Origin: a virus
Virus record (IMG/VR): IMGVR_UViG_3300027895_000005
Span: 1 to 64,000 of that record
Strand: one strand, 5' to 3'
Length of the DNA: 64,000 bases
Shown: positions 1 to 64,000 of the stretch, one piece after another
How positions within the stretch are numbered: position 1 is the first letter of the stretch
Layout: the number at the start of each line of letters is the position of its first letter
The notes under the pieces: generated by a model
Told to the model about the DNA's origin: nothing
What the model saw: only the letters and a program-made list of their open reading frames with translations
Database searches by the model: none
Translations under genes and position numbers: made by a program

Positions 1-150
1 GTCGTCAGCAACGTCTTTCGCCCTGACGTCCACGGCGATGACGGACAGTTGGGCGTTCTGCGTCTCGAGCAGGACGTTCGTTGTCTTGAGTTCCGCGAGG
101 ATCTGTCCGAGGATCGTTTCCGCATTCAGGTCTTCGACGTCGGCCGGCAT
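1..150 (-). CDS. Hypothetical protein, 5' part only (runs off the left edge)
   Basis: The open frame starts with ATG at 150 on the minus strand, behind a GAGGAG ribosome site, and continues past the window edge, so only the first 50 residues are visible. They begin MPADVEDLNAE and look like an amphipathic helix or coiled coil. It is the last visible gene of the leftward late block, 13 bases after the sedolisin stop. No family is recognisable from this fragment. Confidence 0.6.
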   Translation of the reverse strand, partial: MPADVEDLNAETILGQILAELKTTNVLLETQNAQLSVIAVDVRAKDVADD

Positions 151-163
151 GGTTTCTCCTCAC

Positions 164-1666
164 TCAGGGTGTCGCCGTTACGGGCGTCGGCAACGTCACC
201 CCCAACGCCGCAAGGATCGCCTGCACCGCCGGACCGGCAGAGACGATCAGCGCCGCCAGACCCGCCCAGTTCTTCTGACCCGCGAGCGCGATCACCTGGA
301 GCACCAGCGGGTAGTCTTGCGCCAGCAGTCCAGCCAGGACCGGCCAGTTGACCGTGTGCGGCGACAGTCCGGCCGACTTCATGACCGAGTGCATCGCGTG
401 GAACTCTTCCTCAACTTCCACGACGGACGCACCGGGCGCCGGTTCGGAGACAACCCCATAGGTCCCAGCGGGAATCGCGACGGGGGCGGCGAAGGTCACG
501 CGGGTGCCTTTGCTGATCGCACGGGCGAATTTCAGGTGAAACAGGTCCGTCGAGACGGGAGGCGGCGGAGGGGGAGGCGGTGGAGGCGGGGACGCCGTCC
601 CTGACAGCACGGCAAAGAGTGTCGCCAGCGGCCGGCCAAGCCCGCTGCACGGGTCAGGTCCCACAGTGGCGCTGTACGCGCCGTTGTTGCCGTTGGTGAC
701 GTCGTAGAACGACTTCGGGTTGGCCCACAACAGCGGGTTGACCGCTGCGAGTACGGGAAGGCCAGCCTTGACGCGTGCCCCGTTGACCGCACCCAGAAAG
801 CCGGCCATCATCGGTGCCACGGCCGACGTCCCGCCGATGACCTGCCATGTGCCGTTGATGACGACGTTGTGCCCCGTGTTGGGGTCGGCGTTCATCGCCA
901 TGTCGGGAACCATCCTCCCGCTGCCCTGGCTGTTGGCCGGCTGCCACGAGGGAGCGGGAACCAGCCTGGAGAACCCCCCTCCCGTGCCTTCACCGTCGCC
1001 GTTGTTCCATACCGTTTCGAGGCCGCCAACCGGCAACGAGGTTCCACCGCAACCGACGACGCCCCCTCTGCTTGCCGGACAATCCACGGTCGGCGCGTTC
1101 TCCCCGTCTCCGGAGTCGTTATCCCCCGACGCGGCGCAGATCGGGTAAGGCGCTGCGACCACGGCCATGTCAAGCGCGGTCAGGTCGCCTGCGTCCCACT
1201 GAGGCTCGCCCGAACCCCAGGACCATGAACCAGCGAAGACCCCACCCAGAGAGGTAGCGTAATTGATGCAGTCCGCGAACGCCGCCCCGCTGTTGGGTCC
1301 GTAGACGATCAGGATCTTCGCTGCCGTCCCGGAAATGTAGCTCCAGAACTCAGCGGCCTTCTGCCAATCCAATCCTACTTCGCCGTCCGCGTCCGACGGA
1401 GAGTCGTCGGCGCCCGCGAGCAGGTGCGTGGTAATGATCGGCGCAGGCATGCCCGACTTCGTTGCCCACAAGGGCACGTCAGAGGGGTAGAAACGGCCCC
1501 CTAACTCGAACAGAACAATCGTCCCTTCGCTGACCGGAATCCCCACCGGCATACCATAAACGGCCGGCATCTGCCCCGGCTCGTAGTTCTGCGATGCGGC
1601 GCGCGGACGGCGTATCTTGGAGTCGATGCGGCGAATATGCGACTTTGCGAATGGTTTGAGGGTCAT
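164..1666 (-). CDS. S53 family peptidase (sedolisin/kumamolisin-like)
   Basis: A 500-residue protein with the full set of sedolisin marks. The Glu/Asp pair sits in EVGLD (E96, D100), the oxyanion Asp in ASGDND (D182), and the nucleophile Ser in GGTSAVAP (S281). There is a GGGFS block before it, and calcium-site motifs FYDVT and GPDPCSGLG after it. Family members are serine-carboxyl endopeptidases, often acid-active. The usual N-terminal prodomain and a signal peptide are both missing. After the catalytic domain come an 11-proline linker and a roughly 130-residue hydrophobic tail of unknown fold. The start at 1666 follows GGGGAAAT and overlaps the upstream stop (TAATG). It lies beside small membrane and coiled-coil genes, so a role in host lysis or in piercing a protein-rich envelope is likely but is inference. 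A virion-borne protease is the alternative. Confidence 0.9.
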   Translation of the reverse strand: MTLKPFAKSHIRRIDSKIRRPRAASQNYEPGQMPAVYGMPVGIPVSEGTIVLFELGGRFYPSDVPLWATKSGMPAPIITTHLLAGADDSPSDADGEVGLDWQKAAEFWSYISGTAAKILIVYGPNSGAAFADCINYATSLGGVFAGSWSWGSGEPQWDAGDLTALDMAVVAAPYPICAASGDNDSGDGENAPTVDCPASRGGVVGCGGTSLPVGGLETVWNNGDGEGTGGGFSRLVPAPSWQPANSQGSGRMVPDMAMNADPNTGHNVVINGTWQVIGGTSAVAPMMAGFLGAVNGARVKAGLPVLAAVNPLLWANPKSFYDVTNGNNGAYSATVGPDPCSGLGRPLATLFAVLSGTASPPPPPPPPPPPVSTDLFHLKFARAISKGTRVTFAAPVAIPAGTYGVVSEPAPGASVVEVEEEFHAMHSVMKSAGLSPHTVNWPVLAGLLAQDYPLVLQVIALAGQKNWAGLAALIVSAGPAVQAILAALGVTLPTPVTATP

Positions 1667-1827
1667 TATTTCCCCATTGTTGTTACTGTTCCATCGGGCA
1701 TGACCACGCACGTCTGCCCGTTTTTCAGCATCTTCACCGGACCGCCCAGCACAACCGGGACCGGCACGGCCACTTCCCAGCCCTGCGTCTGGAGTTCGAC
1801 GATCTTGTCCGCCTGGACCTTGCTCAC
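1666..1827 (-). CDS. Small hypothetical protein before the sedolisin gene
   Basis: A 53-residue protein beginning (V/M)SKVQADKIVELQ. A GTG start at 1827 is preferred because GGTGAAG precedes it; an in-frame ATG at 1863 would overlap the upstream gene. Its stop is fused to the sedolisin start (TAATG), so the two are translationally coupled. The middle is a Val/Pro-rich strand (EVAVPVPVVLGG) and the C-terminus reads NGQTCVVMPDGTV, like a small beta domain. No known family was recognised. Confidence 0.55.
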   Translation of the reverse strand: MSKVQADKIVELQTQGWEVAVPVPVVLGGPVKMLKNGQTCVVMPDGTVTTMGK

Positions 1828-1843
1828 TTCTTCACCGCCGTGT

Positions 1844-2461
1844 TCAGTGCGCCTTGAAAGCAAACATCGCTATCGCCATCGCGACGGCCGCCAGCATACC
1901 GACGACGCCAATCAGCATTCCCCAGGCGTCCCCGGCACCCTTGCCTCTGCTCTCATAGGCGGTCATCCGTTGCTCGATGGTTCCCGTCCTCTCCTTCTGG
2001 TCGTCGATCTTGCCAACCAGGGCGTCCGTCTTGGCCTGTACAAGGTCCTGGAGCTTGACGATAGTTTCCGTGGTGGATTTCTCGCTCTTGTCGATGGCCT
2101 TCGCGTTGCTCTCGTCCTGCTTGGCGGCGGCTTCCTTCTGGGCGGCGAAGGCGGCGTCAACGGCAACCTTGTTGTCTCTGCTCTCGCGCTCGCTGCGAGT
2201 GTCCCGCTCCAGGAACTGCTTGGCAACGCTGTTGAATTTCTCCTCGTGAACCCTTCGCAACGTCTCTATCTTCTCATCAACGAGTCTGGGCAAGTTGCCC
2301 AACTGTTCGCGCTGGAGTTCGTTAGCTTTGTCCATGCCGTTGATGCGCGTCTCGATGAACTCCTTCAACATTGCTACTTCACGCAAGAGCGCTCTTGTCG
2401 TTAATTCCGTGGGGTCTGGGACCGGCACGGACCCGGTAGACAGCTTGTGTTCTTCCGGCAT
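1844..2461 (-). CDS. Coiled-coil protein with C-terminal membrane anchor
   Basis: A 205-residue protein. A long charged helix, with heptad-like Leu/Ala spacing from about residue 20 to 160, is followed by one hydrophobic span near residues 180-200 (WGMLIGVVGMLAAVAMAIAM) and a short basic tail. ATG 2461 is chosen because AGGAGAAAA precedes it; an ATG four codons upstream overlaps the stop of the 2470-2706 gene. Such helix-plus-anchor proteins often sit in phage lysis cassettes next to holins. That role is inferred from position only. Confidence 0.7.
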   Translation of the reverse strand: MPEEHKLSTGSVPVPDPTELTTRALLREVAMLKEFIETRINGMDKANELQREQLGNLPRLVDEKIETLRRVHEEKFNSVAKQFLERDTRSERESRDNKVAVDAAFAAQKEAAAKQDESNAKAIDKSEKSTTETIVKLQDLVQAKTDALVGKIDDQKERTGTIEQRMTAYESRGKGAGDAWGMLIGVVGMLAAVAMAIAMFAFKAH

Positions 2462-2469
2462 TTTTCTCC

Positions 2470-2706
2470 TCATGCACCGTCCTTCGGCCTCTGACGTTCC
2501 TTCTCCATCTCCTGAATCATCCGTTCCTCGAAAGCTACTCTTCTCGGCACCTCCGCAAGGGACGCCCTCACGGCGTCAATGGCCTTCTCCAGTACGTCCA
2601 GCCGTCTCTCGGCTTCCCTGGACCGCCGGTTGGCCCTAGACGACAGCCAGACAGCCGCAATGACGCACGCGGCGCTGGCGACGGCGAGCAGGAGCGCCTG
2701 GTCCAC
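2470..2706 (-). CDS. Small membrane protein with cytoplasmic helix
   Basis: A 78-residue protein starting at GTG 2706 behind GAGG. Residues 4-22 (LLLAVASAACVIAAVWLSS) form one membrane segment. The rest is a charged helix rich in Arg and Glu. It overlaps the next gene by a few bases, so it belongs to the same translational unit. The single-span-plus-helix layout fits a holin-like, antiholin or spanin-like accessory protein, but no signature decides between them. Confidence 0.65.
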   Translation of the reverse strand: MDQALLLAVASAACVIAAVWLSSRANRRSREAERRLDVLEKAIDAVRASLAEVPRRVAFEERMIQEMEKERQRPKDGA

Positions 2707-2713
2707 ACCTGCC

Positions 2714-2881
2714 TCACTGCAACGGCGCGCCGAACAGTTTCCAGCCCAGCAAGCCGAGCAGGACGAACAGCATCAAGTTGCCGCCCAGCATGCCGTAGTT
2801 GCCGCCGGCCACTTCGGCGCGGTTCCAGTACAGGCCGAAGAAAAACCACAACAGCATAATAACCCAGAACAAAATTCCCAT
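2714..2881 (-). CDS. Small two-span membrane protein, holin candidate
   Basis: A 55-residue frame that begins MGILFWVIMLLWFFF and ends WKLFGAPLQ. Two hydrophobic stretches (about 2-17 and 34-50) are joined by a short polar loop, RAEVAGGNYG. Size and topology match small class II holins. A purine-rich AAGGAAGGG lies about 14 bases before the ATG, a rather long spacing. It ends 7 bases before the start of the next small membrane gene. Holin function is inference from topology and neighbourhood. Confidence 0.6.
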   Translation of the reverse strand: MGILFWVIMLLWFFFGLYWNRAEVAGGNYGMLGGNLMLFVLLGLLGWKLFGAPLQ

Positions 2882-2914
2882 AGGCAGATGGATACCCTTC
2901 CTTTCACGAATAGT

Positions 2915-3403
2915 TTACGTGGGCGTTTGCTCGCTCTCTCCTGGTCTCATCTGGCTCTGCTGCCGCGGCCCCCTGCGGTTGGTTTCCGGAATGTTGTAAC
3001 GGCAGACGGTGCTCAGCTTCGCCAGGATCTCTTCCTTAGCCTTGTTCGCCGTCTCGTGCGTCTCGTCAATGGCGTCGGTCATTCTGGTAGTGGCCTGGTG
3101 GCGCAACTCCCTCTCGATGTCGCGCTCCTTGTGGCTGGCGTCCCACTGCTTTTCCACCAGCGCCATCTGCTGCTTCATGGCCGCTATCAGGTTGTCGCGG
3201 ATGGGGATGACCAGTTCCCGACCGATCCAGACCACCATTCTCCAGAGCCCGTACCCTCCCGCCACGATGATCATGCTTGCCAGGCCGAAAGTTTGTAAAA
3301 GGTTCGTCCAAACTTCCATCTCCGCCCCTAATTGCTCCGGATTCCGCAGAAACGCCAGCGCCGCCGTGACTCCGTTCGTGGGAGCCGTTTGAAGTTGGCC
3401 CAT
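2915..3403 (-). CDS. Hypothetical membrane-anchored coiled-coil protein
   Basis: The 162-residue form starts at ATG 3403 (MGQLQTAPTNGV), preceded by CCGAGG. The open frame extends further upstream, but there it runs antisense-like through the 3445-3747 gene. One membrane segment lies near residues 35-55 (GLASMIIVAGGYGLWRMVVW). It is followed by a basic-acidic helix (KQWDASHKERDIERELRHQ) and a polar tail. It is the first of four consecutive small membrane or coiled-coil genes that lead to the sedolisin gene, so it may be part of a lysis module. Confidence 0.65.
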   Translation of the reverse strand: MGQLQTAPTNGVTAALAFLRNPEQLGAEMEVWTNLLQTFGLASMIIVAGGYGLWRMVVWIGRELVIPIRDNLIAAMKQQMALVEKQWDASHKERDIERELRHQATTRMTDAIDETHETANKAKEEILAKLSTVCRYNIPETNRRGPRQQSQMRPGESEQTPT

Positions 3404-3444
3404 CGCCTCGGAGAGGATAAGCGAATGGTCACGCGGCAGACAAA

Positions 3445-3747
3445 TCAAGGGACCGCCTGCACGTTGAACTGGACGGCCGGCATCGTCTCTTGCACCCCGG
3501 ACAGCACGGCATTCCACCACCTGTACCACACGCCTGGAACCGACAGGTCGCTTGTCGTGCAGGTGTAGACCGCTGAGAGACCGCCGGGTTGCACCGTCGC
3601 CGAGAAGGAGATGGGGACGGCGCCGGGAGTCGGCGAGAGCAGGTAGAACGTCACCGTCGCACCCGTGAGGTTCCACACCGCGCCGTCCAGGGTGGGGGCA
3701 TACGTGAAGGCTTTCGTGTTGCCAACCATGAAAGTTTCAGCGGCCAT
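3445..3747 (-). CDS. Hypothetical structural protein, Ig/BppU-like fold
   Basis: A 100-residue protein starting MAAETFMVGN behind GGGAGG. The sequence alternates short beta strands (TKAFTYAP, ATVTFYLLSP, LSAVYTCTT, GVWYRWW). The layout, with a strand pair, a GATV step and a late VPGVWY motif, recalls the N-terminal domain of phage baseplate upper proteins. That resemblance is by eye only. It lies between tail-fibre-type genes and the membrane cluster, so an accessory tail role is likely. Confidence 0.6.
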   Translation of the reverse strand: MAAETFMVGNTKAFTYAPTLDGAVWNLTGATVTFYLLSPTPGAVPISFSATVQPGGLSAVYTCTTSDLSVPGVWYRWWNAVLSGVQETMPAVQFNVQAVP

Positions 3748-3797
3748 GTCAGCCTCCCGGATAGAATATCTATCGCCCCATTCCTGAGAGGATTCCC

Positions 3798-3986
3798 ATG
3801 TCATCCCCGGATGAAGAATGGCCCGACTGTTCGGACGCCGTTATCACCACCTGCTGCCGATGCGGCAAGGAACGGCACTGCTGCCTTGTGGGCGATCCAT
3901 TCCTGAGCGAGGTCTATCCGGACGAATCCAACGAGCCGGAATACTGCTGTCGGCCCTGTTTTATGGCCAGAAAAGGCGACATCTGA
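3798..3986 (+). CDS. Small Cys-rich (Zn-binding type) protein, paralog of the 49630-49803 protein
   Basis: A 62-residue plus-strand protein in a minus-strand block, starting at ATG 3798 behind GAGAGGA. Cysteines occur as CCRCG near the front and CCRPC near the end, a likely zinc knuckle. It shares with the 49630-49803 protein the order DAV-x-T-x-C-x-x-CG, then LxxVYP, then a C-terminal CxxC and final DI. The two are clear paralogs on opposite strands, 46 kb apart. The function is unknown. Confidence 0.6.
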   Translation: MSSPDEEWPDCSDAVITTCCRCGKERHCCLVGDPFLSEVYPDESNEPEYCCRPCFMARKGDI

Positions 3987-3997
3987 CGATGCACCTC

Positions 3998-4151
3998 TCA
4001 GGCGATTTCGACCTTCTCACCCTTGCTGTAGGCCGGCGCGTCAAGGATGACGTAATTAAGAGCGGGCGCGTCGGTTACAGTCAAAACAAGGGGCGGGAGC
4101 GATCACCGTCCAGTTGCCTGTAGAATCGATGACTGCGCTTCGGATGGTCAT
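3998..4151 (-). pseudogene. Frameshifted partial copy of the 5025-6188 gene's 3' end
   Basis: An ATG at 4151 behind GGTGAGCG opens a 31-codon frame (MTIRSAVIDSTGNW) that stops at 4056. In another frame the same DNA encodes TVTDAPALNYVILDAPAY followed by SKGEKVEIA and a stop at 3998. This is nearly identical to the C-terminus of the repeat protein at 5025-6188. The DNA around 4031-4067 matches 5031-5067 with few changes. It looks like a duplicated gene end that suffered a frameshift near 4095-4105; a sequencing error could give the same picture. Confidence 0.5.
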
Positions 4152-4176
4152 TGTCGCTCACCAGGGGTGGAGACGG

Positions 4177-5013
4177 TTAAGCCTGATTGAACAACCCGTC
4201 AACCGAGTCGAGGGTGAACGTGAACGTGTTCGCGGTCACGCTGTAGTTGCTGCCGTTGTTGAACAGGGAGATCAGCTTGTTGCCAGCAGTGGAATCATAG
4301 CAAACGCCGTATTGTCCGATGAACGTTGCGCTCGTCCACTGCGGACTGGTCGCCGTGACGGTAATCACGCTCTCCCCGGCACAGGTCCACGTTACCGTTC
4401 CGTCGGTGAACGAAACGCCGATAGTCGTGGACCACGTCGGTACGATGGTCGGCGAACCGCCGAACGTGCCGTTGCCGTTGACGAGCACCAGCGTTGCCGG
4501 GTTCATCAGGTTGTAAGTGGAACTGCTTTGCACCACGGCGAGGCTGGCCGCGTTCATGTTCGTGTTGCCGGTCACCGAGGCAATCGTGATCGCGTTACCC
4601 GTGGCCAGTCCGTGCGCCGCCGCCGTGACCACGATCGGTGAGGCGTTGGTTCCCACCGTGGGCGCGACCCCGCCGCCCGACGTCCCCGCCGAGACGCAAC
4701 GGTAGACGAACCCGTTGGGAGTGACGGGAATCACGATCTTGCCCACCGTGTAGGCCGTGTTCGCTGCCCACGTCGCGCTCCAGGAATTCGCCAGCGTCTT
4801 TGTCACCGTCACCCCGGACAGGGTGACGCCGCCCGCCGTGTAACCCGTCCCGGACACCTCGTTGGCGCTGATGTCCGAATAGACGCCGTCGTTGTCCTGG
4901 CTTGGCGTGTAACTCGACGTCAGCAGCATGAATTTCAGGGTGTCCGACGCGAAGTTGAACGACCCGTTCAAAACCGAGTTCTTCGCCTTGGTGTAGATGA
5001 ACGATGACGCCAT
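4177..5013 (-). CDS. Putative tail or capsid surface protein
   Basis: A 278-residue, Ser/Thr/Gly-rich beta protein that begins MASSFIYTKAKNSVLNGSFNFASD. Early blocks NEVSGTGYTAGGVTLSG and VTKTLANSWSATWAANT resemble a phage structural family seen in many Caudoviricetes. The middle (residues about 100-215) looks like an inserted or repeated domain (APTVGTNASP, then SPTIVPTWST). The C-terminus returns to SPQWTSATFIGQYGV. It sits in the tail-fibre region between two copies of the DAPALNY sequence. It is likely virion-associated, but the precise role is unknown. Confidence 0.65.
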   Translation of the reverse strand: MASSFIYTKAKNSVLNGSFNFASDTLKFMLLTSSYTPSQDNDGVYSDISANEVSGTGYTAGGVTLSGVTVTKTLANSWSATWAANTAYTVGKIVIPVTPNGFVYRCVSAGTSGGGVAPTVGTNASPIVVTAAAHGLATGNAITIASVTGNTNMNAASLAVVQSSSTYNLMNPATLVLVNGNGTFGGSPTIVPTWSTTIGVSFTDGTVTWTCAGESVITVTATSPQWTSATFIGQYGVCYDSTAGNKLISLFNNGSNYSVTANTFTFTLDSVDGLFNQA

Positions 5014-5024
5014 GATTTCACCCC

Positions 5025-6188
5025 TTAGTAGGCCGGCGCGTCGAGGATGACGTAATTAAGAGCAGGACTGTCAGTTATGGTCAAATCAAGGGACGGCGCA
5101 TCGACAACGGCGAAACTCAGGGCTGGCGCATCGGTCACGGCGAAGGTCAACGCGGGCGCGTCAACGATGGTCAAGTTCAGCGCTGGCGCATCGAGCACCA
5201 CGGGTGCGTCGCTCGGTACGACGACCGTGGTCGTCTGGCCCGCACTCCACACCAGCCACGCCGCAAGGCCCGCAACGGACCCCGGCGCGGTCGGCACGCC
5301 CTGCCCGGCCTGGATCTGTAGCCACGCAGGCACGGCGGCAACCAGGGTGCCTGGAATGCTTGGGAAAGCCGGGCTTGCAGCCGCCTGCATGGCTGCAGGC
5401 GCTGCTGTCGCCGTTCCCGGGGCGGTTGGCGAGGTTCCAGACGCCGTGACGGTCATCGACGCCGATAGGGCGGTTGACGCCCCTGGCGCGGTTGCCGTCC
5501 CTGACGCCCCCGCCAGCGCAACCCACGCGGACAGCCCGGATGCGGCGCCAGGGGCCGTGGGCGTGCCGGCAGCGCCCGCCAGCGTCATCCATGCCGGCAA
5601 CCCGCTGGCCGCAGCCTGGATCGACACTGACGACGGACCTGAGGCAATGGCCATGCTTGGGGCAAGACCTGTCGCGGCGCCCGGAGCGTTCGGGACGCCC
5701 TGCGCGGCCGACACCGTCAGGGGGGCGGCGTTGGCCGTCGCCGTTCCCGGCGCTGTAGGGCTAAACGTCCCGCACGCCAGACTCTCCCACGCAGACAGCG
5801 CCGTTGCCGCAGCCTGGACCGAGAGGCTTGCCGGCCCCGTGGCGACCTGCATCCATGGCGCAAGGACTGTACTCGCTCCGGGGGCAGTCGGCGAGAACGT
5901 CCCCGTGGATATGCTCTGCCACGCGGCAACGGCACTTGCCGCCGCTGCAATGGAGACGCTTGCCGTGCCGGTCGAGAGGGTTCCCCACGCCGCAAGAGCC
6001 GTTGCCGCGCCCGGCGAGGTTGGCGTGGCGAGGGGCGAGGCGATCACGCAGAACGCGGCAAGGGCCGTGCTGGACCCCGGCGCGGTCGGGGTTGCCTGTG
6101 CGGCGGCGATGTTGCAAGACGCCGCCAGCGCAGCAACGCTCACGGGCGAAGTAGATGCATCTGTCCCGCTGTAGAGGATGAAGGGCAT
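5025..6188 (-). CDS. Ala/Pro-rich tandem-repeat protein, fibre-like
   Basis: A 387-residue protein built almost wholly of repeats. Residues about 10-315 hold about 14 copies of a 22-residue unit of the form (x)TPTAPGAATALAAW followed by a variable half. From about residue 325 to the end, six copies of a 10-residue unit centred on DAPAL follow. There is no signal peptide and almost no charged residues until the end. Such repeats suit an extended stalk or fibre shaft. It lies between a Gly-rich adhesin-like gene region and the 4177-5013 structural gene. Fibre function is inference. Confidence 0.65.
   Translation of the reverse strand: MPFILYSGTDASTSPVSVAALAASCNIAAAQATPTAPGSSTALAAFCVIASPLATPTSPGAATALAAWGTLSTGTASVSIAAAASAVAAWQSISTGTFSPTAPGASTVLAPWMQVATGPASLSVQAAATALSAWESLACGTFSPTAPGTATANAAPLTVSAAQGVPNAPGAATGLAPSMAIASGPSSVSIQAAASGLPAWMTLAGAAGTPTAPGAASGLSAWVALAGASGTATAPGASTALSASMTVTASGTSPTAPGTATAAPAAMQAAASPAFPSIPGTLVAAVPAWLQIQAGQGVPTAPGSVAGLAAWLVWSAGQTTTVVVPSDAPVVLDAPALNLTIVDAPALTFAVTDAPALSFAVVDAPSLDLTITDSPALNYVILDAPAY
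5031..5215 (-). repeat. 30-base direct repeats encoding the DAPAL decapeptide
   Basis: Six head-to-tail copies of a roughly 30-base unit encode (I/V)xDAPAL plus three variable residues at the C-terminus of the 5025-6188 protein. One unit (the last) also exists near 4031-4067. Confidence 0.75.
5240..6150 (-). repeat. 66-base direct repeats encoding a 22-residue unit
   Basis: About 14 diverged copies of a 66-base period. The reading in the minus frame gives TPTAPGAATALAAW-like cores at constant 22-residue spacing. Some units replace TPTAP with xSVSIQA (SVSIAAAAS, SVSIQAAAS, SLSVQAAAT), so two subtypes alternate. This is a protein repeat, not a CRISPR array, because there are no unique spacers. 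Confidence 0.75.
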
Positions 6189-6189
6189 G

Positions 6190-6498
6190 TCAGGTTGTCT
6201 GGATATTGATGGTCAGGTCGGCCCAGGGCTTCGGCGAGGTCTGGGAGATGAACTGGATGCCGATGTTGTTGCCGGTCATCTCCGTGCTGGTGAGCGCCAG
6301 CAACACCCATACCGACGACGCAGGCGACACCGTCGGCAGGGTGTTGATGTTGGCCAGCGCGCCGCCGTCCTGCATGACCTTGACGTCGCCCACGTTCAGC
6401 GTCGGGTTAACCTTGAAACTGCCGGGGTTGGCCGTGTCTTGCAAGCACACCTGCCCGGTCCAGGCCTGGGCTTTCACCGGCGGATTGTAGAGTCCCAT
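6190..6498 (-). CDS. Hypothetical small beta protein
   Basis: A 102-residue protein starting MGLYNPPVKAQAW, with predicted strands throughout (SSVWVLLALTS, NIGIQFISQ, ADLTINIQTT at the end). It has one Cys and no membrane segment. Its stop sits two bases before the repeat protein's start, and it follows the Gly-rich adhesin gene by 9 bases. It is therefore probably a tail-tip or fibre accessory protein. No family was recognised. Confidence 0.6.
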   Translation of the reverse strand: MGLYNPPVKAQAWTGQVCLQDTANPGSFKVNPTLNVGDVKVMQDGGALANINTLPTVSPASSVWVLLALTSTEMTGNNIGIQFISQTSPKPWADLTINIQTT

Positions 6499-6507
6499 TG
6501 TCGCTCC

Positions 6508-7665
6508 CTAAAAACTGATGATCGCTGCGAAGCCGGGGGAGGATGTTCCACTGGCCCCGCCGCTGCCCGTGTTCGTGCTGGCGTTCCTTGCCCTGCCGCC
6601 TCCACCGCCGCTGCCACCGCCGAAAAAACCCACGCCTGCAGTGGTGCCTCCCGCACCTCCCGCCGTGGCGCTCGCGTCGCTGCCCCCGCCGCCTGCGCCG
6701 CCTGCGCTGCCAGTAGTGCATGCACCGCCTTGCCCGCCGCCAACCGCGCCGCCACTGTTCCCGCCGGTTCCCGTCGAGAAGTCGTTGGCGCCTGACCCTC
6801 CTATTCCTTGAGCCGAGTCCGACGTTGCCCCGCCGCCGCCGCCGCCGCCTGAACCACCTGCGTTCGTGCAAGCTGCGCCGCTCCCTCCTGTTGTGGAACT
6901 GCTCGTGCCTGCACCTCCTGCGCCTCCGACCACGTCTCCGGTTCCACCAGTTCCACCAGTTCCGGTCTGCGTTCCCGTTCCTTGTACGCCAGCACCACCT
7001 CCACCTCCACCGCCTGCCGTCAACCCGGCAAACGTGGTGTTATTGGCAGAGTGGCCGGCTGTGCCGTTTGTGTCGGCCGTGGATGCGCCTGCCACGTTCG
7101 AGACGGCTGCAGCTATCACCACGCTGCCTGTGGACAACCCACTGAGAAGCGCCACCCTGGTTATCAATCCCCCTCCACCGCCGCCCCCGCCGCCGGATGC
7201 TTGATTTCCCAGGATAGTCACCTTGGCCCCGCCGCCGCCGCTGCCTCCACCGCCAACGAGGGTTATGCTGGCCCACCTCTTCGGCAGTCCTGGATTGGTC
7301 CAGGTTCTCGTGGCAGGGTTGGTGTAGATCTCCACGTTTGCCGTCTCGAACACCACCGGTCCACTGTCGAAGCTGAACAGCATGGCGAACATGGTGATCC
7401 AGTCGTAGCCAACGGGAACCGCCATCGTGTCGTCGTCGATGCGCAACCAGCCCAGCACGTCCCGGTACTTCTCCGGGATCATGGACACGAGCCTGTCGAG
7501 GTGCGGCCATTCGCCCCGCTTCAAGAGCCTGTTGTCCAGCCGGCGAAAACCGTGGATGAACAGCCGCTCGGGATCGAGTTCCCTCACGGTCGGTCCCAGC
7601 AGGTCGATGATGTCGCACCGCCTGACCTTGCCGCTCGGGAGTTTGCTCAGCAGCGCCGCAACCAT
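6508..7665 (-). CDS. Glycine-rich adhesin-like tail protein
   Basis: A 385-residue protein in two parts. Residues 1-110 contain a compact charged domain (VRRCDIIDLLGPTVREL, then PHLDRLVSMIPEKYRDVLGWLRID) and a Trp-rich joint (TRTWTNPGLPKRWASITL). Residues 130-385 are a Gly/Ser/Ala polyglycine sandwich with runs such as GGGGGGGGG. Gly-rich sheets of this kind form receptor-binding tips in phage adhesins, for example T4-type gp38. A role in host recognition is likely but inferred. Start MVAALLSKL at 7665 lies 3 bases after the stop of the kelch gene. Confidence 0.65.
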   Translation of the reverse strand: MVAALLSKLPSGKVRRCDIIDLLGPTVRELDPERLFIHGFRRLDNRLLKRGEWPHLDRLVSMIPEKYRDVLGWLRIDDDTMAVPVGYDWITMFAMLFSFDSGPVVFETANVEIYTNPATRTWTNPGLPKRWASITLVGGGGSGGGGAKVTILGNQASGGGGGGGGGLITRVALLSGLSTGSVVIAAAVSNVAGASTADTNGTAGHSANNTTFAGLTAGGGGGGGAGVQGTGTQTGTGGTGGTGDVVGGAGGAGTSSSTTGGSGAACTNAGGSGGGGGGGATSDSAQGIGGSGANDFSTGTGGNSGGAVGGGQGGACTTGSAGGAGGGGSDASATAGGAGGTTAGVGFFGGGSGGGGGRARNASTNTGSGGASGTSSPGFAAIISF

Positions 7666-7668
7666 GAT

Positions 7669-9558
7669 TCACCCCAGCAGCAACCCCGGAAACCACCAGT
7701 ACGACTGATCGAGCGGGGCAACTAGCGCTCCGCTTGTCCCGCCCGTCCACGAGTAGAGCAGCCCTTGCGGCGTCAGGAAATACCATCCGCCATATGCCGT
7801 GTTGCTGCCGTTGCCGCTCTGATACCAGTCCGCATCCATCCCGCGATAGGTTGTGTCCCACGCGCCCGTGAACTGCAAATCCAGTCCGGCAGGCGGCGTG
7901 TATCCCGCCGTCGCCAGCGCGAGGGGATTCTGCCAGAGGCTCGTGTCCATCAGAGCGACCGTCGCCGACGATTGCCCCGTAGCAGAGCCTTGTACGCCGT
8001 CCCACTGGTGCAGCGTGCCGTCAGCGAGGATGAAGTACCACCCGTAATGCGCCGTGTTCGACCCGTTGGCGCTTTGGAGCCAGTCGGCGTTGATGCCGTA
8101 CTGTACGGTGTACCAACGGCCGGTGTATTGCAGGTCAAGAGACTGTTCAACGCCAGCCAGGTAGGATGAGGCAGGCCAAGGAAATTCAACGGGTATGCTG
8201 GAAACGCCATTGGCAATCACCGTGAGGGAGTATGTTCCCGGGTTGAGTCCAGCGGGAACCATGAACTGTGTGCTGACGACCTGCGCGCCCGTGGCGACTA
8301 CACTGCTCCAGCCGTAGGTCGTCGCGAAGACCGTGTTGCCACCCGCTGACAGCGTGACCAGCGGGTAGTTGCTCGCCATCTGCGCGTCGTCGCCGTAGGA
8401 CGCCCCCTCGTTCCAGCCGTTGAGGTTCGTGCCCGCGACGGTGTACGACCCGTCCGCATCCGGCAACACGCTGGCGATGGTTGGAGCGACACCCGCAGGG
8501 GCCGCGCCTGCCTCGCTATAGACCACCAGTGAGTCAGTGATCCCGTCCGTCATGAGCACCTGACCCGTGGGCAGGAGCAGCATCCTCGCGGGGAAAGCCG
8601 GCTCGCCCGAGTAATCGCCTGGCGGCGTCGGGACGCTCGTGATGGTGTTGCTCGCAGGGTTGTACTCGAACACCTGCGAGGGCGCCGTGTATCCCGGCTG
8701 ATCGGCGATGAATAGGACATTGCCGTCTGGCAGTTCGGCCGCGGGCGCGTCGTCGGCCACATTACCACCCGGGATCGTCGGCCCCTGCGTCCAGGCGTTG
8801 CTCGCGGGGTTGTAGAGCCCTGTCTCGCCCGTCGCGCCGAGGAAGAACACCTGTCCGCTGTACAGCAGCATGGCCGGCCCGATCTCGGGTTGACTGCTGG
8901 CGAGCGCTGGCCCCTGTCCGGTCCAGGTCCACGTCCCCGACGTGGGCGAGTACACCTGTCCGTACTGCGGGTATCCCTCGACGTCGTAATCCAGCACGCC
9001 GCCGCCGGGCAGCTTCACCCACGTCTCCTCTTCGCCCGGATCGCCGCCAGCCTTGCTTCCCGTCTGGGTCCATGTGTTGCTCGCGGGCGCGTAGATCCAC
9101 GTCGTGGCATCGTGCGTGGACCCTGCCAGGACGTTGCCGTCCGGCAGGACCATCAGTTCGCCGTCGCCAAAGGAAGCCTCCGGGAATGGTGCAATGGCTG
9201 TCCAGGCGTTGCTCTGCACGTGGTAGATTTCCCCGTCCGGGGTGTTATCCCCGCCCGCGCTACTGAACTCGCCGCCGAGGAACATCACATCGCCATCGGG
9301 GAGCACAACCGAACCGTAGGAGTTCCGCGAGTTGATGCTGCTCGCCAGCGTGGACCAGACGCCGTTGACATAACTCCCATTCACGGGCGTCAGTTCGTAC
9401 CACGTCGTCGAACCGAACGCGGCGCTCTGCGCCATGACGTCGCCATTGGTCAACAGCAGCATGGTGCTGACGGCCGATGGTGGCGCATTCGCCAGCAGTG
9501 TGTAGCCAGCAAGGGCGATACGATCTTCGAGGGTTTCCAGGTTCGGTCGAGTCGTCAT
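7669..9558 (-). CDS. Kelch/galactose-oxidase-like beta-propeller protein
   Basis: A 629-residue protein. Its N-terminus MTTRPNLETLEDRIAL carries the planctomycete LExLEDR motif that opens many secreted proteins of that phylum. Residues about 15-350 hold kelch-type repeats (DGDVMFLGG, LPDGNVLAGS, LPGGGVLDYD, YSGQVFFLGA, LPDGNVLFIAD). An Ig/TIG-like domain follows (APTIASVLP to TYSLTVIANGVSS). Two copies of a roughly 75-residue C-terminal repeat end in GWYF-x-L-x-x-DGTLHQWDG and GWYFLTPQGLLYSWTGG. The start overlaps the upstream stop (ATGA) behind GGGGGAAG. It may bind host glycans as a fibre tip. The gene seems borrowed from a planctomycete host. Enzymatic oxidase activity is not supported, since copper ligands were not identified. 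Confidence 0.75.
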   Translation of the reverse strand: MTTRPNLETLEDRIALAGYTLLANAPPSAVSTMLLLTNGDVMAQSAAFGSTTWYELTPVNGSYVNGVWSTLASSINSRNSYGSVVLPDGDVMFLGGEFSSAGGDNTPDGEIYHVQSNAWTAIAPFPEASFGDGELMVLPDGNVLAGSTHDATTWIYAPASNTWTQTGSKAGGDPGEEETWVKLPGGGVLDYDVEGYPQYGQVYSPTSGTWTWTGQGPALASSQPEIGPAMLLYSGQVFFLGATGETGLYNPASNAWTQGPTIPGGNVADDAPAAELPDGNVLFIADQPGYTAPSQVFEYNPASNTITSVPTPPGDYSGEPAFPARMLLLPTGQVLMTDGITDSLVVYSEAGAAPAGVAPTIASVLPDADGSYTVAGTNLNGWNEGASYGDDAQMASNYPLVTLSAGGNTVFATTYGWSSVVATGAQVVSTQFMVPAGLNPGTYSLTVIANGVSSIPVEFPWPASSYLAGVEQSLDLQYTGRWYTVQYGINADWLQSANGSNTAHYGWYFILADGTLHQWDGVQGSATGQSSATVALMDTSLWQNPLALATAGYTPPAGLDLQFTGAWDTTYRGMDADWYQSGNGSNTAYGGWYFLTPQGLLYSWTGGTSGALVAPLDQSYWWFPGLLLG

Positions 9559-11510
9559 CGCTTCCCCCTCAGTACCTCATCATGCCGGGCGACCTTCTCC
9601 GCAATCGTCGAGTCGCTGTAGTGAACGAAGTACGCGGCGTACCGTGCATCCCCTTCGCGCTGCATGCAGTTCCACTTGCCATCCAGCCGATACGCCTGCT
9701 CGGGACGCAACCTCACGTTGAAGTGGGTCTGTTCCGCCCACGGGCACGTCAAGATCGTCTCCGGCGGCCGGAACAAATCGGCGTGCTTCCTTGACACCAC
9801 CATGACGCCGGCGTTGAAGTACTCCTGACGGCACTCGCGCGACAGGCCAAGCTGCTCGAACGCTTGATCCCACACCGCCCGGAGGCTGTGCAGGCCGTGA
9901 TTCTCCACCTCGTTGAACGCGCCGACCCTGTCTTCGGGAACCACCCGGAAGATATCCGGAGCCGCGTCGCTCACCCAAATGTCACCGTCCAGCCAGCAGA
10001 CGCGCTCGTATTGCTCGAGCCTCTTCGCAAACTGCCATTTGCCATATAGTTCTGGCGTGCCGTCATGCTCGAGCGTGAGGTAGTCCGCCCCGATGCGCTC
10101 AGCGTACCGCCGGTGCGACGGACCGAAGATGGGTTCCAGTTCCGCGTACGCGCCCCAGAACGCGCTGACGACGGCGCGGCGCATGAAGGTCTGCTGCTGC
10201 TCGACAACGTGAGCCACCTCTTCCGGGGTAATCATGTCCATGCAGCGAGGAACGGTGTCCTGTCCCTGTTGCGCGATCGGGAATCGGCACAGGCTCTTGT
10301 TCTTTTCCGTGTCGCCGTCGGGCAGGGTGACCACACGCTTCTTCCAGCAGCAGCTTTTCCCGGCCTCGAAGCACGGCAGCATCCCCGCCTTGCTGAGGTA
10401 GATGCTGCGCGGGTAAGCAAGCCAGCCCAGGGGGAACAACCCGCTCGTGAGCACTACAGAGGGCAGGTCCAGCGCCGCCATGACGTGGTTCAAAAACGAT
10501 TCAGGTCCCACAGCACCGCGTGCGTGGTACGCCAGCAAGATCAGGTCGCGCGTGTTCTCCGTCTTGCCTCGGTAGTCGATCACGCCGTCAAGCGGTCGGT
10601 GGTTGTGCTCGCTCCTGCCCACCTGCACGAACTGCACCCGCCCGCGCAGCAGGTCCACCAGCGCCTGGTAGTTGTGGTTTCCCCAGCCTTTCGTGGTGTA
10701 GTCGCTCTTCACCCCGGGGTTGACCAGCCAGTACGCCCCCTTAATGACCGGCGGTCGCTCGCGCTCCTCCTGGGAGAGGTACAGGGCAGGCCGATTCACC
10801 TGGCACTCCAGCGGTCGTGGCAGTCCAAGCGCCTGACCGAGGTGCCGCGTGAACGATTCAAGGTAGTGGATCGGCCGGCTGTCGCACTCGTGAACGAGCG
10901 GATGACGCATCTCGATTATGCGTCCCCCAATGTCACCCTCAACGTGGGGGTTGTGGGCGAAGATCGCCGCCGCGTCCGTCCCGCTGACGCTGATCCTGTA
11001 GCGCCCGGGATAGGACCGCACCAGCGATTCGATGGCAGCGCTGGCGGTCAGGGTGTCGCCGGGAGACTCCGGGAAATGGATGTGGATACGCTCGCGGGCG
11101 TCCGTCTTCACCTCCACGCGCAGTCCGTAGTCCGGGCATGCCGCACAGCACTGGATCGCGTCCACGGCGTACTGTGCGATGGTGCATTTGCCGTGACGGG
11201 CGCAGCCGAACACCTTGAGCCGGGTCTTTGGTCCGCATCGGCAGGGGACCAGTTCACCAGTGTCGGCGCCGAGATGGATGCAGGGGGCGGTGCGGTTGGC
11301 GGTTGGGGCGGGCGCGTGCTGTTTCGGCCGCAAGTGCAGCGGCACATCCGCCATCGTCTTGCCTGCCTGCGCCAGCCAGCGCTCGCGGTAGGCGGCGCAA
11401 TCTGTCGGGGTCAGACCATCAGCCGTCTCAAACCAGATCTCCAGCCGGCGCGGGGTCAGAGGGATCCCGAGCAGATCGGCGAGTTCGGCGTGTGGGTGGG
11501 TCGATGTCAT
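9555..11510 (-). CDS. Bifunctional glycosyltransferase: GT9-like plus a DxD-type transferase
   Basis: A 651-residue fusion. Residues about 55-130 contain a Cys cluster (CIHLG, CRCGPKTRLKVFGCARHGKC, CCAACPDYG) typical of a small Zn/Fe-binding insert. Residues about 140-400 resemble ADP-heptose:LPS heptosyltransferases of family GT9 (RIHIHFPESPGD, YWLVNPGVKSDYTTKGW, DLILLAYHARGAVGPESFLNHVMAAL). Residues about 440-640 look like a second nucleotide-sugar transferase, with AVVSAFWGAYAEL, then YERVCWLDGDIWVSDAAPD holding the DxD-type motif, and a late Asn-rich PWAEQTHFNVRL. It may glycosylate virion fibres or host surface sugars. It overlaps the kelch gene by four bases. Confidence 0.75.
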   Translation of the reverse strand: MTSTHPHAELADLLGIPLTPRRLEIWFETADGLTPTDCAAYRERWLAQAGKTMADVPLHLRPKQHAPAPTANRTAPCIHLGADTGELVPCRCGPKTRLKVFGCARHGKCTIAQYAVDAIQCCAACPDYGLRVEVKTDARERIHIHFPESPGDTLTASAAIESLVRSYPGRYRISVSGTDAAAIFAHNPHVEGDIGGRIIEMRHPLVHECDSRPIHYLESFTRHLGQALGLPRPLECQVNRPALYLSQEERERPPVIKGAYWLVNPGVKSDYTTKGWGNHNYQALVDLLRGRVQFVQVGRSEHNHRPLDGVIDYRGKTENTRDLILLAYHARGAVGPESFLNHVMAALDLPSVVLTSGLFPLGWLAYPRSIYLSKAGMLPCFEAGKSCCWKKRVVTLPDGDTEKNKSLCRFPIAQQGQDTVPRCMDMITPEEVAHVVEQQQTFMRRAVVSAFWGAYAELEPIFGPSHRRYAERIGADYLTLEHDGTPELYGKWQFAKRLEQYERVCWLDGDIWVSDAAPDIFRVVPEDRVGAFNEVENHGLHSLRAVWDQAFEQLGLSRECRQEYFNAGVMVVSRKHADLFRPPETILTCPWAEQTHFNVRLRPEQAYRLDGKWNCMQREGDARYAAYFVHYSDSTIAEKVARHDEVLRGKR

Positions 11511-11538
11511 GGCTTACGCTTTTGCAAACAGTGGATGC

Positions 11539-11832
11539 TTACACGAAATCGATTTCGAGTCCCAGCGCCTTGGCGATCTTCCTGACCGCTTCACGCTTCT
11601 CTTCCAGTTCGCAATCCGGCTCATTGTGCCGCTTGTCGTATTCGCGGGCGCGTTCCAACAATCGCCGGAATTCCTCTATCTCGGCTGGCGAGATAAACGG
11701 AACAGGGACAGGTTCTTGCGGCGGCAGAGGATAGTACGGATAAGGAATGACCGGGAACGGCACTATCGGAATGGGGATAAGCGGACCCCACTTATCGCGG
11801 TAGTGGTCCATTACCATCGACACTACACACAT
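11539..11832 (-). CDS. Small hypothetical protein with Pro-rich N-terminus and helix
   Basis: A 97-residue protein. ATG 11832 is preferred because AAGGAGAGGAGAG precedes it; the frame extends upstream only over the tail gene. Residues 10-45 are a proline ladder (IPIPIVPFPVIPYPYYPLPP). The C-terminal half is an acidic/basic helix (EIEEFRRLLERAREYDKRH and REAVRKIAKALGLE). There are no known motifs. It lies between the glycosyltransferase and the large tail gene. Confidence 0.65.
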   Translation of the reverse strand: MCVVSMVMDHYRDKWGPLIPIPIVPFPVIPYPYYPLPPQEPVPVPFISPAEIEEFRRLLERAREYDKRHNEPDCELEEKREAVRKIAKALGLEIDFV

Positions 11833-11855
11833 AAACTCTCCTCTCCTTTCTTGGC

Positions 11856-14800
11856 TCACCCCGTAACCGTGATAATGGTGGCGTCGGGCAGGTCCATGAA
11901 GCCGAACCCCGGACCTTTTGCCAGGCTGGCGATGACGCTGGCGGGAAACTGAAACTCCAGGGAGCTGCAAACCGGGACAAGGACCGCCGTGCCCGGGTTC
12001 CGCCCGTCAGACGTTTCCCACACCGAACCGACGCATTCGATCTTGGGACTGAAACTCAACCCCTCGCCGCACACGCTGAGTACGCTGCTGTTGATCCAGC
12101 CGCCGTTGGGGTTGGTCGGATCATAGTAGAGGGGGATGGTCTCGGAGCACGCGCCTGAAGCAAAACTCAGGTAAACCGTCTTCGGCAACAGCACGCCTGG
12201 ACAGCAAGGGGAAGAGAAACCCCCCGGCACGGTCGGCGGGCAATTCGCCATGCCCGATTGCGTGATGCTGATTGTCACTGGCGACGTGCAACCACATGTG
12301 CCGGAAGCGATCGTGTAACACAGCGAGAGAGCACCCGGGGCGCAGTTCACGACGCCCGTCAACGGAATGGACGTCCCGTTCCAGTCGAGCGTGAACGTCG
12401 CAGGGTTCAGCGAGATCGCCGACGTCGTGCAGGTCCCGACTGATTGTCCCGCCGTCAGGTAGTAGAGCGATGCGCCCGAGTTCCAGGTCAAGCTATAGTT
12501 TCCGGTGCAAGATCCGCCATTGTCATCGGCCGATAGATACAGCACGGGGGGCAGCGTCTGACCGGCGCATGGCCCGCTCGTGATGGTCGCCGGCGAGCAC
12601 GTCCCCGGGCAGTTCAAAGGCTGGAGCGTGACCGTCATCGGGCCGGCCGTCGATGGGGTCGATCCAGGCGACGACGTCGGGCCGTAGCAGAAGGGGATGA
12701 CAGTCGCGGTCGAGGGGAAATAGGCCGTCCCTGGACTGCTGGCCCCGGCGTCGTAGTTGAGCGTGAGGTTGTCGCAGCAGTTGAGCGTCCCCGACCCGGT
12801 CGCGGTGTACGTCGCCTCCAGCGAGGTCACAAAAGGTCCCTGCCCAGGCCCCAGGGGAGGTAGGATCACGTTGACGGCAAGCGCGAGCGTTGCGCTCCAG
12901 TTGCCCCCGCTCTCGCTGATGGCGAAGCCCGCTTCCATCTCGCACACGCCGGAGTTGCAGGTCCCTCCCGTTCCGCTGTACCCGCAACCAGTCGTGTTCA
13001 GCCCCATTCCGACAGGCGTTCCGGGAACTCCGTTCATGGCCTGGAGCGTCCAGCTCGCCGCCGGGTTGGCCGTGCAGCCGTTGCATGTGCCGCCGCCTCC
13101 ACCCGTCAGGGCTGGCGTCGTCAAGGTCAGCGTGTTCGTACAGGCGCAATCCCACGCCCCGCCCGTGTACTGCACCACGAGGCTGTTGAACGTCCCCGTG
13201 AGCACTCCTGTTGCCGCATTCAGCGACCAGATACCCGTGGAGTCGGTGTATGTACACCCGCTGCTGTAGTTCAGCACGAAGCTGCCGTTGAAGATGGCAT
13301 ACGCCCCGGAAAAACCCGTCAGCGCAAACCCGTACTGGCTCGGCATCCCGCCCGGGCACGTGCTGCAACCCGTGGGACACCCTGGACCCCCTCCGCTGCT
13401 GCTGCTGACGCCCGGACAACAGCCCGTGCAGCCTGTAAACGTGGTCTGCGTCTGCGCCGGACCACCGCCGGCGATGAGCTGGCCCGTCGAATTGAACAGC
13501 AGCGTCTGGGGGACGCCGTAGGGAGGAGCACAGGTAACGCTCGCGAGAATGGTCACCGAAGGGATAACGGGTGAGATCAACCCGTTGACGAAGGTCAGGG
13601 TGAGCACCGATGGAACGGACACCCCCGTCGCGCACGAGTAGCCGGAGATCACGGTGTAAGAGCCGGTGTAGGGTCCGCTGCCGTCGCCGGCTTGCGCAGC
13701 GCCGTTTGTGAAGGTGATCGCGCTGGGTACGACGGTAAGCGTCGTGCCGTTGCAGACAACGCTGAGAACCACCGGGATCTGGAGAGTGGCACCCGTGCAG
13801 CAGGAGGGGGGTGGGGGCGGGGTTGGCGGCGTCACGCTCGCCTGGGGGACTTCGGGCGGGTGGTCCAGCCACGGGCCACGCTGTACTCGTACCACAACCC
13901 GGGCGTCATCGGTGATGTACTCCACCAACTCGGCCACGCCGTCCATCTGCCACGCGACGGCCCCCGAATACATCGCATCGACGCCGTAGGCTTGCCAGGT
14001 GTACCAGTCGGCCGCCCACTGCGCGGCCAGGGCGCTGTCGGTCGTACTCTGTGCGCTGATGAGGTTCTTGGTCCCGGGGAACCCCGTCACCCCCGCGAGA
14101 ACCGGCACGGTCAGAGCTGCGCTTGAAAGCGACGTGGTGACGGATGCCTCGCCCGACGTGCCCTGACCGAACACCACGGTCACGCTCTGGGGCATGGCGC
14201 GTGTGAGGTCGGTCAGCGATCCCGCTCCCAGGTCGAACACGTCGCCCGCGAGGCGTGCGGCGCGTGCCAGGTTCGCGGTGAAGCGCGTTGCTCCCGTACT
14301 GGCGTTCAGCGCCTCCACCGTGCCGTCGAGTTGACAGACGATCCGCTGACCGCACAACCAGGCGATCGAGTCAAGGAGCAACGGAAGGGAGGTTGACGGC
14401 GCTGTAAGGTCCGAAGGCGGCGTGCCGTAGTTGCTATTGACCGCGTCGCCGCCGATGGTGATGCCGAGGGCGTCGGCGATGGCCGTGTAGAGGTCCGCCC
14501 ATGTGCTCCCGGTCAGTCCCAGCGAGTAGTTGAACCACAACGCGAAACGCTGATCCACCAGCGTCAGCAGGTACAGGCCGCTCGGCGATGCGCTGCTCTG
14601 CGTCGGCGTGATCGCCCGATACAGCGGCCGGGCGGGCAGCATCGCCATGTTCTTCGCGGTGACGATGTTCTGGCCGTCGTTGATGACCAGATCGCCGACG
14701 CCGTTATTTCCTGGGACGCTCAGGTAGGTGCGGATGAGAGCGAGTTGCTGCTCGCTGGCGGCGTAGTGCCCCACCGCGAAGCGGGACGCGTCCGCCGGCC

Positions 14801-14963
14801 AGTGAAGCGAGCCGATGCGGGGTTGCTGACGGGGGAGAGCGCCGCGGAAACCAGAGAAGGCAAGAGCCGAGCCGGGATATGTGCGAGAAGCGAACTCCCA
14901 GATAAACCTGTAATCGAGGTCGATCTGGAGTTCCGCGACCTGCTCGCGCGAGAGAACGGTCAA
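11856..14963 (-). CDS. Large tail-tip/hub-like protein with Cys-rich C-terminal repeats
   Basis: A 1,035-residue protein. The first 380 residues look like a tail hub domain (LDYRFIWEFASRTYPGSALAF, LWFNYSLGLTGSTWADLYTAIADALG, ELVEYITDDARVVVRVQ). From about 385 on come poly-Pro linkers and many short Gly/Ser/Thr repeats rich in paired Cys (CCTGATL, CTGCCPGVSSSSGGG, CPTGCSTCPGG, CNGCTANPAAS, CCPGVLL), like a disulfide-stiffened fibre. No ATG lies near the beginning. TTG 14963 is listed, while CTG 14987 sits nine bases after GGAG and may be the true start. It is probably the receptor-contacting tip, by position and composition. Confidence 0.65.
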   Translation of the reverse strand: MTVLSREQVAELQIDLDYRFIWEFASRTYPGSALAFSGFRGALPRQQPRIGSLHWPADASRFAVGHYAASEQQLALIRTYLSVPGNNGVGDLVINDGQNIVTAKNMAMLPARPLYRAITPTQSSASPSGLYLLTLVDQRFALWFNYSLGLTGSTWADLYTAIADALGITIGGDAVNSNYGTPPSDLTAPSTSLPLLLDSIAWLCGQRIVCQLDGTVEALNASTGATRFTANLARAARLAGDVFDLGAGSLTDLTRAMPQSVTVVFGQGTSGEASVTTSLSSAALTVPVLAGVTGFPGTKNLISAQSTTDSALAAQWAADWYTWQAYGVDAMYSGAVAWQMDGVAELVEYITDDARVVVRVQRGPWLDHPPEVPQASVTPPTPPPPPSCCTGATLQIPVVLSVVCNGTTLTVVPSAITFTNGAAQAGDGSGPYTGSYTVISGYSCATGVSVPSVLTLTFVNGLISPVIPSVTILASVTCAPPYGVPQTLLFNSTGQLIAGGGPAQTQTTFTGCTGCCPGVSSSSGGGPGCPTGCSTCPGGMPSQYGFALTGFSGAYAIFNGSFVLNYSSGCTYTDSTGIWSLNAATGVLTGTFNSLVVQYTGGAWDCACTNTLTLTTPALTGGGGGTCNGCTANPAASWTLQAMNGVPGTPVGMGLNTTGCGYSGTGGTCNSGVCEMEAGFAISESGGNWSATLALAVNVILPPLGPGQGPFVTSLEATYTATGSGTLNCCDNLTLNYDAGASSPGTAYFPSTATVIPFCYGPTSSPGSTPSTAGPMTVTLQPLNCPGTCSPATITSGPCAGQTLPPVLYLSADDNGGSCTGNYSLTWNSGASLYYLTAGQSVGTCTTSAISLNPATFTLDWNGTSIPLTGVVNCAPGALSLCYTIASGTCGCTSPVTISITQSGMANCPPTVPGGFSSPCCPGVLLPKTVYLSFASGACSETIPLYYDPTNPNGGWINSSVLSVCGEGLSFSPKIECVGSVWETSDGRNPGTAVLVPVCSSLEFQFPASVIASLAKGPGFGFMDLPDATIITVTG

Positions 14964-15001
14964 CAGACTGCCGCAGTAGTTAAACAGAGTCGCCTACTCC
15001 A

Positions 15002-15523
15002 CTACTGAATGCTCTGGTCGAGGTTCCGCTCGTACTCCACCGTCGCCGTGAAGTGTGAGCAAACCCAGTTGGGGTCGTCGCGCATCTTCTCCGCGCTGGT
15101 CGGTCCCTTCACGAAGACCGGGAAGGAGAGAATGTTGCCGAGTGCGTCCTGCGCCGCCCAGATTTGCAGCGCATTGGCGACCTGATCTTCCAGGGCGAAG
15201 TGGCCCAGCGATGCGTCCGTCAGGCGTATGGCGTCCTGGTCGGCCGGATCGAGGTAGACGCGCGTCCGGCAGTAGACGTAGATTTGCCGCTTGCGGCGGT
15301 CGTCCACGCGGCCGGAGCCTTCCAGCATGCCCTCCTCTTCGTCTTCGCCCATTGGGCGAATAAGTATGTCTTGATCCCCCTGGTATCGGGGAACGGTCTC
15401 TCCGTCCTCGGCAACGATCATGATGCGCGACTGGTCAAGGTTGGTGGACTTGACGAGTTGTGCTTGCATGAGAAGCACGATCGGGCCGATGTTGGCGCGG
15501 AGGAAGGCGGCGGGAGCCGGCAT
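15002..15523 (-). CDS. Putative tail completion/terminator protein
   Basis: A 173-residue protein starting MPAPAAFLRANIGPIVLLMQ behind AAGGAG. It is acidic, with DEEEGMLEGSGRVDDRRKRQ in the centre and strands QIYVYCRTRVYLD and SHFTATVEYERNL. The size and mixed alpha/beta pattern fit a tail terminator or joining protein, as in lambda gpU or Mu-like completion genes. That is inference from position between two large tail genes. No conserved motif was seen. Confidence 0.6.
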   Translation of the reverse strand: MPAPAAFLRANIGPIVLLMQAQLVKSTNLDQSRIMIVAEDGETVPRYQGDQDILIRPMGEDEEEGMLEGSGRVDDRRKRQIYVYCRTRVYLDPADQDAIRLTDASLGHFALEDQVANALQIWAAQDALGNILSFPVFVKGPTSAEKMRDDPNWVCSHFTATVEYERNLDQSIQ

Positions 15524-15538
15524 GGAGGGCTCCTTGGA

Positions 15539-16954
15539 TCAAGCCACAAGGGAGTCAGCGATCGTCGGAGAACCGCTGTACGGGAATTGCAACCCAAGCA
15601 GCCGCAACCCAAAGAACCGCTCCAGCCAGATGGCGAGCAGTCCGGGAGTGTTGCTCAGGGCGATCGTCCAGGCGTCGTTCCTGACCACGTTTGTGCTGCC
15701 CGCAAACGCCGCCACAGTCGGCCCGCCCACGTAGGTTGGTTGCGCCGGCCGCATCGCCAGATCGTCGATGTAGATGATCTTCGTGCTGGTCAGGGCGGTC
15801 GTCAGGCTCAGTTGCAGACGCACGATTGCCGGCAACGCTGTTGGGGTGGCGAAGGTTCCGTTGTGGGCCACATAACTGGTGGTGACGCCTGAGAGGGTGA
15901 CGGAGAAGTCGCACGGGTTACCGGCGTCGTTGTTGATGACCGTGTTGGTGTCATCCGTGAGCGCCACGCGCAAAACGCCCGCTGATGGGGCACTTGGGGT
16001 CTTGAGGAACATGTTCACGGTGTACAGGGTGGACGGCAGGATCTTGTAGGGCGTTCCGCCGGCGCCGCTGGTGACCGAGTGCGGCGTGTTGAATTGCTGG
16101 TACAGCGTGCTCAGGGTGGAACCGTCGCCCAGCAATTCCAGGCAGTTCGTTCCCGTGTAGGCGTTGCCCGAACCGCCAGCCGTTATGTCGGTCCCAGCCA
16201 CCCCCGTGGAGATCACGAAATCCTGGGGGTAATTGGCCGTGAATGTCTCCATGTCGCCGTTGAACAAAACGGTGTTTCCCGCGTTGTTCAGTTGCGAATC
16301 GGCGATGTTGATTGCGGTAACGCTGCCCGAACCGGCTGGCCACGCATACGACCAGATATTCGGCGCTGCCGCCGCGCCGACGATGGACAGTGGCTCCTGT
16401 CGCGCCACGGCCCCGCTGTTCTGGTCGAGGGTTGCCGTTGCGCGAAACGTCTCGGCGAAGGGCGTCTGGATCGTGTCGCCACGCTTGTTGAGCAGCCCGA
16501 AGACGATGACAGGGTTGCCGGTCGCGAGAACGGCAGTTTGCGCCCCGACCGAGACGGAACTGGCGTTGATGCTGTCGGAACTGAGGCGCATCTGCCGAAT
16601 CAGTTCCGTGACGCAATTGGTGAGCGTTGGGCTTTGCAGCGAGGCGTCGAGCTGGACCTGCTGGTTGAAGACACTGACGGCAAGAGCGGCCAGTTGCGTA
16701 AGGAATCCGGTCTGAGAAACAGACCAGGCGTTGATTTGCGGCCATGTCCCTGACGCGGAGTTGTACGTGGAAGTGAGAACCGGGTTGTAGTTCGCATCGG
16801 TCTGGAGGGTCTGACCGCGCGTCTGCCAGGATGCGCCACTCAAAACGCGAGCAGTCGCCGTTCCGCCAAGTAGGGCCTCGATGTCGGCAGCGCCGCCCGC
16901 GATGTGCGCGACCCTGGGGAATATGCCGCCATTCCCATTCAGCAGCACAGTCAT
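15539..16954 (-). CDS. Structural tail/baseplate protein with carbohydrate-binding-like domain
   Basis: A 471-residue protein beginning MTVLLNGNGGIFPRVAHIAGG. The N-terminal third (to about 190) is helical (NQQVQLDASLQSPTLTNCVTELIRQM), as in phage proteins that count fibres or needles. The middle, residues about 215-420, reads like a jelly-roll carbohydrate-binding module (NGDMETFTANYPQDF, TNCLELLGDGST, TLYTVNMFLKTP, RLQLSLTTALTSTKIIYIDD). ATG 16954 is used because GGAGGGT, half of a 32-base palindrome, precedes it. Host-surface binding is plausible but unproven. Confidence 0.65.
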   Translation of the reverse strand: MTVLLNGNGGIFPRVAHIAGGAADIEALLGGTATARVLSGASWQTRGQTLQTDANYNPVLTSTYNSASGTWPQINAWSVSQTGFLTQLAALAVSVFNQQVQLDASLQSPTLTNCVTELIRQMRLSSDSINASSVSVGAQTAVLATGNPVIVFGLLNKRGDTIQTPFAETFRATATLDQNSGAVARQEPLSIVGAAAAPNIWSYAWPAGSGSVTAINIADSQLNNAGNTVLFNGDMETFTANYPQDFVISTGVAGTDITAGGSGNAYTGTNCLELLGDGSTLSTLYQQFNTPHSVTSGAGGTPYKILPSTLYTVNMFLKTPSAPSAGVLRVALTDDTNTVINNDAGNPCDFSVTLSGVTTSYVAHNGTFATPTALPAIVRLQLSLTTALTSTKIIYIDDLAMRPAQPTYVGGPTVAAFAGSTNVVRNDAWTIALSNTPGLLAIWLERFFGLRLLGLQFPYSGSPTIADSLVA

Positions 16955-16960
16955 GGAAAA

Positions 16961-16992
16961 ACCCTCCAGCACGATTAATCGTGCTGGAGGGT
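16961..16992. terminator. Perfect 32-base palindrome between tail gene and homing endonuclease
   Basis: A 16-base arm (ACCCTCCAGCACGATT) is followed directly by its exact reverse complement. On the minus strand it can fold into a long hairpin after the endonuclease gene. Its distal arm also carries the GGAGGGT ribosome site of the 15539-16954 gene. No T-run follows, so it may act as a translational gate or a weak terminator rather than a classic terminator. It could also be a relic of the mobile element's insertion. Confidence 0.7.
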
Positions 16993-17013
16993 AAGCGGAA
17001 GAGGATCGGAAGG

Positions 17014-18069
17014 TCAAAAGCAGTAGCGACCTCGATACCTGTCGAGTATCTGTGCCGCCAAGCTTGCTTTTCGGTTCAGCGCAACCGATGCGTTCGCGTA
17101 CATCGCTTGAATTACCTGGTAGGCGAACGGCCCGCACGTAGAAAAACTCCAGATGCTGTGGTTTCGTCTCAAGCAGGTGCGATGCGGGGTAATGGATGAG
17201 CAGAAAGCCCGAAACTGCTCGCAGCACGCCAGAGAACCAGTAAACCCAATCACTGGAGAATCGTAGCGCTTCACGACGCTAACCCACCCATCCCCATCGA
17301 CCATGCCTCGCCAAAAGTGCCTGTTCTTTTCCAGCCGCTTCACTTTCGCAATCTTCGACTTACGCGGCACAACGCCAAAACGCCGAAGGGCAATGGCAAG
17401 CCGCTCGGAATGGACAGTAAGGGATGCTGACGGCGAACAGTTTGGCAAGCTGGTGGATGGTTCTGCTCGACGAATAGGCGTATCCGTTTGAAGAAAGTCG
17501 CGGAAACGAAAGACGGTATCTCGGTCGCTCCAGGTCAACCCAAGCGTGACCGTCGATCTGCCTCGCCCCGGTCGAGGGTTGGTGACACACCCATCGGCCA
17601 TGAGCAGGCCGGCAAAATAACACCCCTCCTCGCTCAACGGCTCATCAAAAACGCTCTCGTTTAAAGTGTACTTGCGGCTCGTCTCTGTTGGCGGCCTGGT
17701 ATCTTCGCCAAGGATTCTCAGCGTTCGACAAATGCAGACACGGTTGACTTTGAAGATTCTTGCGATTTCATTCGCCGTCTTCCCTTCGCGATAGCGAGTC
17801 GCCACTTCCTGCTCTTCCGCTGGGGCGAGATTTCGCCTTTCCGGGCGTGCATCTGCTTTTGAACGAATTCGGACCCCCTCGCCGCGAAGGAGTTCAAGCA
17901 CCTTTGCCGCGCAAATCCCCGTAGCCGCAGCAATTTCGTGGCACGTATCCCCGGCCGTATAAGATTCCTGTATCTGCGCCAGCGTCTCCCGCGATGGCTT
18001 CATCGGCAGCAGTCTGCCAGTGACTCGACATCGCTGAACATTACCGGACCGCACCTTCTCCTCGCTCAT
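17014..18069 (-). CDS. LAGLIDADG-type homing endonuclease with N-terminal HTH repeats
   Basis: A 351-residue protein. Residues about 25-130 hold two helix-turn-helix-like segments (ETLAQIQESYTAGDTCHEIAAATG and EEQEVATRYREGKTANEIARIF), which likely read DNA. Two LAGLIDADG signatures follow, FAGLLMADG near residues 152-160 and FWRGMVDGDG near 252-261, each with the metal-binding acidic residue. Spacing of about 100 residues fits a single-chain, two-motif enzyme. ATG 18069 follows GGAGGAGGGGAGA. It stands free, not inside an intron or intein that can be seen, and lies at the edge of the mixed-strand island, so it is probably a free-standing mobile gene. Confidence 0.85.
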   Translation of the reverse strand: MSEEKVRSGNVQRCRVTGRLLPMKPSRETLAQIQESYTAGDTCHEIAAATGICAAKVLELLRGEGVRIRSKADARPERRNLAPAEEQEVATRYREGKTANEIARIFKVNRVCICRTLRILGEDTRPPTETSRKYTLNESVFDEPLSEEGCYFAGLLMADGCVTNPRPGRGRSTVTLGLTWSDRDTVFRFRDFLQTDTPIRRAEPSTSLPNCSPSASLTVHSERLAIALRRFGVVPRKSKIAKVKRLEKNRHFWRGMVDGDGWVSVVKRYDSPVIGFTGSLACCEQFRAFCSSITPHRTCLRRNHSIWSFSTCGPFAYQVIQAMYANASVALNRKASLAAQILDRYRGRYCF

Positions 18070-18140
18070 TCTCCCCTCCTCCCTCAACGGCAACGGGACA
18101 GGATTCTACCCCGTCCCGTGCCGTTCACCATGTCGGTAGT

Positions 18141-18341
18141 TCACGCAACCTGCGCGAACCGCTTCACGTCTGCGATCCGGAACCGCGTCAGGTTGCGGCT
18201 GAACCGGATGGGTTGCGGCAGGTCGCCTCGCTCAACAAGACGCCAGATGGTCCGCGGGTGGACGGCCAGCAGATAGGCCGCTTGCCGCGCAGAGACGAAC
18301 TCAGCGTCAGGGGGGATCGGGAGAGCGTCGGACTTCTTCAT
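18141..18341 (-). CDS. Excisionase/AlpA-like helix-turn-helix protein
   Basis: A 66-residue protein (MKKSDALPIPPDAEF...) with a classic winged-helix excisionase pattern, SARQAAYLLAVHPRTIWRLV followed by ERGDLPQPIRF and RFRIADVKRF. Proteins of this kind bind DNA and act as excisionases or regulators. ATG 18341 is eight codons inside the longest frame and sits behind AAAGGGGTGGGC. Its extension overlaps the 18356-18709 stop. It lies far from the integrase, so a regulator role for the local island is as likely as excision. Confidence 0.75.
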   Translation of the reverse strand: MKKSDALPIPPDAEFVSARQAAYLLAVHPRTIWRLVERGDLPQPIRFSRNLTRFRIADVKRFAQVA

Positions 18342-18355
18342 GATGCCCACCCCTT

Positions 18356-18709
18356 TCACATCCACTTGGTTGCGGTCTCGCCGTGCTTGTCCGGGTAGAG
18401 AATCGCCACGACACGCAACCCGCCGCCCTTCCGCTCGCGCCAGACGACGATTTCTTCGTCTCTCAACTCCGAGAAGGAGAGCGTCAGATCGTCAACGAAG
18501 TCTTCGAGGTTCTTGCCGACGTCGAGGGTGGCGTCTCCCTGCATGGCGAGGAACCTGTCTTCGGGCTCGACGTTCTCACGCTGGATGACGTAGCCCTGGC
18601 TGTCGCACGACCAGCAGGGACCGAGTTTGCTGCGTCCGACGCCGCCGCAAGACGAGCAGCGGACCTTGCCGGGGTTGCGTCCCGGCGTTTCAACGAGTAG
18701 ACTTTGCAT
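18356..18709 (-). CDS. Small protein with DnaJ-type zinc ribbon
   Basis: A 117-residue protein. CSSCGGVG and CWSCDSQG near residues 18-40 form a CxxC pair like half of a DnaJ cysteine-rich domain. The rest is an acidic helical region (DVGKNLEDFVDDLTLSFSELRDEE) and a strand GLRVVAILYP. It ends just before the HTH gene start. It is divergent from the plus-strand repressor-like gene at 18829. The function is unknown. Confidence 0.65.
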   Translation of the reverse strand: MQSLLVETPGRNPGKVRCSSCGGVGRSKLGPCWSCDSQGYVIQRENVEPEDRFLAMQGDATLDVGKNLEDFVDDLTLSFSELRDEEIVVWRERKGGGLRVVAILYPDKHGETATKWM

Positions 18710-18738
18710 AGGTGCATTCCCCTAACGAATGTTGCCTA

Positions 18739-18772
18739 GCAACCGAAGCGGAATGCGAGTCCGCTCGGTTGC
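18739..18772. promoter_or_regulatory. Inverted repeat in the divergent 18710-18828 intergenic region
   Basis: The arm GCAACCGAAGCGGA (18739-18752) pairs with TCCGCTCGGTTGC (18760-18772), with one bulged A. A smaller GTTGC-CTA-GCAAC repeat overlaps its left edge at 18731-18743. The position between the minus-strand Zn-ribbon gene and the plus-strand XRE gene suits an operator for the XRE protein. That is inference. Confidence 0.45.
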
Positions 18773-18828
18773 ACCTAATAAAGCATGGTACTAAAAGCCG
18801 AATCATCGGTCAAGGGAAGTAGGCGGCA

Positions 18829-19062
18829 ATGTTGATGACACTCGATGGGAAACTTGTCGGCCGGCGGGTGCGGGCGCTGCGAGAGGCGACAGATCCGAGG
18901 ATGTCTCAGCAGGATCTGGCCAGTGCTGCCGACCTGACGCTGTCCGCACTGTTCCGTCTTGAGAAGGGAAGAACGACCGATCCTCGACTGAGCACCATTG
19001 TTCGCCTTGCTGCCGCCCTGGACGTTGCGGTCGATGAACTCATCCGGGAGGAGAAACCATGA
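18829..19062 (+). CDS. XRE-family HTH transcriptional regulator
   Basis: A 77-residue Cro/CI-type protein. The pattern LVGRRVRALREATDPRMSQQDLA (helices 1-2), then ADLTLSALFRLEKGR (recognition helix), then STIVRLAAALDVAVDEL is textbook XRE. It is essentially one DNA-binding domain with no sensor, so it may act as a repressor dimer. Its stop overlaps the next gene's start (ATGA), so both are coupled. The candidate operator lies just upstream at 18739-18772. Confidence 0.85.
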   Translation: MLMTLDGKLVGRRVRALREATDPRMSQQDLASAADLTLSALFRLEKGRTTDPRLSTIVRLAAALDVAVDELIREEKP

Positions 19063-19313
19063 TCCCCTCCGAACTTCTCGAACTCCTGCGCCGCCGACCG
19101 TTCGTCCCTTTCGTCCTGGTCAGCAGCGACGGCAAAACGTACTCGATCAGCCATCCGGACATGGTCGCTCCGCTTCCATCCGCCATCATGGTTCTGCGCC
19201 CCAATCCGGCGATTCCCGGCGCCTACCTTGGGATGGATTTCGTGTCGATGTTTCATATCGTTCGCGTCGAACAGCATGAGACGGCGCAGGGCAACGGGAC
19301 CGGCCAGTCGTGA
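19059..19313 (+). CDS. Hypothetical protein coupled to the XRE regulator
   Basis: An 84-residue protein, MIPSELLELLRRRPFVPFVLVSSDG. The RRPFxPFxLxxSDG...YxIxHPD pattern matches a small protein group common in planctomycete genomes with no known function. Strands KTYSISHPDMV and SAIMVLRPN follow, and the tail (MFHIVRVEQHET) ends in polar residues. It overlaps the XRE stop by four bases and so is probably its operon partner. Confidence 0.7.
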   Translation: MIPSELLELLRRRPFVPFVLVSSDGKTYSISHPDMVAPLPSAIMVLRPNPAIPGAYLGMDFVSMFHIVRVEQHETAQGNGTGQS

Positions 19314-19315
19314 AC

Positions 19316-19516
19316 CTACAGCAGATCCTTCGTGAGGGCTGCGGCCGGAAAGGACTCCTTCATCACGAGACGGTCGCCGACGTCGAACCAGGTGACGCAA
19401 ACAGGCGTTGCGGCCCCGGGGCCGAATCCTGTGACAACCATCGGAGGGCCTCCTGATTTCACCTTCACAATGTCCCCTACTTTGAAGGGGCAATCAGTTT
19501 GCGGTGCTTCGTTCAT
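19316..19516 (-). CDS. DUF2158-type small protein (copy 1)
   Basis: A 66-residue protein with the family core CPFKVGDIVKVKSGGPPMVVTGFG, then VCVTWFDVGDRLVMKESFPAAAL. Family members are small, single-domain and of unknown function. The frame can extend to 19723, but the upstream part is basic and unlike the family, and ATG 19516 (MNEAPQTD) aligns with copy 3. It is one of three DUF2158 genes within 800 bases in alternating orientation. Confidence 0.75.
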   Translation of the reverse strand: MNEAPQTDCPFKVGDIVKVKSGGPPMVVTGFGPGAATPVCVTWFDVGDRLVMKESFPAAALTKDLL

Positions 19517-19737
19517 CGCTGAGGTTTCCACAGGGCGACCAGAGGGAACAGGGGAAACTGTATCGGAACCGTCATCGTCTGTCTCGATCCACGGACCAGA
19601 AAGCAGACGGAGCGAGGATTTAAACCTTCTTCGCGCCCTGGCGCCACTCTCTTGCTCGGTGGCAGCAATCTCTTCGCGGGCAATGCGGCGGATGGTTGGT
19701 TCATGCATCGTATCAGTCTCCAAGAGGAGTAGCCCCC

Positions 19738-19959
19738 ATGTCCGAACAGGTCCAACCTGGCGACATCGTCAAACTCAAATCGGACGGTCCGACGATGGTC
19801 ATCGGTTGCTTTGAAGATGGTGCGACAGAGCCGGTGGCGCGGTGCTACTGGTTTGTCGGCAACGATCTGCGAGAGGTTGCCATTTCCATTTCGGCGCTCG
19901 TCAAGACATCCGCAGGGGAGGCCAATTCAGCAACCCCTTCGTCACCGCCTCCGGATTGA
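19738..19959 (+). CDS. DUF2158-type small protein (copy 2)
   Basis: A 73-residue protein starting MSEQVQPGDIVKLKSDGPTMV behind GAGGAG. The usual GDIVxLKSxGPxMxV core is followed by CYWFVGNDLREVAISISAL, as in the two minus-strand copies. Its 3' end overlaps the 3' end of copy 3 by 59 bases on the opposite strand. Confidence 0.75.
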   Translation: MSEQVQPGDIVKLKSDGPTMVIGCFEDGATEPVARCYWFVGNDLREVAISISALVKTSAGEANSATPSSPPPD

Positions 19960-20113
19960 ACGTCGCGGTCCTCTCGGTGCCGTCGAGGAGAAACCACATG
20001 CATCCTACCGCCGTGGCGTACCCCCCGGTCACCGTCATGGCGGGACCGCCACTCTTTAACATCACCACGTCCCCCGGCTTGTAGGGGCATTCGGCTTTCT
20101 GCGTCTCGTTCAT
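19901..20113 (-). CDS. DUF2158-type small protein (copy 3)
   Basis: A 70-residue protein starting MNETQKAECPYKPGDVVMLK at ATG 20113. The core GDVVMLKSGGPAMTVTGGY and CMWFLLDGTERTATFNPEAV match the other two copies. It shares the leading MNE and a Cys-Pro pair with copy 1, so these two are the closest relatives. It converges with copy 2 and overlaps its coding end. Confidence 0.75.
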   Translation of the reverse strand: MNETQKAECPYKPGDVVMLKSGGPAMTVTGGYATAVGCMWFLLDGTERTATFNPEAVTKGLLNWPPLRMS

Positions 20114-20162
20114 CGCTTGAGTCTCCACGGGGCGAACAAGGGAAATTGTAGCAGGTTGCATC

Positions 20163-20519
20163 ATGATCCGCTTCACCTGCCTTGCGTGCCAGGCCGTCTC
20201 CGAAGCTCCCGAGTCCGCCGCCGGCAAGATGACCCGTTGCCCCGACTGCGGCGCCAGCATCCGAATCCCCCTGCCGCCGACCACGTTGCACGTCTCCCCA
20301 GAGGACGAACCGAAGCTTGTGCCGATACCGCCACCATTGCCACCCGCCGAATCAATCCTCGACACGCCGTTCTCCAAGCTGACCCCTCGAGGCGTCTTTA
20401 AGATTTGGTGGTTCTGCGCTCAGATAATCCTGATCGCTGGCGTTCTCTTCTTCCTGGCCTACCTCGCGTGGGCGATGTGGATAATGCAGCAAAGCGATCT
20501 GCGGAATTTCAAGCCGTGA
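20163..20519 (+). CDS. Zinc-ribbon membrane protein
   Basis: A 118-residue protein. Residues 6-28 form a zinc ribbon (CLACQAVSEAPESAAGKMTRC plus PDCG), a module frequent at the N-terminus of planctomycete membrane proteins. A Pro-rich linker (PIPPPLPP) leads to one membrane span near residues 82-105 (WWFCAQIILIAGVLFFLAYL). It stands as the last plus-strand gene of the mixed island, convergent with the tail genes. It could be a lysogenic-conversion or moron gene. The function is unknown. Confidence 0.7.
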   Translation: MIRFTCLACQAVSEAPESAAGKMTRCPDCGASIRIPLPPTTLHVSPEDEPKLVPIPPPLPPAESILDTPFSKLTPRGVFKIWWFCAQIILIAGVLFFLAYLAWAMWIMQQSDLRNFKP

Positions 20520-20526
20520 TCGCCTG

Positions 20527-21117
20527 TCAGAACGTGATCGCTTGCCCGGAGAATCCTGCCGGGGACGGGATCGGACCGAGAAGATTCTGGATGTATGTGC
20601 CGGGATTGATGACGTTGGCCGTCAGCGCCGTCGTATCGAGCTGGATCACGCCGCCGTACAGCGGATCGGTGTCAGCCGGCGGAACCTGCAGGACGTAGAA
20701 GTACTGTATCGTGCGAACGTAGATCGGTGTCCCGTCAGCCATCACCTCGTTGGCGGGAATCGTCTTCGTGCTGAACATGAGCACTTCATTATCGTTCGTC
20801 AAGGGAGACGGCAACGTCGGCGGTCCGCCGACGGATTGAAAGGCCGCCGAGACGACTTTCCAGGTAATTCCTCCCGTTAATCTCCAGAACTGCACGGGCG
20901 AACCTGGCGGACCGGACGACGGCGCCGCTCCGAGGCCGCGGTTGCTAGCGTAACCTACGGTCATGCCGGCCGAGATTAGTGCCGTCCCAGGCGGCTGTGG
21001 GGGATAGTCGAACCCCGACGGCGCAGGCGACGGGGCGTTGTCGGGCGGCGTGTTCGCCAGATTCGACTCGGGAGGCGTCGGCGGTGGATTCGTGTAGTTC
21101 GGCGGTTGATTCGGCAC
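20527..21117 (-). CDS. Pro-rich hypothetical tail protein
   Basis: A 196-residue protein. The first 45 residues are a disordered Pro/Asn-rich leader (PPNYTNPPPTPPESN). The rest is beta-rich (VQFWRLTGGITWKVVSAAF, NEVLMFSTKTIPANEVM, IYVRTIQYFYVLQVPP). It follows the 21121-22569 gene by 3 bases, so it belongs to the tail or baseplate group. No known family was seen. Confidence 0.6.
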   Translation of the reverse strand: MPNQPPNYTNPPPTPPESNLANTPPDNAPSPAPSGFDYPPQPPGTALISAGMTVGYASNRGLGAAPSSGPPGSPVQFWRLTGGITWKVVSAAFQSVGGPPTLPSPLTNDNEVLMFSTKTIPANEVMADGTPIYVRTIQYFYVLQVPPADTDPLYGGVIQLDTTALTANVINPGTYIQNLLGPIPSPAGFSGQAITF

Positions 21118-21120
21118 TTC

Positions 21121-22569
21121 TCAAACCTCCGTCGTTATATCCATCGCGATCGGTGGCGCGATGGGGGCAGGTGGCAGCGAGCCGGGGACGGGGGTCAACG
21201 CCTGGGCGAAGATGTTATTCAAATAGCCGCTGCCGCGGGTATTGTTCGAGTTTGGTAGTTGTGTTCGTGGTGTGGATGGCAAGTAGTTAAGCGGAGCGCC
21301 TACTCCGGTGTTCATATCCATGAGGCTCGGGGCAAACGTATCACCCAGAAAACCCTTGGCCGAAATCAGGTTCTGCATCACCAGTGTGAAGCGAACTTCA
21401 ACGGTCGGCTGATCTTCCGATCCAATCCACTGGGTGAGGGTGATACTTTCTATCGCCAGCAGGTTACCAGACGCCAGCGCAGGCGTTTGAACCTTGATTG
21501 AGAACACCTGCCTGGCGATTTTGTAGAGGTTCTGATTGTTGGCGCCGCTTTGGCCGAGAACGCGGACAACGCAGGAAACCCTGGTGTCGGCGCTACTCAT
21601 GTTGAGCGCCTGATGCGCTATGTTTGCCACCGTTCGCGCCGTGAAAGCTGCGCCGGCGCCTGTCCAGAACGATGCGGCTTCGGCGGCTATGGCTGCGGCT
21701 GTATCGATTCCCCGATGCGCTAACTTCTTGAAGGTGAACACCTCGACCCCTGAATGGACGCTGATCGTCCCCTCGATCTTCTCCACCCCGCTATTAGCGC
21801 CTAAACCGTAGCTCGTTTCTCTGTCAATGCACCTGTACCGATATGTCCGGTTGTCATCCTCCACGGTCCAAGAGGGCCGAATCCGTCGAAAAGAACTGTC
21901 CGACGGAACCAACAACAGGTTGCGGAAGTCGTCCGGAAAAGCTTCCTCTGCAACCAACCCGTCCAGGCGAAACACGGCCGTGCCGTCGATAGTGCGCGTG
22001 GTGAACCCGGCGCTGTCGATGTCAGCCGTCATCGACCAGCGGTTGGAAAGCAGGATCTTCGTGTACGCCGTCGTTGCCAGCTCAACCGAGAAGTTGAGAA
22101 AAATCGTCTTGTCGCCGCGCACCTCGTAACAGCGGCAGCGCCGCACGAACGGCCCACCCATCGCATCGCACGGAAGGAACTGCGTTCCAGCGGCGTCGAT
22201 GCGGTTGGGCGCTTCCAGAACGAGGTCGGGGCCGATCCAGTATTGCACCAGCGGACGGGGGTTGCCAAGCAACTGTGTGATGACGCGAGCGGTGAGTCCA
22301 GAGCGGTCGCCCGGCCCCGTCGCGAAGGTCAGCCCCGCAGGGGGTAGCGCACCCGGGGGCGGAACCACGGCAAGGCTTACGGTCGGCTGGTTGGTCGCCA
22401 TCATCAGAGGGTTGATGATGGCGCGAACCTCGAGCTTTACCCGGTGAAACAGCACCTCCATGCCGGAAGAATCCATCTCCGGCGTCGCCTCCATCGAGAT
22501 GGTTTCCATCTCGTTCGGGCGTATCTCGAATGTCGTGCCGTCCTGTCCGGTAATCACCAGTCTGGCCAT
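21121..22569 (-). CDS. Hypothetical tail/baseplate protein
   Basis: A 482-residue protein. ATG 22569 lies five bases after AGGAG; a GTG one codon earlier is possible. The first 50 residues (ARLVITGQDGTTFEIRPNEM then EVLFHRVKLEVRA) are repeated as the small protein at 24529-24708, so this is a separable module. The middle is beta-rich (VQYWIGPDLVLEAP, TIFLNFSVELATT, VFRLDGLVAEEAFPDDFRN) and the C-terminus is Pro/Asn-rich. Its position downstream of the tape-measure slot suits a distal tail or baseplate protein. Confidence 0.65.
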   Translation of the reverse strand: MARLVITGQDGTTFEIRPNEMETISMEATPEMDSSGMEVLFHRVKLEVRAIINPLMMATNQPTVSLAVVPPPGALPPAGLTFATGPGDRSGLTARVITQLLGNPRPLVQYWIGPDLVLEAPNRIDAAGTQFLPCDAMGGPFVRRCRCYEVRGDKTIFLNFSVELATTAYTKILLSNRWSMTADIDSAGFTTRTIDGTAVFRLDGLVAEEAFPDDFRNLLLVPSDSSFRRIRPSWTVEDDNRTYRYRCIDRETSYGLGANSGVEKIEGTISVHSGVEVFTFKKLAHRGIDTAAAIAAEAASFWTGAGAAFTARTVANIAHQALNMSSADTRVSCVVRVLGQSGANNQNLYKIARQVFSIKVQTPALASGNLLAIESITLTQWIGSEDQPTVEVRFTLVMQNLISAKGFLGDTFAPSLMDMNTGVGAPLNYLPSTPRTQLPNSNNTRGSGYLNNIFAQALTPVPGSLPPAPIAPPIAMDITTEV

Positions 22570-22581
22570 CACTTCTCCTGG

Positions 22582-23823
22582 TCAGACGACGGAAGAACCC
22601 CGGGCGCCGCGAATCGACTCGGGAGCGGTTGGGCTCAGTTCTCGCTTCTCGCGATCCTCCTTCGCATACGCCCCCTCGCCGTGCGAGAACTTCTTGCGCA
22701 TCGACGAAGCCGCCCCACCGCCCTTTTCCCCTTCCTTGAGCGTACCCAGAATTTCCTTGAGTACACCTGCCATCTCCTTGAGGAATTCAGTGTCCTCTTC
22801 CGCGCCTTCGTCGCGTTCGACCTGTTCAGCGTCGTCGCGCCCCCTGCCCGGCAACTGCTGATCCGCGGACGGCAACGGCGGTTCGGGCAATTGTGATTCC
22901 CGGCCCCCTGGAAGCTGGAACAACTCTTCCAGGTCGGCACGGTTCAGGTTCAGCCGCTTGCTGTCCCTTGGCGCTACGGACTCTTCCAGGGAGTACGGTT
23001 CGGCCGGTGGTCGCGGCAATGGCTGTGCCGCGTAGTCGAACAGCGAAGGAGGGCGCGGGCCAGCCTCTTCCGCTGGAATCGTACCAAGAGGCAGTTTCGA
23101 CCCGAAGTCGCCGTCGATGCGGGGAATGCCGAAATCGCTCATCCCCTTCACCTTGAACCGCGGCAACTGACTGGCGTCGAACTCTTCCTTTGTCGATCGT
23201 GGCGCCTCGGGAGGGCCGGGCAAGACATCGCTTGCGCTGATCGCGTCCCACCACTTCTTCGGCGGTCCGACGTCAGCCTCGTCCTGTGCGTCTTCCCACT
23301 CCTGTAATCGCTTCTCTTCGGGGGTGGACGGCGGCGCCGGGAGACTCGGGTCGAGCAGCGGAGCGGTCTGGTAGAAGGACGACGGCAGCGGGGGCGGCGA
23401 GACCTTCCCGGCGAAATCCGGGTCAAGGAGCGGCTGGCCGGCCACGTCGCGTTCCAGCATCTCCCACGGGAGCGCTGGCGGTGTTGCCTGGGACGCCGGG
23501 GGCGGCGTGGGCAACTGGTTGGCGGTCCAGTCGGGCATGTCTCGCGACTGTAGGAACCGCAGCGTGCTCTGCTCCACGTTCTGCTGATTGAACCCGCCCC
23601 GCGCGATGTTCTCGAACAACTCAAGGGCTGATTGTAGATGATCGTCGCGCTGCTGCTGGGCAACCCACTGCGTGACCATCCCCTCGCGCACAGCCTTCGC
23701 CACGGCAGCAGGGAGATCCTTGAGGAAGTCCAGACCGCCGGACGCCTGCTGCCGCGCAAGGTTGGCCGCGAGACGGGCATTCATCTCCAGCGCGGCGTTC
23801 AGGTCTTGCGGTGTCTCAGCCAC
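22582..23823 (-). CDS. Pro-rich helical protein in the tape-measure position
   Basis: A 413-residue protein. GTG 23823 overlaps the stop of the frameshifted chaperone and gives (V/M)AETPQDLNAALEMNARLA, with helices to about residue 100. A long Pro/Leu/Asp-rich disordered centre follows (PLPSSFYQTAPLLDPSLPAPP), then a helical end (EFLKEMAGVLKEILGTLKEG). In lambda-like order the gene after G/GT is the tape measure. This one is short for that and lacks hydrophobic spans, so it could instead be a structural or assembly protein. The role is uncertain. Confidence 0.6.
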   Translation of the reverse strand: MAETPQDLNAALEMNARLAANLARQQASGGLDFLKDLPAAVAKAVREGMVTQWVAQQQRDDHLQSALELFENIARGGFNQQNVEQSTLRFLQSRDMPDWTANQLPTPPPASQATPPALPWEMLERDVAGQPLLDPDFAGKVSPPPLPSSFYQTAPLLDPSLPAPPSTPEEKRLQEWEDAQDEADVGPPKKWWDAISASDVLPGPPEAPRSTKEEFDASQLPRFKVKGMSDFGIPRIDGDFGSKLPLGTIPAEEAGPRPPSLFDYAAQPLPRPPAEPYSLEESVAPRDSKRLNLNRADLEELFQLPGGRESQLPEPPLPSADQQLPGRGRDDAEQVERDEGAEEDTEFLKEMAGVLKEILGTLKEGEKGGGAASSMRKKFSHGEGAYAKEDREKRELSPTAPESIRGARGSSVV

Positions 23824-24519
23824 GTTTCGCCCTCGCCGCCGCCCTCTGCTGCTGGCTTGCCCCCAAAATCGCATCCACCTCGGCCGGGTCCTGCGCCACC
23901 GCGTCGGCCCACTCCGGCCCCAGGTCCGCCAGGCTGTGGTAGCTCTGCACGCCCTTGCCGACCGCGACCGACTGTTGCAGGCGCACGCGCGAGATGTGGC
24001 TGACGAGCGAGACGTAGTGGTAGTAGCCGCCGGATGGGGTTGTGCCCGTCAGCCAACCCCAGAGACGAGCAACAAGGGATGCAGGAGCAAGCGACATGGG
24101 GCAGAACCCGTAGGCGGCGCAGAAGTCGGCTAACTCCCGGCCGCTCTCCCGTTTTTTTCCGACCACTCCCACCACTGTTTGAGACAGTACCAGCACTCCG
24201 CGTCGAGCGCCCCTTTACCGTCAGCCGGGTTGAACGCCGGCAGTTTGAACGCCTGGCGGACCACGGCGGCGAGGTTGTCCTGAGCTTCGGCGCGGCGGAG
24301 CTGGTCTATCGCCTCCATCTTCTCCTCTTCCTCGGTCAACTTTCGATCGCCAGGAGGAGGAGGCACGTCGCTCGCATCGCGGCACAGTTGCGACAGGCGT
24401 CCCCCCGACGCCTGTACGAGTCGCCGGCGCAGGGCGAGCGGGTCCTCGTTCACCATCATCTGGCCGTTCCAGAACGTAAATATTTTTCTCTCAGGAGGGG
24501 CAAAGTTGGCGCTGGCCAT
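23816..24519 (-). CDS. Tail assembly chaperone GT-type fusion made by -1 frameshift
   Basis: Frame 0 from ATG 24519 reads 123 codons to the slippery site at 24157-24151. A -1 shift there joins it to a frame of 111 residues that stops at 23816, giving a predicted 234-residue product. The downstream part reads CGG GAG AGC (RESGRELADFCAAYGF) and ends AGASQQQRAAARAKRG-like. The arrangement (short protein, slippery heptamer, -1 extension just before the tape-measure position) is that of lambda G/GT chaperones, which load the tape measure during tail assembly. The fusion is inferred and not experimentally shown. Confidence 0.65.
24130..24519 (-). CDS. Tail assembly chaperone G-type (unshifted product)
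   Basis: A 129-residue protein, MASANFAPPERKIFTFWNGQ. Acidic and helical stretches (KLTEEEEKMEAIDQLRRAEAQ) are followed by AECWYCLKQWWEWSEKNGRAAGS before the TAG at 24132-24130. In lambda-like phages the unshifted protein greatly outnumbers the fusion. Its last codons overlap the -1 frame of the T-type part. The family assignment rests on position and the slippery site, not on sequence identity. Confidence 0.7.
   Translation of the reverse strand: MASANFAPPERKIFTFWNGQMMVNEDPLALRRRLVQASGGRLSQLCRDASDVPPPPGDRKLTEEEEKMEAIDQLRRAEAQDNLAAVVRQAFKLPAFNPADGKGALDAECWYCLKQWWEWSEKNGRAAGS
24151..24157 (-). other. A AAA AAC slippery heptamer for -1 programmed frameshifting
   Basis: On the minus strand, frame 0 reads TCG GAA AAA AAC GGG. 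The heptamer A-AAA-AAC spans 24157-24151 and allows tandem slippage to GGA AAA AAA CGG. It is a canonical -1 slip site, and it lies six codons before the frame-0 stop. No strong downstream pseudoknot was assessed. Confidence 0.65.
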
Positions 24520-24528
24520 GCGTTCCTC

Positions 24529-24708
24529 TTACGTGGGCCTTGGCGATTCAGCGGTGGGGTAGTGACGCCCACGGACGTTGACCACGACCCGATGAAACAG
24601 AAGTTCTGTTTCAGAGTCGTTCATCTCCGGCACGGAGTCTATTGTCATCTCGTCGCACTGGATCTCCAGCGTCTTGCCGTTATGCTTGATGAGAACAAGT
24701 CTGTCCAT
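24529..24708 (-). CDS. Small paralog of the N-terminal module of the 482-residue tail protein
   Basis: A 59-residue protein, MDRLVLIKHNGKTLEIQCDEM, ending SPRPT. It matches the first 50 residues of the 21121-22569 protein: RLV(L/I), G-x-T-x-EI, EMx-I, PEMxxSxxExLFHRVxxxVR. It sits between the tail tube candidate and the chaperones, where a tiny structural or adaptor domain would be useful. The function is unknown. Confidence 0.6.
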   Translation of the reverse strand: MDRLVLIKHNGKTLEIQCDEMTIDSVPEMNDSETELLFHRVVVNVRGRHYPTAESPRPT

Positions 24709-24717
24709 ACTTTCCTC

Positions 24718-25323
24718 TTACGTTGGCGCCGGCAAGCCGCTGATGGTTGTATCAAACATTTGCCATCTACCATATCCGAAAGCGTTGCTGATCCCGGGGA
24801 TGAACACGCGCAGCGCCTTCCACGAGAGCGACAAGAGTCGCGGCTTCGTGCCGAGCTGTTTCCAGTTGTCCTGATTGATGCGGCAGGCGAAGAACCTTGT
24901 ACCGGCGACCTGCGCGGCGTATGCCGTCTTTGCTTGATACGGAAAGGGGAGTATTAATTGCATACATTCCCCCTCCGTAGTCATCAGTGTGCCGATGTTG
25001 CCGGGATCGTCGATGCCGAGGGTGACTCCGACGGGACAGGCGATGAAAGTCTGGTAGATTGCGTCGTCCCAGCGGGAAAGAGTGGCCGTGATGATCGCTG
25101 TACGTCCCTGGTAGGATTCGTCGGCTTCGACATCGCCGCCCAGATCCACATTAAAGGGGACAAAGCGGTTCTCGTACTGGATGTCAAGGCCCCCCACGGT
25201 CCAGCCAAGGAAGGAGATTAGCGAGGGAGCATTTATCGTGGTTCCGTTCACAAGGGGCTGGCCGGAGACGTAGGAACCCAGGTACAAAGGGACGGCCCCC
25301 GACACATATGGAGAGCTTGACAT
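24718..25323 (-). CDS. Putative major tail (tube) protein
   Basis: A 201-residue protein, MSSSPYVSGAVPLYLGSYVSG. It is strand-rich (SFLGWTVGGLDIQYENRFVPFNVD, GRTAIITATLSRWDDAIYQTFIA, AYAAQVAGTRFFACRI). One short gene separates it from the G/GT pair, and the DUF1320 connector gene lies upstream. In many siphoviruses and Mu-like phages the tube gene occupies this slot. The assignment is from order and size, not from a recognised signature. Confidence 0.55.
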   Translation of the reverse strand: MSSSPYVSGAVPLYLGSYVSGQPLVNGTTINAPSLISFLGWTVGGLDIQYENRFVPFNVDLGGDVEADESYQGRTAIITATLSRWDDAIYQTFIACPVGVTLGIDDPGNIGTLMTTEGECMQLILPFPYQAKTAYAAQVAGTRFFACRINQDNWKQLGTKPRLLSLSWKALRVFIPGISNAFGYGRWQMFDTTISGLPAPT

Positions 25324-25404
25324 ATGTTAAATCCTCCATATGGTAGCACCCGTTACACGCCGCGCACGCCAAGCTACCGTCCGGGCGTCACGTCGGGCAA
25401 ATGG

Positions 25405-25977
25405 CTACGGGCATCCCCATTGCCGCGATTCCTGAGACCGACGTCCAAAGAACCTTCGAGCGATCTGAACCGGCCCCCGCCGCGCCTCAATCACCCGTGG
25501 ACTGTCCACGGTGATGCCGAGAACCCCCGCTTGCTGATGCTCCAAAATCCCGAAAATTCTCTTCCCCTGATGGATCTGCTCCAACAGGTCCAGCGCCCAC
25601 TGCGCCTGTGCAGGCAACTTCACGTCCTGACGGAACGACGGGCGGCGCTCCCACATCAGCCACAGGGCCAACCGGCAGACGATCCCGGCGAGCAACGCCG
25701 CTGAGTTGCCCCCTGCGGTCTGGATCAGCAACAGATCGTTGATGGGCGGCACGGCAAGCGGATTGATCACGTAGGCACCGCCCTCGGTGCAAGCCGCTTC
25801 CACCAGTCCGGAGGCTTCCGCCAGCAGGTCCAGCAACGTGGGCGAAGCGGCGATCTGCGGTTGCGTGAGCGGTACACCGACGTCGGAGAGCAGTTGCCCG
25901 GCGGTGCGGTTGTCACACTTGATAACGAAGTTTGCCGGGGTTGCGTATGGCGCTGACCCTGTCGCTGAAGTTGACAC
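25405..25977 (-). CDS. DUF1320-like head-tail connector (Mu gp36 type)
   Basis: A 190-residue protein. YATPANFVIKCDNRTAGQLL followed by LLDLLAEASGLVEAAC, and a GGAYVINPLAVPPINDLL block, match the Mu gp36/DUF1320 plan: start, helix, polar exit loop, AxRY-like helices LAGIVCRLALWLMW. The C-terminal 60 residues (from KRIFGILEHQ) are extra and basic. The family proteins sit at the neck between head and tail. The position after capsid genes and before tail genes agrees. Confidence 0.7.
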   Translation of the reverse strand: MSTSATGSAPYATPANFVIKCDNRTAGQLLSDVGVPLTQPQIAASPTLLDLLAEASGLVEAACTEGGAYVINPLAVPPINDLLLIQTAGGNSAALLAGIVCRLALWLMWERRPSFRQDVKLPAQAQWALDLLEQIHQGKRIFGILEHQQAGVLGITVDSPRVIEARRGPVQIARRFFGRRSQESRQWGCP

Positions 25978-25989
25978 GATCCACCCTCC

Positions 25990-26613
25990 TTACTGGCTGA
26001 TGGACGCGCCGATGTTGCAGCTGATGTAGTTGGTGCTGACGATGGTTCCGCTCGTCACCTTGAGGTCAAGGCTCTTGTTGGCGACGGTCTGGGGAATCGA
26101 CAGATCGGTCAGGATGATGCTCGCCATAGTGTTGGCCAGCGCCGCTATGTCGCCCTGCCAGAGGATCGCGGGCGAGCCTGCCGCGTCCTGGATCAGCTCG
26201 ACGTGGAGCGGCGGCTGATTCGCCGTGGCGGCCAGCGTGATGCTGATGAGGTTGACGTTGTAGATCTTGCCCGCCCCAGGCGCACCGAGCGAGGCGTCAG
26301 GAGTGACTGTTCCTGTAACGATGTTCGCCGTGCCGATCTGCGACCCCGGCGACGCCACAAGCATGGCCTTGTTGCCCGTGTAGGCCTGCAGGTTGGCCAG
26401 CGAAGACGACAGAAAGGGATTGGTCCCATCGCCCGCGGCAACAAAGATCGACCGGGCGATGGCGTCACCCGTGGGCATCGTGTACGTGTTCGTCGGGTCC
26501 ACGATGATGTGCTGCGTGGCGATTGGGCCGCCCGCCTGCGTGGTGTCGTAAGCGGCGATGATGCGCGAGGCTCCGTTGACGTCCCGCGTGTTGAAGTTGT
26601 TAGTGGCAGCCAT
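25990..26613 (-). CDS. Hypothetical structural protein
   Basis: A 207-residue protein starting MAATNNFNTRDVNGASRIIAAY behind the stop of its neighbour. Beta-rich blocks are separated by Gly/Asn loops (TYTMPTGDAIARSIFVAAGDG, KIYNVNLISITLAATA, ILTDLSIPQTVANKSLDLKV). It likely belongs to the connector/neck group downstream of the capsid gene. No known family was seen. Confidence 0.55.
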   Translation of the reverse strand: MAATNNFNTRDVNGASRIIAAYDTTQAGGPIATQHIIVDPTNTYTMPTGDAIARSIFVAAGDGTNPFLSSSLANLQAYTGNKAMLVASPGSQIGTANIVTGTVTPDASLGAPGAGKIYNVNLISITLAATANQPPLHVELIQDAAGSPAILWQGDIAALANTMASIILTDLSIPQTVANKSLDLKVTSGTIVSTNYISCNIGASISQ

Positions 26614-26623
26614 GATAGAACCC

Positions 26624-27070
26624 CTAGAAGAGGACTGCCACGAAGTGGCCGTTTGCGACGTTGGTGAAGTCCGGGCCGCCTTGCTGGTACTGATGGGTTT
26701 CCAGGACGTGGTCTCCCACTGAGACCGATCCGACGTTGCCGCTGCCGCCGCTGGGCAGGTTCAAAACCATCGGATTGTTCGGACTGCCCAGCTTGTCCGC
26801 GCGGAAGCTGAATGTGGTCGATCCCGCTGCCGCGATCTCTGCTGTGAAAATCACCGTAACCCCATCCGAGATGGTGAACGCCACGGGGGCGGTGGGCGTG
26901 GCGCTGAAGCCAACCGTGATGTTGTTGACGCCGTGGCAGGCGTTGTTGCCCGCTGCGCCGTAGGTGACGGTTGCCGCTCCGGCCGTTGCCATCGCCACGT
27001 CGCCGGGGACGCCCTGCAAGGGGAGTTCGCGGACGAACTTCGGATCAACCTTCGGGAAGCCGACCCCCAT
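26624..27070 (-). CDS. Hypothetical structural protein
   Basis: A 148-residue protein, MGVGFPKVDPKFVRELPLQGV. It is Gly/Val/Thr-rich with strand repeats (TVTYGAAGNN, VAFTISDGVTVIFTAEIAA, TTFSFRADKL, GSVSVGDHVLETH). It follows the coiled-coil gene at 27088 and precedes 25990-26613, all with short gaps. It is probably a small capsid or neck component. No domain was recognised. Confidence 0.55.
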   Translation of the reverse strand: MGVGFPKVDPKFVRELPLQGVPGDVAMATAGAATVTYGAAGNNACHGVNNITVGFSATPTAPVAFTISDGVTVIFTAEIAAAGSTTFSFRADKLGSPNNPMVLNLPSGGSGNVGSVSVGDHVLETHQYQQGGPDFTNVANGHFVAVLF

Positions 27071-27087
27071 ATCGCCCGCCTCCCTGT

Positions 27088-27828
27088 TCAGCCCTGTTGC
27101 ACCAGTTTGGCGACTGCTTCGGCCGCCACCCGGGCGCCGTCCACGCTCACCATGCTCCTGCGCTCCTGGCAGCGCTGCGCCAACTGAGTCAGCGTCCCCT
27201 GAATCGGCGTGAGGATCTCGGCGAACGAGGCGTCCACCTTGCGCAGCAGGTCTTCACGCGCCTCTTTTGCCGCCTCCATGCCGATTTTCGGGGCCATTGC
27301 CGCGAGGTCGCGCTGAGCCTGAGCATAGAGCGGTTGCAGCGTTTCCAGTTCAGCCGTCGGCGCATCAGCCGTACGCGATGCCTTGCGGATCTCATCAGTG
27401 ATCCCGATGAGTTTGCGGGCCAGATCCGGCGGGACGGGCTTCATGGCGACCAGTTCGGCCTTCTTCGCCTCCAGGGCTGCGAGAGTCGCCTGTGCAGCTT
27501 GCAGAGTCGCCTTTGCATGAAGCAGTTGCGGGCGCAGTTCGATCAGCCGGCGGTAGGGGTCGCTGTCCTGGAGCGTCTTCGTCACCTTGCGGGTGACGCC
27601 GTCCTCGAACTCGCTCTGAGTCTCGCCCGTGGAGATGCGCGGCAAGGGGCCGTCAAGAGCCAGGCTGATCTCAAGCGAGACCTTCTTGCCGTGAAGGGTC
27701 ACATCCACGGCGACGGGATAGGGTCGGCGGGTCCACTCGCCGGCAAGCTTCCATTCAGGCGCGACCGCTCTTGCCGGGACGGCCGGCGCGGCGGCGAGTT
27801 GAACAGGGGCGATCTCTTGCGTCGTCAC
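27088..27828 (-). CDS. Hypothetical coiled-coil virion protein
   Basis: A 246-residue protein. GTG 27828 is preferred, since AAAGGA lies seven bases before it; a TTG start at 27864 would add 12 residues. A beta-rich N-terminal part (EWKLAGEWTRRPYPVAVDVTLHG) precedes a long helical region from about 100 to 240 with heptads (HAKATLQAAQATLAALEAKKA, then ELETLQPLYAQAQRDLAAM). It lies directly after the capsid gene, so it may be a capsid-associated or scaffolding-type protein. Confidence 0.6.
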   Translation of the reverse strand: MTTQEIAPVQLAAAPAVPARAVAPEWKLAGEWTRRPYPVAVDVTLHGKKVSLEISLALDGPLPRISTGETQSEFEDGVTRKVTKTLQDSDPYRRLIELRPQLLHAKATLQAAQATLAALEAKKAELVAMKPVPPDLARKLIGITDEIRKASRTADAPTAELETLQPLYAQAQRDLAAMAPKIGMEAAKEAREDLLRKVDASFAEILTPIQGTLTQLAQRCQERRSMVSVDGARVAAEAVAKLVQQG

Positions 27829-27884
27829 AAACGATCCTTTCCATTCACGGAGCAGGAGCGACAATAAGCCACATCTCCAGTGGC

Positions 27885-29000
27885 TTAAATCGTACCAGTT
27901 ATGTCGAACCCGCTTTCCAGCGCCCCGCCGACGATGCAGTAGAAATCGACCAGAGAAAATTGCGTGTATGCGTCCTTGACTTCGTGGAATTCTTCCACCT
28001 TGAGCTGATGTTCACACCAGTGCATCTGCACGGTCGAGAAGGACGGTCCCACCTGGGCGTCGATCTTGCCCGGACGGCTCATGATGACGGCGTTGCTGTC
28101 GTTCTTGATGAAGGTGCGCGCCGTGGAACTGACGGTCTGATTGGCCGCGGGCAGGTCTTGCAGGATCGGGGAATCCTCGACGACGATCTCGACGCCCGCG
28201 TAGGTCGGAGGCAGGCCGAAGCGGTCGTTCATGTTCGCGTCGTTGCCTTCGATGTACTCCTGAGCCTTTGGGCCGTACTTATAGGCGTCGCGCATCTCGT
28301 CGCTGTTGGCCATCGCCTTGGCGAGGTTGGGAGACACCACAAGGCGCAGATCGCGCGGCCGGACGCGCGAATTCGTCTGGAGGAAGATGACGTTCATGGC
28401 CGACATGATGCTCTTGCGGATGGCCATGTAGTTCGACGGATTCCCCGAGTCAGAGCCGGCCTTGTCCCACGTCCCGGCCCCGCCGTTGAGGTCGTTGGCG
28501 GCGGCGACGTTGGTCGAAGGCCACGTACTCGCGTTGTCCAGACCGCCCCAGTTGGTCGTGGTCCCCTCGGCCCCGCCGCCGGGTCCACCCTGCCAGAGAT
28601 TGAGCGTGCGGCCGGTCATCGCCTGGCAGGTGTAGCCCTCCAGGTAGACCTGCTTGGCATTCCATGTGTTGTCGGCGTGCTTGAGCGCAATGTCGCCAAC
28701 GATGCCGCCCCACTCGAAGCGGTTGCAGAACGCCTGCGTCTCGCGGAAGCCAAACTGATTGTCCCGGCGCGACGGCCGCACCGCACCGTCGGCCCAGAGT
28801 TGACCCGCCAGGCTGGTGACGCGAATCGCCTGGTCCCTGTCCAGTTTGTAGTAGAAGAAAGAGGGAGTCTTTGCCTCCACCATCTGGATAATACGGTTGA
28901 TGGGAAACTCTTCCTTCTTGCGACTGTAGGAGATTACGTATCGCGAGGCGGCGATATTGTAACCGTCGGTCGCAGACAAAAATCGGTAGGCTTGCGTCAT
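27885..29000 (-). CDS. Major capsid protein candidate
   Basis: A 371-residue protein, MTQAYRFLSATDGYNIAASRYVISYSRKKEEF. The order of features, namely a long N-terminal arm, helix SLAGQLWADGAVRPSRRDNQ, a spine-helix-like stretch ETQAFCNRFEWGG, a C-terminal MSRPGKIDAQVGPSFSTV and the ending LVDFYCIVGGALE, fits HK97-fold proteins. It is preceded by the small 28997-29170 gene and a DUF2190-like decoration gene, with the protease/scaffold gene further upstream. The start overlaps the upstream stop (ATGA). The call rests on position and size. No capsid domain was searched for. Confidence 0.65.
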   Translation of the reverse strand: MTQAYRFLSATDGYNIAASRYVISYSRKKEEFPINRIIQMVEAKTPSFFYYKLDRDQAIRVTSLAGQLWADGAVRPSRRDNQFGFRETQAFCNRFEWGGIVGDIALKHADNTWNAKQVYLEGYTCQAMTGRTLNLWQGGPGGGAEGTTTNWGGLDNASTWPSTNVAAANDLNGGAGTWDKAGSDSGNPSNYMAIRKSIMSAMNVIFLQTNSRVRPRDLRLVVSPNLAKAMANSDEMRDAYKYGPKAQEYIEGNDANMNDRFGLPPTYAGVEIVVEDSPILQDLPAANQTVSSTARTFIKNDSNAVIMSRPGKIDAQVGPSFSTVQMHWCEHQLKVEEFHEVKDAYTQFSLVDFYCIVGGALESGFDITGTI

Positions 29001-29170
29001 CGCTGTTCCACCCGTTCAATGAGGTCGCGGTCGTCCGCGCGACCCCCAAACGGGTGCGACGTGTTTTGGCCGTCTGGCAGGATAGCTACTTCCTGTTTGG
29101 CCTGTCCGTTGGTCGCGCGGACGCCGCGCGGCCTCATATGGTTGATGTTGTAAAAGCCGCCTGCGCTCAT
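28997..29170 (-). CDS. Small hypothetical protein before the capsid gene
   Basis: A 57-residue protein, MSAGGFYNINHMRPRGVRAT. It is rich in Arg and Asn and has no membrane segment. Start and stop overlap its neighbours (ATGA with the capsid gene, and the 29167-29577 stop over its start), so it is a genuine translated unit. The function is unknown. Confidence 0.6.
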   Translation of the reverse strand: MSAGGFYNINHMRPRGVRATNGQAKQEVAILPDGQNTSHPFGGRADDRDLIERVEQR

Positions 29171-29577
29171 GCGCCGCGATAGCCGATCAGAAGCCGGACG
29201 CGGATGAGTTGTCCCACCGCCGTGGCCGCTTGCTGGGCGATGGCGCCGTACTGGTCGCCGTCGGAGCCGGCCGTGATTCCACGGCCGCTGCCGTCAGGCT
29301 TGAGATAGTCGAACGCAGACACCGCCGCGCCAGACTCCAGCCAGCACTCCTGAATGTGCTCGCCGGGGACGATCACCTCGATCTCGTTGATTCCGGCAAC
29401 ACCCGCGAAGCCGTCGTCAAGGAGGTTGATCGGCGGCTGGCGAACGCCCGGCTGGCTGATGCCGATGGGCCGGTCGCTGCCGACGCACTGGATCACGTAA
29501 CCGCCGCCCGTCTGCGTCGGGTCGCCCTTGACGAAGCGGCTTGGGTTTACCGACCCGTTACAGAGATATGAGGCCAT
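29167..29577 (-). CDS. DUF2190-like capsid decoration protein candidate
   Basis: A 136-residue protein, MASYLCNGSVNPSRFVKGDPT, starting behind GGGAGG (29577). The blocks GGGYVIQCVGSDRPIGISQPG, VIVPGEHIQECWLESGAAVSAFDYLKPDGSGRG, DQYGAIAQQAATAVGQLIRVRL follow the layout of cement or decoration proteins: a beta barrel with AGAAVxAGDxLxxDxxG and AxxAAxxGxxVxVxL. It lies immediately upstream of the capsid gene. The family match is by eye. Confidence 0.6.
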   Translation of the reverse strand: MASYLCNGSVNPSRFVKGDPTQTGGGYVIQCVGSDRPIGISQPGVRQPPINLLDDGFAGVAGINEIEVIVPGEHIQECWLESGAAVSAFDYLKPDGSGRGITAGSDGDQYGAIAQQAATAVGQLIRVRLLIGYRGA

Positions 29578-29725
29578 TTCATCAACCTCCCGCCGCAAGA
29601 GAAATAGTGCGGCAACCAGGGTAGCTTTTTGGGGAGGCTGCGGTAAAATTGAGCATGCCTACAAGGTGGTGGAACACCTTGCAGGCACTGACCACATCGC
29701 AGCCTTGAGGAACAAGGACAACGCT

Positions 29726-30391
29726 ATGGCTAGCGCCAATTCTACCAACCAACCCGGCCTTTTCGACGCACACGCCCAAAAGAAGCGATGCACGCAGTGC
29801 GATGGCATCAAGCCGATGTCCGACTTTTACGTCAACAAGAAAATGCGTTGCGGACGGATGTCGGAGTGCAAGGAATGCACGAAACGGATGGGCCGTCGTA
29901 CGGCATACAAGCAAAAGGCAAGCGCTGAAGGAGTCATTGGGAAACCATGCTCCAAATGCGGAGAAACAAAACTGCTTGAGCAGTTCGGTAAGAGCCGTCA
30001 GTGCAAATTCGGCCGTTCTCCACGGTGTAAGGAATGCACGGCTGCCGAGGCCAGCGCAAAACATGCTCAGCAGAAGGCATGCCCGGAGTATCGCCGCAAA
30101 AGGCAAGAGTTTGACCGCATCCAGGGCATGAAACGATACGGCGTCAGTCCCGAACAGTACGCCGAAATGCACGCGTCGCAGGGTGGTCTTTGTGCGATTT
30201 GCGGCGAACCGGAAATGGCCCGGGTCAATCACACTCGCCAGGTTCGCAGACTGTGCATCGATCACGACCACTCCACCGGAAAGATTCGTTCCTTGCTCTG
30301 TTCGCGATGCAACCACGGCATCGGAAACTTCCGCGATGATCCCAAACGACTTGCTGCCGCCATTGCCTACCTGCAAAGGCATGCGAACTGA
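29726..30391 (+). CDS. HNH/recombination endonuclease VII-like protein
   Basis: A 221-residue plus-strand protein inside the minus-strand head cluster. ATG 29726 follows AAGGA. The N-terminal half contains three or four CxxC knuckles (CTQCDG, CKECTKRMG, CSKCGE, CKECTA). The C-terminal 100 residues match endonuclease VII: YGVSPEQYAEMHASQGGLCA, CGEPEM, RLCIDHDHSTG (metal/catalytic DHDH), SLLCSRCNHGIGNF. T4 Endo VII resolves Holliday junctions. In phage structural clusters, free-standing copies often behave as homing endonucleases, and the antisense placement favours that here. Confidence 0.85.
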   Translation: MASANSTNQPGLFDAHAQKKRCTQCDGIKPMSDFYVNKKMRCGRMSECKECTKRMGRRTAYKQKASAEGVIGKPCSKCGETKLLEQFGKSRQCKFGRSPRCKECTAAEASAKHAQQKACPEYRRKRQEFDRIQGMKRYGVSPEQYAEMHASQGGLCAICGEPEMARVNHTRQVRRLCIDHDHSTGKIRSLLCSRCNHGIGNFRDDPKRLAAAIAYLQRHAN

Positions 30392-30395
30392 CTCG

Positions 30396-31121
30396 CTATC
30401 GCTGACCGTAGAAGCCGCGCACGAGCGACAACGTGTCCGCCGTGGTCGCGTTGGGGTTGAACACAACCAGCGGGTCGCCCGGGTGCAGGCCAGACCACAG
30501 CCCGCCCGTGTCGCTGTACTCGACCCGCGCCGCACTCGCTGGGATCGGGAACGTCGGCTGCAAGGCACCCGTGTTGGGGTCCGTGTAGCCCGTCTGGCCC
30601 ATGAAGTAGAGGATCGATTTGACCGATACGCCGCCCGTCGGCAGCGCAGTGACCGTGATCGCCCCGGCCGTATAAGCGCTCTGCGCCGTATCGAGCACCC
30701 AGGTCCCGTCTGCGGCCTGGTAGACGATGTAGTCGCCGCTCTGGATGGCCGAGTTCCCCGTGCGCGGGGCAGTCGATCCGTCGGCCAGCGGGTAGTTGAA
30801 GTTGGTCGCGTACAACCCTGGGTCGCCATTGATCGAGAGCGACGTGGCCGAAGCCAGAGCGTTGGCCGTGACCTTGACGCGATTGAGCGGCCGGAGAATC
30901 GTCAGAGCGTTGCCGTGGCCGCCAGCGTCCACGATGATGTGGTTGATGTGCGGCACGCCGTTTAGCGCCGGCATCGGGCCAGTGGGAGATCCCGGCAAAG
31001 AGGCTGTTCCCACCATGCCGTAGGGTTGGACGAGGATGGCGATGGCGGTTCCGAAAGCGTGCGTCTGTACGCCGACGCCGTTGAACTTGCCAAGGTCTTG
31101 CACGCCAGAACTTGTTGCCAT
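30396..31121 (-). CDS. Hypothetical structural protein
   Basis: A 241-residue protein, MATSSGVQDLGKFNGVGVQTHAF. It is Gly/Ala/Thr-rich and beta-like (HNIHVDAGGHGNALTILR-type run, ITVTALPTGGVSVKSILYF, LHPGDPLVVFNPN). The repeated capsid-like phrase LADGST and many loops suggest an exposed head or fibre domain. It lies between the scaffold/protease gene and the HNH insertion. No family was recognised. Confidence 0.55.
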   Translation of the reverse strand: MATSSGVQDLGKFNGVGVQTHAFGTAIAILVQPYGMVGTASLPGSPTGPMPALNGVPHINHIIVDAGGHGNALTILRPLNRVKVTANALASATSLSINGDPGLYATNFNYPLADGSTAPRTGNSAIQSGDYIVYQAADGTWVLDTAQSAYTAGAITVTALPTGGVSVKSILYFMGQTGYTDPNTGALQPTFPIPASAARVEYSDTGGLWSGLHPGDPLVVFNPNATTADTLSLVRGFYGQR

Positions 31122-31176
31122 GACGAACTACCTCGCTCCTGGATGCCGGCCGTGATCGGCCACGGGGTTCAACCGA

Positions 31177-32628
31177 TCACTTGCGAGCGCCGTTGCCGTT
31201 CGCGCCGTTGCCGTTGGCGTGCTGCTTGCCGTATTTCAGCGGCAGAGCTTTCGCCGCCAGTTCGGGCAAGGGCGTGTCCCACAGACCGTGCTTCCGCTGG
31301 TAGCGATCGACCGCGGCGGCGTCCTCGGCCGGCATCGACTCCGGATCGTTCTCCAGATCCACGGGTGCGTCACTGCCGGTACGAGCGTACTGCTGCGTGT
31401 CGGTGCGGATGCGGCCTATGGGTGCAACCGGGGCTGGGTCCATGAGTTCGCGCAGGTGTTCTTCGTAGTCCTCACGCGCTTTCCGGGTGAGCATCTTCGA
31501 GAACCGCAGGACATGCTTCTCAGGGGCCTTGAACGTGTACCCTTCGTGCTGCATCTGGGCAATGATGCGCCGCCCATCGGATTCAGCCGTGATCTGTTGT
31601 TCCTCGATCTTGGCTTGCCGCTCCTCAGCCAGTTGCGCCTTCATCTCGGCGTTTTCCCGCTCGACGCGAGCCAGGCGGATGGCGTCGCTGTCCCGGCGCA
31701 CCTGCTGCACGGGGGCGGCGCGGCGGGCGTTGCGCTGCGGGTCGCCAAGCCCGGCGTTGGTCGCCGACGGCGTTGCAAACGCCCCGTTGCGGATCGGTTC
31801 GGCCACGTCGGGCGGCATGGTCGGATCGGCCGCGGCCGGTTCCTCGGGAGGAGCGTCCTCCATCGCGTACTGCTTCATCGCCTTGGCGTGCAAGGGATGC
31901 TCGGCCATCATCGAATAACACTTAGCGCAGTGCTTCGAGTACTGCGCATGTTCCTGGGGGCTCATCCCGCCCCCGCCCGCCATCTCTCCAACAGTCGCGC
32001 CGGGATCAGTCGGCTCAGTCGCGGGCGCATCGTCTTCCCAAGGTTCAGGCATGGCGGTCTCCAACGAATAATTGAGGCAGGGTTTGCCGCCCCGGGAATA
32101 GCGCCAGACTGGATCGCCAGCCGGCGCGCGTGAATCGCCCTTCGAGTAGGTCCACTGCCCCAGATCTCTCTGCGGCGTTCGCCTTAAGAGACTTACCGGG
32201 TCTATAATAGGCTTTTCGCCCGTCTTCTTGTTCCCCGGCCACAACTCAACCGATGTTCGCGGATAGGTCTTCGCTTCTGCAAATCGCTCTTTGCGGATGT
32301 AATAATCCACGGCGATGACGTACTTGCCGAGTCTGGCGTCCCAGCGGACGCGGTAGGTGCGGGCGTACCCCTGCGGTTCGGGTTGCTTGCTTTCGTCGGG
32401 TTGCTGCGGCGTTGTGTGGCCGAACGTCAGCGGCGCGAGAGTGCCCGTGGCGTCCCGCTCGTTGCAGGACTGGGCGATTTCCTCGAGGTCGGCACGAGTG
32501 AACCGGCGCAGGAGTTTGCCGTCAGGGGAACGCTCTTCGTGTTCATCGAAACACGCAACGTCAGGCACGCGGACGTAGAGTCGCGGGTCGGCCAACTGCG
32601 TCAGGAATTCGGCGAAGCGGTCTGCCAT
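31177..32628 (-). CDS. Prohead protease fused to scaffold-like region (Mu gpI-like)
   Basis: A 483-residue protein. The first 150 residues have the plan of Mu gpI/DUF2213-type prohead proteases: RFTRADLEEIAQSCNERDA, then LTFGHT (H71), then a strand GYARTYRVRW, then YPRTSVELW (S126), then PVSLLRRT. H71 and S126 are the likely catalytic pair. After about residue 220 it is a helical, acidic-basic, Ala/Gln-rich region (VERENAEMKAQLAEERQAKI) with a Gly/Asn tail, like a scaffold. The capsid, decoration and portal genes are neighbours. The activity is inferred. Confidence 0.7.
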   Translation of the reverse strand: MADRFAEFLTQLADPRLYVRVPDVACFDEHEERSPDGKLLRRFTRADLEEIAQSCNERDATGTLAPLTFGHTTPQQPDESKQPEPQGYARTYRVRWDARLGKYVIAVDYYIRKERFAEAKTYPRTSVELWPGNKKTGEKPIIDPVSLLRRTPQRDLGQWTYSKGDSRAPAGDPVWRYSRGGKPCLNYSLETAMPEPWEDDAPATEPTDPGATVGEMAGGGGMSPQEHAQYSKHCAKCYSMMAEHPLHAKAMKQYAMEDAPPEEPAAADPTMPPDVAEPIRNGAFATPSATNAGLGDPQRNARRAAPVQQVRRDSDAIRLARVERENAEMKAQLAEERQAKIEEQQITAESDGRRIIAQMQHEGYTFKAPEKHVLRFSKMLTRKAREDYEEHLRELMDPAPVAPIGRIRTDTQQYARTGSDAPVDLENDPESMPAEDAAAVDRYQRKHGLWDTPLPELAAKALPLKYGKQHANGNGANGNGARK

Positions 32629-32676
32629 GCAAGGCAGTGTCGCCAAACGCTTCGCACAGACGCAAATCGTGAAGAA

Positions 32677-32850
32677 TCAGAACGGACCGGCAGCCTCATT
32701 CCACAAATCAATCAGTTTCCGGAGCGCCCTGAACCTTCTCCGCTCCTCCGATGGATCGAAGTCAGGGTGGGTGTAGGATAGGTAATCGAAGTATGCTTTT
32801 TCGGCGTCCAGCAGCGCGTCGTCTATATCCGCAAGAACCTTGTCCATCAT
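32677..32850 (-). CDS. Small hypothetical protein
   Basis: A 57-residue protein, MMDKVLADIDDALLDAEKAY, all helical with HPDFDPSEERRRFRALRKLI. Its ATG-ATG start overlaps the previous gene's stop (TGA), behind AGAGG. It is the last of three small overlapping genes before the protease/scaffold gene. No family was recognised. Confidence 0.6.
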   Translation of the reverse strand: MMDKVLADIDDALLDAEKAYFDYLSYTHPDFDPSEERRRFRALRKLIDLWNEAAGPF

Positions 32851-33062
32851 CCAACCTCTTTCGCAGCCGCAAGAGCTTCCCTTCGATTGAGGACCACCTC
32901 ACGACCTGATTCCATAACAGCGAGAATCGTCCTTCTGTCCGCCTTGGAGTCTCCGTCAAGAACAACCATTCGCACGGTCTCGCCCGTCGCTCTGGACATG
33001 AGACGTTCGGCGCCGGTGAGTAAGGCGCTCTGGATTGCGGTTGGCGCTTTCCCGACTGGCAT
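32847..33062 (-). CDS. Small hypothetical protein
   Basis: A 71-residue protein starting MPVGKAPTAIQSALLTGAER behind AAGGGGG; the longer frame upstream overlaps the KTSC gene and is Ser/Arg-biased. It ends with the strand REVVLNRREAL and a helix. It overlaps the next start by four bases. No family was recognised. Confidence 0.6.
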   Translation of the reverse strand: MPVGKAPTAIQSALLTGAERLMSRATGETVRMVVLDGDSKADRRTILAVMESGREVVLNRREALAAAKEVG

Positions 33063-33075
33063 GACGCCCCCTTGC

Positions 33076-33408
33076 TCAGAACGGTCCGGCAAATGGAATG
33101 TTGCTCCGGCGGATGTTCTCCCAGAACCACGTTCCCCGACTGCTGGCGGCCAGCATGCCGGTGAGATAGCTGATCGGGCAGTCGTACACGTAAAACTGCC
33201 CGCTCCCCAGGAACCGCACCCCCAGGCAACTCTTGACGCCCCGTTCGACGCTGGAGAAATACGCGACCCCGACGATGTTGGTGCTTCCCGTGACCGTCTT
33301 CCAGTTGTCGGGCTGCGAGAAGTAGAACATCGCCTGCGGCGGCGGCGTCCACCGGGGGCCGTTTGTGCCGAAGCCGAAGAACTTCTTGACCGCTTTGAAG
33401 AATCCCAC
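33076..33408 (-). CDS. KTSC-domain protein
   Basis: A 110-residue protein. GTG 33408 (VGFFKAVKKFFGFG) is preferred because GGGGAGG lies seven to eight bases before it; ATG 33432 would add eight residues. The middle and end have the KTSC layout: STNIVGVAYFSSVERG, LGVRFLGSGQFYVYDCP, then LTGMLAASSRGTWFWENIRR. KTSC domains occur in small proteins linked to lysyl-tRNA synthetases and in phage genomes, with unknown function. Confidence 0.7.
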   Translation of the reverse strand: MGFFKAVKKFFGFGTNGPRWTPPPQAMFYFSQPDNWKTVTGSTNIVGVAYFSSVERGVKSCLGVRFLGSGQFYVYDCPISYLTGMLAASSRGTWFWENIRRSNIPFAGPF

Positions 33409-33501
33409 TGTGGATGCCTCCCCAAATCGCATCGAACATGGGCGTCAGAGGGGATATGATGACGAGACGAGCAGCGGGAGAGCAAAGCAGAGGGACGCGA
33501 G

Positions 33502-34233
33502 ATGGCATCATTGCAGGCGGTTGCGCCGGTCAAGGTCACGCTGGAGGGTGGTGATCTGGGAGGAGTGAGAACCTTCACCCTCGCCGGGGCGGACGTGCAG
33601 ATCAATCCACGCTATCGAGACGTGATGGGCGGGAACGGCCTTCCCGTGGATCAGGAATATCGCGGTACGGATCTCGTCATCAGCGGGAGTGTCATCCCCT
33701 CGCAGGAGCAACTTGCCGCCGCCGTTCCCGCCGTCCGTCCGGAGATCGCCCTGGCACAAGCCGTGCTTCGTGCCGACTGGCTGGCGGCGTATGCGCTGCG
33801 GGACCTGCTGGCGGAAGCGCCGCCCGGGGAAGCGGCGTGGATTCCGCAGAAGCCGACGCGAGAATGCCTCTACTGCAAGACGACGGAGCAACTGCGAATA
33901 GGTTCCGATGTGGATGATCAGGCGATGAAGATTCGCTGCGCCCGTTGCCGTAGCGTCCACGCCTCCGCTCCGTTGCATCTGTTCTTGACGGCTGCCAGGG
34001 TGTGGGACAAGGCGGATCGCGCCGTTCGCACCTGGGTATTCAATGAGGCGCCGACGCTGCTCCAGTTGCTGTTTGACATGGGCTTCGCCAGTAACTGGAT
34101 AGCCCTGCTGCCGCCGGGAGTCGCGTGGCCAAGCTGGATGGCAGAAGGGTCGGGCAGCCCGAACGAGAAAGACATTGGCGAGGGATGGCGTGTCGTCCTC
34201 GGCTGGCCTGCCAGAGAGGAGGCCGACGTATGA
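33502..34233 (+). CDS. Hypothetical protein, first gene of plus-strand unknown operon
   Basis: A 243-residue protein starting MASLQAVAPVKVTLEGGDLG behind AGAGGGA. The front (residues 1-75) is beta-rich. A helical block follows (AQAVLRADWLAAYALRDLLAEA), then a zinc knuckle pair CLYCKTTEQLR and RCARCRSVH near residues 120-155. A Trp-rich end (WIALLPPGVAWPSW) completes it. The ADWL phrase recalls the ADWLE modules seen in other proteins here. The start of the second gene overlaps its stop. Confidence 0.65.
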   Translation: MASLQAVAPVKVTLEGGDLGGVRTFTLAGADVQINPRYRDVMGGNGLPVDQEYRGTDLVISGSVIPSQEQLAAAVPAVRPEIALAQAVLRADWLAAYALRDLLAEAPPGEAAWIPQKPTRECLYCKTTEQLRIGSDVDDQAMKIRCARCRSVHASAPLHLFLTAARVWDKADRAVRTWVFNEAPTLLQLLFDMGFASNWIALLPPGVAWPSWMAEGSGSPNEKDIGEGWRVVLGWPAREEADV

Positions 34234-34829
34234 GCAACCGCACCACCACCAGACGCTGGCGCATCTACCATGTCCCGGAAGAGGCCGTCCTGTCGCTCTT
34301 CATCGGCCGGCGGACGCCCGAATGCCTCTACCTGCCTGTGCCGACGAACCTGCCGGCTGACGCCGTGGTGCGCGACGTCAAGCACTGCTGGGAGAACAAC
34401 ACCTTCGGCTTTCGCGTGGAAAGCGCGGAGTTCGACGTAGTTGCCGATGGGGACATGACGCCGACGGCCGGCTTGCTCGAATGGGAATCGCTCAAAGTGA
34501 TGCCGGACCCCGGGAGCGCAGACAACCCCATGCGCTACGACCTGCTGGCCGCGGCGATGGACGAGACACAGCACTTGCGTGGGATCTTCGGCGACCTGCG
34601 CAACGACAGTCCGGCGATCAAGGCGGCGTATGAGCAAGGCGTCCAGGAAGAAGGCGAGCGTGTGCTGGGACATCTCAGCGCAGCCATCGGGGACTGGAAG
34701 AAGAGCAACGACAGCGACAAGGGCATCGTCATTGCCGCGCTTTCCATGACGGCGTCCTGTATCACGCATCGAGGCATAACGCGAGAAGAAGCCTTGAGTA
34801 AGCTCGCCCCGTCAGCACGCAACCGGTGA
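34230..34829 (+). CDS. Hypothetical protein, second gene of plus-strand unknown operon
   Basis: A 199-residue protein, MSNRTTTRRWRIYHVPEEAV, overlapping the previous stop (ATGA). An alpha/beta front end (PVPTNLPADAVVRDVKHCW, ESAEFDVVADGDMTPTAG) is followed by a helical end (NSPAIKAAYEQGVQEEG-like, REEALSKLAPSARNR). There are no recognised motifs or membrane segments. Confidence 0.65.
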   Translation: MSNRTTTRRWRIYHVPEEAVLSLFIGRRTPECLYLPVPTNLPADAVVRDVKHCWENNTFGFRVESAEFDVVADGDMTPTAGLLEWESLKVMPDPGSADNPMRYDLLAAAMDETQHLRGIFGDLRNDSPAIKAAYEQGVQEEGERVLGHLSAAIGDWKKSNDSDKGIVIAALSMTASCITHRGITREEALSKLAPSARNR

Positions 34830-34888
34830 AACGCGGCGATGGGCTTGCCAGACACCCTTTACGGTCTGCCGATCGTGGTGGAGGAACC

Positions 34889-35626
34889 GTGATCACTTTC
34901 GATGACCCCGTCCTCATCGCTGGCATGCAGTCGGAATCGCCCCCTGACATGCTCGTGGACTACCTGCAGGACGCTGGATGCGACCTGGGCAACCTGCTGG
35001 CGTTGTTCACAGGCAAGCCGCCACGCTGGGATCACCGCGCCGGGCAGGGCTTGCTGTGCCGCTGGCTGGAGGTGGTGGAAAGGGACAGGACGGTGCGGCG
35101 CACGAAGAAGGGGCCGATTCGCCCGGCTTATGCGGTGGTTGCCGCGATGGCGCCACGAACGCCGAAGCCTCCCGAAGGAGCATGGCGCGACCGCTTCAAT
35201 CGGGGGTATGACAACTTTGGCGAGGTGTCGGCGGATCGCAAGGCGTCGGCCGTGTTCGTCGGCTACCACGAGGCGGAACCTGACGGTTGGGGAATGAGGC
35301 CAGCGTCGCCTCACAGCCTCGCGCTCGACTGTCCCGCATGCCAGGAGAATAAGACGCCTGTTGCCAGGATTGGAACCGTCCCTCTGCTGTCGCAGGACTG
35401 CTACGGCCGCCCCGGGCATATTCTGGCCGGCGCCTGCCCGACGTGTGACACGCTCTTCTGGGTCGCCACGGACGTGCGCCCGGAGATGATCCCGTTCAAG
35501 CGGCGCATCCTGGCGCTGTTCCCTGACGTGATGTGTCCGGTGCTGTGGGCGGACAAGGTGAGGTTCGTCAAGGCGCCGGATCTGATCTCACCTGGAGAGG
35601 AGGAGAGGTTGCGATGGTTGCGATGA
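34889..35626 (+). CDS. Hypothetical protein with N-terminal ADWLE-like module and Zn knuckles
   Basis: A 245-residue protein starting MITFDDPVLIAGMQSESPPD at GTG 34889 behind GGTGGAGG; a GTGA start at 34826 overlapping the upstream stop would add 21 residues. Residues 1-65 (PPDMLVDYLQDAGCDLGNL then CRWLEVV) parallel the TIGR02996-like DWLE pattern in the next gene. Later, CPACQENK and CPTCDTL form a Cys pair, and a Trp-rich segment closes the protein. The function is unknown. Confidence 0.65.
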   Translation: MITFDDPVLIAGMQSESPPDMLVDYLQDAGCDLGNLLALFTGKPPRWDHRAGQGLLCRWLEVVERDRTVRRTKKGPIRPAYAVVAAMAPRTPKPPEGAWRDRFNRGYDNFGEVSADRKASAVFVGYHEAEPDGWGMRPASPHSLALDCPACQENKTPVARIGTVPLLSQDCYGRPGHILAGACPTCDTLFWVATDVRPEMIPFKRRILALFPDVMCPVLWADKVRFVKAPDLISPGEEERLRWLR

Positions 35627-36318
35627 TGCCGCTGCAACGTCCCGACGCCGTCCTGTCCGGCATGGTCGCCGACGCCTGCCGCGATCCCTCGCTCTGGCCG
35701 GTTGCCGTGGACTGGATGGTCGAGGAGAAGACGCCCGTCAGCGACGTGGCGCTGCTCTACGCTGGCTCGCCGCCCGATTATGTGGACGGCCTGCCGCAGA
35801 AGTGGCTGATTCAATGGATGGAGGCGACGGGGGAGAGAAGCCTCGAAGCGCGGTCGATGAAAATGATCGGGAAGTCACTTTGTGGGCAGGTGCCGGGGCA
35901 GATGCTGGACGATATATTCGACGGCCTTCCGGTTCGTCTGTTCTCTTCCGATGCGAGAAATAGTGTTGCGGCAGCGCTTCGCGCAATTAAACGAGGGACG
36001 CTAAACAGTCAACCGTTTCGGTCGCTGAGGTTCAGCCTGGGTGCGAGCATAGGCTTGCTGGACATCGAGCTTGACCGACGGTCAAGCAATGCCAGGCTCA
36101 AGGCGCTGTACGGTAGAGGCTTCCGCCGGGACATGCCTATCGAGGTATGGGAAGACCGCCCAAACCGCTGCATCCAGGTCAGGCAGAGGTTGACCGCCGT
36201 CGAACTGATCCCGCCCGAAGATCTGCGGAATCGGGATGTGCTTGTAATGGGCTCGTCGTGGGCAAACCTGATCCACCTGATTCATGGTCGCCGGCAACCG
36301 TCACTACCTCCCCCCTGA
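35614..36318 (+). CDS. Hypothetical protein with ADWLE-like module
   Basis: A 234-residue protein, MVAMMPLQRPDAVLSGMVAD, overlapping the previous gene by 13 bases behind GGAGAGG. The N-terminus VAVDWMVEEKTPVSDVALLYA resembles the Gemmata-type TIGR02996 repeat-companion core (ADWLEE...A.xxR). It continues with helices (LIQWMEATGERSLEARSMKM) and a C-terminal beta part (NRDVLVMGSSWANLIHLIHG). It aligns by eye with the front of the preceding gene, so they are tandem relatives. Confidence 0.65.
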   Translation: MVAMMPLQRPDAVLSGMVADACRDPSLWPVAVDWMVEEKTPVSDVALLYAGSPPDYVDGLPQKWLIQWMEATGERSLEARSMKMIGKSLCGQVPGQMLDDIFDGLPVRLFSSDARNSVAAALRAIKRGTLNSQPFRSLRFSLGASIGLLDIELDRRSSNARLKALYGRGFRRDMPIEVWEDRPNRCIQVRQRLTAVELIPPEDLRNRDVLVMGSSWANLIHLIHGRRQPSLPPP

Positions 36319-36329
36319 GAGGCAATCAC

Positions 36330-36608
36330 ATGACCGAAAGCGAAGAACGCGCCTACCAGATGGGGCGCAAGGCGTTTGCCCGGACCATCCTCGCTGAGGC
36401 GGTCGCCGAGCTGGGGCACGGCCCAGAGCGTGACGTCGAATCGTGGCGTCTGGAGCGCGCCGACACGGTGGCGATGCTCCGATCCCTCTGCGAGACCTTC
36501 GGCGACAACGACTGGCCCGATAACCTGCATCTGGCCGATGTGATCGACAAGCACCTGGGGCGGCACCTGCACGCAGAGCGCCGGGACCGTTTGGCCGAAA
36601 GCGAGTAA
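36330..36608 (+). CDS. Small hypothetical protein, last gene of plus-strand unknown operon
   Basis: A 92-residue protein, MTESEERAYQMGRKAFARTI, all helical and polar (RERDVESWRLERADTVAML-like, HLADVIDKHLGRHLHAER). It follows the previous gene by 11 bases and GAGAGG. The short 63-base gap to the convergent minus-strand gene at 36672 holds no clear terminator. Confidence 0.65.
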   Translation: MTESEERAYQMGRKAFARTILAEAVAELGHGPERDVESWRLERADTVAMLRSLCETFGDNDWPDNLHLADVIDKHLGRHLHAERRDRLAESE

Positions 36609-36671
36609 CGTTGCCATCCCTTAGCACCTTCGCCACACCTCGGCCATCAGGGAATCCAGGGTGATCCCCCA

Positions 36672-36833
36672 TTACAGTTCGGACTCTTCCCACTGGTCGG
36701 CGGGTATCGCCAGCGTCGTCGCCACGATCCGGCCGCGAGCCTCGACGACTACCTCGGCCGCACCGTCAGGCGTTTCCGGCATCACGGTGATGCACAGATC
36801 CAGCGGGCGGTGGGGAAGCGGGTGCGTTGGCAT
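36672..36833 (-). CDS. Small hypothetical protein
   Basis: A 53-residue protein, MPTHPLPHRPLDLCITVMPE, starting behind GGAGAGGG. Its start overlaps the stop of the 36833-37042 gene (TAATG). It has a strand-rich centre (DGAAEVVVEARGRIVATTLAI) and ends in EESEL. No known family was recognised. Confidence 0.55.
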   Translation of the reverse strand: MPTHPLPHRPLDLCITVMPETPDGAAEVVVEARGRIVATTLAIPADQWEESEL

Positions 36834-37042
36834 TACTGGCCCTCTCCCGCAAACACCCGGAATGTCCCCGTGTAGAGGCAACGGGCATCATCATAGGTGA
36901 TCCTGGCTGACGCGGGAACGATCGAATGGCCGTTCTTTCTGGCGATATCCATTCTCGCGACAAGCTCAGCAGTCAGAGTTCCAAGGGCGTCGCCTGGCGC
37001 GAACTCGCTGACCGTGAGTGTAACCGTCACTTCCTCGCCCAT
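36833..37042 (-). CDS. Small beta protein
   Basis: A 69-residue protein, MGEEVTVTLTVSEFAPGDAL, with strands EVTVTLTVS, VARMDIARKNGHSIVPASARI, RCLYTGTFRVFAG. The first Met at 37042 is supported by the 4-base gap to the 927-residue gene's stop. It is coupled to the next gene. No known family was recognised. Confidence 0.6.
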   Translation of the reverse strand: MGEEVTVTLTVSEFAPGDALGTLTAELVARMDIARKNGHSIVPASARITYDDARCLYTGTFRVFAGEGQ

Positions 37043-37046
37043 CCGT

Positions 37047-39830
37047 TCATCCCTCTCTGGCTGCCCGCACGAAGATCTCCGCGCTCGCCTCATCTCCCTC
37101 CGCCATCGCGGATTCGGCAGCACGGCGGTATCGCAGGGCCATACCGGTGCGGGCGTAGTGGGACGGCGTTGACAGTTCCGACACCTTGACGGACGTCTCA
37201 AAGGGAGGACCGCTTTCCGGCCGCACAATGACACGAGCGACCTTCTCGCCGGTTGTCGGGTCGTTGTGGAAACCGCGGAACTCTGCCGGCATGGATCCGG
37301 CGCGGCCTGTGTAGGTTAACTCCTGACCTACCTTGAAGGAAGCTGAAACCGCCGGTGGTTCCGTAACCCGAATCTGAACCCCACCTTTCCCACTTCCGCC
37401 GGCAAGGCGATCTGCGATGGAGTTGGCTTCCGCAAGCACCTTGTTGATGCTGGCGGCGTTCTTCTGGGTCGCCGCCCATCGCCCCACAGCGTCTACGCGA
37501 TCCTTCAAGGCCTGCGGATCCGCCGTGCCGCTTGCGAGGTCATTGCGGATTGCCTGCAATTCGTCGGAGGCGTCGCGCGATCCACGAAACGCCCTTGGCT
37601 TGTTCGCAGCCGTCGAGGCAGATCCCCCTTCCTGTTGCCGTCCTCTCGCTGCTTCGCGGAAAATGCGTGCCGACGCCTCATCGCCGGAAGCAGCGGCAGA
37701 GGATGCGTGAGACTCGAGGGCGGCGACGTGGGGAGTGGGGATGACCTTCCCCGGCATCTCCAACCCAGCCCGCTTGAACACCCTCTCAACCTGCGCCCGG
37801 TCCAGTTCGCCGACGTTGCCCTTGAGCCATGCCGCCGCCCGCTGGAATTCGCTCGCCCCGGGCGATCCGCGCATCTCGTCGCTGGTCATGGCGCGAGCGA
37901 GACGGCCGACGTGTGCGGGGTCCAGGCCGCGCTCGCTGCCGATGGCTTGCAGGGTGGCGGCGTCAGTGGGGGAGAAACCTTGCGAGACGAGGGCCTTGTG
38001 GGCGTCGGTAGGTGGTGCGGCTGGCGCTGATGCCGCCTCTACAGGTTCCAGATTGGCCAGCCAGTTCTTCAACTCGTCCGGCTCAAGAAGTCTGTGTGGA
38101 CCCTTCTGTTTATCGTCTTCAATGACGGCGTATCCTCGCGCACCAGAACCTTTCCAGTTCTTCGCCTCGATCTCGAATTCCTTCCCTTCGGGGGTGCGCA
38201 CCTTGATTCGGCCGTCACCGTCCTTGCTCGCATCCCAAAGTTGCCTCGCCATTGTTTCCGCGCGAACCCATTGCGGATCAGGCGATTCTTTCCCGTCCCC
38301 CTTGTCGGGTTCAGGTCGTGGCGTTTCGGTTGGTGCGTCGCCGTTTTTCTCCTCTTCCCCTACCTTGACGCCAGCCTTCTCTCGCCGGTCCTGGATCGTG
38401 TACAACCCCTGCAATTCGTCCCATCTGCCCGGCGGCGGACTCGGCTTCTTCCCCTGCGCCTCCAGTTCGGCGATACGTGCCGCGACCTTCGCATCGGGCC
38501 AATTCTGCGCTTTCTCCAGGTCCGCAACCACCCGGGCGCGCAGTTCCGTGGTTGCGGACTTCGAGACGAACACCGACCAGTCCTTCGGGTAAGAGACGGC
38601 GTCGGGAGATTTAGCCTCGCCCTTGTCCTTTTCCTTCTCTTCCCCTCCTCCTTCTACCTCAATCATATGATCCAGACGGGAAAGATTCTCCAGTAATCCG
38701 ATCCGGTGCGGACTGTCCTTCGGCGTTGCGTCCAGCGCCTCGTGCAGGTAGTCCGCGATCTCTTCGAGACGATGAAGCGTCTGCTCGCCGTGCGCGCGGC
38801 GGATGCCGCCCAGGGAAGCCCGGGCCTTGGCCTTGCCCTTCGCGGAGAGTCCCGGAGCCGTGTCTTCGTCATGGAACCACTCCGAACGTTCGGTCAGCGC
38901 ACCCTTGATCTTCTTGCGCAGCTTGTCCTTGTCGGGCGTTCCCCGCTTCGCTCGCTCTTCACGCGCAGCAGCGGATGTGCTGCCCCTGGGCGGGGTGATC
39001 TTATCGACGTAGTAGTGTTTGCCGGCCAGCTTGCCGCTCTTGAACGTCCGCTCGATGGCGCCGGGCGTGCCCTTCTTGACGCGACGGTGCTGGAGGGGTT
39101 CGTCGGGGTCAGGTGATCCACTTGGATCACCTGACCCTCCAACGGAAGGCGTCTCTTCCCCGTCTGCCAGGTCAACCGCCATCCATCGGCCGTCCTGCTT
39201 CTCGACGGCCCAGCCGTGCGGTTCCAGCTCGTCGTTGGCTTCGTCAACCTCGGAGGGTGCAGGCGGCTTGCCGGCGTCGGACAGGGCGTTGTAGAGATTG
39301 GCGTAGAATCGGGCCAAGGTGTGGGCCTCGATCCAACTCCCCCCGGACTGACCAGAGATCTTTGCACCTTCGGGAACGCGCGGCGCCTCGTACCGCAGGG
39401 CGTCGAGGAAGTTGCCGCGAGCGTGCTGCAGGGGTTCTTCTTGCGGATAAAGGAACGGACCCTCTTTGCTGATCGGCGTGCGTCTGAATGCCGCAAAGCC
39501 CTTGCCGCAACGCGAACATTGCGCGCTGCCGCGAAACTGTACCCCCTGTCCAGGAATGCCGGTGTATGCATCCCCGCCGCAATACGGGCACTCGTACACC
39601 CACAGGCGGCGAGGATCGCCCTCTCGTGCGTGCTGCTGCGGCTCGTCAGGTGGCGCAGCCTGCTCCGGATGTAGCAGCGCCGCCGCTTCCTCGTCGCTCA
39701 TCGCGGCAATCCGCGCTGCTTGCTGCTTGGCGATCGCCAAGCCTTGCTCATCCGTGGCATCGAACAAGAGCGCGAGCATGGCGCTCAGTTTCTCGGCGTG
39801 GATGTTGGGTGGTGGTTCCTGTGCGATCAT
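37047..39830 (-). CDS. Large multi-domain late protein with Zn finger
   Basis: A 927-residue protein, MIAQEPPPNIHAEKL. Residues about 77-112 hold CPYCGG and CSRCGKGF, a zinc ribbon. The next 450 residues are low-complexity helices with acidic-basic runs (EEERAKRGTPDKDKLRKKIK), Gly/Ser/Asp linkers and short modules (KSGKLAGKHYYVDKI; EWFHDEDTAPGLSAKGKAKA). The middle (TPEGKEFEIEAKNWKGSGARG) may be an SH3-like fold. The C-terminal 130 residues are again beta (VQIRVTEPPAVSASFKVGQEL, YTGRAGSMPAEFRGFHNDP). It follows the 1,189-residue gene with overlapping stop/start. It may be a virion-injected or internal protein, but this is not shown. Confidence 0.6.
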   Translation of the reverse strand: MIAQEPPPNIHAEKLSAMLALLFDATDEQGLAIAKQQAARIAAMSDEEAAALLHPEQAAPPDEPQQHAREGDPRRLWVYECPYCGGDAYTGIPGQGVQFRGSAQCSRCGKGFAAFRRTPISKEGPFLYPQEEPLQHARGNFLDALRYEAPRVPEGAKISGQSGGSWIEAHTLARFYANLYNALSDAGKPPAPSEVDEANDELEPHGWAVEKQDGRWMAVDLADGEETPSVGGSGDPSGSPDPDEPLQHRRVKKGTPGAIERTFKSGKLAGKHYYVDKITPPRGSTSAAAREERAKRGTPDKDKLRKKIKGALTERSEWFHDEDTAPGLSAKGKAKARASLGGIRRAHGEQTLHRLEEIADYLHEALDATPKDSPHRIGLLENLSRLDHMIEVEGGGEEKEKDKGEAKSPDAVSYPKDWSVFVSKSATTELRARVVADLEKAQNWPDAKVAARIAELEAQGKKPSPPPGRWDELQGLYTIQDRREKAGVKVGEEEKNGDAPTETPRPEPDKGDGKESPDPQWVRAETMARQLWDASKDGDGRIKVRTPEGKEFEIEAKNWKGSGARGYAVIEDDKQKGPHRLLEPDELKNWLANLEPVEAASAPAAPPTDAHKALVSQGFSPTDAATLQAIGSERGLDPAHVGRLARAMTSDEMRGSPGASEFQRAAAWLKGNVGELDRAQVERVFKRAGLEMPGKVIPTPHVAALESHASSAAASGDEASARIFREAARGRQQEGGSASTAANKPRAFRGSRDASDELQAIRNDLASGTADPQALKDRVDAVGRWAATQKNAASINKVLAEANSIADRLAGGSGKGGVQIRVTEPPAVSASFKVGQELTYTGRAGSMPAEFRGFHNDPTTGEKVARVIVRPESGPPFETSVKVSELSTPSHYARTGMALRYRRAAESAMAEGDEASAEIFVRAAREG

Positions 39831-42800
39831 CAGCCGGCCCCTCCAATGGCTTGCTCGATCGGGCCAAGGATCGCCCGGCGAATCGAGTCGATCATCTCAC
39901 CCTTGCCGCCACGAGCCTCAGCGCCTGGCACATTCTTCGCGATCGCTCGCAGGTCGTCGGTGGACCGAGATGCAAGCTGCATCTCATCCAGTTTCGATTC
40001 CACGTCGGCCCTGACGCGAGCCACGTTGCCGGTGTTGATGTGTCCCGCCCTGCCAAGCGCCGTCATCTGGGCGGCCATGTCGTCGTAGAGGCTGCGCGCC
40101 CTGGCGGCGTGTTCGTGGGACGCGGTGGCTGGCGCTGGCGATGGCCCGGGTGTGGGCGTCGCCGGCTGTGCTGGCGTCGGCGGCTTCGCTTCGCCCTTGC
40201 CTGCCAACTTCCCCTCGATCCACTTCGCCACCGCAGCCTTGCCGGTGCGAGGCTGGTCCGCAGCAGGAACGGCGTAGTGATACAACCTGCCCTTCTCTTG
40301 CAGGCTCTGGTCTTGCTGTTCCTGCGTGAGTCGGTGGCTCTCGTTCAGCTTGTGCAACTCGATGAGGCGATGCCGCTTCATCGCCTCGACAACGTGCATG
40401 GCATCACCGGCCGACATTGGCTTGCCGGTTCGCTGCTCATGCAGTCGCTGGATGTTGGCGGCCACGTCCGGCACGGTTAGCGTGAGGCTCTTGTACAGGG
40501 GCGCTTCATCGACGACTTCCGCCACGTCGGCGATATTGTCGCGCAGGAGGCGGTCGCCGTGTGCGGGGTCGATCAGCGTGGTGCGCTCGCCGCCCAGTCC
40601 TTGCGACACCATCAGGCCGTCCTTCTGCGACACGACCTTGCTGCCCGGAGGCGGCTTCAAGCTGGGGGCGGATGGCGAGACGGGCGCGGGCGCGGGCGCT
40701 GCCGGCTTTGGTGGTTGCGGTTGCTCCGCTGCCGGTTGCTCCTGCTTCCGGCTCACATAGTGGATCGGATTTGTCCCGCCGACGTCCATTGCCGCCTGTG
40801 CAAGCTTCGGGTCGGTCTTACCCCGCGCCTCGTGCGTCGTGCCGGTGAGCGTCTTGCCCAGGTGCGGCCGGATGGCGTCGTGCAATTGCTCCCGCGAAAG
40901 GCCGGTCTCCTGCTGGAGCGCGTGGAGCGGAATAAGTCCGCCCGGGTGCCTGTCGTGAAGTTCTTCGACAGCGTCCATCACGGCGCGTTGATGGCCCGTC
41001 TTGACCTCCTCGGGGGTCTTCTCCTTCCGCTTGACCGGCTTGTACATGTCCGATCGCACGTTCAGGCCGTGTACCGTGTCGATGCGGCTCTTGAGTTCGT
41101 TGCGCAGTTTGTCGGTGGTCATCGACTGGCCGCCCTTGAACTTGAGAGCGTCAGCCGAACGCAGGAGATCCGCCTTGCTCATCCCGTCGAGGACGCTGGC
41201 CGCTCCCTTTACATCTTCGGCGGTCCATGAGTCGGGACCGCTGTCCCACATCTTTCCCAGGTGAGCGACGGCGTCGTGGGTTGTGGCGGCGTGGTCGGGT
41301 GCGACAGGCTCGACATGCATAAACGTCTCACGTTCACCCGGTACACCGCGAAGGATGTCTTCAGGCGAATGTTTGCCGGCCAGTAAACCTGCGGCAACCA
41401 GGCGAACCTTGTCATCTCGTCGCAATCCACGCAGGGCGTCGTCGAACTCTCTCCGCGAGGCGTCCACCTTGTTGCGCAGAGCCGGAATGTTGACCATGCC
41501 GCTCGCGTCCTTTGGAGCGTCCTTCATGGCCTCCTGAACGCTCTCTTGCACCTTCGCCAGTCGCTCAGGAGAGGGGCGCGGCTCGCTGTAGACCGGCGTC
41601 TGCTCTGCCCTGCTCCGTTCGGCGTCCGACTTCTCTTGCGCCGACCACTGGCTGGCGTCGTGGGTTGTGGCGGCGTGATCCTTCGCGGCCGGCTTCACCG
41701 CGGGCAGTTCTTGCGGGACGGGCGCGGGGGATTGCTTCAATCCCCCCGCTTCGGCGTCACCTCGTTGGGCGTTTGCGGTTTTTCCTGCTCCTTTTCCGGG
41801 AGGAACTTCCAACTCAGAGGATCGCCCTGCGTGAACCGGCTTTCCCGCACCGGCTTCTCCTCGTCCGGCTGGTTCGTCAACGGTTTGTTCGAGTTCGACA
41901 TGGTAACTCCCGTTCTCGTTCTTGAAGCTCTTGACGCGGAACTTGCTGTTGTGGTTGAGGAGAAGCTCCCACTCCTCCGGGACGACTGCGTAGGGCTTCA
42001 CGTCCAGCCCGTGCCGCGCGGCAATCGTCATGGAAAGCTGATTCTGCTTCCCAAAGCCGAAGTCGCTCCGCGCCAGCTTCTCGTCCGTGGTGGTGGACTG
42101 ATAGCCGGGTAGCTGAATCTCGCCCCCGCCATTCGCTGCCTTTTCTAGTTTACGCAGGAACGTGGCCTTGTCTGCCGACTTCATGCTCTTCATGTCGATG
42201 CCGCGATAGACGTTGACCGGCTTGTCCATTGGTGGAGACTTGGCGAAGGCCTTCTGGAGGTTCTCATGAATACGGCGGATATCCGGATCAGAAGGCTGGC
42301 CACCCTTGTAGAGGGCGCTGTTCAGGTCGCGGAAAACCTCCTCTTCGGAGTACCGCTCCAGAGCATCCTTCTCCCCTGCCTCCAGCGCCGGCCGCGTGAA
42401 GTCGGGCAGGTAAGGCGACGGCGCCATCGCGTGTGGGTCGTCCGACGGCTTCGGCAGGGACGCCGGTTTGAAGCTGGGCCGATCGTCTGGCTTGGCCTCG
42501 GGATGCACCGCAGGCGCTTGCGGCGGCGCAACTGGCTCAGGAGCAGCAACCTCTGGCCGGGCGATTGGGGCTGGTTCAGGCTTCGCTGCTGGCGCTTCGG
42601 CCGGCCTCTGCGGCGCTGGCTGGTTCGCCCCTCCTCGCTTCGCTTCCAGTTTCGCCTTCAACCCCTCGATATCCGTCAGGTCGTGGCCGTGCAGGTCGTC
42701 CCCCAGGATCGCGTGCAACGCTTCGTAGGCTTGCTTGTACCGGGGGTTGGCGTCCGGGGCGGGTTGCGCCTGTGCGCTCGCTGGCGTTGCCTTCTTGCGT

Positions 42801-43399
42801 GCGGGAACGGGCCTCTCGCCCTTGACGTGCTTCACCAGTTCGTCCGCGAGCGATCCCTTGCGCAGTCCGCTCGCACCCTTGACCTTGAGCGCCTTTCTCA
42901 TCGTGTGGAGCTGGGCAATCGTCATCGTCGCCATCTTGCCGGCCACGCCTTGCACCATCTCTGGCGTCACGTCGGCAGCGTTGATCGCTGAGAGAGCGTC
43001 GGCAACGTCCTGCTCGGTCGCTTTGGCCGGACGCGGGGCCGGGGCGGGCTTGGGCGCAGCGGTTTTGCGTTCCTGGGGCGGCGCGTCGAAGTATCGGACC
43101 GTCCCTTGCTCGTTGATGTATCTCTTGTCACTGAACGGTTTGCCGGTCTTGCTCGTGCCGCCTGCTTTCGTCCAGGCGTATTGCAGCACGTCGGCCAGCA
43201 CGCCGTGACCGGAACCGCGCATCAGTTGCAGCGGCCCGAACTCGTCAGGGGAGAGCGGTTCGTCGGGCAATGAGCGTACAGACGCCAGCGCCGCCGCTTC
43301 GTCGATGAACGCTAGCACGTCGTCGGGCAAGACGTCGCCTTGCGGGGCGCGCAGAACCGCGTCCAGAATAGCGTCAGCGGCGTCGTACAGGTCAGGCAT
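39830..43399 (-). CDS. Large late protein with ADP-ribosyltransferase domain and SAP-like repeats
   Basis: A 1,189-residue protein. The N-terminus is MPDLYDAADAILDAVL (ATG 43399). SAP/Rho-N-like motifs (SxxDLRxxAKxxxGxGxGxKxELI pattern) appear at least three times, near residues 150-195, 750-800 and 1125-1165. The centre, residues about 340-505, is an ADP-ribosyltransferase domain: VYRGI (R about 399), YQSTTTD (S-T-T near 435), and EEWELLL with the E-x-E at about 476-478. Between modules are long Pro/Ala linkers. The R-S-E triad is what one expects of phage mono-ADP-ribosyltransferases such as T4 Alt/ModA and of exoenzyme toxins. Targets and activity are unknown. Its location next to the portal suggests packaging and ejection with the virion. 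Confidence 0.7.
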   Translation of the reverse strand: MPDLYDAADAILDAVLRAPQGDVLPDDVLAFIDEAAALASVRSLPDEPLSPDEFGPLQLMRGSGHGVLADVLQYAWTKAGGTSKTGKPFSDKRYINEQGTVRYFDAPPQERKTAAPKPAPAPRPAKATEQDVADALSAINAADVTPEMVQGVAGKMATMTIAQLHTMRKALKVKGASGLRKGSLADELVKHVKGERPVPARKKATPASAQAQPAPDANPRYKQAYEALHAILGDDLHGHDLTDIEGLKAKLEAKRGGANQPAPQRPAEAPAAKPEPAPIARPEVAAPEPVAPPQAPAVHPEAKPDDRPSFKPASLPKPSDDPHAMAPSPYLPDFTRPALEAGEKDALERYSEEEVFRDLNSALYKGGQPSDPDIRRIHENLQKAFAKSPPMDKPVNVYRGIDMKSMKSADKATFLRKLEKAANGGGEIQLPGYQSTTTDEKLARSDFGFGKQNQLSMTIAARHGLDVKPYAVVPEEWELLLNHNSKFRVKSFKNENGSYHVELEQTVDEPAGRGEAGAGKPVHAGRSSELEVPPGKGAGKTANAQRGDAEAGGLKQSPAPVPQELPAVKPAAKDHAATTHDASQWSAQEKSDAERSRAEQTPVYSEPRPSPERLAKVQESVQEAMKDAPKDASGMVNIPALRNKVDASRREFDDALRGLRRDDKVRLVAAGLLAGKHSPEDILRGVPGERETFMHVEPVAPDHAATTHDAVAHLGKMWDSGPDSWTAEDVKGAASVLDGMSKADLLRSADALKFKGGQSMTTDKLRNELKSRIDTVHGLNVRSDMYKPVKRKEKTPEEVKTGHQRAVMDAVEELHDRHPGGLIPLHALQQETGLSREQLHDAIRPHLGKTLTGTTHEARGKTDPKLAQAAMDVGGTNPIHYVSRKQEQPAAEQPQPPKPAAPAPAPVSPSAPSLKPPPGSKVVSQKDGLMVSQGLGGERTTLIDPAHGDRLLRDNIADVAEVVDEAPLYKSLTLTVPDVAANIQRLHEQRTGKPMSAGDAMHVVEAMKRHRLIELHKLNESHRLTQEQQDQSLQEKGRLYHYAVPAADQPRTGKAAVAKWIEGKLAGKGEAKPPTPAQPATPTPGPSPAPATASHEHAARARSLYDDMAAQMTALGRAGHINTGNVARVRADVESKLDEMQLASRSTDDLRAIAKNVPGAEARGGKGEMIDSIRRAILGPIEQAIGGAG

Positions 43400-43664
43400 C
43401 GATCGGCTCCGGGTTGCGGCTGATCTTCTCCCGGATCGTGGCATGAACGTCGGGAATGGCCTCCAGTCGCAGCTTCATGGCGGTTGCCTGTTCCAGGGAC
43501 GAGACTACCCACCCGTGCTCACGCCCACACTTTTGCATGCACGGGTCGCCATTACCACAACCGGCTCCGGAGAAGTCGCTGTGCCGTCCGGCCGCTTGAA
43601 CGATTTCCTCATCGCGGGCCAGCCAATCGGCGTCCATCTTGCTTTGCGTTCGCACCTCAAACAT
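43392..43664 (-). CDS. Small Cys-containing hypothetical protein
   Basis: A 90-residue protein starting MFEVRTQSKMDADWLARD. A helical start is followed by a His/Cys stretch (DFSGAGCGNGDPCMQKCGREHGW) and SLEQATAMKLRLEAIPDVHATI at the end. Its stop overlaps the next start, and its own start overlaps the 43657 gene. No family was recognised. Confidence 0.6.
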   Translation of the reverse strand: MFEVRTQSKMDADWLARDEEIVQAAGRHSDFSGAGCGNGDPCMQKCGREHGWVVSSLEQATAMKLRLEAIPDVHATIREKISRNPEPIDA

Positions 43665-43803
43665 TGCCCTGTTCCTCGTCCTCTGGCTTGGCCGGCTGGG
43701 ACTGCGCCGCCTTCTTCCGCGCAGACACTTCCTCCGCTCGCTTGTCCCACGCAGCCTCAGCGGCTTCCTCTTGCTCATCTGTCAACTGGATCTCGTCGCT
43801 CAT
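43657..43803 (-). CDS. Small acidic hypothetical protein
   Basis: A 48-residue protein, MSDEIQLTDEQEEAAEAAW, helical, Glu/Ala/Lys-rich. Its ATG overlaps the stop of the portal fusion (ATGA), so it is translationally coupled to the portal. It may be a small scaffold-type or accessory protein. No family was recognised. Confidence 0.55.
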   Translation of the reverse strand: MSDEIQLTDEQEEAAEAAWDKRAEEVSARKKAAQSQPAKPEDEEQGNV

Positions 43804-46800
43804 GATTTGCCCTTGTTCTGCTGCATGTAGTTTTGCAGCGTCTGGTGACTGCGCGACCCTTCCGTCAGATCGAACTTGGCGTGATAGAGCGGCCCGCCGT
43901 TGACCTTCCACCAGTCGCGGCCGTTGATCTTCTCGCGGCGCTTCGCCGGTTTACCAAGCTTCACGTCCAGCTTGGCGCACTCACTGCGAACGTGTTCGGC
44001 CGCTTCTTCGGATAACTCTACTTCCTTTGTATCGTATATGTCGAGTACGCTCTGGGCGTCGGGGAACGTCTCGCGGATGCGCTGCGTCAGCTTGGGCCGG
44101 TCTTTGGCGATACTCTCGACGCTCTCGTCATAGCCGAACAGCGGCCAGGTGTAATAACCGTTGTAATCGCCGCCGTGGGCCGCGTGCGTCTCGATGTAGG
44201 CTACTCCAGCGCGGGCGCACGCTTCCACCTGCCCGGAGAATACCTCCAGACCCATACCGTCGCCGCGATGTTCGGGCTTCAAGACGAAGACGTCGTTGTG
44301 GCAGTACACCTCGCCGTTGCTGTTGGTCTGGAACGTGCGGGTGCATTCTTCGATCTTGGGGTGCTTGACTTCGATCTCGATATCGCCGCTGCCGTCGAGG
44401 CTGACCTTGACCTTGGCCCCTTCGGGCGCGCCTACCAGGACGTCGGCGTCGTCGAAGTCAGGAGGGCTGGGAAGATCCTCGAAGAGGCGATCCCAGACCT
44501 TCTGAGCGCCAGCGTAAGGGCCATCATCATCGTCGTCTGCAACTTCGTCGTCCTCATCATCTTCGGGAGCCTCCTGATTGTTCTCTTCCGCGAAGTTCTC
44601 TCCGGCGCGCTCCGCTTCGCCGCGGTCAGCGGTCCACTCGCCCCTGTCGCCCACATAACCGTCATCATCTCCCCACGACTCCCAGCGATAAACGGTCTCA
44701 AGGTCGCCTTCGGTAGAGTCTGGGTTGGGATCGTAGGTTCCCTCCGCAATGCGAATGCTCTGCGGGTAGTGATTCCCTTCATCGTCATAGAAGTCCCAAC
44801 CACAGTGGCGCTCACCCCTACGCCTTTCCGGTTCGACAGCATCCTGGTCGATCACGCCATCCCACTCAAACGGTTTGGCCTCTTTCTTCTTTGGCTTCTT
44901 GTCCTTGGTCTTCGTCTCGCCGCCGCCGCTACCCGTGCTCACGAACTCCCCGCCGTGCGGCCCCTTGCCCGCGTGTTCGTGCCCCTGCTTGTCCTTGACA
45001 TACCGCCCGGGGTTCATACGCCGCTGATACTGCTCCAGCACCTTATCGGCCAGATCCTCACGCCCTGCCGCGCGCAGGCGGGCCAAGACGGGCGTCAGGC
45101 GGGCGTAGGGGGATGGTTCACTTCCCACGGTTGAAAGTGGGATCACGGTTTCCTTGCCGTCGCGGTCGGCATCCTCCCTGTCGTACCGAAGCGCCAACCG
45201 CTCCACGCTCTCGCGCATGTTCCGCAGCGCGTCGAGGAAGTCGCCCTTGTCGGCGTCAGGATCACCACCCTCACCAGCAGCGGCCTGCTGTGCGGCAGCG
45301 TCGTCGCCGGCCGGTTCCGCTGGATTTCCGCCCTCCGGGCCACCACCCCCGGCACCGCCCATCAGCGCCGCCATCGGGTCGCCGCCCGGATCACCAGGGG
45401 CAGCGCCGGGCGCGCCAGGCGGTTGCGGCGGTTCGATGAGTTCATCACCGTCGGCTGGCTTGCTCACGCCGCCAAAGGCTCGGCCATCGTCTGCCTTGAT
45501 TTTTACTCCTAGGTCCACAAGCGTCTTGAGACCGGCCAGTTTTTCGGCCGACTCTTGCGTTTCGGTCTTGAACGCCCACCACACCGGGAACTTCGCTTCG
45601 GGGTAGGTATAGCGCTGCATGGTGTTGAGCAACGACGGTTCCAGGTCGTTGCCCGTCAGCGCTTCGGCGCACCATGCGGCATCTTGCAGGGTGATGTTCC
45701 TCTTCGTCTCTTGCATGAACGAAGCAGACTCATGGTTGCTGTGTCCGCTGGCGCTTGTGGCTGACGAACTACCCTCTTGCCCTACCACACATCGCTCAAT
45801 GGCCTTGTCGGCGTACTCGATCATCTTGAGTAGGAAGTCACAGCCAGTCGTCGGCACCTCGATGCGCTGGATGGTGTCGATATCTTCCTGCCCAGGGATG
45901 ACAGGGACGAAGAGATTGGCCCTATCGGTGTTCTCCCGGGCGGCTTGCTGCACCGCAGCCAGAGACTCCGGATTGCCCGACTGATACCGCCAGAGGTTGA
46001 TGCCCAGTCCAACGCGCGAGATGAAGTTGGTGATGTCGCCGAGCCAGTCTTTTTTGATCCAGTCCCACCAGAAGATGTGAGACCGGACACCGACACCATG
46101 CACCGCTTCGGCCTCTTCGCTGGCAAAGAAATCCCTTGCCTCCATGTACCATTTGGAGATGAAGAACCGCTCGCGCCACGTTCCCCTAAGAGACAGACCT
46201 GTACCGCCGACGCTGGTGGTCAGCAGTTGCGCGCCGGGCAGGCGATAGGCTTCGGCAGGGTTGACTAAAATGTACGGCGTGCCGTCGAGCTGGTGGCCGA
46301 TGCTGTCGCCGTTGATGGGCCAGGCCTGACGGATGGTGATGCCCGTGCGCTCCTTGTGGGGAGCGCCAAGTTGTTCCATGCGGCTCTGGTGCGCCTTCAC
46401 GGCGGTCTTGTCGGTCGGGTCGTCCTGCATCGCCTGTTGCAGATAGCGAAGAACCCGGTCTTGCCTCATCATCTGCTGTGCAGCGGCCGGCAAAGGTTCG
46501 GCTGGTTTCGCCGGGTCGTCTCGCACCAGGCATTTCGTCCACTCGACCTGCACGCCGTAACGGCCGAACCAGATGGCTTCCAGCAGCCACGGGATGATGC
46601 GCGGCAACTGCCGGACGCCCTTGACGAGCCTGGTCAAGCCGTCGCGGACGCGCACCTGCTCAGGGTCTTTTTCGTCGGGGACTTGTAGTTCCCAGGGAAG
46701 GTTGGCAGCAGCGAGGATGCGCTCTTGAAGAAGCGAGCGGAGCCAGCAGTCGTGGCGCATGTCCTCGGCGGAGTCGCGAGCATGGCGTACAGCTTCGTCG

Positions 46801-46994
46801 TAACGCGCCTGCCAGTTGGTATTGTCTCCCCCGGTTATCCTTGAAATGAACAAAACGCCGTTCGGAAGCGCGATTCCGCCGGGACGTGCGTCACCATCGG
46901 GAATGCGGTCGCGACGGTCATCCTGCCAGGGGCGGCCGTCAGCCCCGAGGATGCGTGGTTTACCATTGAGGTAGGGGGCGGTAAGGGTCGCCAT
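43800..46994 (-). CDS. Portal protein (DUF935/Mu gp29-like) fused to a GNAT-type acetyltransferase domain
   Basis: A 1,064-residue protein. Residues about 1-480 read as a Mu gp29-type portal: CWLRSLLQERILAAANLPWELQ, WLLEAIWFGRYGVQVEW, then the crown and wing regions. The portal forms the dodecameric DNA gate at one capsid vertex. Residues about 500-850 are linkers with a GRYVKDKQGHEHAGKGPHGG motif and acidic repeats. Residues about 865-960 look like a GNAT acetyltransferase: VYCHNDVFVLKPEHRGDGMG (the R-x-x-G-x-G/A acetyl-CoA motif at about 908-915), LEVFSGQVEACARAG, AYIETHAAHGGDYNGYYTW and LFGYDES. Such a fusion is unusual. The acetyl-CoA loop is visible, but activity and substrate are unknown. 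Confidence 0.7.
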   Translation of the reverse strand: MATLTAPYLNGKPRILGADGRPWQDDRRDRIPDGDARPGGIALPNGVLFISRITGGDNTNWQARYDEAVRHARDSAEDMRHDCWLRSLLQERILAAANLPWELQVPDEKDPEQVRVRDGLTRLVKGVRQLPRIIPWLLEAIWFGRYGVQVEWTKCLVRDDPAKPAEPLPAAAQQMMRQDRVLRYLQQAMQDDPTDKTAVKAHQSRMEQLGAPHKERTGITIRQAWPINGDSIGHQLDGTPYILVNPAEAYRLPGAQLLTTSVGGTGLSLRGTWRERFFISKWYMEARDFFASEEAEAVHGVGVRSHIFWWDWIKKDWLGDITNFISRVGLGINLWRYQSGNPESLAAVQQAARENTDRANLFVPVIPGQEDIDTIQRIEVPTTGCDFLLKMIEYADKAIERCVVGQEGSSSATSASGHSNHESASFMQETKRNITLQDAAWCAEALTGNDLEPSLLNTMQRYTYPEAKFPVWWAFKTETQESAEKLAGLKTLVDLGVKIKADDGRAFGGVSKPADGDELIEPPQPPGAPGAAPGDPGGDPMAALMGGAGGGGPEGGNPAEPAGDDAAAQQAAAGEGGDPDADKGDFLDALRNMRESVERLALRYDREDADRDGKETVIPLSTVGSEPSPYARLTPVLARLRAAGREDLADKVLEQYQRRMNPGRYVKDKQGHEHAGKGPHGGEFVSTGSGGGETKTKDKKPKKKEAKPFEWDGVIDQDAVEPERRRGERHCGWDFYDDEGNHYPQSIRIAEGTYDPNPDSTEGDLETVYRWESWGDDDGYVGDRGEWTADRGEAERAGENFAEENNQEAPEDDEDDEVADDDDDGPYAGAQKVWDRLFEDLPSPPDFDDADVLVGAPEGAKVKVSLDGSGDIEIEVKHPKIEECTRTFQTNSNGEVYCHNDVFVLKPEHRGDGMGLEVFSGQVEACARAGVAYIETHAAHGGDYNGYYTWPLFGYDESVESIAKDRPKLTQRIRETFPDAQSVLDIYDTKEVELSEEAAEHVRSECAKLDVKLGKPAKRREKINGRDWWKVNGGPLYHAKFDLTEGSRSHQTLQNYMQQNKGKS

Positions 46995-47026
46995 ACCCGT
47001 AGGATGGCGTCAGGCTGGACAAATGG

Positions 47027-47617
47027 TCAAAGGGAACGTGAAGCAAGCACCGCAAACTCCAAATCCACTTCCGCCCAAAACTGCACCCTTTCCACTTCCG
47101 TCAGGCACAACAACTCGCCAGGCTTGCATTCCGCGATTCGGCGCACCAGATCGACTGCCGCCGAGTCCCCATCGCGAATTGCTCGCTCGACATCCAGAGG
47201 GGCGAAGTTCGCGTTTCGGCGGTTAACCGGCAGTGACTCCACTGCGGCGATGATTGCCTGGTACAGCCCCTTTTCCCGCATCATCGTTTTCAGTTTCCGG
47301 GCTAGATCCAGGATCACCCCGGCCGCACTACGGTGACCGATGGTGTTATACCTTGCAAAGGTGGGTCCAGGGCGCCGCGGAAGGTCCGGCGGCTCTCCCT
47401 GCCGACAGGACGCGAGGGCGTCCAGGACGGCTTCCTCTTCCGCGTAGGGAAGATCGCCCCACAAGCCGCCATCTACCGCCCAGAGCACCAGGACCATCGC
47501 CTGTCGTTCGGGCGACAGGGCTTCCGATTCCTCGTTCGGGAGCCAGTCAACCGATGCGCCGATCCGCGTGCGGAAAGCTTTGACCATTTCAGGAGTGACG
47601 ACGACTTTGTCAGACAT
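47027..47617 (-). CDS. Hypothetical protein
   Basis: A 196-residue helical protein, MSDKVVVTPEMVKAFRTRIG. It overlaps the stop of the TIGR02996-bearing gene by eight bases. A Leu/Ala/Arg-rich body (SAAGVILDLARKLKTMMREKG, GDSAAVDLVRRIAECKPGELL) has no known motifs. It lies between the portal and the 47610-48839 gene. Confidence 0.6.
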   Translation of the reverse strand: MSDKVVVTPEMVKAFRTRIGASVDWLPNEESEALSPERQAMVLVLWAVDGGLWGDLPYAEEEAVLDALASCRQGEPPDLPRRPGPTFARYNTIGHRSAAGVILDLARKLKTMMREKGLYQAIIAAVESLPVNRRNANFAPLDVERAIRDGDSAAVDLVRRIAECKPGELLCLTEVERVQFWAEVDLEFAVLASRSL

Positions 47618-48839
47618 GGGTTTGCTCCGTCGTCTGCGCCGCTCTCAGAGCGGCATTCTCCCGCTTGAGACGGCGGATCATCTCAGCTGCGGCGTAACCT
47701 GACGACGTGTCGAGAGCGCATTCTGGCTCGCCTTGCAGCTGGTTGTCGAGCGCTGCGAATTCGAGATCAATCTGACTCTTGCGCACCCAGCCAGCCTCAG
47801 AGATTTTGTCCGCTTCCAAGAATCGCAAGTTGCTCCCCTGCGGCGTGGCAACCACAACCACCTTCCGACCGCGTTCCTCAAGGTTGTCATGCAACTCCTG
47901 GCAGAACGTCACCACCTCTTCTCGGAGCGACTTGTCAGCCAACCATTCCCGAGGATGCTCCAGCACCAGCACGTCACCTGTCTGCGGCGTCAGTCTTCGC
48001 ACCCGCACGCTGTCGCTTACCCTGCCGGCGTCTTCCAACCAGTCGGCGTAGATCTCGATGAGCGGGAAGGCTTCGGCAGGCCCCTGCGTGGTGGCCGTAT
48101 CGGCGATGGACTGGACGAATTCACGCTCGCCGGGAGAGAGCCCGAGGAGGGCCAAGAGGCGGCGGATCATGATTTCCACGGGACGCGGAATAAACTGCAC
48201 ACCAGCGTCCGTCATCTCCGCGCCGATATATTGCGGCGGTTCGTCCTCGTGGGGGATGTATTCCTGTGGCCCCATGTCTGCGTCTGGCTGCTCGGCGGCG
48301 ATTGACTCCCTGGCCGCAGCGATTGTCTCCTGCGTTTGGCGGGCCATTCTGCGGAGGGCGTCAAGCCGAGGCGGGGCGCTAGTCGTCTCAGGGATGACGA
48401 TGGTTCTGCCCGCCCTCGCTTCTTCCTCGATCTGCAGTGCCCTGTCCCTGTCCCTTGCCCGACGCATGCTGTCGCGGATGTTGCTGGCATCGTGGTTCCA
48501 GCCGGACGTTCCGTCCTCGTTGGCGACTACAGGCAATCCAAGGTTGGCGCGAATGTCGTCTACGCTCACTCGCGAACCCGCCTCTTGCGCGTCCCTCAAC
48601 GCTTGCATCTGGCGAGCGCCCTCGAGGATCTGCTCAGCCGTCACCGGGGCTGATCGGCCCGTGCTGTCGGTGAACGTGGCTAGCGGGCCAGCGGGATCCG
48701 TCGATTCCCGGATACGATTCGCTGCCACTCGAAACGACTGTTCGGACATCTCTTTCAGTCGCGCCAGGATACCGCGAACCTCGGCCACAACCTCGGCGTT
48801 CAGTTCTTCGCGCGTCATGGGTTGCCCTCGATCAGACAT
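47610..48839 (-). CDS. Helical protein with TIGR02996-like ADWLED module
   Basis: A 409-residue protein, MSDRGQPMTREELNAEVVAE. Helices dominate. Near residues 270-295 the segment AFPLIEIYADWLEDAGRVSD, followed by SVRVRRL, matches the TIGR02996 repeat-companion core (YADWLEE.GD..RAE..R), a signature of Gemmata genomes. Later segments REEVVTFCQELHDNLEERG, VVVVATPQGSNL suggest an alpha/beta tail. It overlaps both neighbours, so it is a coupled late gene. The function is unknown. Confidence 0.65.
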   Translation of the reverse strand: MSDRGQPMTREELNAEVVAEVRGILARLKEMSEQSFRVAANRIRESTDPAGPLATFTDSTGRSAPVTAEQILEGARQMQALRDAQEAGSRVSVDDIRANLGLPVVANEDGTSGWNHDASNIRDSMRRARDRDRALQIEEEARAGRTIVIPETTSAPPRLDALRRMARQTQETIAAARESIAAEQPDADMGPQEYIPHEDEPPQYIGAEMTDAGVQFIPRPVEIMIRRLLALLGLSPGEREFVQSIADTATTQGPAEAFPLIEIYADWLEDAGRVSDSVRVRRLTPQTGDVLVLEHPREWLADKSLREEVVTFCQELHDNLEERGRKVVVVATPQGSNLRFLEADKISEAGWVRKSQIDLEFAALDNQLQGEPECALDTSSGYAAAEMIRRLKRENAALRAAQTTEQTHV

Positions 48840-49011
48840 TGTAAACTTCGCAGTGCGCCGTCTGTGTCGGGTCAAACCGCGACGTCAGTTCGTGCAACTG
48901 CTCGCTGTTGATGACGCCCCTGTTGTAGGCATGGCAGAGGATGCGCGAGATGCGGCGATTCCAAATCCGATGAGTCAACCTCAACACTAGCCACACAAGA
49001 AACTTACGCAT
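48832..49011 (-). CDS. Small hypothetical protein
   Basis: A 59-residue protein, MRKFLVWLVLRLTHRIWNRR. The basic, hydrophobic N-terminus may be membrane-associated, followed by a helix RILCHAYNRGVINSEQLHEL. It overlaps the next gene's start by eight bases. No family was recognised. Confidence 0.55.
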   Translation of the reverse strand: MRKFLVWLVLRLTHRIWNRRISRILCHAYNRGVINSEQLHELTSRFDPTQTAHCEVYNV

Positions 49012-49014
49012 TAT

Positions 49015-49242
49015 TTACGCTCCCACCCAGTCGGTTCGGTTCGGAACGATCTCTTGACGCCCGTCAGCGTGAATGAGACGGATGAGGCATTCAGCCGGAA
49101 CGCCCATGTCCATCAACGCATACGCCTCTTGCTCCAGACGGTCCCAGATCAGATCGACCCGACGTTGGACGAGCGAGATCACCTGCTCCTGCATCCACGC
49201 AGCAGAGTCCATCTGCACCTTGTCGCCGCGAAGAACGTACAC
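49015..49242 (-). CDS. Small hypothetical protein
   Basis: A 75-residue protein, (V/M)YVLRGDKVQMDSAAWMQEQ, starting at GTG 49242 immediately after the DUF4177-like gene's stop. One helical block (QVISLVQRRVDLIWDRLEQEA) precedes a short beta tail. No family was recognised. Confidence 0.6.
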   Translation of the reverse strand: MYVLRGDKVQMDSAAWMQEQVISLVQRRVDLIWDRLEQEAYALMDMGVPAECLIRLIHADGRQEIVPNRTDWVGA

Positions 49243-49620
49243 TCAGGTCAGCCTCCGCTTGAAGTACGCCGTCACGCCCTTGACCCACCCGCCCTCTTCC
49301 TCTTGCCATCGTGGATGGTCCTCCTGTACAGAGATCAACTCCCAACCAAGCGCGCCGTACTCGTTAGCCTTTGCTGCGAATGAATCGCCGCGAGGGACCC
49401 ACACCGAGAGGTACTCCCAGCGCGGTTCGCCAGGGTTGTATACGGGCTGCATCTCCGGGAGCAGTTCAGCGCTGGTGAGGGACGGATTCTCCACCCTGAG
49501 CGATCCTGGCACGGCCAGCACCGTTAGGGGTTCATCGTCCCCGGCAACGGTTTCCTCGCTGGCAGGAGTGGGGACAGCATCGTCAGGGGAATCAGGACGG
49601 GGGCGCTTGCTGCGGGACAT
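49243..49620 (-). CDS. DUF4177-like protein
   Basis: A 125-residue protein. The N-terminal 60 residues are an acidic, Pro/Ser-rich leader. The end, WEYLSVWVPRGDSFAAKANE, then YGALGWELISVQED and AYFKRRL, follows the DUF4177 layout (WEYxxV...lNxxGxxGWELvxvq...afFkR). The function of the family is unknown. It is flanked by small Cys-rich and helical genes in the packaging-side cluster. Confidence 0.7.
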   Translation of the reverse strand: MSRSKRPRPDSPDDAVPTPASEETVAGDDEPLTVLAVPGSLRVENPSLTSAELLPEMQPVYNPGEPRWEYLSVWVPRGDSFAAKANEYGALGWELISVQEDHPRWQEEEGGWVKGVTAYFKRRLT

Positions 49621-49629
49621 GAGTGGTCC

Positions 49630-49803
49630 TCAGATATCGTCGAGATTGTTCTCCAGGCACGACTCGCACCACCAGGACGGCGGATTCTCGTCTTCGGGGT
49701 AGACATCTGCGAGGTACGGGCTTGGCAGGAACACACACGGCCCCTTGAAACCGCAGTGGTCGCACGTCGCGACGGCGTCTTGATCGGGGCAGTCCTCGCT
49801 CAC
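49630..49803 (-). CDS. Small Cys-rich protein, paralog of the 3798-3986 protein
   Basis: A 57-residue protein, (V/M)SEDCPDQDAVATCDHCGFK, starting at GTG 49803 that overlaps the previous stop (GTGA). Cysteines form CxxCG and a C-terminal WWCESCLENN pair, with LADVYPEDEN between. It is the counterpart of the plus-strand protein at 3798-3986: the same DAV-x-T-C-x-x-CG, LxxVYP, CxxC and DI ending. Confidence 0.6.
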   Translation of the reverse strand: MSEDCPDQDAVATCDHCGFKGPCVFLPSPYLADVYPEDENPPSWWCESCLENNLDDI

Positions 49804-50156
49804 GCCTTTACCTCGCCCTCTATCGTCTGGCTGGCCGGCAGGGGGATGTCGGCCTCGATGAAGTGGACGGCGGTTGCGACTACCTCGCCGTCCTCATGGC
49901 ACTTGATCAGATCCTCCAAGACCCCCTTGGCCATGCGGGCATCCGCTGTTTTCTCATCAACAAGGTAGTTCCAACCACCAGCATCCCACTCGCCCTTGTC
50001 GTTGACGGCGACCGCAATCCGCACACGAACGGTCCTTGGTGGTTCGGCGTCAACCAGCGACGTCGTTCCATCAGGGTTGATGTGGATTCTCTTTCCCGGA
50101 TGTCGCTTCTGAAACTCAGCTACAAGGTTCTTGGCCTGCGTCACGGCGTCCGACAT
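49800..50156 (-). CDS. Hypothetical protein
   Basis: A 118-residue protein, MSDAVTQAKNLVAEFQKRHPG. It is an alpha/beta mix (TVRVRIAVAVNDKGEWDAGGW, EVVATAVHFIEADIPLPAS). It lies between the large terminase and the Cys-rich gene, and its stop overlaps that gene's start. No family was recognised. Confidence 0.6.
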   Translation of the reverse strand: MSDAVTQAKNLVAEFQKRHPGKRIHINPDGTTSLVDAEPPRTVRVRIAVAVNDKGEWDAGGWNYLVDEKTADARMAKGVLEDLIKCHEDGEVVATAVHFIEADIPLPASQTIEGEVKA

Positions 50157-50198
50157 GCTTTACCCCTCCCCTGATGTGCTCGCCTCATCCTATCGACT

Positions 50199-51659
50199 CT
50201 ACCGCCTGGGGAACAGCCTTCCCCGACCGGGCGGGACCATTTCGGACAGGCGTGGAGCTTCGCGGGGGGCTTGCTCGGGGGCGGGAGCGGACGAGGGGGC
50301 GTCCCAGGGGCCACCGTGCAGATCGAAGTGGGCAATCATATACCTGATCGCGTCCGCGGAATGGTTGTCCTTGTCCACGGGTTCGTCTTTCTTGTGGCTG
50401 TCTTCCCAGATGTACGCATCTACTTCCTCGTCGAACCCGATGGGGGACTTGGATTCTTCCAGCAGAGGGTCGCGACCGTCGAGGCGGTCTCGGAAGAAGA
50501 ACAGCCTCGCCTTGCCATCTCCCGCATCGCGAAGCCTCACCTGTACCCGTTCGATTCCGGGAAGCTTGTCCTTCTTGGCCTTCGTCGTGCCCATCTTCAA
50601 GTATCGCTCAAGAGTGGCCCTACCCTCCGCGTCGTGGTCGCAGACGATGGCCTTGGGGCGGATGCGGGCGAGGATGGAGTCTACCGAATGGCCAGTCTTC
50701 TTCGCCCAACTTTCCGCCTCTTCGTGAAGCAGTTGCAGCATCCGCTTGGCGTGGTCCTCCACGAGCGTCATCGTCCGGTAGATCTCGCGGTAGCAGTAGA
50801 GGCGGCCGTCGTGGTCCTGTGCGAAGAACAGACAAGCGAAGGGGTTGGTATACCCGAAGTCGATCGACCAGTACCGGGGCCACTCCCAGGGCACGTCGAA
50901 GCGGTCGATCAGGTGAATCGTACGGTCCCAGCCTTCGTACACCACCCCTTCGGCCTGTACCCATCGGCCGAAGCGCAGGCGCTGCTTTCGCGGGCCGGTG
51001 AGATTGTCCAGCTTGGCGATGTAGTCACGGCCAACCGATGTCCAACCACCGTTGCGCCAGAAGAGCGGGTTGTCTTCGTGCCGACTGTCGAGCATCACCG
51101 TCTGGCCGCGGTCGCATCGCTTTTTCAGCCAGTGGGTTGGGGCGTCGGGGTTCGTGTCAGCGATGATCTGCTGGTACGGCATCTTCCCGTGACGCAACGG
51201 TCGCGTCAGCAACTCCCAATCGTTCTCGGTCAACTCGATGGCCTCTTGAACATAAACGACGTCGTACTCCGTACTGAGCGTCTTGCTCGGCTTGTCCATG
51301 CCGCCCAGGACGATGGTTGACCCGTTGGGGTAGTGGTAAGCTTGCCGAACTCGCCTCTGTCCGCCCGTTTGTAGTGCTGGATGGTTCGGCAGGAGGACTT
51401 GAGACTCAAAAGTGACCAGCGCAGACTCGGTGAGCGACTCTCGCGTCTTGCGGACAATCAGGCCGCGCATGCCAGGATAATTTCTGGCGCAGAGATTGAG
51501 TTTCTCGAGGGCCGCCCTCGTTTTGCCGGTGCCTGCAGGCCCAGCCAAAAGTACCTCCGGCGACCTGTCAAGAATCATCGCCAGGCACTTACCGACCGGA
51601 TGATACGGCCGGTTGTTGGCAGTCACCTCTCCAGGCTTGGGATAGCTGGCGGCGCTCAT
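50199..51659 (-). CDS. Terminase large subunit (ATPase/nuclease)
   Basis: A 486-residue protein that packages DNA into the prohead. The ATPase part has GPAGTGKT (Walker A, residues 40-47), the Walker B-like DVVYVQEAIE near 133-142 with the catalytic Glu in the acidic pair, and a coupling motif around IADTNPDAP. The nuclease part shows an RNase H-like Asp triad: SIDFGYTN (D267), CDHDAEG (D341/D343) and NHSADAIRY (D436). Length and motif order fit phage large terminases. The start overlaps the small subunit stop by four bases. Confidence 0.92.
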   Translation of the reverse strand: MSAASYPKPGEVTANNRPYHPVGKCLAMILDRSPEVLLAGPAGTGKTRAALEKLNLCARNYPGMRGLIVRKTRESLTESALVTFESQVLLPNHPALQTGGQRRVRQAYHYPNGSTIVLGGMDKPSKTLSTEYDVVYVQEAIELTENDWELLTRPLRHGKMPYQQIIADTNPDAPTHWLKKRCDRGQTVMLDSRHEDNPLFWRNGGWTSVGRDYIAKLDNLTGPRKQRLRFGRWVQAEGVVYEGWDRTIHLIDRFDVPWEWPRYWSIDFGYTNPFACLFFAQDHDGRLYCYREIYRTMTLVEDHAKRMLQLLHEEAESWAKKTGHSVDSILARIRPKAIVCDHDAEGRATLERYLKMGTTKAKKDKLPGIERVQVRLRDAGDGKARLFFFRDRLDGRDPLLEESKSPIGFDEEVDAYIWEDSHKKDEPVDKDNHSADAIRYMIAHFDLHGGPWDAPSSAPAPEQAPREAPRLSEMVPPGRGRLFPRR

Positions 51660-52189
51660 ACCTGTTCAGGATCGAACCCAGCATACGCCTTGAAAGGCAG
51701 GCCGCCGCTTGTGATATCCTTCTTTTCGGGTTCGTTCAAACCCCACAGTTTACGGAGATCGGCAAGAGCTGCACGAGCCTCGGCGATGTAAGCCGTGTCA
51801 CCGACCTGCCCCTTCACTTTGCGAGTGACAATCTGGCCGGGCATCGCTCGCTCGACTTCTGCTTCGCCTTCATCGGCAGGTTCGATAACAACCGTTGTCT
51901 CTGTGGTCACTTCGACGGCGTCTTTCTTGGATCGCTCCCAGGCCTGCAAGGCCTCGTCAATGATATGGTCGAGGCGATTGGATTGATCCGCTTTCATCCG
52001 TAGGACGTCTTCGGTGATTTCCTTGAGTGCGCGGTCGCAGAGTCGGGACAGCATCTTGGAGATTGTGGACGGATCTACTTCCAGTGTCGCCGCAATCCTC
52101 GCGTGCGTCCATCCCTGCTGTCGCAACGCCCAGGCCTGCCGCTCTCGCTCTCGCACCACCTCGGGAATATCCTTCTGCCGACCGGCCAT
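51656..52189 (-). CDS. Terminase small subunit
   Basis: A 177-residue protein with a DNA-binding N-terminus: a helix-turn-helix QQGWTHARIAATLEVDPSTI near residues 25-45, then a helical core RLDHIIDEALQAWERSKK. A beta-rich middle (VVIEPADEGEAEVERA) and a helix KKLWGLNEPEKK-like end follow. In phages this subunit recognises pac/cos and the large subunit cuts. It sits directly upstream of the large subunit with overlapping start/stop. The call rests on the HTH and position. Confidence 0.8.
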   Translation of the reverse strand: MAGRQKDIPEVVRERERQAWALRQQGWTHARIAATLEVDPSTISKMLSRLCDRALKEITEDVLRMKADQSNRLDHIIDEALQAWERSKKDAVEVTTETTVVIEPADEGEAEVERAMPGQIVTRKVKGQVGDTAYIAEARAALADLRKLWGLNEPEKKDITSGGLPFKAYAGFDPEQV

Positions 52190-52231
52190 TATGACACCCT
52201 GACGTGAATCTGCGCATCAACGCCACCCCTA

Positions 52232-52275
52232 GATTCGCCAATACATTCCGAAGTAATCTTACCCTACGGCGAATC
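52232..52275. promoter_or_regulatory. Inverted repeat in divergent region before the plus-strand genes
   Basis: GATTCGCC (52232-52239) and its exact complement GGCGAATC (52268-52275) face each other in the gap between the terminase (leftward) and the 52330 gene (rightward). A TATACAAT-like box follows the right arm. The spacing of 28 bases suits a looped or dimeric operator. The role is inferred. Confidence 0.35.
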
Positions 52276-52329
52276 TTCCTATACAATTTGACGCAACGCC
52301 CACCCTCTCCACCGGGGCCAGTCCCCACA

Positions 52330-53580
52330 ATGACCGACGAGACCGAAGAACCTGGGGCGCTTTTTGCGGAACTTCCAATGGAGCGGATGGACCCACAGGC
52401 GGCTAACCTGTTGGATCTCGAGCGCGATCATGGGCTTCCCCCGGCAGGCATGGACGCCTTGAAGTGGCAGGGGGGGCAGGACGCCATCAATCCGCGTGAC
52501 TTCTGCGATTGCGAGGGTGAATGCACCTGCGCCGAGGAATGGCTGGAGTTGCTGCTGGCCTTTGACCGCAAGGGGTATTCCGATCCCAAACCGCCGCGCT
52601 CGCCGATGTGGGAACAGAACTACGAGAAACGCATCAATATCATGGAGGAGCGGGCGCTGTCTGGGCGTGCCATCCGACGCAAAGGGGACTGGGACCACGA
52701 GGCCGGTCTCAAGGTGGCGAGGAAGGTCACAGCGGGCAAGGCAACTGTGGCGTGCGAGGGGAAGCCGGCGCGGGAACAAACGAAGGAGGAAAGAGACTGG
52801 GCGCTGCACAAGGAAATCCTTGAGAGCAACCTGCGGCGGGAGGTAAACCGCGAGTACGTGCTGGCAAGGGTGGCGTCCGGGACGGGATACGAGGACCCGG
52901 AGGCGACGGCGTCGATTCGTCAGGAAGAGGAAAAGCGGTATCTGATGGCGCTGGGAGTGCTGCGGGAAAAACCAGGCGACAACGAGACGGCGACCATCAC
53001 GAAAGCGAAGGTAAGACGTGAAGCAAAACGGAAAAATGCTGGCCGACATAGCCGGGGAGTTGAGGGCGGCGCACCAGCGGAGCGAAACTGTGCTGATATG
53101 GAAGGGGACGGCGATCGAACTGGGGAAACTGCTGCTCGAAGCAAGGAGGCTTATCGGTTCGAAGGGATGGCTGACGTGGCTGGCGGAGAACACGAAGATC
53201 AGCGCGAGGACGGCACAGAACTACATGAGGCTGGCGCAAGCCGGGTGACGGCAGAGGAAGAATCAACCGGGACGGAAACACCAAGGGAGGCGAAAGCGAG
53301 CAATGGATCGAAACGAGCAAGAACTGACGATGCTGGCCGAGAAGATCAACGCCGGGCATCAGAGGATCGAGAGCGGACTGCGAACCACGCTGGCCGACGC
53401 CGTCGAGGTCGGCAAGTGGCTGATCCTGGCGCAGGACAAGGTCGAGGGCCACAAATGGGTGGAGTGGATGGAGAACAACCTAACCTTCTCCGTGCGGACG
53501 GCGCAGAAGTACAAGCGGGTGGCGAATCACGCTACCGAGAAGGGGGAGTATGCGCCGTTCCCGGCGCATATGGGAGTTGA
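52330..53580 (+). CDS. Hypothetical protein with long 3' overlap into the DUF3102 genes
   Basis: An open frame of 416 residues from ATG 52330 (MTDETEEPGALFAELPMERM). The first 230 residues look genuine, helical and charged, with a Cys cluster (CDCEGECTCAEEW) and repeated helix/turn motifs ending ALGVLREKPGDNETATITKA. From about 53018 the frame turns into a Gly/Arg-rich sequence that overlaps two other genes in frame 2, typical of shadow coding. The protein probably ends near 53020, or continues by frameshift. Neither a clear stop there nor a conserved continuation is seen. Confidence 0.55.
   Translation: MTDETEEPGALFAELPMERMDPQAANLLDLERDHGLPPAGMDALKWQGGQDAINPRDFCDCEGECTCAEEWLELLLAFDRKGYSDPKPPRSPMWEQNYEKRINIMEERALSGRAIRRKGDWDHEAGLKVARKVTAGKATVACEGKPAREQTKEERDWALHKEILESNLRREVNREYVLARVASGTGYEDPEATASIRQEEEKRYLMALGVLREKPGDNETATITKAKVRREAKRKNAGRHSRGVEGGAPAERNCADMEGDGDRTGETAARSKEAYRFEGMADVAGGEHEDQREDGTELHEAGASRVTAEEESTGTETPREAKASNGSKRARTDDAGREDQRRASEDRERTANHAGRRRRGRQVADPGAGQGRGPQMGGVDGEQPNLLRADGAEVQAGGESRYREGGVCAVPGAYGS
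53018..53248 (+). CDS. DUF3102-like protein (copy 1)
   Basis: A 76-residue protein from GTG 53018 behind GAAGG. The family core is visible: ELGKLLLEARRLIGSKGWLT, then WLAENTKISARTAQNYMRLA. Such proteins are small helical HTH-like proteins found in phages and mobile elements, with unknown function. It lies wholly inside the longer frame of 52330-53580, so the overlap is real or the upper frame is unused. Confidence 0.75.
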   Translation: MKQNGKMLADIAGELRAAHQRSETVLIWKGTAIELGKLLLEARRLIGSKGWLTWLAENTKISARTAQNYMRLAQAG

Positions 53581-53923
53581 CGAGTCGTTTGAATTCATCG
53601 CGGACGTCGAGGAAGACGACGCTTCGGGCATGACTCCCGAAGAGATCGCCGCCGTCATCGCCGAACGCGAAAAGGCAGCAGCGGAGCGTTCGGCGAAGCG
53701 TGATACGCGGGTGGCCGAACAGAGCGAGGACCGGAAGTTCCACCGGAAGATGGTGACCTTGAAAAACCTCGCCCGGGTCTTGCCTGAGATCGACTACGAG
53801 CCGAGCGAGGAGGAGCGGGAGAGCCTGCGCAAGCCGGTGATCCAGCTCGCCCACTGGCTGGGCGTGCCCATCGCCGAGGAGGTTGCCGCGGGTGAAGTTG
53901 CCTGCGGGGAAGCAGTCGCATAG
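53303..53923 (+). CDS. DUF3102-like protein with charged C-terminal region (copy 2)
   Basis: A 206-residue protein, MDRNEQELTMLAEKINAGHQ. The N-terminal 75 residues match the DUF3102 plan: DAVEVGKWLILAQDKVEGHK, WVEWMENNLTFSVRTAQKYK. The rest is a highly charged helix (EEIAAVIAEREKAAAERSAKR) ending GEVACGEAVA. A strong terminator follows the stop. It is the longest of the three copies. Confidence 0.75.
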   Translation: MDRNEQELTMLAEKINAGHQRIESGLRTTLADAVEVGKWLILAQDKVEGHKWVEWMENNLTFSVRTAQKYKRVANHATEKGEYAPFPAHMGVDESFEFIADVEEDDASGMTPEEIAAVIAEREKAAAERSAKRDTRVAEQSEDRKFHRKMVTLKNLARVLPEIDYEPSEEERESLRKPVIQLAHWLGVPIAEEVAAGEVACGEAVA

Positions 53924-53960
53924 GATACAGGGGTTCTTCCGCATGTGGTTCTCCTGATGA

Positions 53961-54001
53961 CCCCCGCGCGACGCAAGCAGCCCGTCGCGCGGGGGTTTTT
54001 C
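53961..54001 (+). terminator. Intrinsic terminator after the DUF3102 copy 2 gene
   Basis: CCCCCGCGCGACG (53961-53973) pairs perfectly with CGTCGCGCGGGGG (53983-53995), with a 9-base loop, followed by TTTTTC. This 13-base GC stem with a T-run is a textbook rho-independent terminator on the plus strand. A near twin lies at 54517-54554. Confidence 0.85.
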
Positions 54002-54018
54002 GTTGGAGGAGGAAGCCG

Positions 54019-54198
54019 ATGGACAAGTGCCAGGCGGAACGAAAGATGGCGAAGCTTGTCGAGACGGGGAAGTATCTCCTGGAGGCGCGAGAACTTGTCG
54101 AGCCCGGGACATGGCTGATGTACCTGCGAAAGTGGGATATCAGTCCGGGAAGGGCGCGAAGGTGCATGAAGCTGGCGCAGGCAAAGGGGGCGTCATGA
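54019..54198 (+). CDS. DUF3102-like protein (copy 3)
   Basis: A 59-residue protein, MDKCQAERKMAKLVETGKYL, behind GGAGGAGG. It keeps the core only: LVETGKYLLEARELVEPGTW, LMYLRKWDISPGRARRCMKLA. It is shorter than the other copies and overlaps the next start (ATGA). It lies just after the terminator, so it is probably read by partial read-through or its own promoter. Confidence 0.7.
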   Translation: MDKCQAERKMAKLVETGKYLLEARELVEPGTWLMYLRKWDISPGRARRCMKLAQAKGAS

Positions 54199-54446
54199 GC
54201 GACAACGCGAACTACACCCTGGTCGTGCCCTTCCTGACGGATGAACCCCTCTTCGCTTTTGGCGTGGAGTACGGCCTTCTGTTCGCGCGAATGAGCGACC
54301 CCAACGTGAACGAGATCCACGACTACTGCTCGATCTGGTTGCAAGAGCAGATCACCCTGACGGCGAATCGGTGCGGGTGGCGCATCGTCGAGATGTCCAC
54401 GGTCGATGAGTGCTGGTTCTGGCTGCGGATGAAACGCAGCCGGTGA
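54195..54446 (+). CDS. Small hypothetical protein
   Basis: An 83-residue protein, MSDNANYTLVVPFLTDEPLF, overlapping copy 3's stop (ATGA). It is a compact alpha/beta protein (AFGVEYGLLFARMSDPN, CGWRIVEMSTVDECWFWLRM) with two conserved-looking Cys. No family was recognised. Confidence 0.65.
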   Translation: MSDNANYTLVVPFLTDEPLFAFGVEYGLLFARMSDPNVNEIHDYCSIWLQEQITLTANRCGWRIVEMSTVDECWFWLRMKRSR

Positions 54447-54516
54447 GGGTTGCCGGCCGCAAGGGTCGGCGGTAGGATGGGATGACCACACGAGCCAGGG
54501 GTGTCAGAGGCCCATT

Positions 54517-54554
54517 CCCCCGCGACGTTGTACCAGGACGTCGCGGGGGTTTTT
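54517..54554 (+). terminator. Intrinsic terminator before the att/integrase region
   Basis: CCCCCGCGACG (54517-54527) pairs with CGTCGCGGGGG (54539-54549), with an 11-base loop, then TTTTTC. It nearly copies the terminator at 53961-54001. It closes the 54019-54446 operon on the plus strand. Confidence 0.85.
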
Positions 54555-54916
54555 CGTCTACCGCGCTACTACCGCGCAACGCGCGATATTTACCTCTGGA
54601 CGGGGTAATGTGAAGCAGTACGAACGCTTGTGAAGTCCGCTCAAAAATCCCCCTGTACACAATCCATCCCTCTTTGTATCCTGTTACCCGTCCGATGTTT
54701 GCGGCACGACGACGCAGCCGGACGACTGCCGTTCATACTCACGCGCGAATGGTTCATAAGGCCAAGGTCAGTGGTTCAAATCCACTCGCCGCTACTGTCA
54801 TAACATGATGCTGGCAATGGACTTGCGAACCGGATTCATGAGAATCCGCGAGCATGGAACGGCAGGATCGGCGCGGTAAGATGTCGCGCTACCTCTTGCA
54901 GGGAGGCTTGCCTTCC
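54555..54916. other. Non-coding att region (362 bases) before the integrase
   Basis: No convincing gene is present. The stretch contains the tRNA-3'-end core (54753-54794) and AT-rich DNA (CGCGCGATATTTACC) that could hold integrase arm sites. TGAAGTCCGCTC at 54631-54642 is repeated with one change at 56130-56141 (TGAAGTCCGGTC). Confidence 0.5.
54753..54794 (+). other. Putative attP core: 3' half of a tRNA gene
   Basis: TTCATAAGGCCAAGGTCAGT continues to GGTTCAAATCC and CGCCGCTA. The TTCATAA anticodon-like loop (CAT), the T-arm (AGTGG-TTCAAAT-CCACT) and the acceptor 3' strand are visible. The 5' half is missing, since the upstream bases do not pair. Integrases of this family often cross over in the anticodon loop and carry a copy of the tRNA 3' end so that the host gene stays intact. 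The tRNA would be a Met or Ile-CAT type. Confidence 0.6.
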
Positions 54917-56101
54917 ATGCCACGCATTCCACGAGCTCCTGGTTACCGGCTCCATCGGGCGTCCGGTCAGGCGGTCGTCACCTTCAACCAGGGCAAGCAG
55001 CGCCACACGGTTTATCTGGGCGTGTACGACAGCCCTGAATCCCATGCCATGTACAAGCGGAAGGTCGCCGAGTGGTTTGCCGCGGGTGGGACGGAACCTC
55101 CACCGCGCAAGGCGGCGATCACGGTGAGCGAACTGCTCGCCGCCTACTGGGTTCACGCGAAGGCCTACTACGTCAAGGACGGCGAACCCACCACGCAGCA
55201 ACGACGCATCAAGAAGACCATCGGGATGGTGGGGGACCTGTACGGATCAACCCCGGCCAGCGAGTTCTCGCCGCGCGCACTCAAGGCCGTGCGCGAGGTG
55301 ATGGTGCGCGAGGGGTGGAAGCGGAAGGTGGTCAACCAGCGGGTCCAGCTCATCGTCCAGGCGTTCCGCTGGGCCGTCGAGGAAGAGCTGGTCGGTGCGA
55401 CCGTCCACCAGGCCCTGACCGCTGTGGACGCCCTCAAGAAAGGGAGGACCCCGGCGCCGGAAAGCGAGAAGGTGGAACCTGCCCCCGAGCATTCCATCGA
55501 GGCCGTGCGGCCGATCCTCTCCCCTGCCCTCCGCGATGCGATGGACGTCCAGTTGCTGACGGCTGCGCGGCCCGGGGAAGTCCTGGACATGCGGCCGTGC
55601 GACCTGGACGTCAGGGGAGAGGTGTGGTTCTACCGCCCGGAGTCGTGGAAGACCGAACACCACGAGGGCAGCGAGAAGGTCGTCTACATCGGACCGCGGT
55701 GTCAGGAGATCCTGCGGAAGCGGTGGCCGGCGAAGGAGGATGAGTACTTCTTCTCCCCGCGCCGGGAGATGGAGGAGCGGTGCAAGAGGCTCCGGGCGGC
55801 GCGCAAGTCGCCGGTCCAGCCGTCACAGAAGAACCGCCGCAAGAAGGGGCGTAAGCGTCCCTGGGGGGAGAAGTACCTCGAGACGTCCTACGGGCACGCG
55901 GTAACCAGAGCGTGCATCAGGGCAGGCGTGGAGCACTTCTCCCCCCACCAGCTCCGCCACAGCGCCGCAACCCGAATCCGGGCGCAGTTCGGGATCGAAA
56001 CAGCGTCGGTGATACTGGGGCACGCACACCTCTCCACTACCGAGATCTATGCAGAGGCCAATACCAGCGCAGCCGTCAAGGCAATGAAAGCCGCGGGCTG
56101 A
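54917..56101 (+). CDS. int: Tyrosine recombinase/integrase
   Basis: A 394-residue protein that catalyses site-specific integration and excision. ATG 54917 (MPRIPRAPGY) follows AGGGAGG; an upstream ATG at 54881 would add 12 residues. The core-binding region spans about residues 65-150. The catalytic set is R218 in TAARPGE, H344-x-x-R347 in HQLRH, H369 in GHAHL and Y378 in TTEIYAE. An Arg/Lys-rich insert of about 40 residues (residues 290-320, PVQPSQKNRRKKGRKR) sits before the second catalytic block. It lies next to the tRNA-type att core, as expected for a phage integrase. Confidence 0.93.
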   Translation: MPRIPRAPGYRLHRASGQAVVTFNQGKQRHTVYLGVYDSPESHAMYKRKVAEWFAAGGTEPPPRKAAITVSELLAAYWVHAKAYYVKDGEPTTQQRRIKKTIGMVGDLYGSTPASEFSPRALKAVREVMVREGWKRKVVNQRVQLIVQAFRWAVEEELVGATVHQALTAVDALKKGRTPAPESEKVEPAPEHSIEAVRPILSPALRDAMDVQLLTAARPGEVLDMRPCDLDVRGEVWFYRPESWKTEHHEGSEKVVYIGPRCQEILRKRWPAKEDEYFFSPRREMEERCKRLRAARKSPVQPSQKNRRKKGRKRPWGEKYLETSYGHAVTRACIRAGVEHFSPHQLRHSAATRIRAQFGIETASVILGHAHLSTTEIYAEANTSAAVKAMKAAG

Positions 56102-56191
56102 CGATGGGTGCAATCCTCGCGGAGTCTCTTGAAGTCCGGTCAGGTTCGGTCATAGACTGATGAGGGTACCTCCCGGCCGTGGAGCCCTGTC

Positions 56192-56587
56192 ATGCCGGCC
56201 AGCAGCGAAGCGGTCCAGCGCCTGCGAATAGCGCTCAGCGAGGCGTCCCGTGCGGCGGACGCCATTCTCGAAGAAGACGACCCCTGCAAGGTGGCCAGGC
56301 TGTGCCGAGTCGAGCGCGCCTGCGTGGAATGCCTGATCCGCGCCGGCCAGCGATGCACCCTCCCGCAACTCCGCGAGGTGGTCGAGGCACGCCTGGCAGA
56401 ACCTGTCGCCGAGGGGATGCTCAAGGCGATGTTGGCGCGAATGACGGCGCCTGAGGTGAACATCCTTCACAGCGATCGAAGCGCCCATCCCCCGGGCTAT
56501 CAGCTTACCCCTGCCTTCCTCTCCCTCTTCCCTGTCGAACGAATTGAGAGACTGCGGACGTCCGCTGTACGATCTGACTGTGCCTGA
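56192..56587 (+). CDS. Hypothetical protein downstream of integrase
   Basis: A 131-residue protein, MPASSEAVQRLRIALSEASR, behind GGAGCCC. Helices (AADAILEEDDPCKVARLCR, RAGQRCTLPQLREVVEARLAEP) and three Cys dominate. The leucine-rich end (FLSLFPVERIERLRTSAV) may be an extra helix. No family was recognised. Confidence 0.6.
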   Translation: MPASSEAVQRLRIALSEASRAADAILEEDDPCKVARLCRVERACVECLIRAGQRCTLPQLREVVEARLAEPVAEGMLKAMLARMTAPEVNILHSDRSAHPPGYQLTPAFLSLFPVERIERLRTSAVRSDCA

Positions 56588-56728
56588 GCGGAGTTCGCCC
56601 GACGTCGGCCGCGCCTTTCGCGATCTCTTGCCTCATTTCCCTGCCATTCGCGGCACAACCAATCCGGCTCGTGGTCCGACGAAGGGGGTGCGCGTATCCT
56701 GCAACAGCACGTCAAGCAGGAGGAACCG

Positions 56729-57118
56729 ATGAGCGAGCCGCTGGATCTGGGACCGCTGGAAGAATTCGACGACGAGAAGTCCATCGACATGCAAGAGGCG
56801 CGGAAGCTGATGCGCGGCCGGGCGGGCCGGGCGAGCCTCGAGGTTGTGCGGCGATGGGCCAACCCGTGTCGCGGATGCCGGCCCCGGGGAGAAGCTGGTC
56901 CCGTACTCGTACTGCCGGCGGTCAAGGTGTCGGGGGGCTGGCGCACAATGGCGAGCTGGGTTGCGGCATTCGAGAGGGAGAGGCAGCGTCAGGGGATGGG
57001 GACGAGGGTGTTCCCGCAGGAGTCGCGGACGCCAAAGCAAGCGGCAGCAGGGCATCGCCGGGCAACGGCGTTCCTCGAGGCGGAAGGGGTTATCAAGCCG
57101 GTTTCGCCGAAGGGGTGA
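56729..57118 (+). CDS. DUF1580-like DNA-binding protein
   Basis: A 129-residue protein, MSEPLDLGPLEEFDDEKSID, behind CAGGAGGAA. The body, QEARKLMRGRAGRASLEVVRRW, then CRGCRPRGEAGPVLVLPAVK and TMASWVAAFERERQ, follows the DUF1580 plan (A..L.gr.GrpxhxSTl.RWa..G.rG..Le....Gg...tS.eal..F), a small planctomycete HTH/excisionase-like family. It may act as an excisionase or regulator beside the integrase. The family match is by eye. Confidence 0.65.
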   Translation: MSEPLDLGPLEEFDDEKSIDMQEARKLMRGRAGRASLEVVRRWANPCRGCRPRGEAGPVLVLPAVKVSGGWRTMASWVAAFERERQRQGMGTRVFPQESRTPKQAAAGHRRATAFLEAEGVIKPVSPKG

Positions 57119-57281
57119 CCCGCCCGCCCTGGTCCCGGCTGAACCGGCACTTGAGGACGTCAGCGTGAGCCTTGTGGAGGTCGAGTTGAGCTTTGCGCTC
57201 GTGATTGAATCGAAGGAACGCCGTTGCATAGACGCCGCGGCAGGCGTCGGTGAGGTTGCGGGAGAGGTCGTCGGGGTTCAT
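57093..57281 (-). CDS. Small hypothetical protein
   Basis: A 62-residue protein, MNPDDLSRNLTDACRGVYAT, with start ATG 57281. It is helical and basic (FLRFNHERKAQLDLHKAHADV). Its 3' end overlaps the end of the plus-strand DUF1580-like gene by 26 bases (convergent). No family was recognised. Confidence 0.55.
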   Translation of the reverse strand: MNPDDLSRNLTDACRGVYATAFLRFNHERKAQLDLHKAHADVLKCRFSRDQGGRVTPSAKPA

Positions 57282-57321
57282 GGGAGGCGCCGGAAAGAGT
57301 GAGGGGTAGGCGAAGGGGTGA

Positions 57322-57705
57322 TCAGCAGAAACTGTATCGGGTGTGGCGGTCGGACACAATGAAGCCGTTCAGCCAGATCGTAACGCTGACAAGGTCCTCG
57401 CGCATCCGGACCTCGTAGAAGAGTTCGTCTGGTAACGGGTTAAGCGCGAAGACGTCGGGGTTGAATGCGAGAGCGCCGGGATCGTCCTGAAGCAGCCGGT
57501 AAACGGCATGGCGCTCAGCCCACCAGCAATCCGGCCAGCCTAGGACCGGGAGCGCCTTGTGACGAGCGAGACCGCTGCGAAGGCGATCGAGATGGGAGTA
57601 GCCCAGTATTGCATCAACCCGAACAAGTGCCGGTTGCCTGATGCCGGCAGAAAACGCCGGAGCGCGATCATACAGGTGGGGACGAGGAGGCAGGTCGGTC
57701 GCCAT
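57322..57705 (-). CDS. Hypothetical protein
   Basis: A 127-residue protein, MATDLPPRPHLYDRAPAFSA. It is an alpha/beta protein with a Trp-rich block (PVLGWPDCWWAERHAVYRLL) and an ending VSVTIWLNGFIVSDRHTRYSFC. It belongs to the minus-strand control group. No family was recognised. Confidence 0.6.
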   Translation of the reverse strand: MATDLPPRPHLYDRAPAFSAGIRQPALVRVDAILGYSHLDRLRSGLARHKALPVLGWPDCWWAERHAVYRLLQDDPGALAFNPDVFALNPLPDELFYEVRMREDLVSVTIWLNGFIVSDRHTRYSFC

Positions 57706-57781
57706 GAGAAGTCCTTCGTGGGGGAATTGGCGAGAAGAGGAGCACCCGCAGAGCTGGCAAACGGCTCTGCGGGTGAGGGGG

Positions 57782-58504
57782 TCAATCGGTAAAGGCCAAG
57801 TCGGTCTCGATCTGGGGATGCTCCTTCGACCAGTACCAGGCGATGGCGTGAGTGAGGCACCAGAGATGTTCCGGTTCGCACATCAGACGCCCACGGGGAT
57901 CGTCGGCGAGCTGGGGAGCAGGCCGGCCGACGTGACACCGATAGGCGCTGTCCATACGCCGCACGATGTTCTTCAAGGTCTTGTCGGTGACGCCAGGCCA
58001 GCAACGGATGGTGTACTCGCGAGGGTCGATCAGTTCAATCGGCCGTTCGCGGATGACGGGTTGCGCGATCTGGGGCTGGTGGTAAATCCCCATCTGAGAG
58101 AGAACCTCCAAGACCAGTTCACGCATCGACTTCGCCGGGTCGGCCGGTGCCGGATAACAGCCGTGCTTCCGGATGCAGGGCAGAACGTCGTGGCAGATCC
58201 AGCGAGTGAAACCCTTCGCTGCCGGCTTATCGCTGCGGACGATGACCTTGTAGAGACCCGGTTCGGTCACGAAGGTGGCCTCCTGCTCTCGGCCAAGGGA
58301 ATCGATGACCTTACTTCGAGTAACCTCATCCGGATCGAGGCGATCAGCCACGCGACTGACCTGGTCGAGGGCAAGGACGCGGCAAGCGTCAAGGAGACAG
58401 AACAGGGGATCGGACAGCGTGCCGGCCATGCGGATGCTCAGGCCGTGGGGGTTCAGTTCAGCGGGAACGGCGAGGGACAGGGTCAGGTTCGTGTTGTCGG
58501 TCAT
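57782..58504 (-). CDS. Bro-N domain antirepressor-like protein
   Basis: A 240-residue protein. Residues about 15-110 follow the Bro-N plan: SIRMAGTLSDPLFCLLDACR, then VLALDQVSRVADRLDPDEV, FVTEPGLYKVIVRSDKPAAK and GFTRWICHDVLPCIRKHGCY. Bro-N proteins bind DNA or repressors and commonly control the lysis/lysogeny switch. The C-terminal half (MRELVLEVLSQMGIYHQPQI to KEHPQIETDLAFTD) is a separate helical domain, like the Rha/KilA-C-type ends. It stands next to the ribbon-helix-helix gene. Antirepressor action is inferred. Confidence 0.8.
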   Translation of the reverse strand: MTDNTNLTLSLAVPAELNPHGLSIRMAGTLSDPLFCLLDACRVLALDQVSRVADRLDPDEVTRSKVIDSLGREQEATFVTEPGLYKVIVRSDKPAAKGFTRWICHDVLPCIRKHGCYPAPADPAKSMRELVLEVLSQMGIYHQPQIAQPVIRERPIELIDPREYTIRCWPGVTDKTLKNIVRRMDSAYRCHVGRPAPQLADDPRGRLMCEPEHLWCLTHAIAWYWSKEHPQIETDLAFTD

Positions 58505-58600
58505 AAAGGAAGAGCCTCATGGTGAATGATCGGGGTAAGCAGACGAGCATCGACATGGGGTTTCTCCTCGCGAGCGAACAGTGAAGGGGCGAAGAAGCTG

Positions 58601-58846
58601 TCAGTCGTCAGCGCGGCGTTGCTTGTTGTGCTGACGTTTACCGATGACGTCCCGCGCCTCCTCCAGATAAGCGGGAGTCTTCTCAGTGAGAATCATCCGG
58701 ATCACGTTGGATAGGTCGAGACCCTTCGCCTCGCCTATCAGTTCTAGCTCCTCAAGGAGACCAGCGGGAATGCGGATGTTGACTTGCTTGCCGATGGCAG
58801 GACGGCCAGCGGAACGCGGTTCGGCGCCTGTTTTATGCTTCGCCAC
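58601..58846 (-). CDS. Ribbon-helix-helix (CopG/Arc-like) regulator
   Basis: An 81-residue protein. GTG 58846 (VAKHKTGAEPRSAGRPAI) follows AAGGGGC; a longer frame from ATG 58933 overlaps the promoter and is not preferred. GKQVNIRIPAGLLEELELIG (beta strand and first helix) and LDLSNVIRMILTEKTPAYLEEARD (second helix and tail) form the RHH fold. It is divergent from the early operon. The operator-like repeats at 58959-59035 lie just upstream, so it probably regulates both. Confidence 0.8.
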   Translation of the reverse strand: MAKHKTGAEPRSAGRPAIGKQVNIRIPAGLLEELELIGEAKGLDLSNVIRMILTEKTPAYLEEARDVIGKRQHNKQRRADD

Positions 58847-58931
58847 GGTTGCCCCTTGGGGTGCGGTGGGAATCAGCAATCCAGGCATAGGGTAGCACCG
58901 TGGGAAATGGGCCGAAAGATAGCGCCTTATC

Positions 58932-58958
58932 ATTATAGCGCAAATACTGGACCGTCAG
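58932..58958 (-). promoter_or_regulatory. Candidate minus-strand promoter for the RHH/antirepressor genes
   Basis: A perfect TATAAT at 58937-58932 reads leftwards. A -35 candidate CTGACG at 58958-58953 is 15 bases away, which is short. The box lies about 90 bases before the GTG start of the RHH gene. The -10 box is convincing and the -35 is weak. Confidence 0.45.
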
Positions 58959-59014
58959 CATAGCGAAAAGTACCTTTTTCAGGAATTCCTGAATTCTGTT
59001 CGGATTACGCTATG
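58959..59014. promoter_or_regulatory. Nested inverted repeats (operator candidates) between the divergent promoters
   Basis: CATAGCG (58959-58965) faces CGCTATG (59008-59014). Inside, CAGGAATTCCTG (58980-58991) is a perfect 12-base palindrome followed by GAATTC overlap. Spacing and symmetry suit binding by a dimeric or tetrameric RHH protein. The role is inferred. Confidence 0.5.
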
Positions 59015-59035
59015 TATCGCTTGACAACGCGATAC
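59014..59035. promoter_or_regulatory. Inverted repeat around the -35 box of the early promoter
   Basis: GTATCGC (59014-59020) and GCGATAC (59029-59035) flank TTGACA with an 8-base centre. A protein bound here would cover the -35 element directly, a classic repressor position. Confidence 0.55.
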
Positions 59036-59049
59036 GGAACCATTATACT
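59021..59049 (+). promoter_or_regulatory. Early operon promoter, TTGACA-17-TATACT
   Basis: TTGACA at 59021-59026 and TATACT at 59044-59049, with a 17-base spacer, is close to the sigma-70 consensus. It lies 44 bases before the first early gene (59093). It is the clearest promoter in the window. Confidence 0.8.
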
Positions 59050-59092
59050 CCTTACAGGTGAATGAAAGCAACCCTCCAACAGGAACCGACCG

Positions 59093-59263
59093 ATGAGCAC
59101 CCCCGAACACCATGCCGGCTTCGCCCGCGAAGCCAACCGCGATTGCGAACCGGCCGTCCCCACCTGCTACTTATGCGGCGAGGCATGCAGCGGCAACACG
59201 CTGGAGATGGTCTACCTCGACGATGTGGCCGTTGACGTCCCGGTGTGCGACCCGGACCGCTGA
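59093..59263 (+). CDS. Small Cys-rich protein, first early gene
   Basis: A 56-residue protein, MSTPEHHAGFAREANRDCEP. CYLCGEAC and VCDPDR near the end form a possible zinc site. It is the first gene after the strong promoter; the stop is followed by a 41-base gap to the SWIM gene. No family was recognised. Confidence 0.6.
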   Translation: MSTPEHHAGFAREANRDCEPAVPTCYLCGEACSGNTLEMVYLDDVAVDVPVCDPDR

Positions 59264-59304
59264 GACCCGCCCGGACCACCTTCACCCCCTGACGAGCCCG
59301 AACC

Positions 59305-59721
59305 ATGTGCCAGCAAACCACCGACCGCCCGACCGCCCCGAAGTCCGCACCGCCCGCCGGCAACACCTGCCGCTGGATCACGACCAACAGCGCCGCCCTC
59401 ATCCGCAGCGGACAGAGCGCCCGCCTGTCGATCACGGTGGACCGCAAGGTCAAGGGCGGCGGATATCGCCCCGAGACCGTGGAATACAGCGTCTGCTGGC
59501 TGGGCGCTGAACAGGCGTGGTTGTTGACGCACGACATCGAAGGCAGCGGTTCGGGCGAGTGCTTCGTCGATTACCGGGTGTCGTGGGACTACTTTTCCTG
59601 TGACTGCCCGGCCGCGAATTACAACCTCAAGGAGCCTTGCAAGCACGCCCGTGCCCTCTTCGCCGCCCTGCCGAAGATCGGCATTCAGATGGGCGAGCTG
59701 CGGACGAAAGGATGTGCATGA
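59305..59721 (+). CDS. SWIM zinc-finger protein
   Basis: A 138-residue protein. SWIM motif CxCx(n)CxH: C99-D-C101, then C112-K-H114, as FSCDCPAANYNLKEPCKHAR. A beta-rich front (CRWITTNSAALIRSG) and helices after the finger follow. SWIM proteins bind DNA or protein partners. It overlaps the next gene's start. Confidence 0.8.
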   Translation: MCQQTTDRPTAPKSAPPAGNTCRWITTNSAALIRSGQSARLSITVDRKVKGGGYRPETVEYSVCWLGAEQAWLLTHDIEGSGSGECFVDYRVSWDYFSCDCPAANYNLKEPCKHARALFAALPKIGIQMGELRTKGCA

Positions 59722-60008
59722 TGCCATCTCCCCACAAGGTCTATGCTCTGATGTACAACGGTTGCATCTACACGCTTCGTCCCACCGTGGGCGACCTGAA
59801 ACGCTCGTTCAAGTGGGTCGGCTTCCGCGACGGCGACCGTTGCGGCTTCTTCAAGACGAAGAAGGACTTTGAGGCATTCGTTGCCCGGGAACCGGCCCTG
59901 TCTCCCCTTGGCCCGCACGCGGAGGCATCGTTCCGAGCGGAGACCTGGAGCACGTTCGAGGGGTCGCGGATCCTCCAGCGGTTGGCTGAAGCAAAAGGAG
60001 ACGCATAA
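59718..60008 (+). CDS. Hypothetical protein
   Basis: A 96-residue protein starting MMPSPHKVYALMYNGCIYTL near ATG 59718, behind AAAGGA, with overlap of the SWIM stop. Beta-type front (KVYALMYNG) and a helix KTKKDFEAFVAREPALSPL follow. It reads like a small RNA- or DNA-binding adaptor, but no motif proves it. Its stop overlaps the sigma gene start (TAATG-like). Confidence 0.6.
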   Translation: MMPSPHKVYALMYNGCIYTLRPTVGDLKRSFKWVGFRDGDRCGFFKTKKDFEAFVAREPALSPLGPHAEASFRAETWSTFEGSRILQRLAEAKGDA

Positions 60009-60574
60009 TGGACGAATCCCTGATTCTCCCTCGCATGGCCATCTGCGAGACGCTTCGCCAGTGGCTGGTGGCCAAGACCGCCAAGCGGTTCCCCTGGCTG
60101 CGTGACGAGTTGGAGTCGCACACCTTGGAGGCCCTCTGGCGGGCTGCCTGTCGCTGCAAGAACGACGCGAAATGGGAGAGTTTCGCCAGTACATGGATGC
60201 GCGGGGCCGTCAAGCAGGTACTCAAGCTCGATTTGCCCAACGGTTGGCGATGCCGGGTTCGCTGCGCCCAGAACCAGTTGCCGCGCACCGACAGCATTTG
60301 CGAGTACGCCGAATTTCTCGCCCGCCCGGGACGCACGCCCGCTTGCCTGGACGACGCGACCGACCGCTGGGACGAATGCCTAGCCCTCCTCAACGCCAGA
60401 CAGCAAGATGTCCTGACCCTCTACTTTGGCTACGACATGGGGACCACGGAGATTGGCGAACGTCTCGGGATTCACGAGCAGTCGGCCGCGAACACCCTCA
60501 AGCAGGCGATTGTGCGGCTTCGAAAAGTGATGTGGCAAGTTGCCGCCCAGCTGGCCGTGACGCACGGAACCTGA
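60008..60574 (+). CDS. Phage-encoded sigma-factor-like protein
   Basis: A 188-residue protein. The C-terminal region 4 pattern is clear: LNARQQDVLTLYFGYDMGTT, then EIGERLGIHEQSAANTLKQA (recognition helix) and IVRLRKVMWQ. The N-terminal half (EALWRAACRCKNDAKWESFA, STWMRGAVKQVLKL) resembles region 2. Together the order fits a small ECF-type sigma factor. It lies in the middle of the early operon, so it may redirect host polymerase to late promoters. No late promoter consensus was derived here. Confidence 0.8.
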   Translation: MDESLILPRMAICETLRQWLVAKTAKRFPWLRDELESHTLEALWRAACRCKNDAKWESFASTWMRGAVKQVLKLDLPNGWRCRVRCAQNQLPRTDSICEYAEFLARPGRTPACLDDATDRWDECLALLNARQQDVLTLYFGYDMGTTEIGERLGIHEQSAANTLKQAIVRLRKVMWQVAAQLAVTHGT

Positions 60575-60605
60575 CCCACACCATCGCCCCCTGACGGAGA
60601 AACCC

Positions 60606-60935
60606 ATGACCGAGAAGATCGCTGCGGAAGCGCCCATCAAGAGGAGCCTCCGCGAAGCCGTCACAACTCTTCTGCTCGCCCATCCCGTTTACCGCGGTCT
60701 CCTCCCCGGCAACATCGCTCGCGCCGGACAGATCCAGGCCATCGAAGCCGAGGACGCCGTCCGGGAAGCTCTCGTCGAACCGGGAAGAGAACTCGACGAG
60801 TTGATGGACTCGCTCCGAATCGACGCCCACATCGCCCTTCGAGAGTTCTACCGGCAGTTCGGCGACGCTTGCCCGATCGCAACAAACGCCCTGGAGCGTA
60901 TCTGCAAGATGCTCGACAGCATCTGTGCGAAGTAA
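60606..60935 (+). CDS. Hypothetical helical protein
   Basis: A 109-residue protein, MTEKIAAEAPIKRSLREAVT. It is helical (SLREAVTTLLLAHPVYRGLL, QAIEAEDAVREALVEPGREL) with a Cys near the end. No known motif was recognised. It lies between the sigma gene and a Zn-finger gene. Confidence 0.6.
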   Translation: MTEKIAAEAPIKRSLREAVTTLLLAHPVYRGLLPGNIARAGQIQAIEAEDAVREALVEPGRELDELMDSLRIDAHIALREFYRQFGDACPIATNALERICKMLDSICAK

Positions 60936-60958
60936 CCACCTCTTGAAGGAGCACCCCA

Positions 60959-61456
60959 ATGTCCGAGACCACGACTGCCTCTCTCCTTTGCCCCCACTGC
61001 TACGGCACCGGCGACGAATATCCGAACAGCCCCAGAGGCAGCCTCTCCTGCCAACTCTGCGGCGGCAGCGGCGAGGCGAGCACCATCGACGAGCAGGCGA
61101 CGGCGGTCCTGACGCCCACAGACGCGGACTCCTGCCCCTGGTGTCGCGGGACCGGCTGCGATCAGGACGCCGACGGATTCAGCCTGGAATTGCCCTGCCG
61201 ACGTTGTGGGCGTGCATCGTGGGCAGAACTAGCCATCGAACTGGCCGACGGCGCTCCCCTGTCCATCCCCGTCCTCACCCCGATGGATGGCGTGCTTGCC
61301 GATCTGCAATACGCCATCGGCTTCGCGTTGACGGATGCCAAGTACGCGATGCAGCAACTCCGCCGCGACGACACCATCCGTGCGATGGACGCGGTGGAGC
61401 GGATCATCGCGGTGTTGGGCGCGTACTCCACGGAGACGAAAGGAAGGACATCGTGA
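60959..61456 (+). CDS. DnaJ-type zinc-finger protein with helical tail
   Basis: A 165-residue protein with four CxxC motifs, CPHCYGTG, CQLCGGSG, CPWCRGTG and CRRCGRAS, in the first 90 residues. This looks like the DnaJ central domain without the J domain. A helical tail (YAMQQLRRDDTIRAMDAVERI) follows. Its stop overlaps the next start (GTGA). A chaperone-like or DNA-contact role is possible, but no partner is visible. Confidence 0.75.
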   Translation: MSETTTASLLCPHCYGTGDEYPNSPRGSLSCQLCGGSGEASTIDEQATAVLTPTDADSCPWCRGTGCDQDADGFSLELPCRRCGRASWAELAIELADGAPLSIPVLTPMDGVLADLQYAIGFALTDAKYAMQQLRRDDTIRAMDAVERIIAVLGAYSTETKGRTS

Positions 61457-61764
61457 GCAAACCGACCCCGACGCCGTGGACGCTGTCCGAGAACGACCTT
61501 GGCGTCTTCGGCCCAGCGCCGGACGAGTGAGGCATCGCCTGTATCGTGCTCTACGACCGTAGCACGCTCGGCCAAGGGCAAGGCATCCCCGACGACGTGC
61601 AGCGGGCCAACGCCCGACTTATCGTGACGGCGGTCAACGCCCACGACGACCTGATGGCCGCGTGCGAGGCGATCATCGCCGGTTGGGGTCATCAGGATGG
61701 GGTGTCCAGGGCCGTCGCAATGGCCCGCGCCGCTCTGACGAAGGCGAAAGAGGGCGCGCCATGA
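61453..61764 (+). pseudogene. Early gene split by an in-frame TGA
   Basis: GTG 61453 opens MSKPTPTPWTLSENDLGVFG and ends at TGA 61528-61530. The same frame continues after it as GIACIVLYDRSTLGQGQGI, then VQRANARLIVTAVNAHDDL and MAACEAIIAGWG to a stop at 61764. The whole reads like one phage protein (ATPWxxxE...D..G..IA.v...N.ANArLIv.AVNaHDaLvaAleA). Either a nonsense mutation split the gene, or the TGA is read through. Sequencing error is the third option. Both neighbours overlap (GTGA and ATGA), as in an intact operon. Confidence 0.7.
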
Positions 61765-61973
61765 AACACACTGCCTACACCCTCGTCGCCGTCCACTGCC
61801 CCACGTGCGGCGCGGAAGCAAACATACCGGCCGCCGCCGCACCCTCGGCGTTCTGCCCGTGCTGTCTGCTGCGGGAGAGCAGGGTTGTCGTGATGACGTG
61901 CGTCCAGACCGATGAGCGAGCGGCCAAACGCGGCCGCAAGGTCGGCCACAACAGGAAAGAGAGGGCGGGATGA
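61761..61973 (+). CDS. Small Zn-ribbon protein
   Basis: A 70-residue protein, MKHTAYTLVAVHCPTCGAEA. CPTCGAE and CPCCLLRE form a zinc ribbon; the tail is basic (KRGRKVGHNRKERAG). Its start overlaps the previous stop (ATGA). No specific family was recognised. Confidence 0.65.
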   Translation: MKHTAYTLVAVHCPTCGAEANIPAAAAPSAFCPCCLLRESRVVVMTCVQTDERAAKRGRKVGHNRKERAG

Positions 61974-62290
61974 CTTGCCCATGCCGATTGACAACGCCGT
62001 GCCAGCCGAATTGCACCTGCGTCAAGCCGTACATGTCACATGGATGCCGCCGATGCTGCACCTATGGAAGCGTCGAGCAGCAACGGGCGGCAGCCGAGAG
62101 AATCGCCCGGGCCATCGACCTCGCCCCTGAATTGTTGGCGGCTCTGGAAAAACTGATTGCTGCCGCACCGGCCTATCGCGGCGTGCCGATGGGCGTCATC
62201 ACCAATCGGGCGCAAGCTCTTCTCGATGCCCACATTGCTGCCGAAGACGACGCTATTGCCGTCATCACAAAGGCGAAAGGCGGTGCGTGA
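61970..62290 (+). CDS. Small Cys-rich protein
   Basis: A 106-residue protein, MTCPCRLTTPCQPNCTCVKP, with about ten Cys in the first 32 residues (CxCx4-5PC, CxC, CRRCC). The remainder is a helical part (RAAAERIARAIDLAPELLAA) and a beta tail. The N-terminus resembles a metallothionein-like or zinc-cluster motif. Its start and stop overlap both neighbours. Confidence 0.65.
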   Translation: MTCPCRLTTPCQPNCTCVKPYMSHGCRRCCTYGSVEQQRAAAERIARAIDLAPELLAALEKLIAAAPAYRGVPMGVITNRAQALLDAHIAAEDDAIAVITKAKGGA

Positions 62291-62667
62291 TGGAGGACGT
62301 TCGCCGCCAGCGAGCAATCGCTCAACTTGATTGCGTGATCGACGTGTTCAGCGCCTGGTCCGGGCAATACGCCGACGACGACCAACACGCCGATATCGCC
62401 TGGATCATGGCGGTTGTTCCCGAGATGGAGAAAACCACAGAGTATCGCCGGGGCTGGCTCTGCGTCAGCGGTACGGCGAAGCAGGGAATCGGCTGGGAAC
62501 TTCACGCCGGCCAGTTTCGCGTCTGTTCGCTTTGCCGGTCCATCAAGGGGACGGTCTTCATCGAGTTGACGCGCAAGATGTTCCGCGAAGCGGCAAGAAA
62601 GAGTGGGGTGAGCCTGCCCTCCAAGCACGCCACCCTGTACCTCGACAGCACGAAAGGCGGCTCGTAA
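62287..62667 (+). CDS. Hypothetical protein
   Basis: A 126-residue protein from GTG 62287 (or ATG 62290), MMEDVRRQRAIAQLDCVIDV. It is alpha/beta (DVFSAWSGQYADDDQHADIA, FIELTRKMFREAARKSG). Start and stop overlap both neighbours. It contains one CxxC (VCSLCR). No family was recognised. Confidence 0.6.
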   Translation: MMEDVRRQRAIAQLDCVIDVFSAWSGQYADDDQHADIAWIMAVVPEMEKTTEYRRGWLCVSGTAKQGIGWELHAGQFRVCSLCRSIKGTVFIELTRKMFREAARKSGVSLPSKHATLYLDSTKGGS

Positions 62668-62993
62668 TGGACGATGACATGATCTGCCCCAGGTGCGGCG
62701 AAGAGTGCTGGCGCGACTCCGTTGACGTCGAGGTGGGCGTGATCCACGGCCCTTGCGGATGCCCCGAGTGTGGCTGGTCGAGCGATCCGCACTACGACCG
62801 CTCCGGTGGTCGCTCGCCCGCCTCCAAGGAGCAGCCTGGCTGGTACGTCGATCAGTGGGGGCGGGCGCAGCGGATCGAGGGGATCGTGGACCGCTGCGAG
62901 CGCTTCGGTCTCCCTCGCCACATCGTGGAGGATGCCTTCCGCGAAGACAACCCCGTTCAGCCGATTGACACCATCCTTGACCCAAGAGATTGA
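62667..62993 (+). CDS. Zn-ribbon protein
   Basis: A 108-residue protein, MDDDMICPRCGEECWRDSVD. CPRCGE and CPECGWSS form the zinc site; a Trp/Asp-rich middle (PGWYVDQWGRAQRIEG) and a helical end follow. It overlaps the previous gene (TAATG). No family was recognised. Confidence 0.65.
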   Translation: MDDDMICPRCGEECWRDSVDVEVGVIHGPCGCPECGWSSDPHYDRSGGRSPASKEQPGWYVDQWGRAQRIEGIVDRCERFGLPRHIVEDAFREDNPVQPIDTILDPRD

Positions 62994-62996
62994 CCG

Positions 62997-63251
62997 ATGA
63001 CCGACGCCGAATTAAACCGCCTCATGGGCCAGGTCGCCATGCAGATACGACGCGAGACCGTTGACTCGCTCCTGGCCGGCAACGACCTCTGCTGTTGCTC
63101 CACGCAGCAATACCTCGACAGGTATATCCGCGACCACGTCAAGAGTCGGATCACCATGATGGATCTGCCCCTCGCCCGGATGCACCTGATATCGCTCCGG
63201 ATGACCGAGGTGAAGCCGGATGTGTGGACCGAACCGAAACCAAAGGAGTAG
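62997..63251 (+). CDS. Hypothetical protein
   Basis: An 84-residue protein, MTDAELNRLMGQVAMQIRRE. It is helical with CCCSTQQYLDRYIRDHVKSR and an ending PDVWTEPKPKE. It has one CCC motif. It lies 3 bases after the previous stop. No family was recognised. Confidence 0.6.
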   Translation: MTDAELNRLMGQVAMQIRRETVDSLLAGNDLCCCSTQQYLDRYIRDHVKSRITMMDLPLARMHLISLRMTEVKPDVWTEPKPKE

Positions 63252-63254
63252 CCA

Positions 63255-63491
63255 GTGAAAATCCGCATCACGATGAAGGATCCTGATTGCGAGTACGGCC
63301 CGGTTGAGGACGCCGTCAAGGCGGAACTCGAATCGGTGCCAGGACTCTCCAAGGATGAGCGCGAAGCTCTCATGGAGACCCGTTGCGAGTCGGCCCGCGC
63401 CAAACTCGATAAGTGGATGAAGTACGGCGAATACCTGACGGTTGAATTCGACACCGAGGCAGGAACCGCAACCGTCATTCCAAAGGAGTAG
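63255..63491 (+). CDS. Small hypothetical protein
   Basis: A 78-residue protein from GTG 63255, MKIRITMKDPDCEYGPVEDA. Acidic helices (VKAELESVPGLSKDEREALM) are followed by a beta hairpin (YLTVEFDTEAGTATVIP). AAAGGAG precedes the start. No family was recognised. Confidence 0.65.
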   Translation: MKIRITMKDPDCEYGPVEDAVKAELESVPGLSKDEREALMETRCESARAKLDKWMKYGEYLTVEFDTEAGTATVIPKE

Positions 63492-63495
63492 ACCT

Positions 63496-63819
63496 GTGCG
63501 CAAACGCGACGAACTGAACGACCCAACTAGTTGCATGAACCGCGCCCGCGACACCGAATGGACCTTCGTTCTCCTTGGGCGGGACCGTGCCGCCCCCGCA
63601 GCCGTCCAAGCTTGGATTAACGCCCGAATCCTCCTGGGGAAGAATAAAGCCAGCGATCCGCAGATCGTCGAGGCGGAAAAGTGGATTGCCACGGTGCTGA
63701 ACGAGCAGGCTGCGGCATCGCTTCCTCGGTGCGGACGGTGCGCGATCAACCCCGTAACCGACCGCACCAACGAGTACTGCGCGTCCTGCTGGGAGCAGGT
63801 GACCAGGCAGGAGCAATGA
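63496..63819 (+). CDS. Early phage protein with C-terminal zinc ribbon
   Basis: A 107-residue protein. GTG 63496 (MRKRDELNDPTSCMNRARDT) is chosen because AAGGAG precedes it; the longer upstream frame overlaps the previous gene. The RDELxDPTSCxNRAxxxExxFVLxxxDRxAPxxVxxW pattern recurs in many phage genomes. CGRCAINP and CASCWEQV near the end form a zinc site. The function is unknown. It is the last gene visible in the early operon. Confidence 0.7.
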   Translation: MRKRDELNDPTSCMNRARDTEWTFVLLGRDRAAPAAVQAWINARILLGKNKASDPQIVEAEKWIATVLNEQAAASLPRCGRCAINPVTDRTNEYCASCWEQVTRQEQ

Positions 63820-64000
63820 GTCTACCCCGGCGGAGTGTGGCAGCGGTGCGACGGCCGCCGCCTGCCGCCGGGGGATAAATCTCTCTGCCATCGAATGGGC
63901 AGGAGTGTTGGGGGCTTGAAGCCGTAACGGGCGCGCGGAACTGCCTGTCCCCTCGATCGCCGTACAAGAAGCGGCGCGTTGTCACGAGTCAGGCTGCTCA
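63820..64000. other. Window end, no gene recognised
   Basis: About 180 bases after the 63819 stop contain no supported gene. A 20-codon frame from ATG 63817 ends at 63879 and is too short to call. No terminator with a T-run was seen. Confidence 0.4.

Follow-up and report, generated by a model that had tools for sequence, protein, structure and literature searches.

The first genes of an uncultured viral genome (IMG/VR record IMGVR_UViG_3300027895_000005) include one for an S53 peptidase, and the question raised by this locus is what a phage would do with such an enzyme at the end of its late genes. Textbook phage lysis uses membrane proteins and peptidoglycan hydrolases, with spanins or lipid esterases for outer layers. 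We analysed positions 1 to 64,000 of the record (64,000 nt, hereafter the window) and called genes with a codon model of our own. The features at issue are as follows.

1..150 (-): g1, truncated copy of the next late gene, with its intact form (g181) at 105284-105487 of the record
164..1666 (-): S53 (sedolisin/kumamolisin-type) serine-carboxyl peptidase, 500 aa, assigned by phmmer against the PDB, fold and tetrad
167..412 (-): C-terminal five-helix hydrophobic tail, in the window protein only
437..550 (-): small domain after a poly-proline linker, common to the closest relatives
824..826 (-): codon of the nucleophile Ser281 (GGTSAVAP), invariant column
1121..1123 (-): codon of the oxyanion Asp182, at least 90% conserved, invariant in the viral set
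1367..1369 (-): codon of catalytic Asp100, invariant column
1379..1381 (-): codon of catalytic Glu96, invariant column
1559..1666 (-): N-terminal 36 residues with AKSHIRR, aligned to the kumamolisin pro-linker
1844..2461 (-): g4, 205 aa, coiled coil and C-terminal transmembrane (TM) anchor (TM at 176)
2470..2706 (-): g5, 78 aa, N-terminal TM and coiled coil, weak holin and Rz-like spanin matches
2714..2881 (-): g6, 55 aa, two TM and a glycine-containing loop, holin-like topology
2915..3403 (-): g7, 162 aa, weak TM and coiled coil

The protease and its neighbours in the window

In phmmer searches of the PDB the protein matched kumamolisin (E = 8.4e-47), kumamolisin-As (1.6e-45) and sedolisin (1.9e-12). 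Structure prediction of the 500-residue protein, which the original prediction had proposed as a check, gave a kumamolisin fold: the AlphaFold2 model (pLDDT 84.5) has kumamolisin-As (1sn7) as its top Foldseek match in the PDB (TM 0.84 over the target) and shows the subtilisin-like S53 fold with the long kumamolisin-type core. The catalytic set named in that prediction is exactly right: an alignment of 52 homologues shows no variation at E96, D100 or S281 and at least 90% conservation at D182, and all four are invariant in the viral homologues (n = 46). A C-terminal D-x-x-x-G-x-N ... D-x-x-x-G-x-G motif, which we take to be the calcium site of S53 peptidases, is also present; D322, G326, N328, G336 and D338 are at least 90% conserved and G342 and G344 invariant among the 52 homologues. 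The length of 500 aa is counted from an ATG, and a GTG 15 codons upstream would give 515 aa. As to the protein being itself a peptidoglycan endolysin, domain, PDB and fold searches found no known peptidoglycan-hydrolase domain in it.

The protein resembles kumamolisin and kumamolisin-As in catalytic-domain sequence (E = 8e-47), fold (TM 0.84), tetrad and pro-linker, of which a remnant is kept, but differs from them in being phage-encoded, in lacking a prodomain and a signal peptide, and in adding a proline-rich linker, a small domain and a helical tail. Both N-terminal absences had been claimed beforehand, and they hold: a profile search found no match to the activation prodomain PF09286 anywhere in the virus record, and the first 36 residues, read directly, are polar and basic with no signal peptide. 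AKSHIRR aligns to ARPHFRL, the kumamolisin pro-linker just before the mature enzyme. Of 52 viral S53 N-termini (non-redundant relatives with a short N-terminus), 34 have a motif of the same class against 4.8 expected, and most of these proteins retain the pro-linker remnant alone; a prodomain was found in 3 of 50 related viral records. At the other end, the small domain matches one relative, L013 (phmmer E = 1e-6), as is also visible in the alignment, and the tail is modelled as helices over residues 420-488 (pLDDT 60-85). These extra parts are missing from most S53 homologues in the alignment. Derivation of the tail by fusion of the relatives' separate small protein was rejected, as the best match, an 88-aa gene of L012, was not significant (E = 0.33).

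Four small membrane or coiled-coil genes (g4 to g7) do lie beside the protease gene on the same strand, as had been stated. The weak matches of g5 are to a holin (phrog_1350, E = 8e-4) and an Rz-like spanin (phrog_214, E = 2e-3); homologues of g4 were found by profile search in three S53 phages (L020, L074, L075), and proteins similar to g6 occur in five contigs (L014, L018, L030, L043, L075). A 53-aa ORF, g3, lies between g4 and the protease gene.

Except for a 2-bp indel, the two ends of the contig share about 141 bp of sequence. The record is therefore probably near-complete, and since the window begins at the first base of the contig, the downstream genes continue at the record's far end. 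Pfam searches covering nearly all ORFs of at least 100 aa, together with six-frame searches of the record with six families, gave no match to a peptidoglycan-hydrolase family, either in the cassette or in the rest of the record; the cassette thus lacks a recognisable hydrolase, as originally reported, and the conventional amidase, lysozyme or endolysin elsewhere in the genome that would have spoken against the proposal was not detected by profile search either.

S53 genes and lysis genes in other viruses

Relatives of the protease were recovered, by family alignment only, from at least 116 uncultured viral contigs; a single-sequence scan of viral contigs for close relatives found nothing. One PHROG model detected TerL in 21 of 50 S53 records, the three closest included, and on the S53 tree the window protein groups, with full support, with three S53s whose contigs carry a terminase. 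Searches of 50,697 cultured-phage records (with the window sequence and L064 as queries) and of PHROGs recovered no S53, and the open-access literature yielded no paper that describes S53 peptidases as lysis proteins of phages or as auxiliary genes of viruses. The only convincing S53-fold virus matches in BFVD are giant-virus proteins (Barrevirus, Homavirus, Terrestrivirus), but these are eukaryotic-virus proteins of 520-970 aa with 22-33% identity and no lysis cassette.

Of 68 non-redundant loci, about 14 have an endolysin or holin gene no more than three genes from S53, and the other 54 or so have no recognised lysis gene within that distance. The former, which come from several independent lineages, are arranged as follows.

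L019: S53-GH25-TM gene (S53-GH25-holin type)
L047: amidase-2TM-S53 (amidase-holin-S53 type)
L062, L079: S53 then LysA (phrog_317, E<1e-100)
L064: S53-LysA-LysB-4TM (S53-LysA-LysB-holin type)
L063: S53-amidase
L069: r1t holin-SNase-S53
L076: S53-amidase/holin
L017, L023, L045, L049, L054, L070: further S53 loci with lysis-gene neighbours

A lysis domain lies within 1.5 kb of the S53 gene in 5 of 11 contigs, closer than chance (P about 2e-4) in a test that covers only contigs with a recognised lysis domain (n = 11). The lysis-adjacent label requires at least six changes on the S53 tree, and the association is therefore recurrent. Lysis families are also found six to seven genes from S53, and some S53 genes adjoin glycosyltransferases, tail or packaging genes. 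The proposed lysis-cassette position is thus supported by comparison with relatives, but in the clade of the window S53 itself no gene can be assigned to lysis with certainty. Small membrane genes, which had been taken as a mark of the cassette, are a weak one: they make up 17% of genes near S53 and 14% five to seven genes away, a difference that is not significant (p = 0.23).

The idea of a protease in place of a hydrolase is not borne out by the relatives, in whose cassettes S53 accompanies an endolysin; S53 proteases usually go along with an endolysin rather than substituting for one. The endolysin appears to be missing from the window's clade as judged by profile searches only. In L062, L064 and L079 the S53 gene heads a mycobacteriophage-type cassette (LysA, LysB, holin). 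LysB offers a precedent, being an accessory lysis enzyme whose target is a layer other than peptidoglycan (PMC6116114). The two differ in that S53 is a protease and LysB an esterase, and no S53 was found in the cultured phages searched.

A proposed accessory envelope protease

That a slimmed-down S53 is often found beside lysis genes suggests that phages cut protein layers of the host envelope with it. For the window we give about even odds (roughly 0.5) to a prodomain-less sedolisin made in the cytoplasm and released at lysis as an accessory late envelope protease, its activity, timing and host being inferred. The gene is positioned at the end of the late operon and would be transcribed late. 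Its product may be harmless in the neutral cytoplasm, since serine-carboxyl peptidases are acid-active and the remaining pro-linker may sit in the active site. Small membrane proteins would then open the membrane and let it out, as with endolysins, whereupon it might cut S-layer, outer-membrane or wall-linked proteins, which peptidoglycan hydrolases leave untouched. Where a lysis cassette is recognisable, the co-located S53 would act beside the endolysin; in the window's clade, where no endolysin is recognised, S53 is consistently accompanied by two secreted heme-c-motif proteins.

More tentatively, prodomain-less sedolisins could be a widespread, undescribed class of phage lysis proteins: pH-gated envelope proteases of cytoplasmic origin that are let out alongside an endolysin or without one, and that in one phage group act jointly with the phage-encoded pair of secreted heme-c proteins, no peptidoglycan hydrolase being recognisable there. 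A recurrent protease in lysis cassettes would add a class aimed at envelope protein layers and would explain phage exit from hosts with strong protein coats. Current lysis annotation would miss it, since neither the cultured-phage records nor the PHROG collection searched yielded a member of the family.

Heme-c-motif partners, host and alternative roles

In the window's S53 clade, all 10 phages carry two secreted heme-c-motif (CxxCH) genes, never more than 3.7 kb from S53. One of them, g175, belongs to no Pfam family, and its modest model (pLDDT 70) has no PDB fold match; pattern scans of viral contigs with g175 returned already known contigs only, so that the test of its association with S53 is one-sided. 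These secreted proteins, with a LEDR-type N-terminus in 7669-9558, make the planctomycete host originally proposed plausible from sequence, but the nearest relatives of the terminase are in Thermobifida/Streptomyces phages. Comparison of g14 and g175 with plasmids gave nothing informative on the host. Planctomycetes have peptidoglycan (PMC4432640), and such a host wall alone therefore does not explain the missing endolysin.

The constancy of the heme-c partners would also fit a lysogenic-conversion or auxiliary module, in which the protease and both partners serve the host or prophage (in nutrition or envelope redox, for example), and the phage encodes an integrase and is therefore probably temperate. 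We consider this rather unlikely, because the heme-c neighbours have export signals and the protease does not, and because S53 occurs in lysis cassettes without heme genes in other phages. A virion-associated protease for entry through a proteinaceous surface is unlikely. The gene lies between tail and lysis genes in several contigs (L064, L069, L023), and the extra C-terminal domain and helical tail could anchor the window protein, but no recognisable tail genes adjoin S53 in the window and most homologues do without these C-terminal parts. The lack of an export signal could also mean an intracellular protease for host takeover or phage-protein processing, and some relatives adjoin packaging genes or an HslV-like peptidase gene; this is improbable, however, as known S53 enzymes are active at acid pH and secreted, and for head maturation the phage encodes a different protease. 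Soil bacteria commonly carry S53 genes, but a chance-acquired host gene or contig artefact with no phage role is largely refuted by the clade shared with terminase-bearing contigs, the catalytic residues kept across 52 sequences and the fit of the phage codon model to the gene.

Compared with the accessory lysis protease proposed here, the S53 on a Rhizobium sp. AB2/73 plasmid (L008) is likewise prodomain-less and nests within the viral S53s, but lies on a large bacterial replicon where it adjoins transporter genes; it is perhaps phage-derived.

The S53 protein and its place in the genome

The S53 (sedolisin/kumamolisin-type) gene lies at the end of the late operon, at

164-1666, minus strand: S53 peptidase, 500 amino acids

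Phmmer searches of the PDB matched its product to kumamolisin (E = 8.4e-47) and to sedolisin (E = 1.9e-12), and its AlphaFold model (pLDDT 84.5) has the kumamolisin-As fold (TM 0.84). In an alignment of 52 sequences E96, D100 and S281 never vary and conservation of D182 reaches at least 90%, and all four are invariant in the 46 viral rows; the S53 assignment and full catalytic tetrad of the original prediction are thereby confirmed, as is its statement that the usual export and activation parts have been lost. A profile search found no Pfam prodomain (PF09286) anywhere in the record, and the N-terminus reads as basic and polar, with no signal peptide. In the phmmer alignment the N-terminal stretch AKSHIRR...RRPRAASQNYEP is the counterpart of the linker preceding the mature enzyme in pro-kumamolisin (ARPHFRL...SAAPTAYTP), a linker that carries the primary autocleavage site. 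A small domain behind a poly-proline linker is common to the relative on contig L013 (E = 1e-6), and a helical tail is found in the window protein only.

The window takes in the first 64 kb of a record of 105,489 bp, the ends of which overlap by ~141 bp with one 2-bp indel (window 1-150 against record 105349-105489). Given these shared ends, the record probably represents a genome of ~105.35 kb, near-complete and circularly joined, although in the database it is not classed among records with end repeats. The late genes occupy the minus strand from ~52 kb to base 1 and resume at the record's far end, where two adjacent, unrelated small late proteins (g180 and g181, record 104816-105487) have near-identical C-terminal tails (QPGAVTTH and VPGAVSTH). 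Profile matches in window 29582-62667 include the terminase large subunit, a Mu-type portal, a head maturation protease and an integrase; one late-region protein there has a domain of the ADP-ribosyltransferase type (PF03496, E = 3e-14) and two others match sigma-70 region 4.

Viral relatives of the S53 protein

Searching IMG/VR with the single window sequence gave no matches; a family alignment search gave at least 116 viral relatives, 80 of which were fetched. The closest, on contigs L012-L014 (56-62% identity), each of which carries a terminase, group with the window protein in a clade that has full support. A prodomain occurs in 3 of 50 related records, and 52 of the non-redundant viral S53s (window included) have only 8-60 residues ahead of the mature domain. 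The motif [PSTR][YHNQ]-hydrophobic-[KR] is kept in 34 of these 52 short N-termini versus 4.8 expected from shuffles, a descriptive count because the motif was defined after inspecting the sequences. No S53 gene was matched in 50,697 cultured-phage records, nor did the window protein match PHROGs; BFVD matches were giant-virus S53s only. One prodomain-less S53 on a Rhizobium replicon (L008:944-2137) is nested among the viral sequences and is perhaps a phage gene retained by the host.

Lysis genes around S53 and a proposed role for the protease

Cassettes were recognised by reading neighbourhoods, and their genes were then confirmed by PHROGs or Pfam.

Gene orders around S53 in other phages (LysA, endolysin; LysB, accessory lysis enzyme; TM, transmembrane)
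L019: S53, GH25, TM gene
L047: amidase, 2TM, S53
L062 and L079: S53, then LysA
L063: S53, amidase
L064: S53, LysA, LysB, 4TM
L069: r1t holin, SNase, S53
L076: S53, amidase/holin

The L076 gene (11092-12201) is a single ORF with an amidase-like N-terminus and an in-frame C-terminal r1t-type holin domain, an apparent endolysin-holin fusion. Endolysin-type genes also lie near S53 in L017, L023, L045, L049, L054 and L070; L018 reads by eye as S53-lysozyme-TM-lipoprotein, its lysozyme-like gene having no PHROG match. Recognisable lysis context was found at ~14 of the 68 non-redundant loci; with annotation only partial, this is a lower bound. Six-frame searches placed a lysis domain within 1.5 kb of S53 in 5 of the 11 contigs having one (P ~2e-4 under random placement, long tape-measure-like SLT matches excluded by hand), which backs comparatively the lysis-cassette position originally proposed. 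Lysis families were less common, though still present, at control positions 6-7 genes off (5 versus ~14 near S53, top 25). On the S53 tree the lysis-adjacent state is scattered, and well-supported branches require that it changed at least 6 times. Small membrane genes, in contrast to their proposed use as a cassette marker, are not enriched near S53 relative to controls. HslV-like peptidase and glycosyltransferase genes repeatedly adjoin S53 in some phage groups (L049:8977-9420, L015-L016 and others). The S53 enzyme family and phage lysis are already known; no precedent for a prodomain-less S53 recurring in phage lysis cassettes turned up in the sequence libraries or open-access literature searched.

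The cell wall of planctomycetes does contain peptidoglycan (PMC4432640). In the window's clade no endolysin is recognised. For the window's record, neither Pfam scans that covered nearly all ORFs of at least 100 aa (a few of 100-132 aa left out) nor six-frame searches using the families Amidase_2, GH25, Phage_lysozyme, SLT, M15 and CHAP gave any match to one, a result that covers known families and that a hydrolase of an unknown family would escape. The suggestion that the protease replaces a peptidoglycan hydrolase does not agree with the other phages: where cassettes are recognisable, S53 does not substitute for the endolysin. For the window, such replacement would amount only to the absence of a profile match.

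The most economical reading, to which we give a probability of about 0.5, is an accessory envelope protease set free at lysis. The enzyme would be expressed late, pass through a holin-like opening, be activated under the control of acid or of the linker, and act on the envelope. That S53 instead belongs to a conversion module seems unlikely; a protease carried in the virion is somewhat less probable still, and an intracellular protease we consider improbable.

A neighbouring pair of CxxCH genes

Two genes outside the window adjoin S53:

record 100105-103221 (L092:5105-8221): g172 and g175, secreted proteins with the CxxCH (heme-c) motif
record 101608-103221: g175, motif invariant, 2.3 kb from S53 across the join

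From the motif, they may attach heme and form a phage-encoded cytochrome-like pair. The terminase is nearest to those of Thermobifida and Streptomyces phages (41-52% identity), which says little about host. A planctomycete origin is plausible from these secreted proteins, the overall impression and the LEDR-type N-terminus of a Kelch-repeat protein inside the late block (7669-9558), a type known from planctomycete exported proteins.

The g175 family, mostly signal-peptide-bearing and with CxxCH invariant, occurs in ten S53 phages (window, L012-L014, L020, L029, L052, L073, L075 and L077), and a second secreted single-CxxCH protein lies nearby in 10 of 10. None of the remaining S53 loci has the pair, L074 having a two-CxxCH protein only. 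All ten lie within 3.7 kb of S53 (P ~2e-10, independence assumed), and the S53 tree needs 6 changes of this label, which means that different lineages of S53 have been paired with heme-motif genes.
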